Shown: positions 1-64,000 of the stretch, piece after piece
Position numbering within the stretch: the stretch's first letter is position 1
How the letters are laid out: every line of letters begins with the position of its first letter
DNA from: Sphingobacterium hungaricum
GTDB lineage: Bacteria > Bacteroidota > Bacteroidia > Sphingobacteriales > Sphingobacteriaceae
Direction of reading: 5' to 3'
Assembly: GCF_015210005.1 (NCBI RefSeq)
Contig: NZ_MU158697.1
Span: forward strand, 62,001-126,000
DNA: 64,000 nucleotides
Notes under the pieces: model-generated
Database searches by the model: none
Seen by the model: only the letters and a program-made list of their open reading frames with translations
Told to the model about the DNA's origin: nothing
Program-made: the position numbers and the translations under genes

Positions 1-62
1 ATGAATTCGTCCTTTATTTCATCGAACGTAAACAACACCCTATTTTTATTGATTTTTCTCAT
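1..62 (-). CDS. possible start of an unidentified gene running off the left edge
   Basis: On the minus strand an ATG at 62..60 opens about 20 codons (MRKINKNRVLFTFDEIKDEF) to the window edge without a stop. A purine-rich stretch (aaggaaaa) lies just upstream, and the coding sense is polar and plausible. The same bases on the plus strand encode only a 26-residue hydrophobic ORF that stops at 81. If real, this gene is divergent from nuoH and separates nuoH from the rest of the complex I genes. Too little is visible to name it. Confidence 0.3.
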   Translation of the reverse strand, partial: MRKINKNRVLFTFDEIKDEF

Positions 63-171
63 GTTGATTTTCCTTAATTAAATTTCCGAAAATAAATTCT
101 TTGCTAATCATTTTATTCTAAATATTTCATTATAGCCTACTAAATTACTAGAGCAATTCCCCACTTTTACG

Positions 172-179
172 TATGTTTG
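172..179 (+). promoter_or_regulatory. possible -7 box upstream of nuoH
   Basis: TATGTTTG matches the Bacteroidota -7 consensus TAnnTTTG and lies about 30 bases before the nuoH start. No TTG element is seen at the expected distance upstream, so the site is weakly supported. Confidence 0.3.
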
Positions 180-209
180 TAGGCAATTAAGAATTATTCT
201 AAACGAAAT

Positions 210-1283
210 TTGTACGAACTATTTATTCATATCTTAATCCCAATTGCAATATTTTCATTTATTGCTCTTTTTACGTTGTTTGCAGTTTATGCGGAGCGTA
301 AAATTGCGGGATTTGTACAAGATCGTTTAGGTCCTATGGAAACCGGAAAATACGGTTCGCTGCAAACCATAGCCGATATTCTTAAACTTCTACAGAAAGA
401 ATTTATTACACCAACTGTAGCCGACAAAATCTTATTTGCAGCGGCTCCTGTAGTGATATTTTCAGCGGTGTTTATTGGATTTGCGGTGATGCCATGGGCT
501 CCTGATTTTCTTCCAGCAAATTTAAATACAGGTTTGTTTTTTATCATGGCTGTTATCTCGATCGATGCGATCGGTATCTTAATGGCCGGTTGGGGTTCGA
601 ATAATAAGTTTTCATTGCTAGGCTCCATTCGTGCTATCGCACAAATGGTTTCGTATGAAATTCCGATTGGCTTATCGCTGATTTCTGTGGTGATGCTGAC
701 GCAAACAATGAATTTGAATGAGATCGTCTTCCAACAAGGTGTCTTAGCTAGTGACCCAATTTTCTTTTTTGGCTTTTGGGATGTCACGCAGATTGGAGGC
801 CTGTTTTCTTGGTATATTTTCCAAGCACCGCATCTGATCATTGTATATATCATCTTTTTCGTCGCTACGTTGGCAGAATGTAACCGCGCTCCTTTTGATA
901 TTCCGGAAGCGGAAAGTGAATTAATCGGAGGTTTTCATACCGAATACGGAGGCATTCGATTTGCCTTTATTTTCCTGGCGGAATATGCCATGATGTTTTT
1001 GGTTTCCATGCTCGGCGTTATTTTGTTTTTAGGTGGATGGAATACACCGCTTCCAAACATTGGAAGTTTTGCGCTTGCAGACTGGACGACCGGATTGTAT
1101 TGGGGGATTTTCTGGACAATAAGCAAGGCTTTGTTTATTGTAGGTGTACAAATGTGGATTCGCTGGACATTGCCTCGTTTCCGCGCCGACCAGTTAATGA
1201 ATTTATGTTGGAAAGTGTTAATTCCTATAGCTTTTGTCTGCATGGCTATTTCAGGTGTTTGGCGCATAATCGTTATGGTGTAG
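210..1283 (+). CDS. nuoH: NADH-quinone oxidoreductase subunit H
   Basis: Membrane subunit of complex I (ND1 family) that couples the quinone site to the proton-pumping arm. The 357 residues are strongly hydrophobic with about eight membrane segments. Near residues 27-40 is AERKIAGFVQDRLGP, and near 225-250 the acidic loop APFDIPEAESELIGG, both hallmarks of NuoH. The frame is closed by a TAG at 180-182 and contains no ATG before the AERK motif, so TTG at 210 is the best start. It is the first gene of a seven-gene run, one base before nuoI. nuoA-G are not in the window, which is unusual because nuoG normally precedes nuoH. Confidence 0.95.
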   Translation: MYELFIHILIPIAIFSFIALFTLFAVYAERKIAGFVQDRLGPMETGKYGSLQTIADILKLLQKEFITPTVADKILFAAAPVVIFSAVFIGFAVMPWAPDFLPANLNTGLFFIMAVISIDAIGILMAGWGSNNKFSLLGSIRAIAQMVSYEIPIGLSLISVVMLTQTMNLNEIVFQQGVLASDPIFFFGFWDVTQIGGLFSWYIFQAPHLIIVYIIFFVATLAECNRAPFDIPEAESELIGGFHTEYGGIRFAFIFLAEYAMMFLVSMLGVILFLGGWNTPLPNIGSFALADWTTGLYWGIFWTISKALFIVGVQMWIRWTLPRFRADQLMNLCWKVLIPIAFVCMAISGVWRIIVMV

Positions 1284-1284
1284 T

Positions 1285-1848
1285 ATGATTTTAAAAGCAA
1301 CATTAAATGGTTTCGCGACCGCAATAAAAGGAATGCTTTTAACCATAAAGCATCTTTTCGGCGCGCGCGGATCACGCAAAGAATTTGACATTCGGAAAGA
1401 AAATTATTTCGATGAACAAAATGGCGTGACCACGGTTCAATATCCGAAGCAAGAAATGCCGATTCCAGAAGTTGCGCGTTATCAACTAGAAGTTGAAATT
1501 GACGATTGCATTGTCTGTGATTTATGTGCAAAAGCTTGCCCTGTGGATTGCATCGATATTTTGGCAATCAAATCCCCCGAAGCAATCGGAAAAACGTCGG
1601 ATGGAAGCGTCAAGCGTTTGTATGCCGAAAAGTTTGATATCGATATGGCCAAATGCATGTATTGCGGATTATGTACAGTAGTTTGTCCTACAGAATGCAT
1701 CACAATGACCAATCAATACGATCGCACGACCACAAAATTGACGGACTTAATCTATGATTTTGGGGAAATGACTGACGAAGAAGTGCTGCAACGTAAACAA
1801 GAATGGACAAAATTCCAAGCTGATAAGGAGGCGGCAAAAGCAAAATAA
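1285..1848 (+). CDS. nuoI: NADH-quinone oxidoreductase subunit I, 2x[4Fe-4S] ferredoxin-like
   Basis: Peripheral iron-sulfur subunit of complex I that passes electrons through clusters N6a and N6b toward quinone. Two CxxCxxCxxxCP motifs are intact: C75/C78/C81/C85 (CIVCDLCAKACP) and C124/C127/C130/C134 (CMYCGLCTVVCP). The 187-residue length and the amphipathic N-terminus fit NuoI. The stop codon overlaps the nuoJ start by one base (TAATG), consistent with translational coupling in the nuo operon. Confidence 0.95.
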   Translation: MILKATLNGFATAIKGMLLTIKHLFGARGSRKEFDIRKENYFDEQNGVTTVQYPKQEMPIPEVARYQLEVEIDDCIVCDLCAKACPVDCIDILAIKSPEAIGKTSDGSVKRLYAEKFDIDMAKCMYCGLCTVVCPTECITMTNQYDRTTTKLTDLIYDFGEMTDEEVLQRKQEWTKFQADKEAAKAK

Positions 1849-2396
1849 TGACTTTAGAAGTAATTCTGTTTTATGCATTTGCTTTGCTTGCTATCGGTTC
1901 GGCCCTATTGGTTGTTAGTTTAAAAAACCTAGCCAGAGCATTATTTTTGTTTTTTATTGTGCTGTTCGCAATGGCGGGATTGTATTTATTTGCCTTAGCT
2001 GATTTTGTGGCCATCACGCAAATATTAATTTACGTTGGCGGCGTGCTGATTTTAATGATTTTTGCATTTATGCTGTCCAATAAAGAATTGTTGGCGGATC
2101 TTCAAAATACATCAAAGCAATTTTTATCCTTGCCTAACTGGCAAGCTGCTGTATTAGCCATAGGCTTTTTAGCGGCCATAAGTTACGGAATTTATGAATG
2201 GCAAGACTTTACGCCGGACTGGATTACGACAAACCTAAGAAATGGTCAGGTCATAAAACCTACGGACAATACAATCAATGAAATCGGCTATAAATTTATC
2301 ACGCAATATGTGCTTGCTTTTGAAGTAATTTCCATTTTTCTATTGATGGTGCTGATTGGCGCCGCGCATATTTCACGAAGGGAGGAACAAGCATGA
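1848..2396 (+). CDS. nuoJ: NADH-quinone oxidoreductase subunit J
   Basis: Membrane subunit of complex I (ND6 family), 182 residues with five predicted membrane segments. The conserved third helix region near residues 50-75 (ADFVAITQILIYVGGVLILMIF), with the Tyr of the IYVGG motif, is clear. A roughly 40-residue loop follows near residues 115-155 before the last helix, as in other NuoJ proteins. It overlaps nuoI by one base and nuoK by four (ATGA). The role is inferred from family and operon position; NuoJ is structural and takes part in the central proton path. Confidence 0.93.
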   Translation: MTLEVILFYAFALLAIGSALLVVSLKNLARALFLFFIVLFAMAGLYLFALADFVAITQILIYVGGVLILMIFAFMLSNKELLADLQNTSKQFLSLPNWQAAVLAIGFLAAISYGIYEWQDFTPDWITTNLRNGQVIKPTDNTINEIGYKFITQYVLAFEVISIFLLMVLIGAAHISRREEQA

Positions 2397-2698
2397 TTAC
2401 CTTGACTCACTGTCTTGTCGTCAGTGCTTGCATCTTTTGTATTGGCTTGTATGCAGTTTTAGCAAAGCGAAATGCGATTATGGTTTTGGTCGGCATCGAG
2501 TTGATGATCAATGCGGCCATTTTAAATTTTGTTGCCTTCGGCAAATACGATGAAAGCAATTATGGGGGTCAGATTTTTGCACTTTTTGCAATTGTGTTAG
2601 CCGCCGCCGCTGTTGCCGTTGGTCTAGCAATTATTTTAAATGTTTACCGAAAAAACAAAACCATTAATTTGGACGATATAACCGATTTGCGCGATTAA
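2393..2698 (+). CDS. nuoK: NADH-quinone oxidoreductase subunit K
   Basis: Small ND4L-family membrane subunit of complex I, 101 residues and three helices, the usual size. The essential membrane glutamate of helix 2 is present (E36 in VGIELMINA). In helix 3, where E. coli NuoK has E72 in LAAAEASIGLA, this protein reads LAAAAVAVGLA, so the second membrane glutamate is replaced by Ala73. The codons are unambiguous (gcc gcc gcc gct). It overlaps nuoJ by four bases and nuoL by one. Identity is secure; the missing glutamate is the notable point. Confidence 0.95.
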   Translation: MITLTHCLVVSACIFCIGLYAVLAKRNAIMVLVGIELMINAAILNFVAFGKYDESNYGGQIFALFAIVLAAAAVAVGLAIILNVYRKNKTINLDDITDLRD

Positions 2699-4704
2699 TG
2701 GATTTTTTGACAAACATATCTCCTATTTCCTGCAGCCTTTTGGTTGTGCTTCTCCCCTTTTTGGCATTTTTATATCAAGCTATTGTAGGACGGAAAGCCC
2801 GTTCGGGAAATGTAAGTTTGGTCGCCATTAGTCTAAGTGCAATCTTAAGCATTTATCTATTCTGGAATCAATCTCCGATTGAAAGCAACATCGAATGGTT
2901 TCGAATTGGTGACAAACGATTTTTCTTGGGCATCTTATTAAATAACACGACTCTATTGATGCAAGCTTTAGTGAGCATCGTTGCATTGCCCGTGCATATC
3001 TATTCCAAAGCTTACATGAAAGGCGATTCTGGAATACATCGCTATTGGATGTACTTAAGCTTATTTTGCTTTGCCATGCTAGGCTTGGTCGTTTCTAGCA
3101 ATTTATTGCAGTTGTATATTTTTTGGGAATTGGTCGGTTTTGCATCCTACTTATTGATTGGTTTTTGGTTCACAAAAGAGTCTGCTGCGCAGGCAAATAA
3201 GAAAGCATTTATTATCAATCGAATTGGCGATTTGGGATTTTTAATTGGCTTGGCCATTGTTTATGCCCAATTCGGAACGTTCAATATTGTTGAATTGTTT
3301 GCTGTGAATGGCTTAGCAGAAAACTGGTTTTCGCAAGTAAACAGCCTATCTGGAACTTGGCTCACCGTTGCTGGCTGTGCTTTTTTCTTAGGTGCAATGG
3401 CAAAATCAGCTCAATTTCCACTACATGTTTGGTTGCCTGATGCGATGGAAGGACCGACTTCGGTATCGTCTCTAATCCATGCTGCCACAATGGTCGCAGC
3501 TGGTGTATTTTTATTAGCCACAGTTTTTCCATTATTAAATGAAACGGTTTTATTGATTATTGCTATTATCGGAACGACAACAGCTTTGCTCGCTGCATTT
3601 TTTGCGCTGACACAAAACGACATCAAGAAAATTTTGGCATTTTCTACGATTTCACAATTGGGATTTATGGTTGTAGGAATTGGAATTGGTGCTTGGGATG
3701 CCGCTTTGTTTCATTTGACAACACATGCCTTTTTTAAATGTTTATTGTTTTTAGCGGCCGGTGCTGTCATTCATGAAATGGCACATTTCAAACATGAAAC
3801 GAATTTGGATTTCGATCCTCAAGATATTAATTTCATGGGCGGCTTGAAGAATTACATGCCAAAAACTGCCTTGTTGATGGGAATTGCTTCATTGGCTTTA
3901 GCTGGCTTTCCATTGACTTCCGGATTTTTGAGCAAAGATGCTTTAGTTATTTCAACATTTGAATGGGCTGTCGCGAAAGGAGGTTTGTATTATGCATTTC
4001 CTATTATCTTGATTGCGGTCAGTTTAATGACTTCGTTCTACATCGGTCGCCTAATTTTAAAAACCTTTTTCGGAGATTTCGCCTTCGCAAAGAACCTAAA
4101 AGCTGCTAAAATCCATGAAGCTTCGAAGACCATGATTTATCCAATGGCATTTCTCGCTTTATTCTGTCTCTTTATTGTCTTTTCTTGGAATCCGATTTCT
4201 TATCATTTGTCTTGGGTTTTAAAAGAGTTTAATTTGACCTATACTTTTGAAGAAATTCATAGTTTGCACATACTTATTCCAGTTATTCTTACGGTTGGAA
4301 GTTTGCTGATGTGGTGGATAGGCTATCAGCTATATATTCAGAAAAAACAGCAAGTCAAACAGAACGCTTTATTTAGATTTTCTTTCAACCAAGGATATCT
4401 AAATGAATTCTATGCGAAAACTATTATAAAACCGACGTTGCTATTGGCGAACTTTAGTTATTGGTTTGACCGAACAATCATTGATGGATTGGTTGATTTA
4501 TTGAGTAAAATCACAGTAGCCCTTTCAAATTTATTTGCGTGGGTAGACAAATATATTGTTGACGGAATCGTCAATGCATTCGGTTCCATCGCTTACGGAA
4601 CAGGCAATCTGCTTCGCTGGGTTCAGAATGGACGTTTGCAAAGCTACCTTGGTTTTGCATTTACTATGGTTTTATTGGGATTAATTTATTTGATAGTTAT
4701 TTAA
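2698..4704 (+). CDS. nuoL: NADH-quinone oxidoreductase subunit L
   Basis: Distal antiporter-like proton-pumping subunit of complex I (ND5 family), 668 residues. The pump-type motifs are present: FWELVGFASYLLIGFW near residues 142-157 with the conserved glutamate, and MAKSAQFPLHVWLPDAMEGPTSVSSLIHAATMV near 235-267 with the conserved lysine and histidines. The long C-terminal part (after about residue 500) is amphipathic and ends in a hydrophobic helix, fitting the lateral arm and its anchor. It starts at TAATG with nuoK and is followed one base later by nuoM. Confidence 0.96.
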   Translation: MDFLTNISPISCSLLVVLLPFLAFLYQAIVGRKARSGNVSLVAISLSAILSIYLFWNQSPIESNIEWFRIGDKRFFLGILLNNTTLLMQALVSIVALPVHIYSKAYMKGDSGIHRYWMYLSLFCFAMLGLVVSSNLLQLYIFWELVGFASYLLIGFWFTKESAAQANKKAFIINRIGDLGFLIGLAIVYAQFGTFNIVELFAVNGLAENWFSQVNSLSGTWLTVAGCAFFLGAMAKSAQFPLHVWLPDAMEGPTSVSSLIHAATMVAAGVFLLATVFPLLNETVLLIIAIIGTTTALLAAFFALTQNDIKKILAFSTISQLGFMVVGIGIGAWDAALFHLTTHAFFKCLLFLAAGAVIHEMAHFKHETNLDFDPQDINFMGGLKNYMPKTALLMGIASLALAGFPLTSGFLSKDALVISTFEWAVAKGGLYYAFPIILIAVSLMTSFYIGRLILKTFFGDFAFAKNLKAAKIHEASKTMIYPMAFLALFCLFIVFSWNPISYHLSWVLKEFNLTYTFEEIHSLHILIPVILTVGSLLMWWIGYQLYIQKKQQVKQNALFRFSFNQGYLNEFYAKTIIKPTLLLANFSYWFDRTIIDGLVDLLSKITVALSNLFAWVDKYIVDGIVNAFGSIAYGTGNLLRWVQNGRLQSYLGFAFTMVLLGLIYLIVI

Positions 4705-4705
4705 A

Positions 4706-6310
4706 ATGGGGATTCTTTCAATACTGCTTCTATTACCATTGTTTGCTTGTTTGCTGATTTTAGCAATCCCAAGTAGCTATAGAAACAGCTATAAATACAT
4801 TGCATTAGGATTTGCTTTTCTTCAATTCCTAGTCTCAGGTTATCTCTATTGGCAATTTGACGGCTCTCAAACTGGAATCAATTCCGTCAGTGGCTATCAA
4901 TTCGTTGAACAGCTTCCATGGCTTCGTTTGGATTTAGGTTCTCTTGGACAATTGGAAATCGATTATTTTATTGGTATCGATGGAATTTCGATGCCCTTGA
5001 TATTGCTGAGCACAATTGTTATGTTGATGGCAATCGGTGCATCATGGAATATCAGCAAGAGCTTGAAAGGCTATTTTGCCTTGATGATGCTCTTAAGTAC
5101 CGCGATTATCGGAATTTTTGTTGCGTTGGATTTCTTCTTGTTCTATATTTTTTACGAAGTCATGCTATTGCCTTTGTATTTTCTGATTGGAATTTGGGGT
5201 GGCGCAAGAAGAGAATATGCAGCGATTAAGTTCTTTATCTATACATTATTCGGTTCGGTATTTATGTTGCTGGTTATGGTTGGACTGTATTTTTCAGTCA
5301 TCAATCCAGACACAGGAGCACATACCTTCAACATGTTGCACATGATGAATCCGGCGAATTATGTAGATGGTTCGTTTTTCGCAACGGCAGCAAATTCATT
5401 TGACGTTTTTGGCATTCCTGCCAGAATGGTTGGTTTCATCATTCTATTTATTGCTTTCGCAATCAAAATTCCAATTGTTCCATTGCATACCTGGCTGCCT
5501 GATGCGCATGTGGAAGCTCCAACTCCTGTATCGATTATTTTAGCTGGTATTTTATTGAAAATCGGAGGTTACGGAATTATTCGAATTTGTTATTCAGTCT
5601 TTCCAGATGCTGCTGTCCAAGCGAATTGGTGGATTGGCTTGATTGGCGTGGTTTCGATTATTTATGGTGCGTTGAATGCTTTGGCACAAAAAGATTTAAA
5701 ACGAATGATTGCCTATTCGTCCGTTTCCCACATGGGATTTGTGACCTTGGGTATCGCTTCGATGACTGTAGAAGGAATTTCAGGTGCGATGTTTCAAATG
5801 GTCAGTCATGGATTTTTATCTGCCGCACTATTCTTCATGGTAGGCGTTATTTACGACCGTGTACATGATCGCTATATTTATAATTTCCGAGGCTTGGCGA
5901 CTTTGATGCCAAAATTTACGGCATATCTAGCGATTGCATTTTTTGCATCCTTAGGCTTGCCCGGCTTCTCCGCTTTTATCGGAGAAGCATTTGTGATTAT
6001 CGGAACTTTTAATGCTGAATTAGTGGGCACAGGAATTTCTCGCTGGATGGCATTAGCTGGTTCAATTGGTATTTTATTAAGCGCTGTCTATTTTCTTTGG
6101 ACTTTACAGCGCATGTTTTTTGGACAAACTCGCTTAAAAGGTGGTGAAGAATGGGCTGTTGCATTGACCGATTTAAGCAAGCGTGAACAGCTTATTTTGT
6201 TTCCAACAATTGCTTTGTCTTTGCTTTTAGGAATTATGCCATCTTTAGTTTTCGACCAGATGAATGCCGCTGTCGTCAATTTGGTAGCGCTTGTTTCAAC
6301 TCATTTATAA
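4706..6310 (+). CDS. nuoM: NADH-quinone oxidoreductase subunit M
   Basis: Second antiporter-like proton-pumping subunit of complex I (ND4 family), 534 residues with about 14 membrane helices. Signature segments are FYEVMLLPLYFLIGIWGG near residues 148-165 with the pump glutamate, and IKIPIVPLHTWLPDAHVEAPTPVSIILAGILLKIGGYG near 253-290 with the conserved lysines. The RMIAYSSVSHMGF motif near 333-345 is also typical. Spacing to nuoL is one base and to nuoN six bases, so it belongs to the same transcript. Confidence 0.96.
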   Translation: MGILSILLLLPLFACLLILAIPSSYRNSYKYIALGFAFLQFLVSGYLYWQFDGSQTGINSVSGYQFVEQLPWLRLDLGSLGQLEIDYFIGIDGISMPLILLSTIVMLMAIGASWNISKSLKGYFALMMLLSTAIIGIFVALDFFLFYIFYEVMLLPLYFLIGIWGGARREYAAIKFFIYTLFGSVFMLLVMVGLYFSVINPDTGAHTFNMLHMMNPANYVDGSFFATAANSFDVFGIPARMVGFIILFIAFAIKIPIVPLHTWLPDAHVEAPTPVSIILAGILLKIGGYGIIRICYSVFPDAAVQANWWIGLIGVVSIIYGALNALAQKDLKRMIAYSSVSHMGFVTLGIASMTVEGISGAMFQMVSHGFLSAALFFMVGVIYDRVHDRYIYNFRGLATLMPKFTAYLAIAFFASLGLPGFSAFIGEAFVIIGTFNAELVGTGISRWMALAGSIGILLSAVYFLWTLQRMFFGQTRLKGGEEWAVALTDLSKREQLILFPTIALSLLLGIMPSLVFDQMNAAVVNLVALVSTHL

Positions 6311-6316
6311 TCATCA

Positions 6317-7807
6317 ATGGAAAAGTTTGAACCTGTTATTTCAGAAACCATTGATCACATAATTGCTTCCTCAGGCCTGTTAAAACCTGAGATTGCGTTA
6401 GCTATTGCATTTTTACTGAGCATTATTTCTTCTCTATTCTTTGAGAAAAAATTTAAAAACAGCACCTTTTTAATTGCGGTTCTAGGGTTCATCAGTGCAT
6501 TCATCTTATTGATTCCTCAATTCAATGACCCCCAAGAAGGTTTTTTCGGAATGATTAGACGGGATGACTTTTCCATTTATGGAAGAATGCTTATTCTGTT
6601 CGCTTCTTTGGTTACAGGCTTTTTTATACAACAGCATTTTAAGCACAAAGCTATAAAACGAAAAATTGCAGATGTGTATTCTATTCTTTTGGCTGCAAGT
6701 TTTGGATTAAGCTTATTAACGATTACTACGAATTGGTTATTGGTATTTATTAGCATTGAAACCGTGTCAATCGCATCCTATGTGTTGGTGGGTTATTTGT
6801 CCGAAAACAAAAAGCAATCGGAAGCTGCTGTTAAATATGTTTTATTTGGTTCTGCCTGTGCCGCAATGATGCTGTATGGATTATCTCTTCTGTATGGTTT
6901 TACGGGAAATTTAGATTTTACTTCTGCCATGCATATTCAGGGATTAATTTCTGCTCCAAAAATTCTTTGCAGTGTGGCCATTTTGTTTCTGTTTGCAGGT
7001 ATCGGATTTAAGTTAAGTTTCGCACCTTTTCATGTTTGGAGTCCGGATGTCTATGAGGGAGCACCGACACCGATCACAGCATTCTTATCCACAGTTCCAA
7101 AAATTGCGGTTATGATTTTGTTCTCGAGATTATGTGCTTCTTGGTTTGAAACATTCTTTTACTTTAGTGAGTTAACATTTCTGCTTTTAGTCGTCATCGC
7201 TATTGTCACGATGGTTGTCGGGAATTTCATTGCCCTGCGTCAAGAAAACATGAAACGATTAATGGCCTATTCATCCATCGGTCATACCGGATTTCTATTG
7301 ATGGCCGTTTTGGCTTTCGTACAAGGCAATACGGATGTACTGCTGTTTTATATGGCCGTATATGTCTTAATGAACTTATCGGCATTTCTATACATTGATT
7401 ATTTAGAAAGCAAAATAGGTGATGCAAACATTCAATCCTTCATGGGATTAGGAAAAAAACTTCCATTCACGTTTGTTGGGTTTTCATTGATAGGAATTTC
7501 ATTGATTGGACTACCGCCAACAGCAGGATTTATTGGAAAATTTCTGATTTTCTCCAACGTTTTTGAATTGTATAGCGAAAGCTCTGAATTCGCGTATCTG
7601 TTGCTGTTGATTGTTGGGGCCATCACAACTGTCGTATCGCTGTTTTATTATTTAAAAATCCCGCTTTATGCATTTCTGAAAGAAAATAAAAGCGACAGCG
7701 TCATTAAGGAAACATTTACTTTTCAGAATTGCTTAGCCTTTTTGTTCTGTATCGCAGTGGTCATTTTGGGTATCTTCCCTAGCCTGCTGTTATCTCTCTT
7801 AAAATAG
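6317..7807 (+). CDS. nuoN: NADH-quinone oxidoreductase subunit N
   Basis: Third antiporter-like pump subunit of complex I (ND2 family), 496 residues. Evidence includes FISIETVSIASYVLVGYL near residues 140-160 with a membrane glutamate, the FKLSFAPFHVWSPDVYEGAPTPITAFLSTVPK block near 233-265, and RLMAYSSIGHTGFLL near 313-327. It is the last gene of the nuo run; a promoter-like -7 box follows within 40 bases for the next gene. The seven membrane-arm genes lie in the standard order H-I-J-K-L-M-N. Confidence 0.95.
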   Translation: MEKFEPVISETIDHIIASSGLLKPEIALAIAFLLSIISSLFFEKKFKNSTFLIAVLGFISAFILLIPQFNDPQEGFFGMIRRDDFSIYGRMLILFASLVTGFFIQQHFKHKAIKRKIADVYSILLAASFGLSLLTITTNWLLVFISIETVSIASYVLVGYLSENKKQSEAAVKYVLFGSACAAMMLYGLSLLYGFTGNLDFTSAMHIQGLISAPKILCSVAILFLFAGIGFKLSFAPFHVWSPDVYEGAPTPITAFLSTVPKIAVMILFSRLCASWFETFFYFSELTFLLLVVIAIVTMVVGNFIALRQENMKRLMAYSSIGHTGFLLMAVLAFVQGNTDVLLFYMAVYVLMNLSAFLYIDYLESKIGDANIQSFMGLGKKLPFTFVGFSLIGISLIGLPPTAGFIGKFLIFSNVFELYSESSEFAYLLLLIVGAITTVVSLFYYLKIPLYAFLKENKSDSVIKETFTFQNCLAFLFCIAVVILGIFPSLLLSLLK

Positions 7808-7839
7808 GTTAATCCCATTTTACATACGACAATATTCTA

Positions 7840-7847
7840 TATATTTG
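7840..7847 (+). promoter_or_regulatory. -7 box (TATATTTG) directly before the DUF4254 gene
   Basis: TATATTTG is a perfect match to TAnnTTTG and ends three bases before the ATG at 7851. In Bacteroidota the transcript starts about four bases after this box, which would place it on the ATG itself. No clear TTG -33 element is visible. Confidence 0.5.
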
Positions 7848-7850
7848 TAC

Positions 7851-8456
7851 ATGATTAGTTCAATTGCAAATTCTGTTTTCCAACGTGCCATCGATGATTA
7901 TCATGTGTACGATGCGATCGATCATCCCATGGAAAATCCTTATGCTCAAGATGGCATAGAACATTTATTCTATTTAAAATGTTGGATAGATACGATGCAA
8001 TGGCATATGGAAGATGTGGTTCGCAATCCAGAAATTGATCCTGCAGAAGCATTGAACTGGAAGAGAAGAATCGATTCGTCGAATCAATACCGGACCGATA
8101 CCGTTGAATACATTGACAGTTATTATTTAGCCAAGTTTGCGGATGTGGAAGCTTTGGCGGATGCAAAAGTGAATACCGAAAGCCCGGCTTGGGCGCTGGA
8201 TCGCTTATCTATTCTGGCATTGAAAATCTATCACATGGAACAAGAAACTTTGCGTTCGGATGCTGCCCCAGATCACATAGCTTCTTGTCAGCAAAAGTTG
8301 AACATCTTATTGGAGCAACGAAACGACCTTTCGCAAAGCATCGACGAGTTGCTGACGGATATTGCCGTAGGCATAAAATACATGAAAGTCTACAAACAGA
8401 TGAAAATGTATAACGATCCTTCGATGAATCCTGTTTTATACGCAAATAAAAAATAA
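7851..8456 (+). CDS. DUF4254 domain-containing protein
   Basis: A 201-residue soluble, mostly alpha-helical acidic protein of the DUF4254 family, recognised from its opening MISSIANSVFQRAIDDYHVYD and the DHPMENPY segment. No biochemical function is established for the family. Rich charge and a helix-rich middle (residues 90-180) are visible, with no signal peptide or membrane segment. I chose ATG 7851 rather than the TTG two codons earlier because the family begins at MIS and the TTG is part of the -7 box. It directly precedes a GT9 heptosyltransferase-like gene by seven bases, suggesting a shared transcript and a link to envelope glycan assembly; that link is inference. Confidence 0.8.
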   Translation: MISSIANSVFQRAIDDYHVYDAIDHPMENPYAQDGIEHLFYLKCWIDTMQWHMEDVVRNPEIDPAEALNWKRRIDSSNQYRTDTVEYIDSYYLAKFADVEALADAKVNTESPAWALDRLSILALKIYHMEQETLRSDAAPDHIASCQQKLNILLEQRNDLSQSIDELLTDIAVGIKYMKVYKQMKMYNDPSMNPVLYANKK

Positions 8457-8463
8457 GCCTTTC

Positions 8464-9480
8464 ATGAAGCGCGTACTTGTAACCCGATTTTCAGCAATGG
8501 GTGATGTGGCCATGGTTGCATCAGTTTTAGCTGAATTTCAGGAACAAAATCCCGATACGGAAGTGATTGTTGTTACGCGCAAGCCTTTCTTCGCTTTTTT
8601 TGATGGAATTCCTCGCATCCGTTTTCATGCTATCGAACCCAAATCCAAACACAAAGGATTTTTTGGATTGTTACGGCTATATGATGAACTGAAAACCTAC
8701 AAAGCGGATTATTTTGCTGACTTACATAATAATCTAAGAACGAAATTTCTTACGGGCTTATTCAAGTTTAATTCAATTAACTTAGCGATTCTCGACAAAG
8801 GTCGAGAAGAAAAAAAAGCGTTAACAAGTCCGCACAACAAAGTATTAAAACCTTTGGAAAGAACGGTCGAACGCTATGCCGATGTATTTCGTTCTTTAGG
8901 TTTTAATTTGACTTTAACGAATCAACTGAAACCCGCACATCGGGAACTTCCTGAACAATATCAGGATTTATTCAGGACAGCGAAACCAAAAATTGGAATT
9001 GCCCCGTTTGCGCAACATCCGTATAAAGTTTTTCCGCTAAAGAAAATGGAAGAAGTAATTCGATACCTTTCGGAACATTCCTACCAAGTTTTTATTTTTG
9101 GAGGCGGTCAGCAAGAATTTGATACAGCAGAAAACTGGAGCAAAAATTATTCAGGCATTACGAACAGCATCAATCAATTTTCGATTTCGGAAGAGTTGAA
9201 TATTATCGCTAATTTAGATTTAATGGTTTCAATGGATTCTTCAGGCATGCATATGGCTTCGTTAGTAGGTGTTCGATGTGTTTCAATTTGGGGCGCAACG
9301 CATCCCTATGCGGGCTTTTTAGGTTACGGCCAGCGAGAAGATGATTGTGTTCAAGTCAATCATCCAAACCGTCCGAGTTCGGTTTACGGCAATAAGCCTT
9401 GCATATGTGACGGAGTTGAAGCAATAGATTTGGTTACTGCGGAAATGGTCATCGATAAGATAAAATCAATATGCGAATAG
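8464..9480 (+). CDS. glycosyltransferase family 9 (heptosyltransferase-like)
   Basis: GT9/ADP-heptose:LPS heptosyltransferase-like protein, 338 residues, likely adding a sugar to the lipopolysaccharide core at the inner face of the inner membrane. The N-terminal Rossmann region starts MKRVLVTRFSAMGDVAMVASVL, the typical GT9 opening with the GD of the acceptor domain. The C-terminal donor domain carries GIAPFAQHPYKVFP near residues 178-191 and SMDSSGMHMASLVGVRCVSIWGATHP near 258-283. The acceptor and true donor sugar cannot be read from sequence. It overlaps the next GT4 gene by ten bases, consistent with coupling. Confidence 0.88.
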   Translation: MKRVLVTRFSAMGDVAMVASVLAEFQEQNPDTEVIVVTRKPFFAFFDGIPRIRFHAIEPKSKHKGFFGLLRLYDELKTYKADYFADLHNNLRTKFLTGLFKFNSINLAILDKGREEKKALTSPHNKVLKPLERTVERYADVFRSLGFNLTLTNQLKPAHRELPEQYQDLFRTAKPKIGIAPFAQHPYKVFPLKKMEEVIRYLSEHSYQVFIFGGGQQEFDTAENWSKNYSGITNSINQFSISEELNIIANLDLMVSMDSSGMHMASLVGVRCVSIWGATHPYAGFLGYGQREDDCVQVNHPNRPSSVYGNKPCICDGVEAIDLVTAEMVIDKIKSICE

Positions 9481-10574
9481 GTTTCGATGCAAAACGATAT
9501 TTTTTTAACCGAACGGGATTAGGCAATTACAGCCGTGATTTGGTTCGCATTTTGCAAACCTATTATCCGGAAAATGACTATGTTTTGTATTCTCCAAAAG
9601 TCCCGGAAAACTTCATTCCGTCGGATCAATTACGTTTAAAAACACCAAGCAGTTTTTTTGGCAAACTATCACCTTCATTTTGGCGGTACAAAAGCATGTC
9701 GAATGACTTAAAGCAAGATGAAATTGAGATCTATCATGGATTATCTGGAGAAATTCCGATAGGATTATCTGATTCCCCGATCAAAACTGTCGTGACTATC
9801 CACGATTTAATTTTTATCCGCTTCCCTGAATTATACAAACCCATTGACCGCAAAATCTATCAGAAGAAAATGCAATCTGCGGCAGACAATGCGGACAAAA
9901 TAATCGCGATCAGCGAGCAAACAAAAAGGGACATTATCGACTTCTTAAAAATCCCAGAAGAAAAGATACAGGTAGTCTATCAAGGATGCCATCCCGCTTT
10001 TAAAACACCGAAATCTGAACAAGAAAAAGAGTTGGTGAGCGGCAAATACCAATTGCCTGAACAATTCATCTTAAATGTAGGTTCGATCGAACCTCGAAAA
10101 AATGCATTTCAGATTGTAAAAGCGATTGAGCAAACAGCTATTCCATTGGTCATTATTGGGAAAGACACGGCCTATGCTGAAGAAATCAAACAGTATGTCG
10201 AAAAAAATCAATTGACAAATCAGGTGATTTTTCTGAAAGGAATTTCCATGGAAGATTTAGCGACGATTTATTCTTTAGCCAACATATTTGTGTACCCTTC
10301 CAAATTTGAAGGATTTGGAATCCCAATTATTGAAGCGTTATATTCTAGCACTCCGGTTATCACGACGAATTCTGGCGTTTTCCCCGAAGCGGCTGGTCCG
10401 AATTCGGTTTTTGTCGACCCTGAAAATATCAACGAAATTTCCGCTGCAATTCAGCGCATTTGGGCTGATGAAGATTTGCAAGAATCCATGAAAATAGCAG
10501 GGCTGGAATTTGCGCAGCGATTCAATGATGATGTGCTTGCGAAGCAAGTCATGGATATTTACCGTTCTATTTAA
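9471..10574 (+). CDS. glycosyltransferase family 4
   Basis: GT-B fold glycosyltransferase, 367 residues. The N-terminal half opens MRIGFDAKRYFFNRTGLGNYSRDLV, typical of GT4 mannosyl-type transferases, and has TIHDLIF near residue 105. The C-terminal donor-binding half has NVGSIEPRKN near 200 and FVYPSKFEGFGIPIIEALYSSTPVITTN near 272-300, containing the EGFGIPIIEA retaining-transferase motif. It overlaps the upstream GT9 gene by ten bases and the opposite-strand GT32 gene by four bases at its 3' end. It probably acts on LPS core or O-glycan; the substrate is unknown. Confidence 0.88.
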   Translation: MRIGFDAKRYFFNRTGLGNYSRDLVRILQTYYPENDYVLYSPKVPENFIPSDQLRLKTPSSFFGKLSPSFWRYKSMSNDLKQDEIEIYHGLSGEIPIGLSDSPIKTVVTIHDLIFIRFPELYKPIDRKIYQKKMQSAADNADKIIAISEQTKRDIIDFLKIPEEKIQVVYQGCHPAFKTPKSEQEKELVSGKYQLPEQFILNVGSIEPRKNAFQIVKAIEQTAIPLVIIGKDTAYAEEIKQYVEKNQLTNQVIFLKGISMEDLATIYSLANIFVYPSKFEGFGIPIIEALYSSTPVITTNSGVFPEAAGPNSVFVDPENINEISAAIQRIWADEDLQESMKIAGLEFAQRFNDDVLAKQVMDIYRSI

Positions 10575-11233
10575 TCTTCTTTTATGACCGTGATCTGCTT
10601 CTGAAGTTTTTTCCAGTGCAATTTCCGATCACCATAAATAAAGATCTTTCCAAACTTGTATTTGAACTGCATCATTCCTTTATAGTCATCTTCAACAATG
10701 CGATGCGGAATCGACGGATCCTCCGCCAAACAGTCGTTAATAGCTTTTGTATAAATCGTTGGGCCAGTCAATGCATGAACATCATGCAGATGTCTTTTCT
10801 GATTAATATTATCGACGATGTATTCGATTGTTCGGGCTAGAAATGGATGGCCTTTTTCATAGATCAAAGCCCATTGCGCAAAAAATTCTTGGTGCCTTTT
10901 CTCTCTCGTAATTACCGCAACATCATCTTCTCTGATAAACTTATCCAAGGAAGTTAAGATATCGCTATCTAAATCCAAGTAGATGCCACCATGAATATAC
11001 AATACGGCATACCGAAAGAAATCTGCTTTCGCCGCTCCAATTTGAAGTTTAGAATAAGCCTGATAAACTTCTTGATCAAAATTTTCTTCCATAAATTTCT
11101 CTATCCGTTGATCATCATAAAATTCATACGAATAGGATTTATTCTTCTTCATAAAAATCCAGATATACAATTTTGTAATCCAAGGAATTTTGGAAGTTTT
11201 AAAAGTTTGATATATTGTTTTGGGAATTGCCAA
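10571..11233 (-). CDS. GT32-type glycosyltransferase with DXD motif
   Basis: A 220-residue protein of the DXD sugar-binding/OCH1-like (GT32) group. It begins MAIPKTIYQTF, the usual I-P-K-x-I-x-Q-x-W/F opening, and contains KADFFRYAVLYIHGGIYLDLDSD near residues 68-91, where the DXD metal/nucleotide-sugar motif sits. No signal peptide. It is the last gene of a minus-strand group with the paralogue gene at 11273 and the GT4 at 12301, and is convergent with the plus-strand GT4 (four-base overlap of ends). A role in capsule or O-antigen synthesis is inferred from neighbours. Confidence 0.85.
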   Translation of the reverse strand: MAIPKTIYQTFKTSKIPWITKLYIWIFMKKNKSYSYEFYDDQRIEKFMEENFDQEVYQAYSKLQIGAAKADFFRYAVLYIHGGIYLDLDSDILTSLDKFIREDDVAVITREKRHQEFFAQWALIYEKGHPFLARTIEYIVDNINQKRHLHDVHALTGPTIYTKAINDCLAEDPSIPHRIVEDDYKGMMQFKYKFGKIFIYGDRKLHWKKLQKQITVIKED

Positions 11234-11272
11234 AGTATCGTATTTAAGTAAATAAAATAAATTAATATGACA

Positions 11273-12304
11273 TTAGCTAATTTTAGGCAACGAAATTTGT
11301 TGATAAGGACTAATCTGCAAAACATATTTAATCCAATTGTCGAAGCTGTATTTATGAACTAAATCTTGATCCAATTCAACATAAGGAGATTGAATAAATT
11401 CTAAAAGCCCGTCAAAATTTTCATTCTCAATAATGTAGATGTTTTCAGGACGATAAAAATCATAAAATCGTATTTCTTTGTTATTCGTAATCAGTTTTTT
11501 ATTGTTTCCTAATGCTTCGAAAACACGGAAAGAAAGGCCATTGTGTACATCATCTAACAAATCTACGAGTACTTTAGCCTTGTGTAAATTTTCTAAATTC
11601 TCTTGATAATTTACATATTGACTTGTTACTGTAATCGAAGAGTCTTTATATAGCTCAAGTTTTTTTTGATTGCCCGTAACAACATGAATATGAGAACTTA
11701 TCTCTTGATTACGAAAAAAATTACCTAAAGAAATTAACTGATCCATTCTTTTTCTTATGAAACTACCAACGTAGTAAACATCGATACTTGTATGATTAGA
11801 ACTGGAATTTGATTCAATAAAAAAATTAGTTAACGGAAGCAGATGTTCGTAATGATTTAAATCATGAGGGTTGAAAACATAAAATCTATCAAACAAACTG
11901 GTGCTCTCTAGAATAGCAGGAAATCGTTCGATTCCATCCCATTGATATCCAAGTAAAACTTTTGCTTTTTGCTTTATAAGCTGAATAATTTCCTTCGGAT
12001 AATAATCGGCTCGAATTAAGAGAGCATAGTCCAACGGGCTTGAGATGGAATTTATCGTATTTGTAATCTCACGTCCAGTAACTTCGTACTTCAACCTATT
12101 TTTATAGGTTTTATCATTAAAAAGGTTCTTTCTAAGAAAATTTTTAATACGAGAGCCTAAATTTTTGTAGGTAAACTGACTGGTGAAAGGAATTCCAATG
12201 ACTTCAAACCCTAATGATTCAAGTCTTTCTTTAATTTCAATATAAAGAAACCAATCAGGCATACCTAAAATGATAGTTTTGCCCTCGCCTATCTTATTAC
12301 TCAT
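11273..12304 (-). CDS. putative glycosyltransferase, locus paralogue 1 of 3
   Basis: A 343-residue protein homologous by eye to the products at 13563 and 17798. Shared blocks are an N-terminal beta strand plus turn (GKTIILGMPDW), YALLIRADYYP near residues 112-122, GYQWDGIERFP near 138-148, FDRFYVFNPHDL near 157-168, VGSF near 195, and GLSFRVFEALGNNKKLITNN near 272-291. The last block resembles the donor-site end of GT-B enzymes, so a sugar transferase role is plausible but not proved. Its start codon overlaps the upstream GT4 stop (ATGA). This copy is the most diverged of the three. Confidence 0.65.
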   Translation of the reverse strand: MSNKIGEGKTIILGMPDWFLYIEIKERLESLGFEVIGIPFTSQFTYKNLGSRIKNFLRKNLFNDKTYKNRLKYEVTGREITNTINSISSPLDYALLIRADYYPKEIIQLIKQKAKVLLGYQWDGIERFPAILESTSLFDRFYVFNPHDLNHYEHLLPLTNFFIESNSSSNHTSIDVYYVGSFIRKRMDQLISLGNFFRNQEISSHIHVVTGNQKKLELYKDSSITVTSQYVNYQENLENLHKAKVLVDLLDDVHNGLSFRVFEALGNNKKLITNNKEIRFYDFYRPENIYIIENENFDGLLEFIQSPYVELDQDLVHKYSFDNWIKYVLQISPYQQISLPKIS

Positions 12305-13362
12305 CTGTAATTTTTATAAATTTCCCAATAAGATTGAGCTGCATGTTCCCAGCTAAACAATTTACTTCGCTGTTTAATTTGATCAACTTGGGAAGCTGAA
12401 AGTTGCATTTCCGCTAAACCTTTACCCAATTCAATTAGATAATTGGGTTCAAAACTTTCAAAATAACTTGCCACATCTCCCCCAATTTCAGGAAGACTAG
12501 TTTCTTTCGACAATAAAATAGCTGACCCAAAATGCATAGCCTCGACCACAGGAAGTCCAAAACCTTCAGCTAAAGATGGAAAGCAAAAAATCTTGCAATG
12601 ACTATACAAATAATATTTTTCAGCTTCACCGATTGGCCCCGTTATAAAAATTCGGTCTGCAACACCTAGTTTTTCTGCAATATCATTAAATTCAGCTAAG
12701 TAGCTCTGATCTGTAATTAAACCGCTAATTACCAAATTTAACTGATTATCGACTAATAGATAGGGCAACACATGAAAATTCTTTTTCCTGACAAACGTTC
12801 CAATAGAAAATAAAAAAGGCTGTTCAAGATCTAGATTCTCAAAATAGGGCTTTTGAGGCCTAGTTTCTGAATCAATATTATTTCCATTATAAATCACATC
12901 AATTGGTTTTCCGTTCAGTTGACAATAGTGTTTGACTTCATCTTTAACAAAATTTGAAATAGCGACAAGATGTGTTGACGCATCAATATTGTCTTGAATT
13001 TTCTTTAAGTATTTATTTATTTTGGACTGACTTTTTCCTTCTCTAAGAAAATTTAAATCATGGATTGTTAAAACTTTCGTTATTTCTTTTGATTTTGGCA
13101 AATAGGGTGATAATTGGTTGGTGCAATGCCAGATTTGCGGAGGATTCTTGAACAAATGCATAAATTTATGAAAATCATGCACATAAACGTGATTTGCATC
13201 TTGTCCAAAATATGATGTTCCAGTAGGAACATAAAATTTTAAATCAATCGAAGAATCATTTTGAGCTATTTTATTTAATTCGGCTCCTAAATGCAAACAA
13301 AAGTGATATAGTCCTACATTTGGATATTTTAACCTCTCAGCTTCGAAATAAATTTGACTCAT
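12301..13362 (-). CDS. glycosyltransferase family 4
   Basis: GT-B glycosyltransferase of 353 residues. LTIHDLNFL is near residue 103, FSIGTFVRKKNFHVLPYLL (donor-domain start) near 192, and IFCFPSLAEGFGLPVVEAMHFGSAILLSKETSLPEIGG near 270-310 carries the family signature. The open frame extends 43 codons further up, but that part reads like noncoding sequence; ATG 13362 gives MSQIYFEAERLKYPNVGLYHFC, the normal GT4 opening with the glycine of the acceptor loop, so I use it. It heads a three-gene minus-strand group (GT4, paralogue 1, GT32). Confidence 0.87.
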   Translation of the reverse strand: MSQIYFEAERLKYPNVGLYHFCLHLGAELNKIAQNDSSIDLKFYVPTGTSYFGQDANHVYVHDFHKFMHLFKNPPQIWHCTNQLSPYLPKSKEITKVLTIHDLNFLREGKSQSKINKYLKKIQDNIDASTHLVAISNFVKDEVKHYCQLNGKPIDVIYNGNNIDSETRPQKPYFENLDLEQPFLFSIGTFVRKKNFHVLPYLLVDNQLNLVISGLITDQSYLAEFNDIAEKLGVADRIFITGPIGEAEKYYLYSHCKIFCFPSLAEGFGLPVVEAMHFGSAILLSKETSLPEIGGDVASYFESFEPNYLIELGKGLAEMQLSASQVDQIKQRSKLFSWEHAAQSYWEIYKNYR

Positions 13363-13562
13363 CAATAAAAATAAAAGTAAATAGGTGATTCGTAATCCTG
13401 TTAACTTTGATTGACAATTATACAAATATATTTCAATAGATAATCTTATAGGATTAAAAGATTTAATAGTTAGTTTATAATGAATTAACATTTTTTAACT
13501 TACCAAGTGTAACTATTTTAGTGCAGAATCGTTCTATCAGTATTAGAAATAAGTTAGTAGGT

Positions 13563-14579
13563 ATGTTTAAGGGTAAAACAATTCTATTTGGAGCTCCCAG
13601 CAGCTTCGGATTTTCTGCGGTGATAAAAGAGGAACTTTTAAATTTAGGATTTAACATCGTAGATTTCTCGATGATTCATCATGAATTCAAATACAAAAAT
13701 ATTTTTGACCGAGCATATAATTGCTATCGAAAAGTGGTTCACAATGACTATCAATACAAACACCACTTAAAAGCGGAAGCACGTCACGAGCATTTGATGA
13801 ATTATTTGAAGCAAATAGGTCAAGCTGAATATGCGTTATTTATAAGACCTGATTATTTTCCCAAAGATTTCATTAAAGCAGTAAGCAAAAAAGCGAATTC
13901 TTTAATTGCTTATCAATGGGATGGCTTAAATCGTTTTCCCAACGTAAAGGAATATATTCAGTATTTTGATAGTTTCTTTGTTTTCGATGCCGAAGACTTG
14001 GTACATGAAAATGTAAAACCAATCACCAATTTCTATTTTGAGAATATGCAAAATGGTGAATCAAATAAAGGTGCATATTTTTTAGGTTCCTATGAACCTG
14101 AACGTCTTAAACAGATTATTTCTTTGAAAGATTGTTTGGAAGATATGGAATATGAAAATGACTTTTTTATTCAATCGAACAGTCAATCAGCAATAAAAAA
14201 AATAAAAAAACATGGACTCCATCATATTGATTCTGACGTGAATTATGAGGAAAATATCAAAAACACCTTAAATTCAAGTTTATTAATCGATATCCACAAT
14301 CCAGTTCATCATGGATTATCTTTTCGGATTTTTGAGTCCATTGGTTACAACAAAAAAATAATAACGACGAATAAGGAGGTCACAAAATATGATTTTTACC
14401 AAGAAAATAATATTTTTGTTTTGGAGGAAGAAAATTATGGGGATATTAAGAATTTCATCGAAACACCTTATCAGCCCATAGCTCCTTCTATAAAACAAAA
14501 ATATTGTTTTACGAATTGGATTAAATACGTATTAAATACAGAAGGTCATGTTCCATTAAATTTGCCCTCTGTTAATTAA
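13563..14579 (+). CDS. putative glycosyltransferase, locus paralogue 2 of 3
   Basis: A 338-residue protein closely similar to the product at 17798 and less so to that at 11273. Matching blocks include TILFGAPSSFGFS near residues 5-17, YALFIRPDYFPKDF near 95-108, AYQWDGLNRFPNV near 122-134, FFVFDAEDL near 145, GLSFRIFESIGYNKKIITTNKEV near 256-278 and FTNWIKYVLN near 318. A GTG 14 codons upstream is in frame, but ATG 13563 aligns with the N-termini of both paralogues and is chosen. It heads a plus-strand group with GT11, GT2 and GT4 genes. Function in glycan assembly is inferred from location and from the sugar-transferase-like C-terminal block. Confidence 0.65.
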   Translation: MFKGKTILFGAPSSFGFSAVIKEELLNLGFNIVDFSMIHHEFKYKNIFDRAYNCYRKVVHNDYQYKHHLKAEARHEHLMNYLKQIGQAEYALFIRPDYFPKDFIKAVSKKANSLIAYQWDGLNRFPNVKEYIQYFDSFFVFDAEDLVHENVKPITNFYFENMQNGESNKGAYFLGSYEPERLKQIISLKDCLEDMEYENDFFIQSNSQSAIKKIKKHGLHHIDSDVNYEENIKNTLNSSLLIDIHNPVHHGLSFRIFESIGYNKKIITTNKEVTKYDFYQENNIFVLEEENYGDIKNFIETPYQPIAPSIKQKYCFTNWIKYVLNTEGHVPLNLPSVN

Positions 14580-14592
14580 CTGATTGCGCAAT

Positions 14593-15450
14593 TTGAAGAT
14601 TGTAAATTTTATTGGTGGTCTTGGCAATCAGATGTTTCAGTACGCCTTTTATCTGTACCTTATCCAACATCACAGGAGAGTAAAAGCTGATTTACGAGAA
14701 TTTGAGGGTTATCCTTTACATAACGGCTTTGAGCTGACCCAAATTTTCGATATTAAGCTAAAAAAAGCAACTAGCTTAGACATCAATTTACATGATAATA
14801 ATAAAGGCAACTACTTTTGGCGTTTATTCCGTCGGATAAATGGAAGCAGAAAAAGTTATCAAAACGAAAAAATCCATTTTTCGTATGACCAATCGATAAA
14901 GACAGATTCAATGAGTCGTTATTATTGGGGCTATTGGCAAAATCAAAATTATCTTAATCCGATAGAGCCCGAGCTTCGAAAAGCTTTTATTTTTCCAAAA
15001 ATTACGGATAATAAAAATGCGGACCTTTTATCAGAAATCAACAGAAAAAATACAGTTGCAGTACATGTTCGAAGAGGGGATTATGTAAATCATCCCAGCT
15101 TAGGTAATATTTGCGATTTAGCATATTATCAAAAAGCCATTTCGATTATGAAAGAAAAAATCCCGAACGCAACATTTGTTATTTTTTCGAACGATCAACG
15201 ATGGTGTAGAGAAAACTTAGCGGTAGATGATGGCATTTTTGTGGACTGGAATACAGGAAATGAAAGTTTCAGGGACATGCAATTGATGTCTGCATGCAGT
15301 CATCAAATAATCGCTAACAGCAGTTTTAGCTGGTGGGCAGCTTGGTTAAATCCAAATCCAAAAAAGATAATTGTTCAGCCAAAAAAATGGATCAACGATA
15401 ATGCGTTAGATACTTCAGGTTTAGTTTTTAAAAATGCTTTGGAAATCTAA
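14593..15450 (+). CDS. glycosyltransferase family 11 (alpha-1,2-fucosyltransferase-like)
   Basis: GT11 enzyme of about 285 residues; family members transfer L-fucose (or a related 6-deoxysugar) from GDP-fucose to galactose. Diagnostic features are the N-terminal GGLGNQMFQYAFY, VAVHVRRGDYVNHP near residues 157-170 (the HxRRGDY GDP-binding motif) and ANSSFSWWAAWLNPNPKKIIVQPKKW near 240-265. There is no ATG before the first motif; TTG 14593 gives MKIVNFIGGLG as in the family, and TTG 14584 (MRNLKIV) is the alternative. It follows the paralogue-2 gene by a few bases. Confidence 0.87.
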   Translation: MKIVNFIGGLGNQMFQYAFYLYLIQHHRRVKADLREFEGYPLHNGFELTQIFDIKLKKATSLDINLHDNNKGNYFWRLFRRINGSRKSYQNEKIHFSYDQSIKTDSMSRYYWGYWQNQNYLNPIEPELRKAFIFPKITDNKNADLLSEINRKNTVAVHVRRGDYVNHPSLGNICDLAYYQKAISIMKEKIPNATFVIFSNDQRWCRENLAVDDGIFVDWNTGNESFRDMQLMSACSHQIIANSSFSWWAAWLNPNPKKIIVQPKKWINDNALDTSGLVFKNALEI

Positions 15451-15451
15451 C

Positions 15452-16447
15452 ATGGATAATGCGCTCGTAACTATATTTATACCCGTATACAATGCTGAAA
15501 AATATGTTCATGCTGCGATAAAAAGTATCTTAGAACAAAGTTTTACAGATTTCGAACTTTTGATCATCAATGATGGATCGACCGATAACAGTCTAAAAAT
15601 CATTGAAAGTTTCGACGATCCCAGAATCCGAATTATCTCAAACGAAGTAAATATCGGAATTGGCCGTGCCAGAGCTTTGGCTGTCGAGGAGGCTAAAGGA
15701 AAATATTTGGCATTATTGGACGCCGATGATATTGCTTATCCAGACCGAATTCAGAAGCAAGTAGATTTTATGGAACTTAATCCTTCAATCGCAGCTTCAA
15801 GCGGATTTGCAGATGTAATTGATGAGAATTCTGTAAGAACTAATACGACAATTAAAGTTCCAGTCGGACGCAATCTGCCAAGTTTATTATTATTTGAATA
15901 CGTTTTTGTCAATCCTGCGTCCATCTATGTATTGGACGCTGTTCGAAAAGCGGGAAGCTACAATGATCAACTGTGCGAAGATTATGACTTGCTAGTTCGC
16001 ATATCAAGAAATCACAAAATTGCAAACATAGCAGTTCCTTTAATTCAGTATAGGGTTCATAAAGATGGTATTTCAAAAAAGAAACTCAGTCAAATGTATG
16101 AACAAGCGGCTTTAATCCTGGAGAAGCAGTTGCATTTTTTAAAGATATATCCGAATAGAAAAGAATTTGAATTATACAGGAGTTTGATGGTTGGCCAAAA
16201 GCTGATCGATTCTGCAACTTTGGAAGAATACATGAATATCTTGCTGACACTGTTGAAGCATAATGACGAATTAGGAACGTATGAGAAGACGCAATTTAAA
16301 AGCGTGATTTCACAGAAGTGGCAGGATTTAATCAAACATTTTCAACCGAAAAACGGATTTTTTTTGTTGTTTAAAAGTCCTTTGTTCAGTGCCAAGGATA
16401 CAAGTTTTAAAACTTTCAGAAAGCAATTCAAAAATCTTTTTAAATAA
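15452..16447 (+). CDS. glycosyltransferase family 2
   Basis: Inverting GT-A glycosyltransferase of 331 residues. The N-terminal nucleotide-sugar domain shows VTIFIPVYNAEKYVHAAIKSILEQSF near residues 6-31, LLIINDGSTDNS near 36-47 and the metal-binding LLDADDI (DXD) near 86-92. An ED pair (LCEDYDLLVRI) near 172-182 fits the catalytic base region. ATG 15452 is preferred over ATG 15434, which would overlap the GT11 gene by 17 bases and add six residues absent from typical GT2 starts. Likely adds one sugar of the surface glycan. Confidence 0.88.
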   Translation: MDNALVTIFIPVYNAEKYVHAAIKSILEQSFTDFELLIINDGSTDNSLKIIESFDDPRIRIISNEVNIGIGRARALAVEEAKGKYLALLDADDIAYPDRIQKQVDFMELNPSIAASSGFADVIDENSVRTNTTIKVPVGRNLPSLLLFEYVFVNPASIYVLDAVRKAGSYNDQLCEDYDLLVRISRNHKIANIAVPLIQYRVHKDGISKKKLSQMYEQAALILEKQLHFLKIYPNRKEFELYRSLMVGQKLIDSATLEEYMNILLTLLKHNDELGTYEKTQFKSVISQKWQDLIKHFQPKNGFFLLFKSPLFSAKDTSFKTFRKQFKNLFK

Positions 16448-16485
16448 TCTATTTGTTTACTATTTCTATTATTTAAAGTTACTAA

Positions 16486-17649
16486 ATGAAAAAAACACAA
16501 AAATGGCTATCTACAATTGATTCAATAGTAAACTATCCGTCTATTGTTCGTAAAATTAGAAAGGCACAGACAAATACCTTTTTTGTGTTTCCTTTTTACC
16601 ATACTGGTGGTGCTGAACGTGTTCACGCGGATATCTTGAAAGTTTTCAAGAAAGACAATGTCGTCTGCCTATTATCAAACTATTCGGTTGACACAAATTT
16701 GAAACAGGAGTTCCATGAGAATTCGACTGTCATCGATTTAATGAGATTTGGTTGGAAGAAATCCTTCAGAAATCACATGGCCAAAATTGTCGCAACAGAA
16801 ATCAACAAAAAGAAAAATCCCGTAGTATTTGGTTGTAACTCCTATTTTTTCTACGACCTAATTCCTCATTTGAATAAGAACGTACGAATCATTGATCTAT
16901 TTCATGCATTTACTGGAGGAGAGCATTCGTATGAGGAATATTCAAAACCCACATTAGATCGACTTTATGCAAGAGTTGTGCTGGGAAATGTGAATTTAAA
17001 TAAATTTGAAAATTTCTATCAAGAGAATAACATCGATAGTAAAGAAGTACAAAAATTAAAAATTATTCCGAATAAAGTGGATGTTCCAAAATCTAACATC
17101 ACAAAAAGCTTTAACGAAAATTTAAAAATTTATTTTGTAGGTCGTAACTCGAGCGATAAACGTCCAGAGCTATTTATAAAAATTGCCAAAAAAGCCAAAG
17201 AAAAAAACTTGCCGTTCGAATTTTATATGGTAGGAGATTTCCATGAATTCAAAAGTCAAGCAGATTCAAATATTCACATCCTTGGGAGAATTTCAGACAA
17301 AGACCAATTAAATGAGCTGTACGAAAGCGCGCATTTCGTTATGATAACATCTGTAGCCGAAGGTTTCCCAATGGTTTTATTGGAAGGAATGTCTCGAGGC
17401 GCAATACCGATCAGCACGAATGTTGGCGAAGTCTCCAACATTGTAAATGAATCGCAAAGCACAGGATATATTATCGAAAACAGTGATAATCAAGAATTTT
17501 TACTGACGCAATTTATTGCGTTACTGGAGCGAATTATAGAGAATAGACAGCAGTTAGACATTATTTCTCAAAATATCCAAGAGATAGTGAGAATGTATTT
17601 TAGTGAAGAGGTATTTGAAAAAAATTATAGAAATCTTCTTTTCTCTTAA
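16486..17649 (+). CDS. glycosyltransferase family 4
   Basis: GT-B glycosyltransferase, 387 residues. FPFYHTGGAERVHADILKVF near residues 36-55 is the glycine-rich acceptor-domain loop, and HFVMITSVAEGFPMVLLEGMSRGAIPISTNVGEV near 285-318 is the retaining GT4 signature with the EGFPMVLLE glutamates. KIYFVGRNSSDKRPELFIKIAKKAKE near 212-237 opens the donor domain. It follows the GT2 gene by 38 bases on the same strand. The sequence is visibly AT-rich and lysine/asparagine-rich, like the neighbouring glycan genes. Confidence 0.87.
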   Translation: MKKTQKWLSTIDSIVNYPSIVRKIRKAQTNTFFVFPFYHTGGAERVHADILKVFKKDNVVCLLSNYSVDTNLKQEFHENSTVIDLMRFGWKKSFRNHMAKIVATEINKKKNPVVFGCNSYFFYDLIPHLNKNVRIIDLFHAFTGGEHSYEEYSKPTLDRLYARVVLGNVNLNKFENFYQENNIDSKEVQKLKIIPNKVDVPKSNITKSFNENLKIYFVGRNSSDKRPELFIKIAKKAKEKNLPFEFYMVGDFHEFKSQADSNIHILGRISDKDQLNELYESAHFVMITSVAEGFPMVLLEGMSRGAIPISTNVGEVSNIVNESQSTGYIIENSDNQEFLLTQFIALLERIIENRQQLDIISQNIQEIVRMYFSEEVFEKNYRNLLFS

Positions 17650-17797
17650 GATAGATTTTGCAGTTCCACCTGTAATTCTCAATTGATTATAAATAATTTA
17701 TAATAAATTTGAGAATATTCTGTTTTTAGTAAAAAAACTGCATATTAGTTTTATATTGAATTAAACAGACCTATGGGAATTGTATTCATTCTATCAG

Positions 17798-18823
17798 ATG
17801 AGAATAGGTAATAAACGCATAATTTTTGGCGCTCCCCAAAATTCCGGTTTTTCTGACGTCATTCGAAAGGAACTAATAAATTTGGGCTATATTATTGAAG
17901 ATTTTTCAATTAAAGAGGAAGTCTTCGAGTATAAAAGCATATTTCAACGGCTCTATAATCTATATCGAAAAGTCATATTTAACGATTATGATTATAAAAA
18001 AAAGCTGAAGAAAGAAGCCCATAAAAACAGGATGCTTGATCAACTGCAAAAAATACCGCGAGCTGATTATGCCTTTTTTATTCGTCCAGATTTTTTTCCT
18101 TTAGAGTTTATTGCACAAGTAAGAAACAAGGCAGATCGCAGTATTGCTTATCAATGGGATGGCTTAAATAGATATCCAGGGATAGAAAATTATATCCCTC
18201 ATTTTGACCGATTTTACGTCTTCGACCCAGAAGATTTATCCTATCCAAATACTTATCCCACCACAAATTTTTATTTTGATAGTTTTAAATCAATAGAAGT
18301 CATAGATTATAAAAAAGCTTATTTTATTGGATCTTTTGAAGCTGAGCGCATGGATAATATTGTTGCTATCAGGAATCAGCTAACTCAGCTAAATTACGAA
18401 TGTACTATCATAATCTATTCCCCACATACTAGACAAACTTATGAAATAAAAAAATTTGGGTTTACTCATATTGATAAACACATCAATTATTATGAGAACC
18501 TCAATAGTATGATGAGTGCAAGCGTATTAATAGACATTCAAAATCCAATTCACAAAGGATTATCTTTTCGCATTTTCGAATCATTGGGCTATGATAAAAA
18601 AGTCATTACCACAAATCAGAATGTAGTTCATTATGATCTTTTTCACCCGAATAATATTTTCGTATTAAACAACTATAATGCGGAGGATTTAATATCTTTT
18701 TTAAATACTCCTTATGTACAGATAGCAGATAGGATAAAAAAGAAATATAGTTTTACAAATTGGGCAAATTATGTGCTGGATAATGAACAATACCTGCCAA
18801 TAGATTTGCCGATTATTCGCTAA
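17798..18823 (+). CDS. putative glycosyltransferase, locus paralogue 3 of 3
   Basis: A 341-residue member of the same family as the products at 11273 and 13563, closest to the latter. Blocks in order: RIIFGAPQNSGFSDVI near residues 7-22, YAFFIRPDFFPLEF near 96-109, AYQWDGLNRYPGI near 123-135, FDRFYVFDPEDLSYP near 143-157, YFIGSFEAERM near 184, GLSFRIFESLGYDKKVITTNQNV near 257-279 and FTNWANYVLDN near 319. ATG 17798 matches the paralogues' starts; the TTG six codons earlier does not. A 148-base gap without a clear promoter separates it from the GT4 gene; its 3' end overlaps the opposite-strand GT2 by four bases. Confidence 0.65.
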   Translation: MRIGNKRIIFGAPQNSGFSDVIRKELINLGYIIEDFSIKEEVFEYKSIFQRLYNLYRKVIFNDYDYKKKLKKEAHKNRMLDQLQKIPRADYAFFIRPDFFPLEFIAQVRNKADRSIAYQWDGLNRYPGIENYIPHFDRFYVFDPEDLSYPNTYPTTNFYFDSFKSIEVIDYKKAYFIGSFEAERMDNIVAIRNQLTQLNYECTIIIYSPHTRQTYEIKKFGFTHIDKHINYYENLNSMMSASVLIDIQNPIHKGLSFRIFESLGYDKKVITTNQNVVHYDLFHPNNIFVLNNYNAEDLISFLNTPYVQIADRIKKKYSFTNWANYVLDNEQYLPIDLPIIR

Positions 18824-19638
18824 TTGACCGTTTTTTTCGTTAGGCGATAGTAAAACTTCCTAAACCATTCATTTTGGTATTTTTGCTTGTATTTGGTCAT
18901 ATAAAACAAATTTTCAACACCAAGATTGTGATCTATATATAAGTCGTAGTGCTTGTTATAGATCTTTCTGTACGCATTTTGCAACAGTTGATTGCTTTCT
19001 ACTAACTTCCCTATCGAAGATTTAGCTACGTCATGGATCCGGTATTGATAGAGGGGCTGCGGAATAGATTTAACCTTTGTTGGATAATCTCGGATAATTC
19101 TAATCCATAAATCCCAATCTTCATAATATGTGAGCGACTCGTCGAATCCAGCCACCGCTTTAAATGTATTTGCCTTAACCATCCCATAAACAGGGATCAT
19201 ATTTGTTAATAGAAATTTCGAAAAATCGTAATCCGGCAGTTTCCATAAACCACTTTTTGCACCGATGTAATTACTTGCTGGATAAACAATTTCCAAATCG
19301 GGTTCTTTAGAATAGGCACTTACACACGTTTCCACAAACTCAGGGGACAACATATCATCACCATCTAAAAAAACATAGAAATTTCCAGTTGCGTGCTTTG
19401 CTCCGAAATTTCTTGCCGCACTTACTCCTGAATTTTCTTGCTTTAGCAATGTGAATTTTTTAGTGTCCTTTTGCAATAGACCCTCTAATACATCGACGGA
19501 TTGATCAGTAGAGCCATCATCGACAACAATAACTTCAATGGGCGAATATGTTTGTTGGAGAGCGGATTGAACAGATGCCGCGATAAACTTTTGGTTGTTG
19601 TAATTTGGAATAATAACACTGACAAGCGGATCATGCAT
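18820..19638 (-). CDS. glycosyltransferase family 2
   Basis: GT-A glycosyltransferase of 272 residues, beginning MHDPLVSVIIPNYNNQKFIAASVQSAL. Motifs: VIVVDDGSTDQSVDVL near residues 35-50 and the DXD-type VFLDGDDMLSPEF near 87-99; YEDWDLWIRI near 168-177 supplies the catalytic ED region. An in-frame ATG 11 codons upstream (19671) exists, but the family normally starts just before the VSVIIP strand, so 19638 is used. It is alone on the minus strand at the end of the glycan locus, convergent with paralogue 3. Confidence 0.87.
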   Translation of the reverse strand: MHDPLVSVIIPNYNNQKFIAASVQSALQQTYSPIEVIVVDDGSTDQSVDVLEGLLQKDTKKFTLLKQENSGVSAARNFGAKHATGNFYVFLDGDDMLSPEFVETCVSAYSKEPDLEIVYPASNYIGAKSGLWKLPDYDFSKFLLTNMIPVYGMVKANTFKAVAGFDESLTYYEDWDLWIRIIRDYPTKVKSIPQPLYQYRIHDVAKSSIGKLVESNQLLQNAYRKIYNKHYDLYIDHNLGVENLFYMTKYKQKYQNEWFRKFYYRLTKKTVN

Positions 19639-19728
19639 ACCTATTATATTTAATTGCTTTAAGAGAAACACCCTTGTATTTCTTTCTAGTTTAATTAACT
19701 TATATTAATAATTGATTAGAATATTTTT

Positions 19729-19736
19729 CTCAAAGA
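19729..19736 (-). promoter_or_regulatory. -7 box (TATCTTTG) upstream of the GT2 gene
   Basis: The minus strand reads TATCTTTG, a perfect TAnnTTTG box, about 90 bases before the GT2 start. A TTG lies 15 bases further upstream, slightly closer than the usual 17-23. A leader of about 85 bases is implied. Confidence 0.4.
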
Positions 19737-19824
19737 TAAAAATATTTCACTCAAAATGATTTGGTCAAAATGGATTTTCTATATAATTTTTCGTAAATTA
19801 ATCTTCATTATAAACAGGAAAGTC

Positions 19825-20319
19825 ATGAATAAAACCATCTTCATCATCCGGCACGCAAAAGCCGAACTGCATTCCTTTAATAAACAAGATTTTAAACGGA
19901 ACTTGATTGGCGAGGGAATAGACCGAGCTAAGATTATCGCCAAAAAGCTCAATGAGCAATTAAGCATCGACCAAAAGACGCTATTTATCTCATCCTCCGC
20001 GAATCGAGCGAAGCAGACGGCTGAACTTTTTGCTGATGAGTTGAATTATCCGCAAGATAACATCAGGTTTGAAGAAGAAATTTACGAAGCTTCGGCAAAA
20101 GAAATTTTAACGCTCATCAATTCCATTTCTGATGATTGCAATACGATTCTGTTGTTCGGACATAACCCCGGAATTTCAGCTTTCGTGAACTACTGCTGTG
20201 ACACTTACATCAGTTTGAGGACTTCCGAATGTGCAGAAATAAGGTTGTTGGAAGGAATTGATTTCACAACGCTATCTCACCATATGGCGACCTTAAATCA
20301 ATTGATTAGTGAGGAATAA
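19825..20319 (+). CDS. sixA: SixA-type phosphohistidine phosphatase (histidine phosphatase superfamily)
   Basis: A 164-residue single-domain phosphatase of the branch-1 histidine phosphatase superfamily, related to SixA, which removes phosphate from phosphohistidine in signalling proteins. The catalytic RHAKAE motif sits at residues 8-13 and the second histidine in LLFGHNPG near 113-120. The frame extends 23 codons upstream (MIWSKW...), but ATG 19825 gives MNKTIFIIRHAKAE, the conserved beginning of the family. It stands alone between the glycan locus and a small antitoxin-like gene. The physiological substrate is unknown. Confidence 0.85.
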   Translation: MNKTIFIIRHAKAELHSFNKQDFKRNLIGEGIDRAKIIAKKLNEQLSIDQKTLFISSSANRAKQTAELFADELNYPQDNIRFEEEIYEASAKEILTLINSISDDCNTILLFGHNPGISAFVNYCCDTYISLRTSECAEIRLLEGIDFTTLSHHMATLNQLISEE

Positions 20320-20417
20320 TCTATTCGCTATCAGTTTTGAAACCTTTTATTGTTTGTGTTCTTTTGATAAATTCATTAAATTAATTCTAAAATTTAAAAA
20401 CGAAAACATTTTAAGTG

Positions 20418-20633
20418 ATGACGACGATTACAGCGACAATAGAAAACGAAAAAGACGTAAAAGTTGTTCAAGAAATATTGGAACGCTTTGGGATTCCCTA
20501 TCAAATTGATGAGTCTGCTGAAAACTATGTATTCTCGGCTGAACAAATAGCTGATTTTGAGTTAACTAAACAAGAATTCTTAGCTGGGAAATCCACTGCT
20601 AAGGATTGGGAAGATATAAAAACAATTAATTGA
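20418..20633 (+). CDS. small hypothetical protein, antitoxin-like
   Basis: A 71-residue acidic protein (MTTITATIENEKDVKVVQEILERFGIPYQ...) ending FLAGKSTAKDWEDIKTIN. Size, charge and the closing W-E-D/E-I/L-K segment resemble the short antitoxins that precede RelE/ParE toxins in Bacteroidota, but no intact toxin gene follows: only a 129-base decayed-looking open stretch lies downstream. GTG 20415 immediately before the ATG is an alternative start. I could not assign a family with certainty. Confidence 0.5.
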   Translation: MTTITATIENEKDVKVVQEILERFGIPYQIDESAENYVFSAEQIADFELTKQEFLAGKSTAKDWEDIKTIN

Positions 20634-20644
20634 ACAGAGTTTAG

Positions 20645-20773
20645 GTTTACAAGAACCCTAATCTAAAATTTTTCTCTGGCCTTCAAGAAGCCGTAGATGG
20701 AAAACTTGAAGCGAAAAATACTTATGAACGTTTAGAACCACTTTACTCTACAATTTATCCAAAGAGGAATTAA
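20645..20773 (+). pseudogene. possible 3' remnant of an unidentified gene
   Basis: A 42-codon open stretch without a start codon reads VYKNPNLKFFSGLQEAVDG and ends LYSTIYPKRN-stop; an in-frame TAG at 20642 closes it upstream. The composition is protein-like and it follows the antitoxin-like gene where a toxin would be expected. It does not clearly match a RelE/ParE C-terminus, so both the origin and the pseudogene status are uncertain. Confidence 0.22.
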
Positions 20774-20837
20774 TGTCATCTATTCGTTGAAATTTCCCAA
20801 GAAATAAAAACTATCCCATAACCATTTGCCTTTTTCC

Positions 20838-20845
20838 TATCTTCG
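20838..20845 (+). promoter_or_regulatory. -7-like box (TATCTTCG) before the DUF255 gene
   Basis: TATCTTCG differs from TAnnTTTG at one position and ends six bases before the ATG at 20852. The minus-strand polyprenyl synthetase gene has the same variant about 15 bases before its start. A very short leader would result. Confidence 0.3.
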
Positions 20846-20851
20846 TTCTTA

Positions 20852-22879
20852 ATGGCAAATAAACTACAGAACGAACATTCTCCTTACCTGAAGCAGCACG
20901 CGCACAACCCCGTCCATTGGATGCCTTGGGGCGAAGAGGCTTTAGCGAAAGCAAAACAGGAAAACAAACTACTGATTGTCAGCATTGGCTATTCGGCTTG
21001 CCATTGGTGCCATGTGATGGAACGCGAGAGTTTCGAAAATGAAGCGATTGCCGAAACCATGAATAAATTTTTCGTGCCGATTAAAATCGACCGCGAAGAA
21101 CGTCCGGATGTCGACCAGCTGTATATGATCGCAGTGCAATTAATGACCAATGCCGGTGGCTGGCCATTAAACTGCATCTGCTTGCCTGACGGTCGCCCGA
21201 TATATGGCGGAACCTATTTCAAACCACATGATTGGCAACAGATTTTATTGCAGATTGCCAAAATGTGGGAAGAAACGCCCGACGTAGCCTATGATTATGC
21301 CGGAAAATTAACCGATAGCATTCATCGGGTAGAAAAACTGCCTATACTAGAAATTCCAGAAGAATATAGCCCCTTGGATTTAAAGGAAGTTATCCTGCCT
21401 TGGAAACAGCAATTTGATTTTAAAGAGGGCGGATACGCAAGAGCGCCAAAGTTTCCATTGCCCAACAATTGGCTTTTCTTTCTGCGCTATGGTTTTTTGG
21501 CAAAAGACCAAGAAATTTTGGACCAGGTGCATTTCACGTTAGAAAAAATGGCTTTGGGTGGGATATACGACCAAGTTGGCGGTGGATTCGCGCGCTATTC
21601 CGTCGACCATCATTGGCATGTGCCTCATTTTGAGAAAATGCTTTATGACAACGGACAGTTGCTTTCTTTATATGCTGACGCGTATCAGCAAAAGGCAAAT
21701 CCTTTGTACAAACGGGTGATTGAAGAAACAATTTCTTGGGCAACACGTGAGATGTTGGCAGACAATGGAGGGTTTTATTCGGCTTTGGACGCAGATAGCG
21801 AAGGCGTGGAAGGAAAATACTACACATTTACGCAAGAAGAAATCAATGCGGTTCTCGGAGACGATGCGCCTTTGTTTTCAGCTTATTTCACCACGAGCGA
21901 AAAAGGCAATTGGGAAGAAGAGCACACGAATATCTTGCATTGCGCAGCAGATTCTAATCAATTAATTTCGGAAGCAGGTTTTTCTGAACAAGAATGGGAA
22001 GAATACCTAAAAGAAATAAAAGCAAAGCTGTATGCCTATCGCGAACAGCGCGTCCGTCCGGGATTGGACAATAAGCAATTGACGACATGGAATGCTTTGC
22101 TTATTTCTGGATTGCTTGCTTCTTATCGTTCATTGGGCAATGACGACTATTTAAACCTTGCGGTTTCCACAGCATCTTTCCTTCAGGAAAACTGCAACAA
22201 AGGCGATGTTGTTTTACATCAGCCCGAAGATTCGAATAGGAAAATAGCTGGTTTTTTAGATGATTATGCATTTACGATTGCTGCTTTCGTTGAGCTTTAT
22301 GAGGCGACATTCGAGGAGCAATATCTTTTGGAAGCAAAACGCTTGTCCGAACTCGCGATTTCCTATTTTTATGATGCAGAGCAAAAGACATTTTTTTACA
22401 CTTCCAACGAAGGCGAACAATTGATTGCGCGCAAGAGCGAAATTATGGACAATGTTATTCCTGCTTCATCCTCGACTTTCGTTAGGCAACTGTATAAACT
22501 GGGATTGTACTTTGACGAGGAAAATTTTATTGCGACAGCAGACCAACTATTCGCTAATGTAGTTCCGCAGATTAAATCTTACGGTTCAGGTTATTCCAAC
22601 TGGGCAATCCAATTGCTGGAAAAAGTGTTTGGCACGTATGAAATCGCGCTGACAGGAAATAATGCTTTGGAAATGCGCAAAGAACTTGACCGACAGTATA
22701 TTCCAAATAAAATCGTCATGGGCGGAACAAAAAGTACCATCCCGTTGTTATCAGATAAAGTAGGTTTGGAATCAAAAGCCTACCTTTGTCAAAATAAAAC
22801 ATGTAGCCTTCCACAAAATTCAGTAGAAGAACTCATGCAATTAATTCATAAATCAGGGGAACAAACCCCAAAAATTTAA
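20852..22879 (+). CDS. thioredoxin domain-containing protein (DUF255, YyaL/SPATA20 family)
   Basis: A 675-residue protein of the YyaL/spermatogenesis-associated protein 20 family. The N-terminal DUF255 thioredoxin fold covers about residues 1-165, opening [21 protein letters not shown] with the redox-type [14 protein letters not shown] near residues 48-61 and [13 protein letters not shown] near 105-117. The rest is an alpha/alpha-toroid resembling six-hairpin glycosidases, for example [35 protein letters not shown] near 232-266. Length is normal. The precise reaction is not established. It has no signal peptide, so it is probably cytoplasmic. slyD follows five bases later. Confidence 0.9.
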
Positions 22880-22884
22880 ATGAG

Positions 22885-23382
22885 ATGGCTATAGCTCCAA
22901 ACAATGTAGTGACATTAAACTACACCCTTCACACAATTGAAAACGGTGAAAAAGTATTAGTAGAACAAACGACAACCGAAAATCCTTTAACTTTCTTATA
23001 TGGCGTAGGCATGATGCTTCCTAAATTTGAGGAATACATCAACGGATTGAATGAAGGTGACAAAACATCTTTTGAGCTTTCAGCTGAAGAAGGTTATGGC
23101 GAAAAAGATGAGCGTGCGATTGCTCAATTACCAGCAGATATGTTCAAAGAAAGCGGTCTTCCTCCAGTTGGAGAAGTATTGCCTTTGCAAGATAATGAAG
23201 GAAACCAATTCCGCGCAGTAGTTGTTGAGGTTACTCCTGAGGCAGTTGTAGCTGACTTAAATCACCCAATGGCTGGCAAAACATTGAATTTCGATATCGA
23301 AATCTTAAATGTTCGCCCGGCTACAGAAGAAGAATTGGCTCATGGCCATTCTCATGGCGCTGATGGTCACGAAGGACACTAA
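22885..23382 (+). CDS. slyD: FKBP-type peptidyl-prolyl isomerase, SlyD-like
   Basis: A 165-residue SlyD-type prolyl isomerase and metal-binding chaperone. It starts MAIAPNNVVTLNYTLHT, has PLTFLYGVGMMLPKFEEYINGL near residues 34-55 with the FKBP pocket, an IF (insert-in-flap) domain with EEGYGEKDERAIAQLP near 71-86, and NHPMAGKTLNFDIEIL near 128-143 closing the FKBP domain. The tail HGHSHGADGHEGH is the short histidine-rich nickel/zinc-binding end seen in SlyD. It is five bases after the DUF255 gene and followed by a strong terminator. Confidence 0.92.
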   Translation: MAIAPNNVVTLNYTLHTIENGEKVLVEQTTTENPLTFLYGVGMMLPKFEEYINGLNEGDKTSFELSAEEGYGEKDERAIAQLPADMFKESGLPPVGEVLPLQDNEGNQFRAVVVEVTPEAVVADLNHPMAGKTLNFDIEILNVRPATEEELAHGHSHGADGHEGH

Positions 23383-23399
23383 GTTTTAAGAAAATAAGC

Positions 23400-23446
23400 A
23401 AAAACGCCTCCATAGATTGCCTTCGGCAAATTATGGAGGCGTTTTT
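23400..23446. terminator. rho-independent terminator after slyD, likely bidirectional
   Basis: A perfect 15-base-pair stem (AAAAACGCCTCCATA with its complement) at 23400-23414 and 23432-23446 encloses a second small hairpin, TTGCC-TTC-GGCAA, at 23417-23429. T and A runs on both sides suit termination of slyD and, from the other strand, mnmD. Confidence 0.85.
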
Positions 23447-23517
23447 ATGCGTTTAAATGTCTTGCCAATTTCGAATGAAGCCTTGCTAATATGTTGCAAG
23501 CCATAGCAAAACCTACT

Positions 23518-24186
23518 TTACAAATTTTTCACTGCGCGTAACATTTCTCGCTTTCCGGGTGCTCCTGGAGCTTTTTCTATCTGAAAACCCAAAGATTTCA
23601 TGATCCTTTTTAAATTTCCCGTAATTGCATACGTAACGAACACGCCAGCAGGTTTTAAATGCTGACAGATAATAGCCAAACTTTCGGTCGTCCACATTTC
23701 GGGCTGGTGTATTGCCGCGAAGGCATCAAAATAAATCACGTCAAACCGCTTCTCAGTTGTAAAATCAGCTAATTTCACGACATCAACTTCTAGACGAACA
23801 AGCTCGTTGACTTTCGTTTCAGATTTCAATGCATCTTCATAAGAAGAAGCGAAGCCATCCCAAGTTTCTTCTTGAACATAGGATGCATAGTCCATCGATT
23901 CGATGATATCTTTACTCAAGGGATAAGCTTCAATTCCGCAATAATCAAGCTGCAGGTTGTTTTGCGTGCAAAAATCTGCTGTTAGAATAAAATTCAGGCC
24001 GGTTCCAAAGCCGACTTCAAGAATCGAAACTGCAGTTAGTTCATTTTTTTCAAGCGCATATTGAAGTCCGCTTTTTAGAAATACATGTTTGCTTTCCTGA
24101 AGGGCGCCGTGCTTGGAATGATAATGTTCACCGATTGCCTCATGGAACAAAGTTTTCGAACCATCATTCGTAATAAAAGATTGCAT
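23518..24186 (-). CDS. mnmD: tRNA (mnm5s2U34) methyltransferase MnmD
   Basis: SAM-dependent methyltransferase of 222 residues corresponding to the N-terminal half of MnmC; it methylates the wobble uridine side chain of certain tRNAs to form mnm5s2U34. Visible motifs: FHEAIGEHYHSKHGALQESKHVFL near residues 14-37, SILEVGFGTGLNFILTA near 54-70 (SAM loop), and DVIYFDAFAAIHQPEMWT near 146-163. The oxidase half of fused MnmC is absent, as is normal for Bacteroidota MnmD. It is divergent from the symporter gene and convergent with slyD. Confidence 0.9.
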   Translation of the reverse strand: MQSFITNDGSKTLFHEAIGEHYHSKHGALQESKHVFLKSGLQYALEKNELTAVSILEVGFGTGLNFILTADFCTQNNLQLDYCGIEAYPLSKDIIESMDYASYVQEETWDGFASSYEDALKSETKVNELVRLEVDVVKLADFTTEKRFDVIYFDAFAAIHQPEMWTTESLAIICQHLKPAGVFVTYAITGNLKRIMKSLGFQIEKAPGAPGKREMLRAVKNL

Positions 24187-24243
24187 GATAAAATATTTTC
24201 ACAAAACTAACAGAAAAACGAGTATTTTAGTAACAATTACTAT

Positions 24244-25476
24244 ATGCAAAAGCTACTCGAAAATTACAACAGTATATTATTATTGCTATTGGGGATAACT
24301 ATTGGAAGTATTGTCGGGCTATTTTTCCCTGACAGCATTCCATTTATCAAACCTTTGGGCGATATTTTTCTGAACCTATTGTTTGTTTCGATTATCCCAT
24401 TGATTTTTTTCGCCATCAGCTCCTCCATTGCCAACTTGGAAAGCGACAAACAATTAAGCAAAATCATTTATTGGATGACTACCGTTTTTGTCATCACCAT
24501 AGCCATTGCAGCTGTTGCAACGATTTTTGGCTTGTGGATTTATCCGGTGACCGCGATTGCAAACGATGCGCCTGTCGACAATAGTTTGTTGGCTGATACC
24601 AATCAAAATTGGGGCGACCGGATGGTGAGCTTTTTTACGGTCGGTGAGTTTTCGGAGCTCTTATCCAGAGAACATATTTTAGCTTTCGTGCTTTTTTCGG
24701 TGCTGGTCGGCGTAGCCACAAGGCGTTCCGGCGAAGCCGGAAAAACTTTTGTTTCTTTTCTGAATGCCGGGAATGAAGTCATGAAAAATCTGTTGATTAT
24801 CGTGATGAAGTTTGGCCCTATCGGATTGGGCGCCTATTTCGCCTATCAAGTTCATACCCTAGGCCCAGAACTATTCGGCTTTTATGCGAAGCCTTTAGGC
24901 TTCTATTATGTGTTTGGAATCGTCTTCTTTTTTGTCTTTTATAGCCTATACGCGTACATCGCTAATGGACGGCTGGGCATTAGTTCCTATTGGAAAAATA
25001 ACATTACGCCATCCTTAACTGCATTGAGTACCTGTAGCAGTTTGGCAACATTGCCCGCGAACTTAGCGTCCGCAAAAAAAATGGGCATTCCCAATAACAT
25101 TGCAAGCGTGGTCATTCCGCTAGGAAATACCTTGTATAAAAATGGCTCATCCATTTCATCCATCGTCAAGATTTATGTGGCGTTTGCCATATTAGATTGG
25201 AATTTTTTCGAACCGACGACATTGATTACAGCTGTGGGCATTACGATTTTGGTCAGCATGGTTGCGGGAGGAATACCTAATGGAGGCTTTATCGGCGAAA
25301 TGCTGATGATTTCTGTTTATGGACTGCCGAATGAAGCCATTCCTGCCGTGATGATTATTGGCGCCTTAGTAGACCCGTTAGCTACAGTACTGAATGCTAC
25401 CGGCGATACAGTAGCGTCTATGCTAGTCACTCGATTTTCGGGAGCGAAATTTGAAATTGAGGAGCATAACGGCTAA
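24244..25476 (+). CDS. dicarboxylate/amino acid:cation symporter (DAACS family)
   Basis: A 410-residue inner-membrane secondary transporter of the GltP/DctA family, importing a dicarboxylate or acidic amino acid with Na+ or H+. The re-entrant serine-rich hairpin appears as LSTCSSLATLPANL near residues 260-273, followed by PLGNTLYKNGSSI near 292-304 (helix 7 NxxxxxxG region), and PLATVLNATGDTVASMLVTRF near 379-399 with the substrate-binding NxxGD motif. About eight membrane helices are predicted. Substrate cannot be told from sequence. It is a single gene followed by a 196-base gap that carries the ccmE promoter. Confidence 0.9.
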   Translation: MQKLLENYNSILLLLLGITIGSIVGLFFPDSIPFIKPLGDIFLNLLFVSIIPLIFFAISSSIANLESDKQLSKIIYWMTTVFVITIAIAAVATIFGLWIYPVTAIANDAPVDNSLLADTNQNWGDRMVSFFTVGEFSELLSREHILAFVLFSVLVGVATRRSGEAGKTFVSFLNAGNEVMKNLLIIVMKFGPIGLGAYFAYQVHTLGPELFGFYAKPLGFYYVFGIVFFFVFYSLYAYIANGRLGISSYWKNNITPSLTALSTCSSLATLPANLASAKKMGIPNNIASVVIPLGNTLYKNGSSISSIVKIYVAFAILDWNFFEPTTLITAVGITILVSMVAGGIPNGGFIGEMLMISVYGLPNEAIPAVMIIGALVDPLATVLNATGDTVASMLVTRFSGAKFEIEEHNG

Positions 25477-25619
25477 TATTCAGTCTCCGTAATGTAAAAT
25501 TCCTGCTATAGACAAAAGCTTTCCGACAAATAATTTAAGAATAGCGCTTTAATGCCTCTAAAAGCCATAGTTTATTATTTGGAATAATTATAAATAGTTT
25601 CTTAATTTGTTTAAATTCA

Positions 25620-25647
25620 TTGCTTCCATTCTCATTTTGTAATTTTG
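25620..25647 (+). promoter_or_regulatory. promoter of ccmE-ccmF: TTG-N17-TAATTTTG
   Basis: A TTG at 25620-25622 is followed after 17 bases by TAATTTTG at 25640-25647, matching the Bacteroidota -33/-7 promoter pattern. The ccmE ATG is 25 bases downstream, and an A/G-rich AAGGAAAA stretch directly precedes it. Confidence 0.6.
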
Positions 25648-25672
25648 TGGTTGATTTTATAGATAAGGAAAA

Positions 25673-26092
25673 ATGAAGAAGAGTTCTATTTTATTAATTG
25701 TCATCATTGCGGTAGCTATCGCGATGATTATGGTAATTTATACGGATTCAAGCACCTACTCGACATTCAGCGAAGCTAAAGAGAAAGATACAGAATTGTA
25801 TGTTGTCGGCGTTCTAAACAAGCAAAAAGAATTGCATTACGACCCTGTTCAACATGCAAACCGGTTTACATTTTACATGTACGATAATGATAGTACAGAA
25901 TGTCAGGTCATTTTCAATGGCTCTAAACCTCAAGACATCGAACGTTCTGAGCAAATTGTGCTGACAGGAAAAATGGAAGGTGATGTATTTCATGCGAGCA
26001 AAATCTTGATGAAATGCCCTTCTAAATACAATAAAGATGAAGTAGAAATCATCGAATCACAAGCTGCACCAAAGACAGCCTTGGCTAATTAA
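25673..26092 (+). CDS. ccmE: cytochrome c maturation heme chaperone CcmE, cysteine (CxxxY) type
   Basis: Periplasmic heme chaperone of the Ccm (System I) pathway, 139 residues. One N-terminal membrane anchor (residues 5-23) is followed by an OB-fold domain with ELYVVGVLNK near 41-50, TFYMYDNDS near 66-74, VIFNGSKP near 79-86 and VLTGKMEGDVFHASKILMKCPSKYN near 96-120. In E. coli CcmE the heme-binding site is HDENY (HxxxY); here the aligned stretch is C115-P-S-K-Y119, so the heme ligand is Cys, not His. It is followed 23 bases later by a CcmF-like gene. Other ccm genes are not nearby. Confidence 0.88.
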   Translation: MKKSSILLIVIIAVAIAMIMVIYTDSSTYSTFSEAKEKDTELYVVGVLNKQKELHYDPVQHANRFTFYMYDNDSTECQVIFNGSKPQDIERSEQIVLTGKMEGDVFHASKILMKCPSKYNKDEVEIIESQAAPKTALAN

Positions 26093-26115
26093 AACAAAAC
26101 AATCTATTCTATATA

Positions 26116-28578
26116 ATGGATATCAATTACGTTGGAGAACAACTTTTGTCTGGTAAAATAGGCCAATTCTTTATTATTTTATCTTTTGGGTCTGCAATAT
26201 TATCCTTTATCAGTTATTATTTTGCAACTAAAAATCCCGAAATTACTTCGTGGAAAACATTAGGTAGAATTGGGTATTGGCTCAATGCGCTTTCTATTGT
26301 CGTGATTGGCTCAACGTTATTCTACATCATTTACAACCACCTTTTTGAATACCATTATGCTTATGCGCATTCGTCAAAAGCATTGCCAACGCATTACATT
26401 ATTTCTTCTTTTTGGGAAGGTCAAGAAGGAAGTTTTTGGCTATGGATGTTCTGGCAAATGGTTTTATCATGCGTTATCGTATTCCGAGCTAAAACGTGGG
26501 AAAGCCCAGTAATGACCATTGTCATGCTGTGCCAAGCGATTTTGGCATCCATGATTTTAGGAATCGAATTTTTCGGAACGCGTATCGGGAGCTCGCCGTT
26601 TATTTTGCTTCGCGACGCCATGAATATCCCCATATTTTCTGACCCAAATTACCTAAGCTTAATTGCAGATGGAAGAGGGTTGAATCCATTGTTGCAGAAT
26701 TATTGGATGGTTATCCATCCGCCAACCTTGTTCTTGGGTTTTGCATCAATGATTGTTCCTTTTGCCTATGCCTTCGCAGGATTGTGGCAAAAACGGTATA
26801 AAGAATGGATGACACCAGGCTTGCCATGGGCTTTGTTTGCTGTCATGATTTTAGGTGCGGGAATTATAATGGGCTCGTTCTGGGCTTACGAAGCGCTAAA
26901 CTTCGGCGGATTCTGGGCTTGGGACCCAGTGGAAAATGTTTCCATTATTCCTTGGTTTACATTGATTGCTGCGGTCCATGTGATGGTGGTTTTCAAAAAT
27001 TCAGGACATGGCTATTTCACGGCTACATTTTTGACTTTAATCAGTTTTGTACTCGTTATCTATGCATCTTACCTGACAAGAAGCGGGATTTTAGGCGAAA
27101 CTTCAGTTCACTCCTTTACGAGTTTAGGAATGTCAGGCCAATTGATATTTTTCAATATGGTGTATTTGGCCCTGATGGTTGGTATTTTGATTAGCCGACG
27201 AAAAGAAATTCCATCCTCTGAAAAAGAAGAAGATATTTATTCTAGAGAATTCTGGATGTTCATTGGTGCATTGGTATTAACAGTGGCTTGCGTTCAAATA
27301 ATTGCGACGACTTCGATTCCTGTTTTCAATGGCATTTTCGGTACCAAAGTAGCTCCTCCAATCAATCCAATCGCCCATTACAACAAATGGCAAGGTGCTT
27401 TTGTGATTGTTATTCTGTTACTTACTGCCGTTACACAATTCTTAAAATACAAACGTACGGATACTAAAAAATTCTGGGCGAGCACGATTGCGACTTTAGT
27501 TGTTTCGATTCTTGTCACGGCATTGGTTGCTTATTTTACAGAAATTTATAGCAACGTAATGTACATTCTAATCGCATTTGCTGGTATTTTCTGTGTTATA
27601 TCAAACATCCGTGTTTTAGGCGATGCCCTGAAGGGCAAATGGCGATTATCTGGTTCTGCCGTTTCTCACATTGGCTTTGCATTATTGATGATTGGTGCGC
27701 TCATTGCGGCAGCAACAAACAAAGTAATTTCAGTGAACAGCAATGGATACATTGCAGTAGCAAATTTTGACAAATTTGAAAAACCAGGCGATAATTTATT
27801 CTTGAATGAAGGCGAACCTGTACAGATGGGCGACTATAGAATCACCTACATCGGTGATAGCGTTGCAGCGCCAAATGTCTATTACAACATTAAATACGAA
27901 CGCATCGACGAAGAAAGCGGAAAGGTAAAAGAATCCTTTATCCTGCAACCTTTTGCGCAGAACAACCCAGATATGGGCGGTTTAATCGGTACGCCGGCTA
28001 CGAAACATTATGTGAGCCATGACATCTATACATTGATTACCGCAGCTAATTCGGATTCTTTCGCCAGCATTTCCGGTCAGAAAGCAGACGATAAAACGGG
28101 TTTTGATGCATATGACGAACCTGCGACATATGAAGTCAGCGTGGGCGATACATTGCGTTACCGCAATGGCTATTATGTTATCGAAGGAATTAACCGTGAT
28201 GCGACCGTCAACAATTTGCCTAAAGGACCAGAAGATGTCTTCTTTGGGTTAAAAATAAAAGTGGTTGCAGCAGACCAAAAAGAATTTGTCGCAGAACCTA
28301 TCTATGCCATCAAAGATGGCAATGTCTATGACTTCAACAAAGATGTCAATGAGCAAGGTCTTCGTTTTAGATTTTCAAACATCTATCCTGACCGCGATAA
28401 ATTAGAGGTTATGGTGTATCAAAAACCATTGCCTGAGAAAAAATGGATTGTCTTCAAAGCGATTAAATTCCCATACATCAACTTCTTTTGGAGTGGCACG
28501 ATTATTATGACTTTAGGGTTCTGTATGGCTATCTATCGCCGGTTGAAAGATGCCAAAATCTCTAAGAAAATTGCATAA
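26116..28578 (+). CDS. ccmF: cytochrome c maturation heme lyase CcmF/CcsA-like
   Basis: Large inner-membrane heme-handling protein of 820 residues. The tryptophan-rich WWD heme-binding segment WGGFWAWDPVENVSIIPW lies near residues 270-287, and other conserved CcmF segments are SSFWEGQEGSFWLWM near 96-110 and WMVIHPPTLFLGF near 197-209 with a histidine ligand. About 14 membrane helices are visible, plus a periplasmic domain from about residue 540 to 785 before the last helix. It is longer than the roughly 650-residue proteobacterial CcmF because of that domain. It overlaps the DUF2520 gene by one base. Confidence 0.88.
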   Translation: MDINYVGEQLLSGKIGQFFIILSFGSAILSFISYYFATKNPEITSWKTLGRIGYWLNALSIVVIGSTLFYIIYNHLFEYHYAYAHSSKALPTHYIISSFWEGQEGSFWLWMFWQMVLSCVIVFRAKTWESPVMTIVMLCQAILASMILGIEFFGTRIGSSPFILLRDAMNIPIFSDPNYLSLIADGRGLNPLLQNYWMVIHPPTLFLGFASMIVPFAYAFAGLWQKRYKEWMTPGLPWALFAVMILGAGIIMGSFWAYEALNFGGFWAWDPVENVSIIPWFTLIAAVHVMVVFKNSGHGYFTATFLTLISFVLVIYASYLTRSGILGETSVHSFTSLGMSGQLIFFNMVYLALMVGILISRRKEIPSSEKEEDIYSREFWMFIGALVLTVACVQIIATTSIPVFNGIFGTKVAPPINPIAHYNKWQGAFVIVILLLTAVTQFLKYKRTDTKKFWASTIATLVVSILVTALVAYFTEIYSNVMYILIAFAGIFCVISNIRVLGDALKGKWRLSGSAVSHIGFALLMIGALIAAATNKVISVNSNGYIAVANFDKFEKPGDNLFLNEGEPVQMGDYRITYIGDSVAAPNVYYNIKYERIDEESGKVKESFILQPFAQNNPDMGGLIGTPATKHYVSHDIYTLITAANSDSFASISGQKADDKTGFDAYDEPATYEVSVGDTLRYRNGYYVIEGINRDATVNNLPKGPEDVFFGLKIKVVAADQKEFVAEPIYAIKDGNVYDFNKDVNEQGLRFRFSNIYPDRDKLEVMVYQKPLPEKKWIVFKAIKFPYINFFWSGTIIMTLGFCMAIYRRLKDAKISKKIA

Positions 28579-29342
28579 TGAAAATTGTTCTAATCGGAAG
28601 TGGCAACGTCTCAACAGCATTCGCACATTTGTTCGAATCGTTAGGCCATGATATCCTGCAGGTTTACAGCCGTTCGCTAGACCAAGCCGAACGTTTGGCT
28701 GCGAAACTAGGAACTTCAGCTACTTCTTCATTAACGGACATTAACAAAACTGCAAATTTATATGTCGTCGCCGTCACGGACAATGCAATCGAACAAGTCA
28801 TTGAAGAATTACCTCAATCCTTGAAAGGCATCGTTGTTCATACTTCCGGCGCGACTTCAATGGATGTATTGACGAAATTTCCGCTTTGTGGCGTTATTTA
28901 TCCAATCCAAAGCATTTCCAAAGATTCTGATTTACGGTCAAAAGAAACGCCAATCGGCATTGAAGGAAACAATGAAATTGCAACAGCGCTTCTATTGGAA
29001 ATCGGGAAATCATTATCCAAAAAATCATTCTATTGCGACAGCAAACAACGTCTAGCATTGCATGTAGCTGCCGTGTTTTCAAATAACTTCACGAATGCGC
29101 TGTATCAGGTTGCATTTGACATTCTAAAAGCCAACAACCTATCCTTTGATTTGCTAAAACCAATCATTGCGGAAACGGCAGAAAAAGTACAGCATCACAT
29201 TCCAAAAGAGGTTCAAACGGGTCCTGCAAAGCGAAATGACCAAAAAACGATTGACAGGCATTTAGACTTTCTTAGCGGAAAACCAAATTGGGAAACGATT
29301 TACCAAGAATTGACCCGACTTATTAGAAATAAGGATACGTAA
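28578..29342 (+). CDS. Rossmann-fold and DUF2520 domain-containing protein
   Basis: A 254-residue protein with a dinucleotide-binding N-terminus (KIVLIGSGNVSTAFAHLF, residues 2-19, the GxGxxx loop) and a C-terminal helical DUF2520 domain (about residues 135-250, with HVAAVFSNNFTNALYQVA near 157-174). The fold resembles ketopantoate or pyrroline-5-carboxylate reductases, but no substrate is established. Its start overlaps the CcmF stop by one base (ATAATG). A role in cytochrome maturation is not implied by the family; the overlap only shows cotranscription. Confidence 0.85.
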   Translation: MKIVLIGSGNVSTAFAHLFESLGHDILQVYSRSLDQAERLAAKLGTSATSSLTDINKTANLYVVAVTDNAIEQVIEELPQSLKGIVVHTSGATSMDVLTKFPLCGVIYPIQSISKDSDLRSKETPIGIEGNNEIATALLLEIGKSLSKKSFYCDSKQRLALHVAAVFSNNFTNALYQVAFDILKANNLSFDLLKPIIAETAEKVQHHIPKEVQTGPAKRNDQKTIDRHLDFLSGKPNWETIYQELTRLIRNKDT

Positions 29343-29366
29343 GAAACTTTTTTATAGAAAATAGGT

Positions 29367-29386
29367 AAATCGCCTATTTGCGATTT
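29367..29386 (+). terminator. possible weak terminator after the ccmE-ccmF-DUF2520 operon
   Basis: AAATCGC and GCGATTT form a seven-base-pair stem with a six-base loop, followed by ATTTCTTTC. An overlapping alternative pairing (AATAGG with CCTATT) exists. The stem is short and the T tract imperfect. Confidence 0.35.
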
Positions 29387-29566
29387 ATTTCTTTCGTTAT
29401 AACTGGTTTACTTCTTAATTTTGCATAGATTTTTTATTCCAAGTAACATGATTGAGAAAGATTAAGTTCTTTGCAAGAGTGGCATGCTTCTAGTAGACTA
29501 TCAGAAGACAGAATCATATTTTTTAGTCAATTAAACAAGAACATAGGTTTATAAAATTCAATAATT

Positions 29567-31120
29567 ATGCCTTTTAGAAAACTCATTTTATCCATAATAT
29601 TAATCATCAATTTGATTATTATTTCGTTTGGAATAATTTTCACACCGCAATGGTTTTGGTTGCTGATTGTTCCTTTTCCATTGTTGCTGTTGGCTTTGTA
29701 CAACAGTTTTCAGACGACGCACGCCATCTTGCGCAATTATCCAGTCGTTGGGTATTTCAGATATTTCTTAGAGGGCATACGCCCTGAATTGCGCCAATAT
29801 TTCTGGGAGTCTGATACAGACGGTCGTCCTTTTAACAGACGTCAGCGTTCGATTGTCTACCAGCGTGCAAAAAACGAACGCGAAACCGTTGCGTTCGGTA
29901 TGCAATCCGACCCAAATGCTATCGGGAACGAGTGGGTAGCACATTCGGTATTTCCTTGCCATATTGAAAATCATGATTTACGGACGAAAGTCGGTAATTC
30001 ACAATGTAAGCAACCTTATAATTTGAGCGTGTTCAATATCTCAGCGATGAGTTATGGCGCCTTAAGCCGTACGGCAATTACTGCCTTAAATAAGGGAGCC
30101 GCTTTACAGAATTTCGCCCATAATACAGGCGAGGGTGGTATTTCAAATTACCACATCAACGGCGGTGATTTAATCTGGCAGATTGGTACAGGTTATTTTG
30201 GATGTAGAAACGAATTGGGTTATTTCGATGTGGATTTGTTTGCTGAGAAAGCGAATAGACCTTATGTCAAAATGATTGAACTGAAGCTGTCGCAAGGAGC
30301 AAAACCCGGTCACGGAGGTATTTTGCCAGCGGCAAAAAACACACCCGAGGTTGCCGCAATTCGTCACGTCGTTCCTGGAACGGATGTGATGTCGCCACCA
30401 GCGCATAGTTCATTTACGAATGCAGAGGAAATGATGTATTTCATTCAGAAACTGCGCGAAAATTCTGGTTTCAAACCCGTAGGATTTAAATTGTGTGTGG
30501 GCGATAAACAAGAATTTATTGACATCTGTCAAGCCATGCACAAAACGCAGATTGTTCCTGATTTTATTTCCGTCGATGGTTCTGAAGGAGGAACGGGTGC
30601 TGCGCCATTAGAATTTACCGATAACATCGGAATGCCTTTATATGATGCATTGACATTTGTTACGACTACGCTAATTAATTTCGGGTTAAAGAAACACATC
30701 AAAGTAATCGTATCCAGCCGCATTGTGACAGGATTCGATTTGCTTAAAGCGATTGCCCTAGGCGCTGATGCTTGTTATAGCGCTCGTGGCATGATGTTCG
30801 CGTTGGGCTGTATTCAGGCATTAAAATGTAATGAAGACGTTTGTCCAGTTGGTGTGGCTACGCAAAGACCGCATCTTTACAAAGGTCTTGATGTGGAAGA
30901 TAAATATGTACGCGTTGCACAGTTCCATCGAAACACCTTGCGCGCAACTGTAGAAATCATGGAAGCCTGTGGATTTAAGACATTGGATGATGTGTCTGCA
31001 GACAAATTTTTCCGTAAAGTAGACAACCAAACGACATTGAGTTTTCAAGATATTTATTTCAAGAGCACCGGTAAGCTGGTCAACAGCCGAAGTGATTTTG
31101 CACCCGAAATATTTGAGTAA
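29567..31120 (+). CDS. FMN-binding glutamate synthase family protein
   Basis: A 517-residue protein related to the FMN-containing synthase domain of glutamate synthase. Two N-terminal membrane segments (residues 5-27 and 29-48) are followed by the FMN barrel: NISAMSYGALSRTAITALNKGA near residues 155-176, NTGEGGISNYH near 183-193, LSQGAKPGHGGILPA near 242-256 and DGSEGGTGAAPLEFTDNIGMP near 337-357. CNEDVCPVGVATQRP near 427-441 resembles the 3Fe-4S cysteine region. It lacks the amidotransferase domain, so it is unlikely to make glutamate from glutamine alone; the true substrate is unknown. Stand-alone gene. Confidence 0.85.
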   Translation: MPFRKLILSIILIINLIIISFGIIFTPQWFWLLIVPFPLLLLALYNSFQTTHAILRNYPVVGYFRYFLEGIRPELRQYFWESDTDGRPFNRRQRSIVYQRAKNERETVAFGMQSDPNAIGNEWVAHSVFPCHIENHDLRTKVGNSQCKQPYNLSVFNISAMSYGALSRTAITALNKGAALQNFAHNTGEGGISNYHINGGDLIWQIGTGYFGCRNELGYFDVDLFAEKANRPYVKMIELKLSQGAKPGHGGILPAAKNTPEVAAIRHVVPGTDVMSPPAHSSFTNAEEMMYFIQKLRENSGFKPVGFKLCVGDKQEFIDICQAMHKTQIVPDFISVDGSEGGTGAAPLEFTDNIGMPLYDALTFVTTTLINFGLKKHIKVIVSSRIVTGFDLLKAIALGADACYSARGMMFALGCIQALKCNEDVCPVGVATQRPHLYKGLDVEDKYVRVAQFHRNTLRATVEIMEACGFKTLDDVSADKFFRKVDNQTTLSFQDIYFKSTGKLVNSRSDFAPEIFE

Positions 31121-31189
31121 TCAATCGCAGGCAAAAAATTCTTTGAGTAGTTTTTTGAATATTGGGTTTTGAATCGTTATTTTTAAAGC

Positions 31190-31615
31190 ATGGAGAATTT
31201 TTTGCCTTTCTTGATTATCGCTGCTGGAGCAATCTACAAGATTTATACGGAGTATAAAAAAGAACAAGATAAAGCTGCGAAAAGAAATTTAAAACGGCCT
31301 GTAGCTCCTACAGCGCCAGCTCCTCCTGTTCAGCAAAGGCAAGCACCTAAACCGGTCGTCGTCCCTCCTGTTCAAAAACGCGAAAATGTAACGGTCAAAA
31401 GCCAAAAACCTGTTCAGCGGCCAAAAGTTGAAACGCGTCCGGTGACCCAAGAAATTCCTCAAGAAGTTTTACGTCTGCGCAGAGCGAAAGAACTGGAACG
31501 CAATAAACAGCCTCAGCAATTAGTCGTTATTGATGCAGATGATGAGAAAGCATTTGAATTTGATTTGCGCAATGCGGTTATTCAAGCGGCCATTTTGGAA
31601 CGGCCTTACCGTTAA
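31190..31615 (+). CDS. small membrane-anchored hypothetical protein
   Basis: A 141-residue protein with one N-terminal hydrophobic segment (FLPFLIIAAGAIYKIYTEY, residues 4-22), then a proline-, lysine- and glutamine-rich disordered stretch (PTAPAPPVQQRQ, near 41-52) up to about residue 110, and a short conserved-looking end FDLRNAVIQAAILERPYR. The same closing motif occurs in other small Bacteroidota proteins of unknown function. No enzyme motif is seen. Its 3' end overlaps the opposite-strand nitrilase gene by four bases. Confidence 0.7.
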   Translation: MENFLPFLIIAAGAIYKIYTEYKKEQDKAAKRNLKRPVAPTAPAPPVQQRQAPKPVVVPPVQKRENVTVKSQKPVQRPKVETRPVTQEIPQEVLRLRRAKELERNKQPQQLVVIDADDEKAFEFDLRNAVIQAAILERPYR

Positions 31616-32394
31616 TCGATTGAAATCGTAAATTTATCTGAATCTTTTAAGAAGGGTAAATTCTCACGCGCACTTTCCAAATCTTTCGGTTGTAGCGTGA
31701 ACGTATATAAATCTTCGTCTTCAGGCTTGTAGTAAACAACATCACCCATTGGTGAGATGCACATAGAACCTCCCGAATAATACACTTCATTTCCATCATG
31801 CCCCACCCGATTCACACCAATGACGAAAGCTTGGTTTTCAATCGCACGTGCAGGAATTAGCGTACGCCAATGCGCTGAACGCTTATCTGGCCAGCTTGCC
31901 GTATAAATCAATAAATCATAGGCCGCATCCTGGTTGCTTGACCAAACTGGGAAACGCAAATCGTAGCAAATCATCGGGCAGATATTCCATCCTTTAACTT
32001 TAAAGATTACACGTGATTTACCTGCTGTAAAGACATCTTCTTCTCCCGCCATTCCGAATAGGTGGCGTTTGTCGTAAAATGTGTAAGTCCCATCCGGAGA
32101 CATCCAGACAAAGCGGTTATAATATTTATCGTCTTCGCGAATAATCAAGGTACCCGCAACAACACAATCAAACTTTTTGGACGTTTCGAATAACCAATGC
32201 ATGGTTTGTCCGCTCATCGTTTCCGCACATTTCTCCACATTCATCGTAAATCCTGTGTTGAACATTTCGGGTAAAATGATTAAATCCGTTTTCTCACGCA
32301 AAGCAGAAAGCCTCAAAGAAAGGTTTTGAAGATTCTTCTCTACATTTTCCCAAAATAGGTATGCTTGAAATATCGTGATTTTTATCGGCTCCAT
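31612..32394 (-). CDS. nitrilase-family amidohydrolase, omega-amidase-like
   Basis: Carbon-nitrogen hydrolase of 260 residues, most like YafV/omega-amidase, which deaminates alpha-ketoglutaramate or alpha-ketosuccinamate. The Glu-Lys-Cys catalytic triad is visible: E in LIILPEMFNTGF near residue 43, K in YDKRHLFGMAGE near 109, and C in CPMICYDLRFPVW near 143. RAIENQAFVIGVNRVG near 183-198 is also typical. Cytoplasmic. It is convergent with the small membrane protein gene and transcribed away from the polyprenyl synthetase. Confidence 0.88.
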   Translation of the reverse strand: MEPIKITIFQAYLFWENVEKNLQNLSLRLSALREKTDLIILPEMFNTGFTMNVEKCAETMSGQTMHWLFETSKKFDCVVAGTLIIREDDKYYNRFVWMSPDGTYTFYDKRHLFGMAGEEDVFTAGKSRVIFKVKGWNICPMICYDLRFPVWSSNQDAAYDLLIYTASWPDKRSAHWRTLIPARAIENQAFVIGVNRVGHDGNEVYYSGGSMCISPMGDVVYYKPEDEDLYTFTLQPKDLESARENLPFLKDSDKFTISID

Positions 32395-32468
32395 ATGTTT
32401 GTTTGCGGTCTATTAAAATTTGTCAAAAAAGACAGTACAATTTAGCTATTTTTTTACTCGTATCCTAA

Positions 32469-33446
32469 TCAGAAACTTCTTACCAAAAGCGAATTAGCCA
32501 GTTCAGATAGGTCCTTTTTACCGGATTCTTCTATTTGAATGCTATCCAAATCCTTGTAAGCTAAATCTGTAAAATGCTCTTTCAATTCGTCAGCAAGCTC
32601 CTTAATCTGGTACTTTGCATACAGCTCTTTTACCTGAGCAATTTTTTCTTCGGGCACGCTTTCCGTCGAGCTAACTAATGACTGATACGTTTGCTTATCT
32701 ACGTCCTTCAGATGCTGTTGCAACAATACGTTCAGGATTGTCTTCTTATCGGCAAGGATATCTCCCCCAACTTGTTTGCCAAACGTATTCGGGTCTCCAT
32801 ATACGTCCAGAATATCATCCTGTAATTGGAATGCAATTCCAAGATTGACACCGAAATTATAAATCCGTTCAATGTCGTCTTCCTTTGCTGCCGCAATAAT
32901 TGCTCCCAATTTCAATGCGCCACCCAAAAGCACCGACGTTTTCTGGCGAATCATCTCAATGTATTCTTCTCGCGAAACGCGTTCACGGGTTTCGAAATCC
33001 ATGTCCAACTGCTGTCCTTCACACACTTCCAAAGCAACCTGATTAAATGTTTTCAGCAAAGAAGGAATTTTGTCCACCGGACAATTTGCTAATTCTTCAT
33101 AGGCTTTGACCAATAAGGCATCGCCAGATAAAATCGCGACGCTCGAATTCCATTCTTGATGAACAGTATTCTGTCCTCGCCTCAATGGTGCATTGTCCAT
33201 AATGTCATCATGAATCAGCGAAAAATTATGAAAATATTCAATCGCTAAAGATGCGGGCAACAATTTCTCATAATCTTTATATCCGAATAAATCCGCACCT
33301 AATAAAACCAGCATCGGACGAATTCTTTTTCCAGATAAGGATAAAATATAGCGAATCGGGTCGTATAAGTTCGATGGTTGCGCAGGAAAATTCACATCTT
33401 CCAGTGCTTGATGAATTAAAGTAGGAAATATTGCGTTTTTTACCAT
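32469..33446 (-). CDS. polyprenyl synthetase (trans-isoprenyl diphosphate synthase)
   Basis: A 325-residue prenyltransferase that condenses isopentenyl diphosphate onto allylic diphosphates. The first aspartate-rich motif is LIHDDIMDNAPLRRG near residues 76-90 and the second FQLQDDILDVYGD near 210-222. GKRIRPMLVLL near 34-44 binds IPP. Chain length cannot be fixed from sequence; it may supply the geranylgeranyl or menaquinone side chain. Upstream lies a -7-like TATCTTCG about 15 bases before the start. Single gene. Confidence 0.9.
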   Translation of the reverse strand: MVKNAIFPTLIHQALEDVNFPAQPSNLYDPIRYILSLSGKRIRPMLVLLGADLFGYKDYEKLLPASLAIEYFHNFSLIHDDIMDNAPLRRGQNTVHQEWNSSVAILSGDALLVKAYEELANCPVDKIPSLLKTFNQVALEVCEGQQLDMDFETRERVSREEYIEMIRQKTSVLLGGALKLGAIIAAAKEDDIERIYNFGVNLGIAFQLQDDILDVYGDPNTFGKQVGGDILADKKTILNVLLQQHLKDVDKQTYQSLVSSTESVPEEKIAQVKELYAKYQIKELADELKEHFTDLAYKDLDSIQIEESGKKDLSELANSLLVRSF

Positions 33447-33712
33447 GTATTCGTTTTCTTTTGCGAAGATAAGGATAATATTTTTGCTGAAAGTGTTTGT
33501 TTAGATTCCTAATAAGCGAATTAATCATTCCTCTTTTTCAGCGAGAAAGCCTAATTCGGAAGCTCGTTCGCTGAAAGTCACTGTGACTGAAAAGTCTAGC
33601 AATCTAATCGTTTAAATTTTCGGGAGGAAAATGATTGTCTTTCTGTGGATTTTAAGTTCTTGCGAAGGAAATGAATTTGTTTTTAACGTTCCTCTGTGTA
33701 ACTTGCAAAAGC

Positions 33713-34864
33713 ATGCGAATCTTTATTATTCATAATTTATATCAGCACAAAGGAGGTGAAGATGTTGTCGTTGACAATGAATTCGAACTCTTAGCCACTT
33801 CGCATGAGGTTCAAAAATATACGGTCAAAAATGCCAAAGGCAGCAAAGGCCTCAGACAGTTCGCGAGCTATCTTTGGAACCGTTCAGAAGCCAATCGCAT
33901 TACGAAAGAAATACAAGCTTTCCGCCCTGATGTCATCCACTTGCACAACTTGCATTACTCGATTGGTCCTTTTTTGATTCGAAGAATCAAAAAATTGGGT
34001 ATTCCTTTGGCCATGACACTGCACAATTACAGATTGGTCTGTCCGTCAGCTACGCTGTTTCACAATGGGAGATTATTTACGGAAAGTTTGCAACAGTCTT
34101 TTCCTTGGACAGCCGTTCGCTTAAAAGTTTTGGACAATTCTTTTTTTAAGACTTTTTATACGGCATTTACCTATTATTTTCATCGAAAGATTGGCACTTT
34201 CAATTTGGTCGACCGCTATTTAGTATTATCACAATTTGCGAAGCAAACCTTGCTTTCTTCCAAATTAGGCCTACCCGAAGAAAAATTTGCAGTAAAGCCT
34301 AACTTTGTTCCCGAACCTAGCACGCACGCATTAGAAACTCCAAAATCCTTTATTTACATCGGACGATTGTCTGAAGAAAAGGGAATTATTCCGCTGTTAA
34401 AAAGTTTCGAAGGAACGGATTTTCCGTTAAAAGTTTTCGGGACCGGCCCACAGCAAGCCGAAGTCGAAGCGCTTGCAAACAGCAACGCAAATATTGTGTA
34501 TTACGGTTACCGCGAGCATGCCGAATTGCTGAACCACTTGCATGAGGCAGAGGCATTAATCGTTCCATCCATCTGTTATGAAGGAATGCCAATGACGATA
34601 TTGGACGCTTATGCGCTGGGTGTTCCGGTCATTGCTTCGAATATTGGTATTTTAGCAGAAATGGTCGTACCTTTATATACAGGTTACCTGTACGACCCAT
34701 TTGAAAAAGCGGATGTGCTAGAGAAAGTCAATCTTTGGCTAAACTCTGAGGAATCTGACAAGCAACAAATCAAGCAGAACTGCCGTGCAGAATACCTCTA
34801 CAAATACACTTCTGATTTGAATAAAGCACTATTGGAAGTTATTTATCAACAAGTAATTAGATAA
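33713..34864 (+). CDS. glycosyltransferase family 4
   Basis: GT-B glycosyltransferase of 383 residues, isolated from the main glycan locus. It begins MRIFIIHNLYQHKGGEDVVVDNEFELL, has VIHLHNLHYSIGPF near residues 77-90, FIYIGRLSEEKGI near 212-224 (donor-domain start) and ALIVPSICYEGMPMTILDAYALGVPVIASNIG near 282-313 with the family signature. I use ATG 33713 because the 14 upstream codons do not resemble a GT4 N-terminus. A short gap separates it from the downstream DUF59 gene. Its sugar substrate is unknown. Confidence 0.86.
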   Translation: MRIFIIHNLYQHKGGEDVVVDNEFELLATSHEVQKYTVKNAKGSKGLRQFASYLWNRSEANRITKEIQAFRPDVIHLHNLHYSIGPFLIRRIKKLGIPLAMTLHNYRLVCPSATLFHNGRLFTESLQQSFPWTAVRLKVLDNSFFKTFYTAFTYYFHRKIGTFNLVDRYLVLSQFAKQTLLSSKLGLPEEKFAVKPNFVPEPSTHALETPKSFIYIGRLSEEKGIIPLLKSFEGTDFPLKVFGTGPQQAEVEALANSNANIVYYGYREHAELLNHLHEAEALIVPSICYEGMPMTILDAYALGVPVIASNIGILAEMVVPLYTGYLYDPFEKADVLEKVNLWLNSEESDKQQIKQNCRAEYLYKYTSDLNKALLEVIYQQVIR

Positions 34865-34876
34865 AAAAAAGAAATC

Positions 34877-35206
34877 ATGAGCATCATTATATTAGATAAA
34901 TTAAATTTAGCTCCTCAAATTCAGGAGGTCTTGGAATCCATTTACGACCCGGAATTAAAACCTGCTAACATTGTGGATTTGGGTCTTGTTTACGAAATCA
35001 TTACCAAAGAGGATGGTTTTGCTAAAATTGTCATGACGCTTACTGCGCCAGGCTGTCCAGTTGCCGGGGAAATCATGGATGAAGTACAGCGCAAAGTCGC
35101 CGCTATCGAGGGCGTGAATGACGCTGTTGTCGAATTGACGTTTGACCCACCTTGGACCAAAGACATGATGAGCGAAGAAGCGAAATTAGAATTGGGATTT
35201 TTGTAG
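34877..35206 (+). CDS. DUF59 / MIP18-family iron-sulfur assembly factor (SufT-like)
   Basis: A 109-residue DUF59 protein related to PaaD, SufT and eukaryotic MIP18, which help insert Fe-S clusters. The signature DPELKPANIVDLGLVYEI lies near residues 24-41 and the conserved cysteine in MTLTAPGCPVAGEI near 53-66 (C60). FDPPWTKDMMSEEAKLELGF near 89-108 is the usual C-terminus. Twelve bases separate it from the GT4 gene, and a terminator follows; no suf genes are adjacent here. Confidence 0.87.
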   Translation: MSIIILDKLNLAPQIQEVLESIYDPELKPANIVDLGLVYEIITKEDGFAKIVMTLTAPGCPVAGEIMDEVQRKVAAIEGVNDAVVELTFDPPWTKDMMSEEAKLELGFL

Positions 35207-35234
35207 GATAAGTAAAAATTCAAAAGTAAAAATT

Positions 35235-35265
35235 AAAAAACCCCGAAAGACTTTCAGGGTTTTTT
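35235..35265 (+). terminator. rho-independent terminator after the DUF59 gene
   Basis: AAAAAACCCCGAAAG pairs with CTTTCAGGGTTTTTT (one mismatch) around a minimal loop, followed by the T run. It ends the GT4-DUF59 transcript. Confidence 0.75.
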
Positions 35266-35298
35266 ACTAAAAAGGCACTTTTTATTTGAATATCCCTG

Positions 35299-35880
35299 CT
35301 CCGCGAAACTCTGTGGAATTAAAAGACCGCAGAGGACTCGGAGAAGGCACAAAAGACACAGAGAAAAATTGCAAAATTTATAACGCCTTTCCGCAATAGT
35401 TCCACCCCTTGGGGTTAGGGGGATTTAGCTCCGCGAAACTCTGCGACTTCTCTGTGAAACTCTGTGGAATTAAAAGACCGCAGAGGACTCGGAGAAGGCG
35501 CAAAAGACACAGAGAAAAATTACAAAATTTATAAAGACTTTTTTGCAATGGTTCCCCCTTTGGGGTTAGGGGGATTTAGCTCCGCGAAACTCTGCGACTT
35601 CTCTGCGAAACTCTGTGGAATTAAAAGACCGCAGAGGACTCGGAGAAGCACAAAAGACGCAGAGAAAAATTGTAAATTTTATAAACACTTTTCGCAATGG
35701 TTCACCCTTTGGGGGTTAGGGGGATTTAGCTGCGCGAAACTCTGCGACTTCTCTGTGAAACTCTGTGGAATTAAAAGACCACAGAGGACTCGGAGAAGAC
35801 ACAAAAGACACAGAGAAAAATTACAAAATTTATAACGCCTTTCCGCAATAGTTCCCCCTTTGGGGTTAGGGGGACTCAGC
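35299..35880. repeat. four tandem copies of a roughly 150-base structured repeat
   Basis: Copies begin with C(T/C)CCGCGAAACTCTG-like sequence at 35299, 35429, 35580 and 35730; the spacing is 130, 151 and 150 bases, the first copy lacking about 21 bases. Each copy holds a hairpin CTCTGTGG-aattaaaaga-CCGCAGAG with outer imperfect arms (CTTCTC...GAGAAG; CTCTGCG...CACAGAG), then a variable AT-rich stretch and a CCCCTTTGGGG/GTTAGGGGG block. Copy 4 has CCACAGAG instead of CCGCAGAG, turning a G-U pair into a perfect one. The block fills the gap between the DUF59 gene and uvrC and extends into the uvrC 3' end. Confidence 0.85.
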
Positions 35881-37674
35881 CCCATAATAATCCTTCAACG
35901 CTAAAATCTGTTTGGTATTCAAGACTTTCTTGAGGTCGTCTTCGCTTGCTTCCTTGACTTTCTTAACGGATTTGAATTCCTTCAATAATTTCTCCACCGT
36001 AGTCTTACCAATGCCGGGAATATTCTCTAAGTCAGAAACAAAGGTCTTTCGGCTTCGCTGGTTACGGTGAAAAGTAATTCCAAAGCGATGGGCTTCATCA
36101 CGCAAATGCTGGATAATCCGCAAAGTTTCCGACTTCTTGTCTAGATACAACGGATATTGGTCCCCTGGATAATATAATTCTTCGAGCCGCTTCGCAATGC
36201 CGATAACGGTTAATTTCTTTTCGATTCCTAGCAACCGAAGACTTTTCATCGCCGCCGACAATTGCCCTTTTCCACCATCGATAATCACGAGCTGAGGCAA
36301 AGGTTCGTTTTCGTCAAGCAGCCTGCGGTAGCGACGAAAAACAGCTTCCTCCATTGTCGCAAAGTCATTCGGCCCTTCAACGGTTTTCACATTGAAATGG
36401 CGATAATCTTTTTTAGAAGGTTTTGCATCCTTAAAAACCACAATCGCCGATACCGGATAATTCCCCTGTATATTCGAGTTGTCAAAACATTCGATGTGGC
36501 GTGGCAATACATTCAAGCGTAAATCCTTCTGCATTTGCGTCAGCACACGTTCCGTTTTGATTTCGGGATTCAATTTTTCGTATTGATTAAGCCGTTCTTT
36601 CTTGAAATAAGCCACATTTTTCAATGAAAGGTCCAATAATTTACGCTTCTCGCCCAATTTAGGAACGGTAAATTTGATGGCATCGTTGCCCTCAATTTCC
36701 ATAGTAAAGGGGACGATAATTTCTTTGGAGGTGCTATTAAAGCGTCCCCGAATTTCCGGAATAGCCAGTTCCAGCAATTCCGCATCGGTCTCATCCAAAC
36801 GGCGTTTCATTTCTAAAGTCTGCGTCTGAATAATCACGCCGTTGACAACTTTTAAGAAGTTAACGAACGCATAATTATCTTCAGATGCAATACTGAATAC
36901 ATCCACATTCGAAATGGATGAGTTGACGACCGTAGATTTACTCTGATATTTGGATAGCTTCTCCAATTTAATCTTGAAGCGATGCGCCGCTTCGTAATTC
37001 ATCTGCTCAACGGCTTCATTCAGCTGATTTTTTAAGCGGTTATTGACGACGCCAATCTTCCCGTTCAGGATGTCCTTAATGTCTTCGACATTCTGGTCAT
37101 AATCTTCTTCGGACTGGTATGCTTCGCAAGGTCCCTTGCAATTCCCGATTTGGTATTCCAGGCAGACTTTAAACTTTCCTTTCTCGATATTCTCTTTTGA
37201 CAAATGCAGGTTGCAAGTCCGCAATGGGAACAGCTCCCGGATCATATCCAAGACAATATGCATCATTCCGACGGAAGCGTAAGGACCATAATATTTTGAT
37301 CCGTCCTTAATGTATTGGCGCGTCCAGAAAATTCGCGGAAAACGTTCGTTCTTAATGACAATCCAAGGATAGGTCTTGTCGTCTTTGAGCATCACGTTGT
37401 AGCGCGGCTGATGCTTTTTGATCAGGTTGTTTTCTAAAAGCCATGCATCGATTTCGGTATCGACAATCGTAAATGCTATGCGATTAATTTTGCGGACCAG
37501 CACACGCGTTTTTCCATTTAGCAAATGGTTGTTCATAAAGTAAGAACCTACACGATTGCGCAAATCTTTGGCTTTGCCAATATAGATCAGTACATCATCT
37601 TTATCAAAATATTGATAAACACCTGGTTTGTGCGGGATTTTTTGTAACTCTACTTTATAATCAAATGAACTCAT
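35866..37674 (-). CDS. uvrC: excinuclease ABC subunit C
   Basis: Nucleotide-excision-repair endonuclease of 602 residues that makes the incisions around UvrAB-marked lesions. The N-terminal GIY-YIG domain has HKPGVYQYFDKDDVLIYIGKAKDLRNRV near residues 15-42; a UVR motif lies near 195-230; the RNase H-like C-terminal domain has IECFDNSNIQG near 395-405 and VIIDGGKGQLSAA near 457-469; helix-hairpin-helix repeats follow (ENIPGIGKTTVEKLL near 550-564). The last codons and the stop fall inside copy 4 of the tandem repeat, so the tail GAESP is repeat-derived. Confidence 0.95.
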   Translation of the reverse strand: MSSFDYKVELQKIPHKPGVYQYFDKDDVLIYIGKAKDLRNRVGSYFMNNHLLNGKTRVLVRKINRIAFTIVDTEIDAWLLENNLIKKHQPRYNVMLKDDKTYPWIVIKNERFPRIFWTRQYIKDGSKYYGPYASVGMMHIVLDMIRELFPLRTCNLHLSKENIEKGKFKVCLEYQIGNCKGPCEAYQSEEDYDQNVEDIKDILNGKIGVVNNRLKNQLNEAVEQMNYEAAHRFKIKLEKLSKYQSKSTVVNSSISNVDVFSIASEDNYAFVNFLKVVNGVIIQTQTLEMKRRLDETDAELLELAIPEIRGRFNSTSKEIIVPFTMEIEGNDAIKFTVPKLGEKRKLLDLSLKNVAYFKKERLNQYEKLNPEIKTERVLTQMQKDLRLNVLPRHIECFDNSNIQGNYPVSAIVVFKDAKPSKKDYRHFNVKTVEGPNDFATMEEAVFRRYRRLLDENEPLPQLVIIDGGKGQLSAAMKSLRLLGIEKKLTVIGIAKRLEELYYPGDQYPLYLDKKSETLRIIQHLRDEAHRFGITFHRNQRSRKTFVSDLENIPGIGKTTVEKLLKEFKSVKKVKEASEDDLKKVLNTKQILALKDYYGAESP

Positions 37675-38023
37675 TAATGGCTTTTAGCTTAACAGCAAAT
37701 TTAGTCAGAATTTAAGGAATAATGGAATAAGATTGTTGTTAGTAGAGCTGCTATTTGGGGGAATCAAGTTTTGTTCGCAAAATTTTTGGAACGAGATGAG
37801 AGACGCAACACGGAGCGATAAATTTACCTATTGTCATTCTGAGGGGTAAAATTTTACTCGCAAAAATTTTGGAAGATATTGACAGTAAAGTGCTAATTAA
37901 TTTTTTGTCAATATACTCCTAAAACAGTAAAGTATATTGAATAATGAATAGAGGTCGGATTATACTCTCTTTTAAAGCCTCATTAGAGGCTGAATGTTTG
38001 TAGAAATAATTAGGAGAATTAAT

Positions 38024-38099
38024 GCGTGCCGTAGGTACGCAACGCAATCGAAAAGATTTATATGGCTTTAAAATAAATTGTTGCGTACCTACGGCACGC
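38024..38099. repeat. perfect 20-base inverted repeat (CCGTAGG family)
   Basis: The left arm at 38024-38043 begins GCGTGCCGTAGGTACGC and its exact reverse complement lies at 38080-38099, with a 36-base spacer containing tatatggcttta. A related pair with 13-base arms is at 38229-38241 and 38262-38274. The arms are too regular for coding DNA and resemble REP-like extragenic palindromes. Confidence 0.8.
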
Positions 38100-38133
38100 T
38101 ATTATTATTACGTATTTTTTTCCTACAAACATT

Positions 38134-38325
38134 TTGCTCCTACGGAGCAAGTTCAAATGCAATACATTTTCCGCTCAATGTGCCGTAGGCACAACCGCTT
38201 TGTAGCAAACATCCAAGCGAAATATTTTGTGCCGTAGGTACAATCCTTTTCCAAAAGGAGCGTACCTACGGCACGCATATATTTATCAATTAATCTTTTT
38301 ACAAAGCGATAGCTCCTACGGAGCA
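38134..38325. repeat. cluster of short palindromes (gctcctacggagc and gtgccgtaggcac types)
   Basis: TTGCTCCTACGGAGCAA lies at 38134-38150, TGTGCCGTAGGCACA at 38179-38193, a 13-base-arm hairpin GTGCCGTAGGTAC/GTACCTACGGCAC at 38229-38274 enclosing CCTTTTCCAAAAGG, and AGCTCCTACGGAGC near 38311-38324. All share the core CCTACGG or its complement. Confidence 0.75.
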
Positions 38326-38354
38326 AGATCTATATGGCTTAGCCAGTATTAAAT

Positions 38355-38424
38355 CTGTCATTGGTAGCGAAGCGAAGAATCTAACGCTTAAGCCTGATAC
38401 TCTTCGTTTCACTCAGAGTGACAG
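38355..38424. repeat. imperfect inverted repeat of the TGTCATTCTGAG...GAAGAATC type
   Basis: CTGTCATTGGTAGCGAAGCG at 38355 onward pairs imperfectly with the segment at 38399-38424 that ends CAGAGTGACAG (arms about 26 bases, 18-base spacer). A related unpaired fragment, TTGTCATTCTGAGG, is at about 37831. Such units are common between genes in Bacteroidota. Confidence 0.6.
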
Positions 38425-38530
38425 TCAACATTATGAGTTCATACAGGGAAATCGCAATCACCAACTAACTTCTTTTAATACATGCCTTTTTTAGGATTTA
38501 AAAGCATATTACCGCAAAATCCAAGGGAAT

Positions 38531-38559
38531 AAAAAAGGCGGACATTCTCTGTCCGCCTT
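38531..38559 (-). terminator. rho-independent terminator of the porW-PBP transcript
   Basis: On the minus strand a nine-base-pair stem, AAGGCGGAC with GTCCGCCTT and a seven-base loop, is followed by a T run. It lies just after the penicillin-binding protein stop. Confidence 0.8.
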
Positions 38560-38567
38560 GTAATTCT

Positions 38568-40817
38568 TTAAAACCCTAGCCGATCATCATCCAGCGGAGG
38601 ATCTTCGGAAGTACCATGGAAACTCGAATATTGTGAACAATCCAGATTAAATCGGGTCAACCCTCCTGGCGGAAGTGGAAAATCTTCCTTCGAGTAGGTC
38701 AACGTATTGTCTTTGTATACTTTATTCATAAACAGTCCGAACACCGGCATTGCGGCAGCAGCACCTTGGCCATACGCCATGTTGCTAAAGCTAATGCCAC
38801 GATCTTCAGCACCTGTCCAAACACCGGTTACCAATTCCGGCGTGATGCCGATAAACCAAGCATCCGAGTTATCGTTTGTTGTACCGGTTTTACCACCGAT
38901 TGGGTTTTTCAATCCTCCGAAATTCGGATCCCAGCGCAGGCGTGAACCTGTACCTCCGTCAACAACGCCTTTGAGCATCTCGACCATCGCATAAGCTGTT
39001 TCGCTATTCAATACTTTTAATACTTTCGCCGCTTTTTCATAAATCGGCGTACCATTTTTATCTTCGACACGAAGGATCATCGTTGGTTCGATCCAAGTCC
39101 CATTATTGACAAATGCCGCATAAGCCCCTACCATATCATAAACCGACGCATCATACGCACCCAAAGCGATCGATGGATAATTTGGAACATTGGAAGTTAC
39201 TCCCATCCGTTTCGTCAAATCCGCAACATTCGAAGCGCCAACTTCATTAATCAAATAGGCAGAAGCATAGTTCTGTGAATATTTCAGCGCGTTCTTTAAC
39301 GTAATAGGATCACCACCTTGCACGGTTCCTCTTGGGCTCCAATTACCGTAGGTTCGTTGATGATTCGGGATTGGCGTACACGGCGAAATACCATTGTCAA
39401 TCGCATAAGCGTAGGTAAACGGTTTCGCTGTAGAACCTACCTGACGTGTCCCTTGTTTTACTTGATCGTATTTGAAATGTTCGAAGTTAATACCGCCCAC
39501 CCAGGCTTTGATGTATCCTGTTTTAGGTTCCATCGACATCATGGCATTGCGCAAAAATAATTTTGTGTAGCGGATAGAATCCATCGGAGTCATCACCGTA
39601 TCGACATTTCCTTTCCAAGTGAATATTGACATCGGTACTTTGACTTGGAATGCTTTTTCAATTTCGGAATCCGAAAGACCATCATTTTTTAAGACGCGGT
39701 AACGGTCCGAACGTTTCATCCCTGAAATCAATAACTTCGCATTCTCTCCTTTAAATGCATCTCGAGTTTTCCATTGGCGGTCAAAATCCCTCTGCACTTT
39801 CATCATCCACTCTTTTTGTGCTTCTTCAGCATATTGCTGCATCTGGAAATTGATTGGCGTATAGATTTTCAATCCATCACGGTCTAAATCGTAAGGCGTA
39901 CCATCTGCTTTCGTAATCGACAAGCGTTTGAATTCCTTTTTAATTTCATCTTTTAATACATCTCTGAAATAGGCACCTAATCCTTCGAAGTAGCTAGAAA
40001 TGCGTAAGTCAAGATTTAAAGGCAATTCCTTGAATTTTGTAAATTCATCAGGCGTCAAGAAATGCTGGTCTTCCATATTAGCCAACACTTGGTTACGGCG
40101 TTTGACTGCATTTTCTGGATAGCGCACAGGCGAATAAATCCCAGGTCCTTTTAGCATACCCACTAGCATGGCTGATTGCTGTGCATCTAATTTATCCGGA
40201 GTTGTGTTATAAAATGTACGTGCTGCAGATTTTATCCCGTAGGTGTTTTTATATCCAAAATCAACCGTATTGAAATACATCGTGATAATTTCTTCTTTGG
40301 TATAATTGCGTTCCAAACGGATTGCAGTTACCCATTCCTGAAATTTTTGGATAATGCGTTTAAAGATATTTTTCGCTCTTCCTTCGGAAAACAAGTTCAG
40401 CGCCAGTTGCTGGGTAATGGTACTACCTCCCTGTTTATTTCCTGTCAGCGTATGAAAAATAACCGTAATTGTTCTAGAATAGTCAATACCTGAATGTTTA
40501 TAAAATCGCTTGTCTTCTGTCGATACCAAGGCATGAACCAAATGTGGCGAGAGTTCGCTGTATTTGACATTCGAGCGGTTATGCACATAATAAGTACCTA
40601 ATATTTTATTATCATCCGTGATGATTTCAGATGCCAAGTTGCTTTTAGGATTTTCTAAGTCTTTAAAAGAAGGCAACTTACCAAAAATACCAAGCCTAAC
40701 TGCAAAGATAAAAATAAACGCAAAAGCGACAAGCCCAATAAGAACGCGCCAAAAATTGCGGGTATATCTTTTTATATCTTCTTCAGTAAGTTTATTCTTT
40801 TTTGATTCTCTCTTCAT
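38568..40817 (-). CDS. class A penicillin-binding protein (PBP1A-like)
   Basis: Bifunctional peptidoglycan synthase of 749 residues. One membrane anchor (about residues 28-48) is followed by a GT51 transglycosylase domain with VSTEDKRFYKHSGIDYSRT near residues 98-116 (catalytic E) and GGSTITQQLALNLFSEGR near 131-148. The transpeptidase domain has the serine motif GSTAKPFTYAYAID near 465-478, the SQN motif (KYSQNYAS) near 514-521 and the KTGTTNDNSDAWF motif near 652-664. It lies 18 bases after the porW/sprE gene, implying one transcript, and ends at a terminator. Confidence 0.93.
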   Translation of the reverse strand: MKRESKKNKLTEEDIKRYTRNFWRVLIGLVAFAFIFIFAVRLGIFGKLPSFKDLENPKSNLASEIITDDNKILGTYYVHNRSNVKYSELSPHLVHALVSTEDKRFYKHSGIDYSRTITVIFHTLTGNKQGGSTITQQLALNLFSEGRAKNIFKRIIQKFQEWVTAIRLERNYTKEEIITMYFNTVDFGYKNTYGIKSAARTFYNTTPDKLDAQQSAMLVGMLKGPGIYSPVRYPENAVKRRNQVLANMEDQHFLTPDEFTKFKELPLNLDLRISSYFEGLGAYFRDVLKDEIKKEFKRLSITKADGTPYDLDRDGLKIYTPINFQMQQYAEEAQKEWMMKVQRDFDRQWKTRDAFKGENAKLLISGMKRSDRYRVLKNDGLSDSEIEKAFQVKVPMSIFTWKGNVDTVMTPMDSIRYTKLFLRNAMMSMEPKTGYIKAWVGGINFEHFKYDQVKQGTRQVGSTAKPFTYAYAIDNGISPCTPIPNHQRTYGNWSPRGTVQGGDPITLKNALKYSQNYASAYLINEVGASNVADLTKRMGVTSNVPNYPSIALGAYDASVYDMVGAYAAFVNNGTWIEPTMILRVEDKNGTPIYEKAAKVLKVLNSETAYAMVEMLKGVVDGGTGSRLRWDPNFGGLKNPIGGKTGTTNDNSDAWFIGITPELVTGVWTGAEDRGISFSNMAYGQGAAAAMPVFGLFMNKVYKDNTLTYSKEDFPLPPGGLTRFNLDCSQYSSFHGTSEDPPLDDDRLGF

Positions 40818-40835
40818 GTTTATGAATAGCTTTTA

Positions 40836-43800
40836 CTATTGTTCTGTATATACTTGATGGTATGCTCTTAATTGAAAACTATCCGTCAGCGTATCCAAGG
40901 TTTCCCTCGTCACTACAAAAGTATTATAAATTTCACTAGGTATCTTCATAATATCACCCATCATTGGTAAAATTTTCGACTCAAAGTCTTTCACATCTTG
41001 GTAAGAACGAAACGTTCCAACAAGAACTAATTGATTTTCGTCGTTAACAGGCTTTAATTGATGATTAATGCCTGCTCTTGAAAATCGAGTACGAATAAAT
41101 TGCCCAACACCATATCGGCTCGGCGACAAGTTTATCGACGGATTATTTACATTAATGACGAAATAATAAATGGCTTCGTCTGGAAAAAGCGCGTTGTCTC
41201 GGTATTCATTCGGACCAAAATCAATCGTTGGCTTAGCTATTTCCATCTGTTTATCCAGCATAGTCATTGGGGTATTCACTTGCGAACGATTAATGGTAAC
41301 CTGCTGATTTGCCACTTGTCCATCCAACGTCGCCACCGACTTTTCAAGTTCTTTGACCTTCGGCTGTTCTTTTATGACAGGAATAAGTTCGGGTTTCTTT
41401 ATTTCTTCCACTTTAGCAATCGGACGTTCAATTTCTTTCGCCGGAACAGGTTGTGCAATTGCAATGCCAGTTCTATAATCTCCCTTAATCGATAGCTGAG
41501 GCCAAGCGGTCATGTCCGGCTCGTCCACAAAAGCAATCCGGCTTTTATCCCTATCCTGCAATGCATTTACCCGATTGGCAAAATAATCTGGATGGGCATT
41601 CATAAAAGCGAGGTGTTCCTTCGCCAGCGGCTTGACTAACTGCTCGTCCGGAAATTTAACGACTAAGTTTTCGAGCGCAGCCGTAAAATCTTCTACACGC
41701 CCGACTCGGCCGATGGCCAATGCTTTTAGGTATTCAATCTGAGCAACCAGTCCCGAATTAGCAAATTGACCATTCAATGCTTTATCGGCTTCTATGACGA
41801 CTTCATCGTGCTTTCCTTCTGAGTAAAGGGTAAATAATTGCTCAAATGCCAAATCAAGCGTTTTCTTTTCACGGTTCAATTTTTCCATGTAATTCGGATC
41901 CGAAGCAACTTTCGCATGTATCGAGTTCGGGTACGAGGTGATCAATTTTTGTTTATTGGATTGCGATTTACTTTGATCGATCCCATCGTACATTCTATAT
42001 AGCGAATAGTAGATTTCCGCCGCAGCATCTGTTGCTGGGAATCGCTCGAGAAACTTTTCGTACGCGAGGATCGCATTAGTCGGATCTTTTGTGTAATCCC
42101 TATAAATGTTTCCGATAACAATCATGTTATCATGAATGATTGCGTATGCAGAATCGTAGGCCTCTTTTGTTTTGGGAATCGCCTGCAGATAGCGGTTCTT
42201 TGATTGACTCAGAAAAGCTGCTTCATCCAATTGCGTAGCAACTACGTTTGTCGAGGCCGGCGAGACAGTTGCGGCAGTGTTTACCAAAGCGGCCGTTTGA
42301 TCCGCCGAAAACCGCCAATCGTCCTTAAGCTGTCGGTTGCCCCAGCGGCGTTTAAAATCAGAACTTCCAACTGACACCGCATCGGCATTATTAAAATAAA
42401 ACAGGTCGTCCGCATAAGTTGAAGCGGTATTCGTATTGGCAAACGTGTTCTGAGATACGAATGCCGTCGAGGAAATTCCAGTACCTTTTGCATTTTGCTT
42501 CGCCAAGGCTTTTTCGCGTTCAATCTCGATTTTTTTTAATGCCAAAGCTTGCTGCGCGTACTCTTCTATCGTTGATTCCAATTGCCCTTCGGGCAATGAA
42601 GCCAGATGGATTAATGTATCCTGCCACAAGTTCTCTTCATACAATGCGGTCAATTCCGACATGTAAGCCAGTTTTCGGCGCAATTTATTTAGATCGGTAT
42701 AGTCAGCCGGCAGAACAGATGCCAACGAATCATAATAATTTTGCGCTTTGGTGTAATGCTGTGTATCGAATGAATAATCAGCCAAAGTCAAGTAGGTTTC
42801 CGCACGCTGGTACATACTGCCGTTTTCGATTCGCAATGATTGGTTAAAATACTCGAAGGCTTTCTTCTCATCTTCTGCCGCGAGATACATTCGGCCAATT
42901 TCATACAAGATTTGATCCTTATACCCTTCGCTCTTTCCTTCTTTCAGTAATTTTTTCAGCGGCTTTACTTGCTCTTCGACCGACGGATATTGCGAAGCTT
43001 TTAAATAAGCAGCTTGCATACTCGCCTCAAATGACATATCATAAGCTACATTGCTTCGGGCAATTTTAGAGAAGTTAGCTTCCGCTAAATCTAGTTGTCC
43101 GTTCTCTTTGTAGAGCTGCGCCAATAGGAAGGTCCATCGGTTTTTATTTTTACTTTCGTGGTTAGTCGCTAAAGCTTGTTCCAGATACGGAATGGCTTGC
43201 GATTCTTCACCTATCCGGACAAAATAATTTGCTTGAGAAGCATTGACAAAGGTCTGCACTTGCTTATTATCTGTTGCATAGCGCAGCGCCGAATCAAGTG
43301 CAGCCGCAGCTTGCTCTAATTTTCCCATTTGCAAAAAAGCCCGTGATTTCCAAGCATAGGCCTTCGGCCGATAATCCAATTGCTCGGGCTCGTTGTTTTT
43401 GATCAGGTAATTAAGAAATTCGACAGAGGTATAATATGAACCTTTTAAGTAATTCGCTTGCGCAATGACATAGTTGGCTTCATTGATGTATTTGCTTTCC
43501 GTCTTTGTATTGATGACTTTGTATGCTTTGCCAATGACCGAATCCATCAACTTATGCGCATCACCTAAAGCTTCGGGTTCATCAAAAACAGTCAGGCGTA
43601 CTTGATAATTTTCTTTTTTGCCTGCGGCAATGCTGGCCTGCTCTTGATCAAGCATGATTCCTGCATTGTAAAGAATATTATATTTGGAAGTTACATTTTG
43701 CATGAAACTATACCTTTTTTCTTCCTTATCTTTGGACGCGTCAGGCTGGCGTTTGGCTTTAGAGACGGAACAGGACGCTATACACAGGCAAATCGCAAAC

Positions 43801-43862
43801 ACAGAAAATAGGATTTGTGCTTTCTTGCCGAAAATAGGTAAGTATCTGAAAATCGTAGTCAT
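40836..43862 (-). CDS. porW: tetratricopeptide lipoprotein, PorW/SprE-like (type IX secretion)
   Basis: A 1008-residue lipoprotein resembling PorW/SprE, a periplasmic-side component needed for type IX secretion and gliding. A signal peptide ends in the lipobox CIASC (C31). The following region RYSFMQNVTSKYNILYNAG is characteristic of the family's start, and TPR-like helical pairs fill residues 100-750. The C-terminal third has a linker rich in P, E and K (about 850-900) and a final domain near 920-1008. ATG 43862 is preferred to an upstream TTG (43883) because it leaves a standard signal peptide. Assignment rests on family resemblance and is moderately sure. Confidence 0.75.
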   Translation of the reverse strand: MTTIFRYLPIFGKKAQILFSVFAICLCIASCSVSKAKRQPDASKDKEEKRYSFMQNVTSKYNILYNAGIMLDQEQASIAAGKKENYQVRLTVFDEPEALGDAHKLMDSVIGKAYKVINTKTESKYINEANYVIAQANYLKGSYYTSVEFLNYLIKNNEPEQLDYRPKAYAWKSRAFLQMGKLEQAAAALDSALRYATDNKQVQTFVNASQANYFVRIGEESQAIPYLEQALATNHESKNKNRWTFLLAQLYKENGQLDLAEANFSKIARSNVAYDMSFEASMQAAYLKASQYPSVEEQVKPLKKLLKEGKSEGYKDQILYEIGRMYLAAEDEKKAFEYFNQSLRIENGSMYQRAETYLTLADYSFDTQHYTKAQNYYDSLASVLPADYTDLNKLRRKLAYMSELTALYEENLWQDTLIHLASLPEGQLESTIEEYAQQALALKKIEIEREKALAKQNAKGTGISSTAFVSQNTFANTNTASTYADDLFYFNNADAVSVGSSDFKRRWGNRQLKDDWRFSADQTAALVNTAATVSPASTNVVATQLDEAAFLSQSKNRYLQAIPKTKEAYDSAYAIIHDNMIVIGNIYRDYTKDPTNAILAYEKFLERFPATDAAAEIYYSLYRMYDGIDQSKSQSNKQKLITSYPNSIHAKVASDPNYMEKLNREKKTLDLAFEQLFTLYSEGKHDEVVIEADKALNGQFANSGLVAQIEYLKALAIGRVGRVEDFTAALENLVVKFPDEQLVKPLAKEHLAFMNAHPDYFANRVNALQDRDKSRIAFVDEPDMTAWPQLSIKGDYRTGIAIAQPVPAKEIERPIAKVEEIKKPELIPVIKEQPKVKELEKSVATLDGQVANQQVTINRSQVNTPMTMLDKQMEIAKPTIDFGPNEYRDNALFPDEAIYYFVINVNNPSINLSPSRYGVGQFIRTRFSRAGINHQLKPVNDENQLVLVGTFRSYQDVKDFESKILPMMGDIMKIPSEIYNTFVVTRETLDTLTDSFQLRAYHQVYTEQ

Positions 43863-43870
43863 TGAAACCA

Positions 43871-43878
43871 CAAATATA
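43871..43878 (-). promoter_or_regulatory. -7 box (TATATTTG) before porW
   Basis: The minus strand reads TATATTTG ending eight bases before the ATG at 43862, so the transcript would have a leader of about five bases. No TTG at the usual -33 distance is evident. Confidence 0.45.
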
Positions 43879-43942
43879 ACCAAAGCTAGCCAATTAATAA
43901 GAAATTAAGAACTGTAGTAAAGAGTAAAGAAACTAAACCCAC

Positions 43943-45172
43943 ATGGCAAAAAAACATAACGCAAGTTTATTCTTCATCTTTCTAACTGTCGTGTTAGACA
44001 CCGTGGGTTTAGGAATCATTATTCCGGTGATGCCGGCATTAATAAAGGAGCTTATCAACGGTGATTTGAGCGAAGCATCGACCTATGGAGGATGGCTAAC
44101 GTTCTGTTACGCATTTACTCAATTTTTCTTCGCATCTGTTCTGGGGAACCTAAGTGATAAGTATGGCCGCAGGCCGGTTTTGTTGGTCTCGCTTTTAGGT
44201 TTTTCGATCAATTATCTGTTTATGGGATTTGCGCACACTATTTTCTGGCTTTTTGTCGGACGTATTGTTGCGGGAATTACGGGAGCTAGCCACACGGTTG
44301 CAGCCGCCTATATTGCTGACATTAGCACGCCTCAAAAGAAGGCGCAGAATTTTGGTCTTCTCGGTGCGGCTTTCGGACTTGGATTTATCATAGGCCCCGT
44401 TATTGGAGGAATTTTAGGCCATTATGGCCCTCGCGTTCCGTTCTTCGCGGCAGCAGCGCTGAGCTTTTTTAATTTTGTTTATGGATATTTTGTCGTTCCT
44501 GAATCGTTGAAACCAGAAAACCGCCGTAATTTTGAATGGAAGAATGCCAATCCAATTGGATCCTTTCGTCACATTCGCAACTATCCAAAAATACTGCCTC
44601 TAGTTTTTTGCATCTTTCTGATCAATATCGCCGCGCATGCCGTGCAAAGCACTTGGTCTTACTATACGATGGAAAAGTTTTTATGGAATGAACGCATTGT
44701 GGGATATTCTTTGGGATTTATCGGAATTCTATTGACGATTGTACAAGCAGGCCTTATTCGCATTATCATTCCGAAGCTGGGATTGCCGAAAAGCATTATT
44801 CTGGGATTGTTGCTAACAGCAATCTCGTTACCCTTATTTGGCATCGCCTCTCAAACCTGGATGCTCTTTACGTTCAGCATCGTCTATGTACTGTCGGGAA
44901 TCGCTGGGCCAGCGGTGCAAAGCTACATTTCGAACCTGACACCTGATAATGAACAAGGACAGATTCAAGGTGGATTAACTTGTGTCATCAGCCTTACGGC
45001 CATCATCGCACCGCCGATGATGACAAGCTTGTTTTCCCATTTCACATCGAAGAACAACGATATTTACTTACCAGAATCACCTTTTTATTTAGGTGGCATC
45101 TTAGCATTGATCGCAACTTGTATAGCAATCTATTATTTCAGTTCGCAGAAATCTAAACCTTCTTCTCAATAA
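43943..45172 (+). CDS. MFS transporter, TCR/Tet-like
   Basis: A 409-residue major facilitator exporter with 12 membrane helices. LTVVLDTVGLGIIIPVMPALIKEL near residues 14-37 is the Tet-type helix-1 motif, and LGNLSDKYGRRPVLLVSLLGF near 71-91 is the MFS motif A (GxLSDRxGRR) in the loop after helix 2. IVAGITGASHTVAAAYIAD near 110-128 is motif C-like. Many such Bacteroidota proteins are generic drug or metabolite exporters; tetracycline resistance cannot be concluded. Its end overlaps ispF (opposite strand) by 20 bases. Confidence 0.88.
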   Translation: MAKKHNASLFFIFLTVVLDTVGLGIIIPVMPALIKELINGDLSEASTYGGWLTFCYAFTQFFFASVLGNLSDKYGRRPVLLVSLLGFSINYLFMGFAHTIFWLFVGRIVAGITGASHTVAAAYIADISTPQKKAQNFGLLGAAFGLGFIIGPVIGGILGHYGPRVPFFAAAALSFFNFVYGYFVVPESLKPENRRNFEWKNANPIGSFRHIRNYPKILPLVFCIFLINIAAHAVQSTWSYYTMEKFLWNERIVGYSLGFIGILLTIVQAGLIRIIIPKLGLPKSIILGLLLTAISLPLFGIASQTWMLFTFSIVYVLSGIAGPAVQSYISNLTPDNEQGQIQGGLTCVISLTAIIAPPMMTSLFSHFTSKNNDIYLPESPFYLGGILALIATCIAIYYFSSQKSKPSSQ

Positions 45173-45635
45173 GGCAAACGGCATAAGCAACGACTCCTTC
45201 TTCGCGTCCAATGAAGCCCATTGTTTCGTTTGTGGTCGCTTTGATGGAAATATCTTCCGTTGACATGCTCGCCGCTTCCGCCAGGTTATTTTTCATTTGT
45301 GCAATATAAGGTTTGATTTTAGGCGCTTCTAAACAAAGCATCGCATCGATATTTCCGATTGTCCAACCTTTCTCTTCAATCAATTTCACGCAATGTGTCA
45401 GCAAGGTCAGGCTGTTTGCCCCTTTCCACCGATCGTCTGTATTCGGAAAATGATAGCCGATATCTTCTAGGTTAGTCGCTCCTAAAATGGCATCGCAAAT
45501 CGCGTGAGCCAACACATCAGCATCCGAATGGCCAAAAGCACCTGCATGATGATCCAATGTAACTCCGCCTAAAACAAATGGATGTCCCTCTTTCAATTGA
45601 TGCACATCAAATCCAAAACCTACTTTAATTTTCAT
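45153..45635 (-). CDS. ispF: 2-C-methyl-D-erythritol 2,4-cyclodiphosphate synthase
   Basis: MEP-pathway enzyme of 160 residues that forms the cyclic diphosphate from CDP-ME-2-phosphate. The zinc-binding aspartate and histidines appear in VGFGFDVHQLKEGHP near residues 5-19 (D-V-H) and AFGHSDADVLAHAICDAILGA near 33-53. DIGYHFPNTDD near 58-68 and KATTNETMGFIGREEGVVAYA near 132-152 complete the site. Full length. Its 3' end overlaps the MFS gene on the other strand. Confidence 0.96.
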   Translation of the reverse strand: MKIKVGFGFDVHQLKEGHPFVLGGVTLDHHAGAFGHSDADVLAHAICDAILGATNLEDIGYHFPNTDDRWKGANSLTLLTHCVKLIEEKGWTIGNIDAMLCLEAPKIKPYIAQMKNNLAEAASMSTEDISIKATTNETMGFIGREEGVVAYAVCLIEKKV

Positions 45636-45773
45636 AATTAAGCGAAGATAAGAAGTATTCTATCAGTAGCGAATTCTAGCAAACATAAAATATTTTAAAA
45701 TTTACCATTCATTTTCGCGTTCAAACTATTAAATTGCTTCTGTATTAAATAAAACTGATTAAGAAATATTTAT

Positions 45774-45781
45774 TAGTTTTG
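45774..45781 (+). promoter_or_regulatory. -7 box (TAGTTTTG) upstream of gldJ
   Basis: TAGTTTTG matches TAnnTTTG and lies 32 bases before the gldJ ATG at 45814. A TTG at 45734-45736 is too far upstream to be a normal -33 element. Confidence 0.45.
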
Positions 45782-45813
45782 TGTGGTCGATAATATACAA
45801 TAGTATTTTGAAC

Positions 45814-47325
45814 ATGAAATTTTCAAAGTTAGTTACAACACCTTTATTTGCCCTTGCGATCGGCTTGTTTTTATTAACGTCGTGCAAAAGCAACAATAGA
45901 GGAAATGTATCTTCTAAAACGGGCGTTAGGTATAACGATCCCACAAATGGCGGATTACAAATCAACAGAAAGGTGAGAGAGACTCCCGGACCAGGCTTAA
46001 TTGCTATTGAGGGCGGAAGTTTCGTGATGGGGGGCAGTTTAAATGAAGATTTGGGATACTCCCATGATAATTTAAAACGCAGAGTTACTGTTGCCTCATT
46101 TTACATCGATGAAACCGAAGTTTCAAATGCCGATTGGTTAGAATACCTGCATTGGCTTTCTCAGAACTTCCCTGAAGATGGCAAATTGTACTACGATGCG
46201 TTGCCAGATTCATTGGTTTGGAGAAACCCATTATCTTATAATGAGCCTTACGTCAATCTGTATTTCAGGCATCCTTCTTTTCAAGATTATCCAGTTGTAG
46301 GCGTTTCTTGGGAACAAGCGAATGCGTATTGTATTTGGAGAACGGATCGTGTAAACGAGCATATCTTGAGACAAAGCGGCGTTTTAAAAGATTACAAAGA
46401 GCTATCACAAAATCCACAAACTGGAACTAGCGATGCATTTAATACGGATTTGTATCTAAATGGACAAATCCAAGGACCAGAGGTCGATGGACGAAAAATG
46501 CCACGCAACACAAATGATCCAAATAATAGAGATGCCCGTCGCCCGGTTCGTATGGAAGATGGCATACTAAAACAACCTTATCGCCTTCCAACGGAAGCTG
46601 AATGGGAATATGCTGCTTTAGGACTGATTGGAACAACGGTTCAAGGAAATATTGAAGATAGCCGCATCTATCCATGGAGCGGATTAGGCGTGCGTTCTGG
46701 AAGAAAAAGCAACCAAGGCCGCATGATGGCTAACTTTAAAATCACAAGCGGAAACAACATGGGTGTTGCTGGTGATTTAAATGATGGCGGAGATATTACC
46801 GTTGCTGTGACAAGTTACACACCAAATGATTTTGGTTTGTACAATATGGCCGGAAATGTGAATGAATGGGTAAGCGATGTGTATCGTCAATTATCATATG
46901 AAGATTTTGAAGATTTCAATCCATATCGTGGACATGTTTTCATGGATAATCAATACGAAGATCCTGAAACTAGAACATTAGCGAAAGATAAATACGGCCG
47001 TCCGATCAAAGTTCCTTCTAAAGCAGCTAGAAAACAGACTTGGGAAGAATTGCAGGCTTCTAAAGCAGGGGACCCTGTTGCTGCTACAACCTACGATTAC
47101 GATGTTCGTGGTTTTAAAGATGAAGAAGAAAATAATCTATACGGAAAAACTTCATTAGTCAATGACAAATCTCGCGTTTTCAAAGGCGGATCATGGAACG
47201 ATAGAGCTTACTGGATGAATCCTGCGACTCGTAGATACATGCAACAAGATGAATCGAATGCAATGACAGGTTTCCGTTGCGCAATGACCATGGTTGGAAA
47301 TGCATTCACTACTGGAAGAAGATAG
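45814..47325 (+). CDS. gldJ: GldJ-like lipoprotein (type IX secretion/gliding)
   Basis: A 503-residue lipoprotein of the GldJ/GldK group with a formylglycine-generating-enzyme/sulfatase-modifying fold. Signal peptide MKFSKLVTTPLFALAIGLFL ends at the lipobox LLTSC (C24). EGGSFVMGGSLNED near residues 68-81, VTVASFYIDETEVSNADWLEYL near 95-116, RLPTEAEWEYAALG near 258-271, GLYNMAGNVNEWVSDVYRQ near 344-362 and FKGGSWNDRAYWMNPATRRYM near 455-475 are the fold's markers. GldJ works at the outer-membrane ring of the type IX machine. The upstream 11 in-frame codons lack a signal and are excluded. Confidence 0.85.
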   Translation: MKFSKLVTTPLFALAIGLFLLTSCKSNNRGNVSSKTGVRYNDPTNGGLQINRKVRETPGPGLIAIEGGSFVMGGSLNEDLGYSHDNLKRRVTVASFYIDETEVSNADWLEYLHWLSQNFPEDGKLYYDALPDSLVWRNPLSYNEPYVNLYFRHPSFQDYPVVGVSWEQANAYCIWRTDRVNEHILRQSGVLKDYKELSQNPQTGTSDAFNTDLYLNGQIQGPEVDGRKMPRNTNDPNNRDARRPVRMEDGILKQPYRLPTEAEWEYAALGLIGTTVQGNIEDSRIYPWSGLGVRSGRKSNQGRMMANFKITSGNNMGVAGDLNDGGDITVAVTSYTPNDFGLYNMAGNVNEWVSDVYRQLSYEDFEDFNPYRGHVFMDNQYEDPETRTLAKDKYGRPIKVPSKAARKQTWEELQASKAGDPVAATTYDYDVRGFKDEEENNLYGKTSLVNDKSRVFKGGSWNDRAYWMNPATRRYMQQDESNAMTGFRCAMTMVGNAFTTGRR

Positions 47326-47338
47326 AAAGTACAATCTC

Positions 47339-47388
47339 ATATAAAACAACAAAGGCTTGCAGATTTGCAAGCCTTTGTTGTTTTATAT
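47339..47388. terminator. long bidirectional terminator between gldJ and the GT5-like gene
   Basis: A perfect 23-base-pair stem (arms 47339-47361 and 47366-47388, outer ends ATATAAAAC and GTTTTATAT) around a GATT loop. A and T runs are on both sides of the GC-containing core GGCTTGCA, so it can stop gldJ and the convergent minus-strand gene. Confidence 0.9.
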
Positions 47389-47407
47389 CTTCTTAGAAAA
47401 TTATCTC

Positions 47408-48232
47408 TTAAGCAGATTCTACTTCTTCAGAAACGAACTCATCAAATAATTCAGCGTAAGCTTCATAATCGTCATCTGACTTCGGTTCGAATGTACGGAT
47501 GTCATTGTCATCAATATACTTTTGCAGTTCTGGACTGATGTCGCCATCTGCCTTCACCACTACATCTGTAAACGATAATGCACCTTTGTACAAATTGTCG
47601 TAACTAGCATCTCCATAATGAACTAATTTAGAAGCATCAATGTCTGCTTGAGCAGCCATGTCCGCATATTTTTGTCCTAAACCAGTCGCATCGAAATCTT
47701 CCTTATATAGGGAGTAGATTACTTTTGCATCCTTAAACGTGGGATCATCATGATAAACAGTTTTTAAATATGCTGGCACCATTGCAGAGAACCACCCATG
47801 GCAATGCACTACATCCGGAGACCACCCCAATTTCTTAACTGTTTCCAGTGCTCCTTTGCAGAAAAACAACGATCGCTCATTATTATCTTTAAAAAATCCA
47901 CCATGCTCATCCTTGAAGATTTTCTTTCTTTGAAAGTATTCTTCATTATCCAAGAAATAAACCTGCATGCGTGCTGCAGGTAAAGAAGCAACTTTAATAA
48001 TCAGCGGATTATCATTGTTGTCCACCACGATATTCATTCCCGACAACCTAATTACCTCGTGAAGACGATTTCTGCGCTCATTAATATTACCAAACCGAGG
48101 CATAAGAATCCGAATTTCGAATCCTTTTTCTTGCATGGCTTGAGGTAATTGACGTGTTATATCAGAAATTTTACTTATTTCAAGGAAAGGCGACATTTCG
48201 TGGGTTATAAACAATATCTTCGTTTTTGCCAT
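47408..48232 (-). CDS. short starch/glycogen-synthase catalytic-domain protein (GT5 N-terminal half)
   Basis: A 274-residue protein matching only the N-terminal half of glycogen/starch synthases. It opens KTKILFITHEMSPFLEISKISDITRQLPQAMQEKG, where normal GT5 has the KxGGLGDV ADP-glucose loop; here the glycines are replaced (ISKISDI). DVVHCHGWFSAMVPAYLKT near residues 142-160 is the usual D-x-x-H-x-H-x-W motif. The donor-binding C-terminal GT-B domain is missing and the protein ends in an acidic tail. Catalysis by itself is therefore doubtful. ATG 48232, with GGAG close upstream, is preferred over TTG 48238. It is divergent from panC. Confidence 0.82.
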   Translation of the reverse strand: MAKTKILFITHEMSPFLEISKISDITRQLPQAMQEKGFEIRILMPRFGNINERRNRLHEVIRLSGMNIVVDNNDNPLIIKVASLPAARMQVYFLDNEEYFQRKKIFKDEHGGFFKDNNERSLFFCKGALETVKKLGWSPDVVHCHGWFSAMVPAYLKTVYHDDPTFKDAKVIYSLYKEDFDATGLGQKYADMAAQADIDASKLVHYGDASYDNLYKGALSFTDVVVKADGDISPELQKYIDDNDIRTFEPKSDDDYEAYAELFDEFVSEEVESA

Positions 48233-48276
48233 CTCCAATTACATTTTTTTTATTAATAGAATAGTAAAATCAGACA

Positions 48277-48307
48277 CAAAGATACACATAATAAATGATT
48301 TTTACAA
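48277..48307 (-). promoter_or_regulatory. consensus promoter TTG-N20-TATCTTTG for the GT5-like gene
   Basis: On the minus strand TTG (48307-48305) and TATCTTTG (48284-48277) are separated by 20 bases, a full Bacteroidota promoter. The transcript would have a leader of roughly 40 bases before the ATG at 48232. Confidence 0.7.
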
Positions 48308-48379
48308 TTACCTAACGCTCATCCGTTTAGAATTCCAATTCATTTATGCAATTTTGCACCTTATTTATTTTACTGAAAA

Positions 48380-49225
48380 TTGGAAATCTTTTACACCCAA
48401 CAGGCGCTTGATTTATTTTTGGAAAAACAGCGAAATCAAGGCAAGAAAGTAGCATTAGTCCCGACCATGGGCGCGCTCCACGAAGGACATATTTCCCTAA
48501 TCGAATTTGCAAAACCTTTAGCCGATTGCATCGTATGCTCCATTTTTGTGAATCCAACACAGTTTAATGACCCTAAAGATTTAGAGAAATACCCAAGACC
48601 TATCGAACGCGATATCGAACTGCTGGAAAATGCTGCTTGTGATGTTTTGTTCATGCCTTCGGCAGAAGAAATGTATCCTCAAAATGATGAAAAATGGGAA
48701 ATTGATTTAGGAAATCTTGACCAGATTTGGGAAGGTGAACATCGCCCCGGACATTTTCAAGGTGTCACTCAAATTGTGTACAAACTATTCAAATTGGTAA
48801 AACCTGATATGGCTTGTTTTGGACAAAAAGATTTTCAGCAGGTCATGGTCATTCAGAAAATGATTGACATCAAAAACTTACCTGTACAATTAATTATTTG
48901 CCCTACAGTCAGAAGTGATGAAGGATTAGCTTTGAGTTCACGAAATGAACGATTATCTGCTCAAGGACTAGAAACTGCTCTTATCTTATCTAAAACGTTG
49001 AACTTTATTAAAGCTAATTTTGGGGAAGTGAATATTACGGAATTAAAAGCTTTAGCTATCGATCAATTAAACGCAGATAAAGAGGTGGCGTTAGAGTATT
49101 TTGCTATTTGCGAAACGACTACGTTGGAAGAAGCAAAGGAAATTCTTCCTGGTAAAAAATATGTCGCATTGGTTGTTGCTAAAATAGACCAAGTGCGCTT
49201 AATCGATAATATGCTTTTGAATTAA
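48380..49225 (+). CDS. panC: pantoate--beta-alanine ligase
   Basis: Pantothenate synthetase of 281 residues, joining pantoate and beta-alanine with ATP. ALVPTMGALHEGHISLIEFAK near residues 25-45 holds the HIGH-like motif, CSIFVNPTQFNDPKDLEKYPR near 53-73 binds pantoate, and FGQKDFQQVMVIQKM near 149-163 and SSRNERLSAQ near 186-195 (KMSKS-like) complete the site. No ATG is available at the family N-terminus; TTG 48380 gives M-E-I-F-Y as in other PanC proteins. panD follows 56 bases downstream. Confidence 0.95.
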   Translation: MEIFYTQQALDLFLEKQRNQGKKVALVPTMGALHEGHISLIEFAKPLADCIVCSIFVNPTQFNDPKDLEKYPRPIERDIELLENAACDVLFMPSAEEMYPQNDEKWEIDLGNLDQIWEGEHRPGHFQGVTQIVYKLFKLVKPDMACFGQKDFQQVMVIQKMIDIKNLPVQLIICPTVRSDEGLALSSRNERLSAQGLETALILSKTLNFIKANFGEVNITELKALAIDQLNADKEVALEYFAICETTTLEEAKEILPGKKYVALVVAKIDQVRLIDNMLLN

Positions 49226-49269
49226 CAGAGAACTGAGATTAAGATGGCATCAAGTTTCATAAAAATAAA

Positions 49270-49277
49270 TAACTTTG
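49270..49277 (+). promoter_or_regulatory. -7 box (TAACTTTG) directly before panD
   Basis: TAACTTTG matches TAnnTTTG and ends four bases before ATG 49282. panD may thus have its own nearly leaderless transcript besides any read-through from panC. No TTG at -33 distance is seen. Confidence 0.45.
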
Positions 49278-49281
49278 CAGC

Positions 49282-49632
49282 ATGATGATTCAAGTAATGA
49301 AATCTAAAATTCATCGTGTACGGGTTACTCAGGCAGAATTAAACTATGTCGGAAGTATTACGATTGACGAGGATTTGATGGATGAGGCAAACATTCTTGC
49401 CAATGAAAGGGTGCAAATTGTAAACAATAACAACGGTGCTCGTTTAGAAACATACGTAATCCCTGGGGAGAGAGGTACAGGTATTATCTGTTTAAATGGA
49501 GCTGCCGCACGTTTAGTTCAAGTCGGAGATATTGTAATCATAATTTCATATGGATACATGGATTTTGAGGAAGCAAAAGCACATAAACCATCTTTGGTTT
49601 TTCCGGATGAAAACAATAAGCTTATTAAATAA
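49282..49632 (+). CDS. panD: aspartate 1-decarboxylase
   Basis: Pyruvoyl-dependent enzyme of about 116 residues that makes beta-alanine for PanC. Self-cleavage occurs in YVGSITID, between G24-25 and the following serine, which becomes the pyruvoyl group. [18 protein letters not shown] near residues 8-25 and [33 protein letters not shown] near 58-90 match PanD throughout. The start is either of two adjacent ATGs (49282, 49285); the second agrees better with MIRTM-type starts. It follows panC as expected for a pantothenate pair. Confidence 0.95.
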
Positions 49633-49668
49633 TTTTAGATAAGTTAAATTAGTTTTCCTAATTTTACG

Positions 49669-49697
49669 AGCACTAAGCGAATGCCTAGTGCTTTTTT
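49669..49697 (+). terminator. rho-independent terminator after panD
   Basis: AGCACTAAGC and GCCTAGTGCT pair around a GAAT loop, followed by six T. It overlaps the 5' end of the next open frame, showing that the ATG at 49681 is inside the terminator loop and is not a likely start. Confidence 0.8.
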
Positions 49698-49698
49698 G

Positions 49699-50061
49699 AT
49701 GTATTTTTTTACCAATAAATATCGCACATTAATAGCCAAACTGCTTTGCATTTGGACATTAACCATTGTTATCAGTGGCGTGGTGTTTATGCACAAAGAG
49801 GTTACGTCGACAGGTGAAATTGTTACCCACGTTCACCCTTACGACTTTACCAAAAAAAATCAGGATCATCATCAATCCGATGATGAAATCCAATTTCTGA
49901 ATATTGTTTTTCACGGCGCGTTTATTTTAGGCGACATCATCGTCTTTGAAGCACCTGTTCTTACAGAATATTACATTCCCTTTGGGAATGAGTTAGAAGA
50001 AAAGACACAATACTACTCATTCCACTCTTATTTTCTTCGAGGCCCCCCAAGTCTTGCTTAA
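49699..50061 (+). CDS. small membrane-anchored histidine-rich protein
   Basis: A 120-residue protein with an N-terminal hydrophobic segment (LIAKLLCIWTLTIVISGVVFM, about residues 13-33) and a periplasmic-type part rich in His and Asp: THVHPYDF near 43-50 and DHHQSDDEI near 56-64. I chose ATG 49699 because the upstream ATG 49681 lies in the panD terminator. The family is not recognised. It sits just before a TonB-dependent receptor, and the His clusters suggest metal contact, which is an inference. Confidence 0.6.
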   Translation: MYFFTNKYRTLIAKLLCIWTLTIVISGVVFMHKEVTSTGEIVTHVHPYDFTKKNQDHHQSDDEIQFLNIVFHGAFILGDIIVFEAPVLTEYYIPFGNELEEKTQYYSFHSYFLRGPPSLA

Positions 50062-50183
50062 TTTATTCCACATCATTTTTTTATAGGTTTTAATAATAGT
50101 TAAGGGTTATTTTCCAATCCTTTCCTCTATCATTTTAATCTGAATCATTTTTTAGTACATTATAATTAAGCATCCTAATCCTT

Positions 50184-52523
50184 ATGGACAAACTATACGC
50201 TAGCGTTTTGCTGGCCTTATTCCTATTATCTTTTTCTCCCGCATTTTCACAATTAAAAGGAACGGTAATCAATCAGAAAAACGAACCTGTTCCTCACGTA
50301 TCCATCGGATTAGAAGGAAAAACATTTATGACTAGTTCTGATGATGCTGGAAACTTCCAGATTGATCAGCAACTTGACCCCAACGCGACCTTAACACTTA
50401 AAGCTGTAGGATATCAAACATTAAAATTCTCATTAGCAAACAAAGACCTTCTTCAAAATCTTCAAATTACGCTTTCGGAAGACAACCTAAATGTCAATGA
50501 AGTTGTTGTCAGCGCGACACGTTATGGCGTGAGCCGCAAAGAAGCTCCCGTAATTGTGAATGTATTAGGCCCCAAATTGTTTAATGCTACGCAATCGGTC
50601 GCTATGGCTGAAACATTGAATTATCAACCTGGTGTTCGCGTAGAGAACAATTGCCAAAATTGCGGATTTTCACAGGTTCGCTTAAATGGATTGGAAGGCG
50701 CATATTCACAGATTTTAATCAATAGCCGTTCGGTGTATAGCGCATTGAGCAGTGTTTATGGTTTGGATCAGATTCCGACAAGCATGATCGATCGCATAGA
50801 AGTTGTGCGCAGCGGCGGTTCTGCGCTTTTTGGAGCGAATGCCATTGCCGGAACGATTAATATTATCACCAAAGATCCTGTTGAAAACGATTGGCAGATT
50901 AAATCAACCAACTCGTTAATTGATGGCAAAGCATGGGAAAACACAATCGACTTCAACACTTCTTATGTGGACAATGATTTATTGGCGGGTGTGACATTTT
51001 ACGGAATGCACCGCAATAGACAAGCTTATGATGCAAACGACGATGGGTTTTCGGAAATTACGAAGCTACGCAACACGACATTCGGTTCTAAAGCATTCTT
51101 CAAACCTTCTGAATACAACAAGATCACGATCGATTTAAGCGTATTGGAAGAGTTTCGCCGTGGCGGGGACCGTTTGGAACTTGCACCGCACTTCACGGAT
51201 GTAACCGAGCAATTGCGCACAAATTCGTTAATTGGCGGTTTGACTTATGACCAGTATTCAAAAGATTGGAAACATAAACTTTCCCTATATGCTTCTGCTC
51301 AAAAAACAAATAGAGAAAGTTTTTACGGAGGCTTAGGTGGCGAAAGAACGTACCAAGATTCGTTACTGGCGAGCAATTCTTACGGAGAAACGGCAGATAT
51401 TGCGATGGTTACCGGAGGACAATACACGTACAATTTTGAAAATGATGTATTCACTGGAGGAATCGAATACAGCATGAATAGTACGGAAGATAAAATTCCA
51501 GGCTACAGCCGGCTGATCGACCAGACATCAAGCAGTGTCGGTACGTACGCGCAATACGAATGGAAAACAACGGAGAACCTGAAAACATTGATCGGAGCAC
51601 GCTACGATTACACAAATGTGAACGGAAACTATACTTTGGCTACCTTTCAGCGCAGTTCAAAAGAAAATTTCGGAACCTTCAGTCCGCGATTGACCATTTT
51701 GTACGACATCACTGACCAAGTTCAGTTCAGAGGTGGTTATGCCCGCGGATTTCGTGCTCCACAAGCGTTTAACGAGGATATGCACGTCACTTCCATTGGA
51801 GGACAACAGGTATTTGTGTTGATTGGCGAAAACCTAAAAACAGAATATTCGAATGCGTATACAGGATCGTTTAACTTCAACAAAAATTTCGGAACGACAC
51901 AAACTAGCTTGTTGATTGAAGGATTTTATACGCAATTATTAAATCCATTTACCAATATTTTAACTTCCGAAGGAGATGGAATCCGAATCGAAGAAATGCG
52001 GAACGGTACGGACGCTCGTGTTTACGGAAGCAATGTCGAATTGAATATTGCGCCTTCGAGCAGTTTTTCGTTTCAGGCTGGAGGAACTATTCAGCGTTCC
52101 TTATTCAAAGAAGACCAATTGATTTTCGAAGCTGAAGATGAAGGCGACAACATCTATTCAAAACGCTTTATGCGCACGCCAAATGTGTATGGCTACTTAA
52201 ATACAAACTGGAAAGCAACAGAAAAATTCTCGATCGATGCGACTGGAGTGTATACCGGAAAAATGCTTGTTCCGCATGTATTGCAGGACGAATCCATGGA
52301 AGTCAAAAATGCGCGTGATTTCTTTGAACTCAACCTTCGCTTAGGCTACAACTTCTCAATCAAGAAAGATCTTAATCTGGAAGTATTTGGTGGCTTGCAA
52401 AACATATTCAATGCGTATCAAAAAGATTTTGATCAAGGAGCAACACGTGATTCACAATATATTTACGGACCTTCAAGACCACGGACTATAACGTTTGGTG
52501 TTCGAGTTGGACATTTTCATTAA
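50184..52523 (+). CDS. TonB-dependent receptor
   Basis: Outer-membrane TonB-dependent transporter of 779 residues. A signal peptide (to about residue 22, ending AFSQ) is followed by a carboxypeptidase-regulatory-like domain (KGTVINQKNEPVPHVSIGLEG near 25-45), a plug domain starting near 108 (VVVSATRYGVSRKEAP) with LNYQPGVRVENNCQNCGFSQVRLNG near 143-167 and IEVVRSGGSALFGANAIAGTINIIT near 205-229, then a 22-strand barrel to the C-terminus. The plug NCQNCG pair of cysteines is common in metal and heme receptors. Not a SusC type. It overlaps the thioredoxin-like gene by one base. Confidence 0.9.
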   Translation: MDKLYASVLLALFLLSFSPAFSQLKGTVINQKNEPVPHVSIGLEGKTFMTSSDDAGNFQIDQQLDPNATLTLKAVGYQTLKFSLANKDLLQNLQITLSEDNLNVNEVVVSATRYGVSRKEAPVIVNVLGPKLFNATQSVAMAETLNYQPGVRVENNCQNCGFSQVRLNGLEGAYSQILINSRSVYSALSSVYGLDQIPTSMIDRIEVVRSGGSALFGANAIAGTINIITKDPVENDWQIKSTNSLIDGKAWENTIDFNTSYVDNDLLAGVTFYGMHRNRQAYDANDDGFSEITKLRNTTFGSKAFFKPSEYNKITIDLSVLEEFRRGGDRLELAPHFTDVTEQLRTNSLIGGLTYDQYSKDWKHKLSLYASAQKTNRESFYGGLGGERTYQDSLLASNSYGETADIAMVTGGQYTYNFENDVFTGGIEYSMNSTEDKIPGYSRLIDQTSSSVGTYAQYEWKTTENLKTLIGARYDYTNVNGNYTLATFQRSSKENFGTFSPRLTILYDITDQVQFRGGYARGFRAPQAFNEDMHVTSIGGQQVFVLIGENLKTEYSNAYTGSFNFNKNFGTTQTSLLIEGFYTQLLNPFTNILTSEGDGIRIEEMRNGTDARVYGSNVELNIAPSSSFSFQAGGTIQRSLFKEDQLIFEAEDEGDNIYSKRFMRTPNVYGYLNTNWKATEKFSIDATGVYTGKMLVPHVLQDESMEVKNARDFFELNLRLGYNFSIKKDLNLEVFGGLQNIFNAYQKDFDQGATRDSQYIYGPSRPRTITFGVRVGHFH

Positions 52524-52987
52524 TGAAAAATCTACTACTGATCATATTATTAGTGCTTGTTACAAAAGCAAGTTTGGCACAAAGTTCAAAAGAAATCCAA
52601 TGGATTTCTTTTGAACAATTGTCAGATTCGCTATCTGTAAATCCAAAGAAAGTATTTTTATATTTTCATACCGATTGGTGTGTCTATTGCAAAAAGATGG
52701 ATCGAGAAAGTTTTCAAAATGAAGAAGTCATTCAAAAGCTCAATAAAGATTATTATGCCGTCAAATTGGATGCTGAAACGACCGACACCATTTATTTTGA
52801 ACAAATTCCTTATACCAATAAATCAATTGTAAAACGCAGCAATCAATACCATGCTTTAGCAGAAGCCTTTATCCCAAAAGGCCAAGAAGCTGCATTTCCG
52901 CTAACCCTAATCCTGTCGGAAAATTTTACAATCACCCAACGTCAGACTAAATATTTAAGCATTAAGGATTTATTAAGAAATTTATAA
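52523..52987 (+). CDS. exported thioredoxin-family protein
   Basis: A 154-residue exported protein with signal peptide MKNLLLIILLVLVTKASLAQ and a thioredoxin-like fold. The redox motif is HTDWCVYCKKMDRESFQNEEV near residues 49-69 (W-C-V-Y-C), and IPYTNKSIVKRSNQYHALAEAF near 95-116 leads to the PLTLIL strand containing the cis-proline equivalent. It starts in the stop codon of the TonB receptor gene (TAATG), so the two are coupled. It may keep periplasmic cysteines of the receptor or its cargo reduced; that is inferred from position. Confidence 0.82.
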   Translation: MKNLLLIILLVLVTKASLAQSSKEIQWISFEQLSDSLSVNPKKVFLYFHTDWCVYCKKMDRESFQNEEVIQKLNKDYYAVKLDAETTDTIYFEQIPYTNKSIVKRSNQYHALAEAFIPKGQEAAFPLTLILSENFTITQRQTKYLSIKDLLRNL

Positions 52988-53056
52988 GTATTTTTACTTC
53001 ATGTGTAGCAATAGTATGTAGGTCGCCGTTATAGGGGTTAAACAATTTACTTCAAC

Positions 53057-53656
53057 ATGAACTATTTTATTAAATTTCTTTCCATAACAAGTTTAATCGC
53101 TGTTATATTTTCATCTTGTAATAAAAGTGACGATTTTGATAATGAATACTATAAAGAGCAACAACGCTTAGACTCTACGTTGAACGCTCAAAAAAATGTT
53201 TTAAAAACGTACGCGGAAGAGAATTTCACTACTCCAATTTTAGACACAGCTACTGGAATTTGGTGGGAATTGCTAGAGGAAAATGAAAATGATGCGTACA
53301 CGTACAATCTAGCATATGCAGGCTTTCTATACGTCGTTCCTCCCACTGTAAAAGTAATTTTTTCTGGAGAGCTATTAAATGGCGTCCAAGTAGAAGGCGG
53401 AGCTGAACCAGTTGAAAAGATTGTTGGCGGAAGCCAAGGACTGCCGCTTGCATGGCAATATGCTTTCTATCCTAGAACATTGCCTTACGATGGCATTTCG
53501 AGAACAGTTGGTGGTTTTACACCTAAGGGCTTGAAACTAGGCGCTAAAATCCAATTCGTAACATCTTCAGTTTGGGCTTATGATAATGTGGCCAAAGGAA
53601 ATATTCCTGCGGACTCGCCATTGCATTACACGATCGAAGTCACTGAAATAAAATAA
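53057..53656 (+). CDS. FKBP-like lipoprotein, diverged active site
   Basis: A 199-residue lipoprotein with lipobox IFSSC (C21) and an FKBP-type C-terminal domain. VKVIFSGELLNGV near residues 96-108 aligns with the V-x-V-x-Y-x-G-x-L start of FKBP, and IPADSPLHYTIEVTEIK closes the fold like IPPNAPLxFxVEL. The canonical DGxxFD step is replaced by NGVQVEGG, so isomerase activity is questionable. It is 42 bases before a paralogue with the same layout. In Bacteroidota such lipoproteins include GldI, but this is not a clear GldI. Confidence 0.72.
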   Translation: MNYFIKFLSITSLIAVIFSSCNKSDDFDNEYYKEQQRLDSTLNAQKNVLKTYAEENFTTPILDTATGIWWELLEENENDAYTYNLAYAGFLYVVPPTVKVIFSGELLNGVQVEGGAEPVEKIVGGSQGLPLAWQYAFYPRTLPYDGISRTVGGFTPKGLKLGAKIQFVTSSVWAYDNVAKGNIPADSPLHYTIEVTEIK

Positions 53657-53698
53657 CACAAAAACTAAAATAAAAAATTAATCTAACACAACCATTAA

Positions 53699-54325
53699 AT
53701 GAAACAATTCGGAAAACTATTTTTATTTGCCACTTTAATTGCCAGCATATTTTCTTCTTGTATGAACAAGGAAGACGGTGATTTTTATGATCCTGCTGCG
53801 CAATATCAATTGGAAAAACCCATCATCGAAGAGTATGCTAAAACAACATTAACAAACCCTGTGTTTGATGAAGAGACAGGAATTTGGTACGAAATAATAA
53901 ATCCAGGTGAACCCGGAAGTTACACCTATTCTGTAAAAGATACTTCGAATCAAAAAGTAACTTGGACTGAAGCTAGAGTTAAATATGAAGGAAAGCTAGT
54001 GAAAACTGGAGTTGTCTTTGATAAGTTTGAAGCTGATACAGGTGCAATTATGCCTATCTACTTAAATTTCACAACAGGCCAGATCGGTGTGATTATGAGC
54101 TGGAACTATGTATTTATTCCAACAGATATCGGTGGTTTCAACTGGGATGGGATTTTCACAAGCGGTTTGCAAAAAGGAGCGAAAATTCGTTTTGTGACTC
54201 CTTCAACTTTAGGATACTACAACAGAACAGACATTCCTAAAATCCCTGCAAACTCTCCATTAGACTTTACTGTCGAAGTATTGAGTTTAAAGAACAAATT
54301 GGTCAAACCTACCGTGGGTCAATAA
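53699..54325 (+). CDS. FKBP-type prolyl isomerase-like lipoprotein
   Basis: A 208-residue paralogue of the preceding gene product, with lipobox IFSSC (C21). ARVKYEGKLVKTGVVFDKFEAD near residues 97-118 keeps the VFD step of FKBP that the first copy lacks, and WNYVFIPTDIGGFNWDG near 140-156 and IPANSPLDFTVEVLSLK near 182-198 fill the rest of the fold. Both are 42 bases apart on one strand and end at a terminator. Gliding protein GldI is also a lipoprotein FKBP, and gldB lies next to this gene, but equivalence to GldI is not shown. Confidence 0.75.
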   Translation: MKQFGKLFLFATLIASIFSSCMNKEDGDFYDPAAQYQLEKPIIEEYAKTTLTNPVFDEETGIWYEIINPGEPGSYTYSVKDTSNQKVTWTEARVKYEGKLVKTGVVFDKFEADTGAIMPIYLNFTTGQIGVIMSWNYVFIPTDIGGFNWDGIFTSGLQKGAKIRFVTPSTLGYYNRTDIPKIPANSPLDFTVEVLSLKNKLVKPTVGQ

Positions 54326-54356
54326 AACGATAATTTAATAACTAAACTAAACAGCT

Positions 54357-54388
54357 ATAGGAGATCTAATCATTAGGTCTCCTATTTT
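54357..54388 (+). terminator. terminator between the FKBP lipoprotein pair and gldB
   Basis: ATAGGAGA pairs with TCTCCTAT; an inner CTAA-TCA-TTAG extension strengthens the hairpin, followed by TTTATTTT. The end reaches the gldB stop on the opposite strand. Confidence 0.7.
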
Positions 54389-55418
54389 ATTTTCCTTTGA
54401 ATTTTGAGTCTTCCAGTATTTGCTGTGCAGGAATTTTGTACAGTTCTTTCAAATCCATTTCAGGATTCTTTTCCATGTATTTTCTAACCATTTGCCAGCC
54501 CATATACATGCCCAGCTTAGGCGCTGAGGAATTATTTTCTCCTAGCTCCGCTGTGAATGGCGCCTCGGTAAAATATTTCTGAATCTGTAGCTGATCCGTG
54601 CTATACAACAAATTTTCCTGAAGAAACCAAGCCCAAACATCCTTCTGATAAGATTTTGCCCAATTCAGCTGATCAGTCGTATATCCAATCTTTAATGTAT
54701 CCGCAACATTCGGCAGCACACAATCCATGGAATACAAAATCTTTCCTTGGTAAACCATATGTTCTAAGGTACTCACATCCAAATTTTCCTGAGGGAACAA
54801 ATCTTCTCTTAGCACCGTTTCGACAACGCGCGGAACGATATTTTCTGGAGTAAATCTTCTGGAAATATACAATGGGATAGAATTGACCAAAGCTGGATAA
54901 AAACGAGAATCTGACCCTAAAAACATATCCAATCCAATGCCGACATAACCTTCGCCAGTCGGAACTTGAACACCGAAACCTGAATAAAAACTTATAAAAC
55001 GAGGTAATTCATAATCTGGAAAATAATAGGTTAAGTAAGCGAAGGCGTCCGATAATCCTTCCTCTTGACTTTTTAAATTTGGAAACTTTTCATTTACTGA
55101 TTTGATCAATTCATGGGAATCCCGCGTACCCAAAATAGTTTCCATAATGCTTTTAATTTTTACAGTATCCTTTGGGTCGCCAGCCTCCAACATGTAAATC
55201 ATGTAGTCGGTATAAAAATTCCCGTATTCCTTCTGAAATTTCCTATTCATATCCAAAATGCTTGCGCTGTCTATGGACGAAAATTCTTGATCAAAACGCT
55301 CAATTTTAATATTCTTTTTTAGCGCAGAAACATCGGGCAGCTTTTTTGTATTCTGGCAAGATAATGCGAGTAAAATGGGTACAAACAGAAAAACTTTACA
55401 AAGCAATGGATATCTCAT
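54387..55418 (-). CDS. gldB: GldB-like gliding motility lipoprotein
   Basis: A 343-residue lipoprotein resembling GldB of gliding Bacteroidota. Signal peptide MRYPLLCKVFLFVPILLAL ends at lipobox ALSC (C21). KIERFDQEFSSIDSAS near residues 37-52, YFPDYELPRFISFYSGFGVQVP near 131-152 and EGYVGIGLDMFLGSDSRFYP near 155-174 match the family. The open frame runs 17 codons further upstream without a signal, so ATG 55418 is used. It is adjacent to the PorT-like and NAD synthetase genes; gldC, which often accompanies gldB, is not seen here. Confidence 0.8.
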   Translation of the reverse strand: MRYPLLCKVFLFVPILLALSCQNTKKLPDVSALKKNIKIERFDQEFSSIDSASILDMNRKFQKEYGNFYTDYMIYMLEAGDPKDTVKIKSIMETILGTRDSHELIKSVNEKFPNLKSQEEGLSDAFAYLTYYFPDYELPRFISFYSGFGVQVPTGEGYVGIGLDMFLGSDSRFYPALVNSIPLYISRRFTPENIVPRVVETVLREDLFPQENLDVSTLEHMVYQGKILYSMDCVLPNVADTLKIGYTTDQLNWAKSYQKDVWAWFLQENLLYSTDQLQIQKYFTEAPFTAELGENNSSAPKLGMYMGWQMVRKYMEKNPEMDLKELYKIPAQQILEDSKFKGK

Positions 55419-55440
55419 AGCACATTTATATGGGTTCGGA

Positions 55441-55448
55441 CAAAAATA
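55441..55448 (-). promoter_or_regulatory. -7 box (TATTTTTG) upstream of gldB
   Basis: The minus strand reads TATTTTTG, 22 bases before the gldB ATG, matching TAnnTTTG. A TTG at the usual -33 distance is not evident. Confidence 0.4.
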
Positions 55449-55492
55449 ATTATTAATTTTACATAACATGTTACATCAAAAATTTTAATAGC

Positions 55493-56119
55493 TTGAACAA
55501 AATTATTCTATCCCTATTCTTTCTTTTAGCTACAACTTTTTCGTTTGCTCAATCCTATTATAGTTATCCCGAAAAAAACATTTCTTTAGGTTTATCCTTT
55601 GATCCAAACATCAGCTGGCTGTCTTATGGAGACAACCATAATAAAAGTGTGGATTCTAAATTCGGATATTCGTATGGGCTAGTAGCCGATCTGGGTTTCG
55701 CTAGAAATTATTATTTCTCTACAGGATTATCCATCAGCACCTTAAATAGTTTTGTCTATGACGAATCCATTGCAAATTCAGGAAAAGATATTCGTTTGCA
55801 ATATGCAGAAGTTCCATTGTCCATTAAGTTAAAGACGAATGGAAGTTCAGTTGGCCGATTTTACGGCTTGTTTGGTTTTACGGCAGGCGTCAAAGTTTCC
55901 GGTAAAGAGAAGCTAGAAAACAGCGATCAGTACCAAGCCATTTCCGGCGATGATATTTTTCGCTTAGGCTTGCAAATTGGAACTGGCGGAGAATTTAGGA
56001 TTGGAAACAGCTTATCTTTCTTAACAGGAATAACCTACAACAATGGATTTACAAGAGCGATAAAAGATGGCTCGCCAAAAACGTCCTACGTTGCATTAAA
56101 ACTTGGTCTTTTATTTTAA
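55493..56119 (+). CDS. outer-membrane beta-barrel protein, PorT-like
   Basis: A 208-residue exported protein with signal peptide (to about residue 19, ending SFAQ) and eight alternating amphipathic strands typical of the PorT/OMP_b-brl family; GYSYGLVADLGFARNYYFSTGLSIST near residues 54-79 and LGLQIGTGGEFRIGNSLSFLTGITYN near 158-183 show the pattern. Whether it is the type IX component PorT is uncertain. The only start near the signal is TTG 55493. It is divergent from gldB and ends 17 bases before the NAD synthetase start. Confidence 0.7.
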   Translation: MNKIILSLFFLLATTFSFAQSYYSYPEKNISLGLSFDPNISWLSYGDNHNKSVDSKFGYSYGLVADLGFARNYYFSTGLSISTLNSFVYDESIANSGKDIRLQYAEVPLSIKLKTNGSSVGRFYGLFGFTAGVKVSGKEKLENSDQYQAISGDDIFRLGLQIGTGGEFRIGNSLSFLTGITYNNGFTRAIKDGSPKTSYVALKLGLLF

Positions 56120-56135
56120 TATCACACATTGGTCT

Positions 56136-57773
56136 ATGAATATTGCATTAGCACAATTAAATTATCATATTGGAAATTTCGATCTAAATACGGAGAAAAT
56201 TATTCAGTCAATCCAAACCGCTAAAGATCAAAAAGCTGATTTGATCGTTTTTGCTGAATTGGCAATTGGAGGATACCCGGCAAAGGATTTATTGAAAAAC
56301 CGAGCTTTCATCCAACTTTGTGAACAACATATCGAACAGATCAAAGCGCATTGCAAAGGCATAACCTGCATCATTGGTGCGCCGATTCAAAATAAAGATG
56401 GGGAAGGCAAAGGATTATTCAACGCTGCGTTGGTTTTGCAAGATGCTCAAGTGATTTATGCACACAAGAAAGGCCTATTGCCCGATTACGATGTATTTGA
56501 CGAATATCGGTATTTCGAACCGGGAAGAAATTTTCATTGCGTGACAGTCAATGACACAAAAATCGCACTGACGGTATGTGAAGACCTTTGGGATGATGAT
56601 GACACGAATTCTTACGTGGGGGATTTCATGGACGAACTTCGCCAGGAAAATCCAGATTTAATTATCAATATCGCGGCCTCCCCTTTCTCCTACGTGCATT
56701 TTAATAACCGTGTGGAGGTTTTGCGAAGAAATGTGATCAAAGCCAACTGTCCGCTAATCTATGTCAATCAAGTCGGCGCACATACGGATATAATCTTCGA
56801 TGGACGCTCTTTGGTGATGAATAAAAAAGGCGAAATTGTCTGTCGCCTAAAAGCATTTCAAGAGGATTTCTCAACCATACAAATTCACAATTTAGAAACC
56901 TATCAAGCTGAAACTGTGGGTTCGGAAGAATCTGAAATCAGCTTAATTCATCAAGCATTGATTTTGGGATTAAAAGATTATTTCTCGAAATCTGGATTTA
57001 AGAAAGCGGTTTTAGGATTGTCCGGAGGTTTAGATTCTGCATTGGTTGCCGCTTTGGCTTGTGAAGCTCTAGGCTCAGAAAACGTATTGGCGGTTTTGAT
57101 GCCCTCTAAATTTTCTTCAGGGCATTCTTTAAAAGATGCGCTTGACCTAGTAACCAATACGGGCTGTTCGCATCATATCGTTCCAATTCAGGATGTGGCC
57201 GATAGCTTTGAACATGCGCTAAGCGAAGTTTTTAGCGGAATGGCGCCAGGCATAGCCGAAGAAAATATCCAAGCTCGGACTCGAGGAACCTTATTGATGG
57301 CTATTTCAAATAAATTTGGACATATTCTGTTGAATACATCCAATAAAAGTGAATCAGCAGTGGGTTATGGAACTTTATACGGCGACATGGCGGGTGCATT
57401 ATGCGTAATTGGCGATGTGTATAAAACGCAAGCTTATGAGTTAGCGAATTACATCAATCGCGAAAAAGAAATTATTCCTTTGAATACGATTACGAAAGCA
57501 CCTTCAGCCGAATTGCGCCCTGACCAAAAAGATTCGGATTCATTGCCAGATTATGGTCTTTTGGACAGTATTTTATATCAATTTATAGAAAAAGAGAAAT
57601 CAGCAGCTGAAATCATCCATTTAGGATTCGATGAAGAGACCGTTTTAAAAATTTCGAAACTGTTGAACAATGCCGAATTTAAGCGTTTTCAGGCACCTCC
57701 AATCTTGCGCGTTAGCCCAAAAGCTTTCGGTGCGGGACGATTGATGCCATTAGTTGCAAAATATCCATTTTAA
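56136..57773 (+). CDS. nadE: glutamine-dependent NAD+ synthetase
   Basis: A 545-residue two-domain enzyme making NAD+ from deamido-NAD with ammonia from glutamine. The N-terminal nitrilase domain has E in VFAELAIGGYPAKDLL near residues 42-57, K in YAHKKGLLPDYDVFDE near 110-125 and C in IALTVCEDLWDDDD near 143-156. The synthetase domain has VLGLSGGLDSALVAALACEALG near 290-311 (P-loop SGGxDS). ATG 56136 is used; the 11 codons upstream overlap the PorT-like gene. In F. johnsoniae a NAD synthetase gene is also next to gldB. Confidence 0.94.
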   Translation: MNIALAQLNYHIGNFDLNTEKIIQSIQTAKDQKADLIVFAELAIGGYPAKDLLKNRAFIQLCEQHIEQIKAHCKGITCIIGAPIQNKDGEGKGLFNAALVLQDAQVIYAHKKGLLPDYDVFDEYRYFEPGRNFHCVTVNDTKIALTVCEDLWDDDDTNSYVGDFMDELRQENPDLIINIAASPFSYVHFNNRVEVLRRNVIKANCPLIYVNQVGAHTDIIFDGRSLVMNKKGEIVCRLKAFQEDFSTIQIHNLETYQAETVGSEESEISLIHQALILGLKDYFSKSGFKKAVLGLSGGLDSALVAALACEALGSENVLAVLMPSKFSSGHSLKDALDLVTNTGCSHHIVPIQDVADSFEHALSEVFSGMAPGIAEENIQARTRGTLLMAISNKFGHILLNTSNKSESAVGYGTLYGDMAGALCVIGDVYKTQAYELANYINREKEIIPLNTITKAPSAELRPDQKDSDSLPDYGLLDSILYQFIEKEKSAAEIIHLGFDEETVLKISKLLNNAEFKRFQAPPILRVSPKAFGAGRLMPLVAKYPF

Positions 57774-57831
57774 AATTAAACCATTACTAATTCACAGAGT
57801 CTTACAGATAATTAAGCTAAAAAATATTCTT

Positions 57832-58410
57832 ATGAAAAGGTTCATATTTTTCTTGTCAGCAGGGCTAATTTTGTTTTTAGCATCTTGCTCTTCGTATCGC
57901 TATAACACGACGCGTATACAAAGTGTAGATTTTTCACAATACAAAACTTACGGATGGCTTCCTGGAGCAGATTCCTTATCCAAAGGATATTTCTCAAATG
58001 ATATTGCCGAAGAAAAAATTCTTTCAACAGCTAATCAAGAATTGGAAGCTCGCGGTTTGACCTATTCTAAACAGAATCCAGATATATTGTTCAGATACAT
58101 TTCCATCGTTAATAACAAAAGCAGAATGGTGTATGCTACTCCTTATTACGGAATGGGCATGGGCTGGGGTTGGGGCTGGGGATGGCACAGACCTTGGGGA
58201 TTCTATGGAGGTGGATTTAGTTATCCTGTTGGAAAAGAAAAATTCCGTTACGCTCATTTAATCATTGAAGCTGTAGACCGCAAAACAAATAAAGTAGTTT
58301 GGCAAGCAAGAGGTTCGGGTGAAGTTAACGCTCCTGAAAAAGCAATTAACAAATTACCAAAATTAGTATCCGGGATTATGAAAGAATATCCGGTTGCGCT
58401 AACAAAATAA
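57832..58410 (+). CDS. DUF4136 lipoprotein
   Basis: A 192-residue lipoprotein; signal peptide MKRFIFFLSAGLILFL ends at lipobox LASC (C19). The DUF4136 domain follows, with SVDFSQYKTYGWLPG near residues 33-47, a tryptophan/glycine-rich loop (GMGMGWGWGWGWHRPWG) near 105-121 and HLIIEAVDRKTNKVVWQARGSGEV near 142-165. Function of DUF4136 is unknown. The open frame extends 26 codons upstream, overlapping nadE, but only ATG 57832 starts a signal peptide. It ends at a terminator. Confidence 0.82.
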   Translation: MKRFIFFLSAGLILFLASCSSYRYNTTRIQSVDFSQYKTYGWLPGADSLSKGYFSNDIAEEKILSTANQELEARGLTYSKQNPDILFRYISIVNNKSRMVYATPYYGMGMGWGWGWGWHRPWGFYGGGFSYPVGKEKFRYAHLIIEAVDRKTNKVVWQARGSGEVNAPEKAINKLPKLVSGIMKEYPVALTK

Positions 58411-58415
58411 AACAC

Positions 58416-58444
58416 AAAAAATCGCCTCAAGGGCGATTTTTTTT
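58416..58444 (+). terminator. rho-independent terminator after the DUF4136 gene
   Basis: AAAAATCGCC and GGCGATTTTT pair around a TCAAG loop, followed by a T run. It may also serve the minus-strand GntR gene ending at 58468. Confidence 0.85.
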
Positions 58445-58467
58445 GCTTGTTTTTATACATCCTTAAT

Positions 58468-59505
58468 TTAAAGGGAGCTTCTTAAAGTTAGGTAAAAAGG
58501 AATTTCGACGTGCTCGGTCGATTTGTTCTTAATCAATTGCGCAGCAGCCTTTCCCATCATTTCAAAATCTGTCGAAATTGTCGTGATGCCATTTAAAATA
58601 AACTTTTTCAGCGGAGTTTCATTGTATGAAATAATACCGACATCCTTTCCAATCTGAAAATTTTTCACGATAACCTTATCCAATAAAGTTACCAAATCAT
58701 CTTCCGCCAAATTGATGTAACAAATGCCCTTCGCTATTTTTTCTTTGGACACATTGCTGACCAAAATATGATTGAAAGCATATTGTTGACAAAATTTATA
58801 GAAGCCCTTGATGATTGCTTTCGGATAATCGCTGTTATCAGGAAATATCAATTTTAGCGTATTGTATTTGCTCAATTCCTCTAGCGCTTCCTCTAAAGCG
58901 CCATAAATATCCTTTTCATAATTCTCATAGACCGCAGGAAATAAACCCGGAAGGTCTTCAATCATTCTCCCTAACAAAACTAATTTCTCTGTCGGAATCA
59001 GTTTGACAACATCCGCAGCTTGATCCCTGCCCTCTTTAAAATGCGGAAAAACCACATAATGCTCATAGGTCTTGGTCAGGTTTTTTAACAATGTCCGCAA
59101 ATAAGAAATGTCGCTGTTGTACACAAATAAATCCAGCGAGGCATCCTCTCCCATTTCTCTGGCAAAGGAATCATAGACAATTTTTTTATGCGCGCTCAGC
59201 TTGTTGAGGAAAAGAGCAATTTTCTGCCGCTGTTTCACGTCTGCTGTGGCAATGAAATAACCCTTTCCTGGAGTGGAAGCAATCACCTCTTTATTTTTCA
59301 GAAACTTATACCCTTTTTCGACGGTATCTCTAGAAATATCCAAATATAAGCTTAGCTCATTGATGGAAGGCAGCATTTCGCCTTTGACAACCGAACCCAT
59401 TTTCACGGCCTCAATAATCGCATTTGCCAATTGTAGATATTTCGGCGTAGCCGAAAAATCACTTATCTCGATGGTCATCAGAAAATTGGAAATGTTTTGA
59501 GTCAT
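58468..59505 (-). CDS. GntR-family regulator with LacI-type ligand domain
   Basis: A 345-residue transcription factor. The N-terminal GntR winged helix spans about residues 15-85 (ATPKYLQLANAIIEAVKMG near 18-36, LPSINELSLYLDISRDTVEKGYKFLKNKEVIASTPGKGYFIA near 44-85). The rest is a periplasmic-binding-protein/LacI-like sensor (about 95-340, with IFPDNSDYPKAIIKGFYKF near 215-233). Bacteroidota use this type to control sugar use. A second ATG at codon 10 is an alternative start. It lies downstream of two GH78 genes on the same strand, so it probably senses their product; that is inference. Confidence 0.85.
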   Translation of the reverse strand: MTQNISNFLMTIEISDFSATPKYLQLANAIIEAVKMGSVVKGEMLPSINELSLYLDISRDTVEKGYKFLKNKEVIASTPGKGYFIATADVKQRQKIALFLNKLSAHKKIVYDSFAREMGEDASLDLFVYNSDISYLRTLLKNLTKTYEHYVVFPHFKEGRDQAADVVKLIPTEKLVLLGRMIEDLPGLFPAVYENYEKDIYGALEEALEELSKYNTLKLIFPDNSDYPKAIIKGFYKFCQQYAFNHILVSNVSKEKIAKGICYINLAEDDLVTLLDKVIVKNFQIGKDVGIISYNETPLKKFILNGITTISTDFEMMGKAAAQLIKNKSTEHVEIPFYLTLRSSL

Positions 59506-59619
59506 ATACTATGTATAAATGAATGTCCGAGGTCTATGATATTCTAAGATAAAAAAATCTTCGTTCAATTCATCCGCTATGCCGATTATATATTTTATTT
59601 CTATAACGAATCCTATGAT

Positions 59620-61356
59620 TTATTTGACAATTTTAATTCCTCTAGGCGCTTTTATTTTAGAAATAACCTTTCCATTCGCATTTTTACTATGCTTGATTTC
59701 AATCACTCCGAATTTCGTCGGAAATGTACCTTCTACAAAATCCAGATGCCCTAGATTGGGTTTGATTCTATATTTTGTACCGCCGGGTTCGGCTAACTGG
59801 ACTCCCAATACGTGCTCGGATAACCAAGCCGTGGGACCTGAAGCCCATCCATGACTCAAACTATGTCGATGTCCGACATAACAGTAAGCTCCAAAATCAC
59901 CGTGGATATCGACTTTTCCAGCGGGTACAGGTTCGTCAATTCGAGTTGCATTCGGTAACCATTCCATATTGAAATCTTCCCAAAAAGTCGTGGCTCCCAA
60001 ATCAAGCATCGCTCCCCAATAGGTGGAGATAATTTGTATGGCTTCATCGTATTTCCCAGCTTTCGCCATTGCCTGCAACATGTAATAGCCATAAAACGTA
60101 GAAAAGTTTTTGGCTCCGCCAACAGACAAAACCTCATTATAGGCTTGCATCGGATCCATCATATCGCTCAGAGAAAGCAACGCTGCCGCCTGCTTGGATT
60201 GATTATGCTCGGGAAGATGTTTGCGTAGATTCAAAACCGTTTCTTCACATAGTTTTTTTGTTTCTTCATCTTTCAGAAATTCGCTGATCAAAGCAGCTTT
60301 TTCCAACGATAGAATTGTCATCGATTGAAGACCTGCATGGATTGCCAATGGATCTTCACTAGAAGGCCAGTCCAGAAAACGCGTTCCATCCATCGACTCT
60401 TTATTTCCGTCGATTTTGCTAATGATCTGCTTTACTAAGTTTTGCAGATAAGGTTTTTGTTCTTCGAGGTAAGCCAAATTTCCATGCTGCATGTACCAAT
60501 CATAATGGATAATGATCCACCACATCGAATAGGTACTGATACCCGACATCCAACCCGGCAACGGTGTGGCGTCGCGTGCTAAATCTAAGCTTTTGGGCAC
60601 GACTTCGTTGTATCCAAAAACAGCATTGATCGTGGAAACTTCGGGATGTAAATCACCAACCCAAACCAATCGATCACGTTTAATCCCATCCCATAAAAAA
60701 TCTTGCATATTGACGTGAACCGTATAGGCTCCAACATCCCAAATTTTATTTAAGCGTTCATCGCTGCTCTTAAACGTTCCCAAATAGGGAATATCCCGAT
60801 AGGTTGCGATTGCACGCAATTCTCTCAAATGCAATTCCGCATCGGCATCCAAAAAGTCTATTCTCGCAAAGCGAAATCCAGATTCTCCAGTTTGATTTTT
60901 ACCGAGCCATGGCAGTTTCATTGTGAAATCACGCATCGCATGATCGTTTGTTGCGCCCTTTTCGCCAATATCAGACATCGCTTCGCTTACAGATTCACCC
61001 ATGCGAATCCGAATATTGCGCGCAGCATTTCCTGCCCACATCCCTGTGACGATTTCGACAGAACCATTCAACTCCTTCCCAAAATCAACTAAAATACTGC
61101 TTGTTGCTTTGCCTGTGTTTTTTAATATGACGCTATGGGTATTCGTTAAATTTGCTTGGCCATCGCCTTCATTCAATAAGTTCTGCGCTTGGAGCACATC
61201 TCCTTCCGACCAGACAATCCTCGTCGGATAAATATATTCTCGCGTCAGCGGACTAATGTGTTCTTTATTGTCGCTCAGCCGATGCTGCGCAATAGAATTA
61301 ACTGATAGAAAACTGCTTAATACTATGCTGGACAATAAGAGGAATCTGCTTTTCAT
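59620..61356 (-). CDS. alpha-L-rhamnosidase family protein (GH78-like), exported
   Basis: A 578-residue exported protein with a signal peptide (to about residue 24, ending SIAQ). A beta-sandwich region (about 30-180) has VDFGKELNGSVEIV near 90-103 and ESGFRFARIDF near 158-168, then an alpha/alpha six-hairpin domain with DFLWDGIKRDRLVWVGDLHPEVSTINAVFGY near 218-248, and a C-terminal strand domain near 515-578 (SGPTAWLSEHVLGV). This is the bacterial alpha-L-rhamnosidase fold. It may release L-rhamnose or another sugar; the specificity is not fixed by sequence. It follows another GH78 gene by 188 bases. Confidence 0.83.
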   Translation of the reverse strand: MKSRFLLLSSIVLSSFLSVNSIAQHRLSDNKEHISPLTREYIYPTRIVWSEGDVLQAQNLLNEGDGQANLTNTHSVILKNTGKATSSILVDFGKELNGSVEIVTGMWAGNAARNIRIRMGESVSEAMSDIGEKGATNDHAMRDFTMKLPWLGKNQTGESGFRFARIDFLDADAELHLRELRAIATYRDIPYLGTFKSSDERLNKIWDVGAYTVHVNMQDFLWDGIKRDRLVWVGDLHPEVSTINAVFGYNEVVPKSLDLARDATPLPGWMSGISTYSMWWIIIHYDWYMQHGNLAYLEEQKPYLQNLVKQIISKIDGNKESMDGTRFLDWPSSEDPLAIHAGLQSMTILSLEKAALISEFLKDEETKKLCEETVLNLRKHLPEHNQSKQAAALLSLSDMMDPMQAYNEVLSVGGAKNFSTFYGYYMLQAMAKAGKYDEAIQIISTYWGAMLDLGATTFWEDFNMEWLPNATRIDEPVPAGKVDIHGDFGAYCYVGHRHSLSHGWASGPTAWLSEHVLGVQLAEPGGTKYRIKPNLGHLDFVEGTFPTKFGVIEIKHSKNANGKVISKIKAPRGIKIVK

Positions 61357-61544
61357 GCTTGCTGTGTTTATAATTTAGATTTGACGACTAAATGTATTAA
61401 ACTTAAAGCATTTCTCCATCCTGTACTTACATGAAAACACCACTATTAGTAATGAAAAATCTACGCAAAATTTTCTGATGGCCTTTGGCAAATCAATCTA
61501 AGATTGCTCAAAGTGTCATCCATTAATAGCTTGCTTACTTAGCT

Positions 61545-64000
61545 TTAGAATGTAAAATTGCCAGATTGCAGGCGATAGGTCTGGATATCATTTTCATCTG
61601 ATACAAATTCTACAATTCCCGGATTTTCAGGAATGGTTAAATTATGGTCCCTGCGCACCTTTAGCAAAGCCGTACTATTTGGAGGCACTGAAATTTCTAG
61701 CGAAAAACCTTGAGGAGAGCGAGCCCATTTGCTTTTAATCAATCCAACGGTTGATTCAAATGTAGCTTCGGCATCCGTCAAATCATCCGATTTGAGCAAG
61801 GGAGGTTCGATTACAAATTCTGTATAGCCTGGCTTTCCTACTTTAATTCCGGCAATCCCATCGATGTACCAAGCTCCGGGATACAAATAAGAACTATGGA
61901 GCAAGGAATGTCCGGGCAAATCTTTTTCCCACATTTCCCAAATCGTAGTTGCATCGTTTTCCTTCATATAGCCCCAGCTCGGATACGTCGTTTGCGAAGT
62001 CATGGCGAGCAGCAAATCCTGTCTATTCTGTTCCCGAAGCAATTTAAACAACAAGGCACCACCAGTAATTCCCACGTGGATATGTCCCTTTTTCCGATGC
62101 AGAATTTCATTTTCCAAGCGTTTGAACACGTCTGCTTTCAGGTTAGAAGGCACCACATCAGCCAACAATGCAGCAACCAAATTGCCCATCGATCCATCCG
62201 AATAACTGGTATCCTGCGGATTGTAAAATTTCTCATGAATAGTTTTGCTGTAGGCGTCTGCTTCCTCTTCCCATTTTTGTTGCTCCGCAATAGCACCCAG
62301 CTGACCCGCAATTTTGCTTGCAATCCGCAGATTATAGACACGATAAGAATTATTAAAACAAAGCGTCTGCGGCGAATTATTATTCATTCCTTCAGCGGTC
62401 GCATTGGGCCACAGCCAATCCCCTAGATAATCCCAACTTCCGCCAAAACGCTGCAACAAATTGTCCTTCGTCTGGCTATCCAGAAAAGAAATCCAGTCTT
62501 TGATCAGTTGAAAATTCTCTTTTAGAATCTGTTTATCGCCATATTGCTGGTAAAAATACCAAGGCAGCGTAACGACTATTCCGCCCCATGAAGGCCCTCC
62601 GCCACCCATGTAGGTGGGTGCTGTATGCGGTAAAATTCCATTGTTGAAAATCCTCCCGCTCATTACTTTTTTTCGGGCGAATGTCGTATCGTACATATTT
62701 CCGACAATGGATTCCGTTCCGCTCACATCGCGCCAATCCTCCATCCATTTGGTGTAAAATGCAGCCGTATGGTAATTCAGCATGCCCGTTTCGACGGTTG
62801 CATGCGCATCGCCACCGTAGCCCAATCGCTCACGTTGCGGGCAATCGACAATAAAACCTCCCAAAGACAAGTTCTCATAAGTCCATCGCACGGTCGTATA
62901 AATCCAATTGTGCAATTCAGAAGAACTCGTAAAAGTAGTTGCCGACTTAAAGTCTGTACGTACCAGCCAGCCTCTGACATCGGACAATTTAGGTGCCTCT
63001 TTTAGTCCCTTAATCGTAATCCATCTGCCTGAACTATAATTAAATTTATTTTTAAATGTTCCTTCACCGCTTTGATCAAAAACAAACGCACTGTGCAAAC
63101 GAAAAGTCATTTCTTCCTGTGCTCGTTCCGAGAATAAAATATCCACGCGCTGATTAGGTTCTCCTTTGAGTTTCAACTCTGTCCAGCCAGCAAAATTAAC
63201 GCCCATATCGATTCTGTAGGAGCTGTCCGCTTGCTTTTCAATAGCAATCGGGCGAATCTCGTCCATCATTTTATTTCCTTCAACTTGTTGTGATGACAAG
63301 ATTAATTTTGGATGGTACACAGTTGGCTGCCGCCAATGACTCTCATCTGTTGTTTCTTGATTCCAAGATGGGTCCTCCCGATTTGCATTCCATAACTCAC
63401 CCCCCATCCGGTTGGAATCCCAAACCCCTAACAATTGATTCGGGCTATCTTTTAAAAGCCAAGTCGCATCTGTCTTCAGGAAAAATAAGGGTTCTTCATT
63501 CTCAGATGGATATTCACTTTTATAGATTGCCGACTGTGCCAAAACGATTGGCGTGTTCGGGCGATCCTTAACCACATAAGGTCCATGAATCGACCAGCCA
63601 GTTCCTAACCAAATGCCGACAACGTTTTTCCCTTTTTTTAAATAGGATGCAATATCGTAGGAAATATACCGCGCTCTTTTTGTATGATCAGTTACTGCTG
63701 TCGCCATGACTTCCTCGCCTACTCTTTTTCCATTGACATACAGTTCGTGAAAACCAACGGACGAAACATGGATGATTGCCTTTTGGGGTTTATGCGATAA
63801 GTCAAAAGATTTTCTCAGCCAAGGATCAATGATGTTGCAGTCGTTCTTGGATGGATCAAAAACTACCTCGGAGCCAATCCATTCGGCCTTCCATGCTGTT
63901 TTGTTTAACAATCCTACCGACCAAAATGCATCATCGCTCCATTTTGAGAGCTTATTCTTTTCATCTTTTATGGCAACTTTCCAAAAATATTTTTTGTCTG
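61545..64000 (-). CDS. alpha-L-rhamnosidase (GH78), 5' end beyond the window
   Basis: The frame is open to the window edge: upstream of the TTG at 63911 it continues in frame with KKYFWKVAIKDEKNKLSKWS, the usual fibronectin-like start region, so the true start lies outside. Visible are about 818 residues. The concanavalin-like N-terminal domains have HVSSVGFHELYVNGKRVGEE and YDIASYLKKGKNVVGIWLGTGW; the catalytic (alpha/alpha)6 barrel has GGFIVDCPQRERLGYGGDAH with the E/D cluster of GH78, and EKDLPGHSLLHSSYLYPGAWYIDGIAGIK near the end. GH78 enzymes remove terminal L-rhamnose from glycans. It heads the GH78-GH78-GntR group seen here. Confidence 0.9.
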   Translation of the reverse strand, partial: DKKYFWKVAIKDEKNKLSKWSDDAFWSVGLLNKTAWKAEWIGSEVVFDPSKNDCNIIDPWLRKSFDLSHKPQKAIIHVSSVGFHELYVNGKRVGEEVMATAVTDHTKRARYISYDIASYLKKGKNVVGIWLGTGWSIHGPYVVKDRPNTPIVLAQSAIYKSEYPSENEEPLFFLKTDATWLLKDSPNQLLGVWDSNRMGGELWNANREDPSWNQETTDESHWRQPTVYHPKLILSSQQVEGNKMMDEIRPIAIEKQADSSYRIDMGVNFAGWTELKLKGEPNQRVDILFSERAQEEMTFRLHSAFVFDQSGEGTFKNKFNYSSGRWITIKGLKEAPKLSDVRGWLVRTDFKSATTFTSSSELHNWIYTTVRWTYENLSLGGFIVDCPQRERLGYGGDAHATVETGMLNYHTAAFYTKWMEDWRDVSGTESIVGNMYDTTFARKKVMSGRIFNNGILPHTAPTYMGGGGPSWGGIVVTLPWYFYQQYGDKQILKENFQLIKDWISFLDSQTKDNLLQRFGGSWDYLGDWLWPNATAEGMNNNSPQTLCFNNSYRVYNLRIASKIAGQLGAIAEQQKWEEEADAYSKTIHEKFYNPQDTSYSDGSMGNLVAALLADVVPSNLKADVFKRLENEILHRKKGHIHVGITGGALLFKLLREQNRQDLLLAMTSQTTYPSWGYMKENDATTIWEMWEKDLPGHSLLHSSYLYPGAWYIDGIAGIKVGKPGYTEFVIEPPLLKSDDLTDAEATFESTVGLIKSKWARSPQGFSLEISVPPNSTALLKVRRDHNLTIPENPGIVEFVSDENDIQTYRLQSGNFTF

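Follow-up and report, generated by a model that had tools for sequence, protein, structure and literature searches.

Three WaaS/CpsH-family glycosyltransferase genes within an ordered gene island of Sphingobacterium

A 64,000-nucleotide stretch of the Sphingobacterium hungaricum genome (assembly GCF_015210005.1, contig NZ_MU158697.1, positions 62,001–126,000; hereafter the window) carries three mutually similar genes set among glycosyltransferase genes of other kinds. This arrangement raises the question of what the three products are, and whether they would make successive additions to one glycan or serve as alternative enzymes for a single step. The genes concerned, with their flanks, are the following (positions within the window).

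7845–8456, plus strand: DUF4254 protein, proximal flank of the island (PF14063, 203.6 bits)
8464–9480, plus strand: GT9 (heptosyltransferase-like), conserved proximal gene in a conserved position (PF01075, 73.1 bits)
9471–10574, plus strand: GT4 glycosyltransferase GT4a, the usual proximal gene (PF00534, 116.4 bits)
10571–11233, minus strand: GT32-type (DXD sugar-binding) glycosyltransferase (PF04488, 56.9 bits)
11273–12304, minus strand: copy 1 (W1), WaaS/CpsH-family glycosyltransferase of subfamily B, 343 aa (NF053598, 280.1 bits)
12301–13491, minus strand: GT4 glycosyltransferase GT4b, adjoining subfamilies B and E (PF00534, 76.5 bits)
13563–14579, plus strand: copy 2 (W2), WaaS/CpsH-family glycosyltransferase of subfamily C, 338 aa (NF053598, 278.4 bits)
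14584–15450, plus strand: GT11 (alpha-1,2-fucosyltransferase-type; PF01531, 128.5 bits)
15434–16447, plus strand: GT2 glycosyltransferase (PF00535, 118.6 bits)
16486–17649, plus strand: GT4 glycosyltransferase GT4c (PF00534, 74.5 bits)
17798–18823, plus strand: copy 3 (W3), WaaS/CpsH-family glycosyltransferase of subfamily C, 341 aa (NF053598, 264.7 bits)
18820–19671, minus strand: putative GT2-like glycosyltransferase, an open reading frame with relatives throughout the islands
19756–20319, plus strand: SixA-like phosphohistidine phosphatase (named from sequence), distal flank and conserved distal boundary

Three homologous members of a named family

The reading frames of all three copies are intact; copy 1 overlaps its upstream GT4 gene by 4 nt, and a plus-strand run that includes the GT11 gene begins at copy 2. 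Longer alternative starts exist for copy 2 (GTG at 13521) and copy 3 (TTG at 17780), and the ATG starts at 13563 and 17798 agree with the family profile, whose match starts at residue 6–7. Pairwise BLASTP demonstrates that the three genes are homologous (copy 1 versus copy 2, 38% identity over 339 positions, E 4e-83; copy 1 versus copy 3, 37%, E 2e-68; copy 2 versus copy 3, 51%, E 9e-122), with copies 2 and 3 the closest pair, as a sequence-only reading of this DNA had proposed. The motifs listed in that reading recur in the same order in an alignment of all three products, and the interleaving with other glycosyltransferase genes is borne out by Pfam, which gives GT9, GT4, GT32, GT4, GT11, GT2 and GT4 in addition to the GT2-like gene at 18820–19671. 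A search of the 4.06 Mb genome returned no copies beyond these three. Identities between the copies in the N- and C-terminal domains (43/34, 38/33 and 54/48%) display no pattern of conserved donor and divergent acceptor domains.

A Pfam scan of the copies gave no family above cut-off (copy 1 reaches PF13524, Glyco_trans_1_2, at a sub-threshold 12.8 bits) and a PHROGs search with the family gave no match. The NCBIfam model NF053598, "WaaS/CpsH family glycosyltransferase", is matched over its full length by the three copies (264.7–280.1 bits against a curated cut-off of 60 bits; model positions 1–317 or 1–318 of 318), and it is also matched by 71/71 relatives tested and by E. coli K-12 WaaS (179 bits). 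Its name is of subfamily level and states neither donor nor acceptor, and a search for the referent of 'CpsH' in it did not find one. The window copies are, judged by sequence, ordinary members of this known family, and the earlier label of an uncharacterised family falls away: NCBIfam already names it, and it includes WaaS (RfaS), whose role as the rhamnosyltransferase acting on the LPS core of E. coli K-12 is established genetically (reviews: PMC4651636, PMC6358824). The expectation that a profile search would meet no well characterised family stands only in part, as the family is named and its function known genetically in E. coli, but a PDB sequence search found no relative and no solved member structure.

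E. coli K-12 WaaS acts once the third Kdo is added (PMC4651636, PMC6358824), on an acceptor linked to that Kdo (PMC4651636). It shares with the window copies a similar length and the C-terminal signature D...H/Q-x-G-[LW]-[ST]-x-R-x-x-E...KKLIT, but it has only ~22% identity to copy 2, is present as a single copy, sits on a long branch in the family tree and has not kept the N-terminal YQWDG motif of the window copies. Its gene lies in an LPS-core cluster; the window copies lie in an island containing GT9.

Among 150 related genomes searched, the family occurs in 53 of the same genus and 2 of other families, with 1–4 copies each. Further relatives are found in Parapedobacter, Chryseobacterium, Capnocytophaga, Arachidicoccus, Neisseria, Snodgrassella and Eikenella, as well as in Acinetobacter, Moraxella, Pasteurellaceae and Campylobacter. 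A WaaS relative annotated as 'hypothetical protein' is carried by Providencia and Citrobacter conjugative plasmids (L173:7995-8888). The only matches in a phage search were weak, partial and unannotated (MG065691.1 and MG065686.1 from Campylobacter phage, and OR848726.1, a 4-kb Listeria phage record), and these may represent host DNA.

Predicted fold and conserved residues

We modelled copy 2 with AlphaFold2 from a 71-sequence alignment drawn from loci of named genomes (pLDDT 94.9, pTM 0.91), superseding an earlier run on an alignment of the three copies only (pLDDT 57.6). Foldseek against the PDB places the model closest to the GT4-type enzymes SenB (E ~1e-7) and BshA (E ~1e-6; probability 1.00 for the matches), over about 270–380 columns at 8–13% identity. 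The predicted fold of copy 2 is GT-B with GT4-type enzymes as its nearest neighbours, which agrees with the structural expectation of the sequence-only reading and, with the NF053598 match, upholds its description of the products as putative glycosyltransferases. TM-scores against solved GT-B structures, SenB and BshA included, are modest (0.43–0.54), which may stem partly from a difference in how the two domains are angled to each other.

Six residues (R181, D243, G251, R255, E258 and F298, copy-2 numbering) do not vary among 21 diverse members, E. coli WaaS among them, in a family whose sequences range from 22 to 51% identity to copy 2. All three window copies carry these residues plus H249, K264 and K265. 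In GT-B enzymes the C-terminal domain holds the nucleotide sugar. By inference from this, the C-terminal domain of each copy (R181, D243, the signature H249-x-G-L-S-F-R-x-F-E258 and K264-K265) would hold the nucleotide donor, with the sugar passed to a glycan acceptor contacting the N-terminal domain.

Subfamilies, order and strand of the island

A tree of 99 family members resolves subfamilies that we label A1, A2, B, C, D and E. Copy 1 belongs to subfamily B (clade support 99/94). Copies 2 and 3 belong to C, a group supported at only 87/77, and fall inside a five-sequence clade (98/88). Their pairing with each other is weak (83/27) and their terminal branches are long, so that they are not a recent duplicate pair.

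Most Sphingobacterium copies sit between a proximal nuoM-nuoN-DUF4254-GT9(-GT4) segment and a distal sixA-yyaL-slyD segment, in an island whose interior holds variable glycosyltransferases on both strands (GT2, GT4, GT8, GT11, GT32 and GT90 types). The flanking DUF4254 gene was recovered in 84/94 same-genus genomes searched, and 16/16 sampled genomes that have no family member at this site possess the same island with other genes. Read outward from nuoN across 45 islands, each subfamily keeps to one strand (plus for C, 28/28; A1, 13/13; and A2, 6/6; minus for D, 18/18; B, 10/10; and E, 5/5), and all 45/45 ordered pairs follow the order A1, A2, B or E, C, D, including 7/7 pairs in which B precedes C; this order was derived from the same data on which it was tested, and the islands and species are related by descent. 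The window reads B minus, C plus, C plus, and is the sole island of the 45 with two C copies.

Constant strand is a feature of most island genes and not of the WaaS-type family alone. Relative to nuoN, GT32 (24/24) and GT90 (16/16) genes are always on the minus strand, and GT11 (13/13) and GT4a (38/38) genes always on the plus strand; one GT2/GT7C family (14:7) and one GT4 family (6:1) depart from this pattern. Across 61 Sphingobacterium islands (L034-L093, L177-L192 and the window), most glycosyltransferase families are single-stranded with respect to nuoN despite strongly varying gene content. Strand has probably been kept by vertical descent together with homologous replacement. Outside the island, two Sphingobacterium genomes with no DUF4254 match carry a tandem pair of family members (subfamily T; L062:8543-10755 and L073:8294-10504).

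We tentatively propose, at slightly under even confidence, that this is a genus-wide lipooligosaccharide (LOS) island with a fixed grammar, in which every one of six ancient subfamilies of WaaS type, like most of the other glycosyltransferases, has one slot and one strand, species diversify their surface glycan as they fill or empty these slots, and the window strain has doubled its C slot. The subfamily-slot architecture is new here, and we regard it as moderately interesting.

Proposed donor, product and roles of the copies

As donor we would tentatively name dTDP-L-rhamnose or a similar 6-deoxyhexose, because E. coli WaaS uses rhamnose and relatives adjoin rml genes; by this analogy we judge rhamnose as donor of the window copies an even proposition. 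Twelve relatives outside the island, belonging to two separate regions of the tree, have at least two rml genes within about 10 kb. The strongest cases are in Acinetobacter (L151:1474-5500 and L153:9986-14500), where the family gene immediately precedes rmlBDAC and is co-oriented with it in an operon-like arrangement, and in a Sphingobacterium subgroup (L086, L088 and L089), where rmlBCDA lies a few kb upstream of the family gene. The Providencia plasmid relative is within a polysaccharide cluster with rfbA and rfbC. Near Snodgrassella members the rml genes, among which rmlD was not found, may be no more than the arrangement usual in Neisseriaceae. In the genome of the window strain rmlABCD lie together (C1:621k), away from the island.

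The foremost competing view is that donors vary within the family (for example fucose, 6-deoxytalose or amino sugars) and that rhamnose in E. coli is a special case. It draws on the strong divergence of the subfamilies (22–51% identity to copy 2), on the island loci, 0/74 of which have two or more rml genes, on the island's GT11 fucosyltransferase-type gene, by which other deoxysugar donors are probably available, and on members that adjoin NDP-sugar epimerase-type genes (L034). Against this, members from two separate regions of the tree adjoin rml operons, and the one characterised member that we found uses rhamnose (PMC4651636); we consider varied donors a real but lesser possibility, at roughly one chance in three. 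Genome co-occurrence does not help, since nearly every genome of the genus has rml genes, whether or not it has the family (RmlD, 150 genomes). One genome (G100) has RmlD below cut-off and at first seemed to carry the family but lack the rhamnose pathway; RmlC scores above cut-off there, and it offers no clear counter-example.

The island would build the outer part of a lipooligosaccharide on a Kdo-lipid A core. The genome has a Kdo transferase domain and dTDP-rhamnose genes and no match to PF04932 (the WaaL/Wzy ligase-polymerase domain), which makes a lipooligosaccharide likelier than a polymer; the "repeat unit" of the sequence-only reading is accordingly doubtful. A capsule, or the outer protein O-glycan known from Bacteroidota, seems to us a rather unlikely product of the island, at around one chance in four. 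Bacteroidota protein O-glycan loci do carry variable glycosyltransferases, and deoxyhexoses occur in these glycans (PMC12871550). Moreover, neither of the ADP-heptose genes hldE and gmhA scored above cut-off in the genome, so the GT9 gene (8464–9480) is no proof of a heptose-containing LPS core; the enzyme probably uses a donor other than heptose, or else the pathway is a different one. Conversely, a GT9 flank gene is typical of LPS core loci, and the LFG-type locus of Bacteroides opens with metG and the flippase gene wzx (PMC12871550), neither of which is seen in the window island, where flanks are nuoN-DUF4254-GT9 and sixA-yyaL-slyD and no flippase is present among the open reading frames from 8464 to 19671. 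An LFG-type protein O-glycan locus is thus disfavoured, and lipooligosaccharide stays our preferred product.

The choice posed at the outset, between successive additions and alternative enzymes, divides by subfamily. The co-occurrence, across the genus, of ancient subfamilies with constant order and strand favours distinct steps for copy 1 and copies 2/3, and the subfamily slots argue against both their interchangeability and switching by inversion; for copy 2 versus copy 3 either role may apply. It is unlikely, at perhaps one chance in five, that the copies all catalyse one step, as alternatives or backups or as a means of antigenic switching. Such a role would suit the shared subfamily and five-sequence clade of copies 2 and 3, and the window's being the only island with two C copies. 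It sits poorly with copy 1 deriving from another ancient subfamily that precedes C wherever both occur, with the retention of all conserved residues in each copy, with the weak copy 2/3 pairing and long end branches that speak against recent duplication, and with the want of long direct or inverted repeats for switching (the best inverted repeat has arms of 40 nt at 70%). DNA inversion and gene conversion among the copies were likewise rejected because no supporting repeats were found, and inversion is also opposed by the genus-wide fixed strand.

Our preferred reading is that all three copies are putative GT-B sugar transferases of the WaaS/CpsH family in a lipooligosaccharide island, using dTDP-L-rhamnose or a near relative, with copy 1 (B) and copies 2/3 (C) acting at different, successive positions and copies 2 and 3, of one subfamily, serving two sites of the same glycan. 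As a composite we rate it evenly balanced; conserved gene order is not in itself proof of assembly order.

Literature searches found no relevant paper on Sphingobacterium LOS genetics, which appears little studied. The added value here is the subfamily-slot architecture together with a functional hypothesis. Three 'unknown' genes now belong to a family with one genetically established function, allowing donor and acceptor predictions, and the confident copy 2 model gives a starting point for a family in which we found no solved structure. The ordered two-strand island is a natural comparative system for relating surface-glycan structure to gene content.
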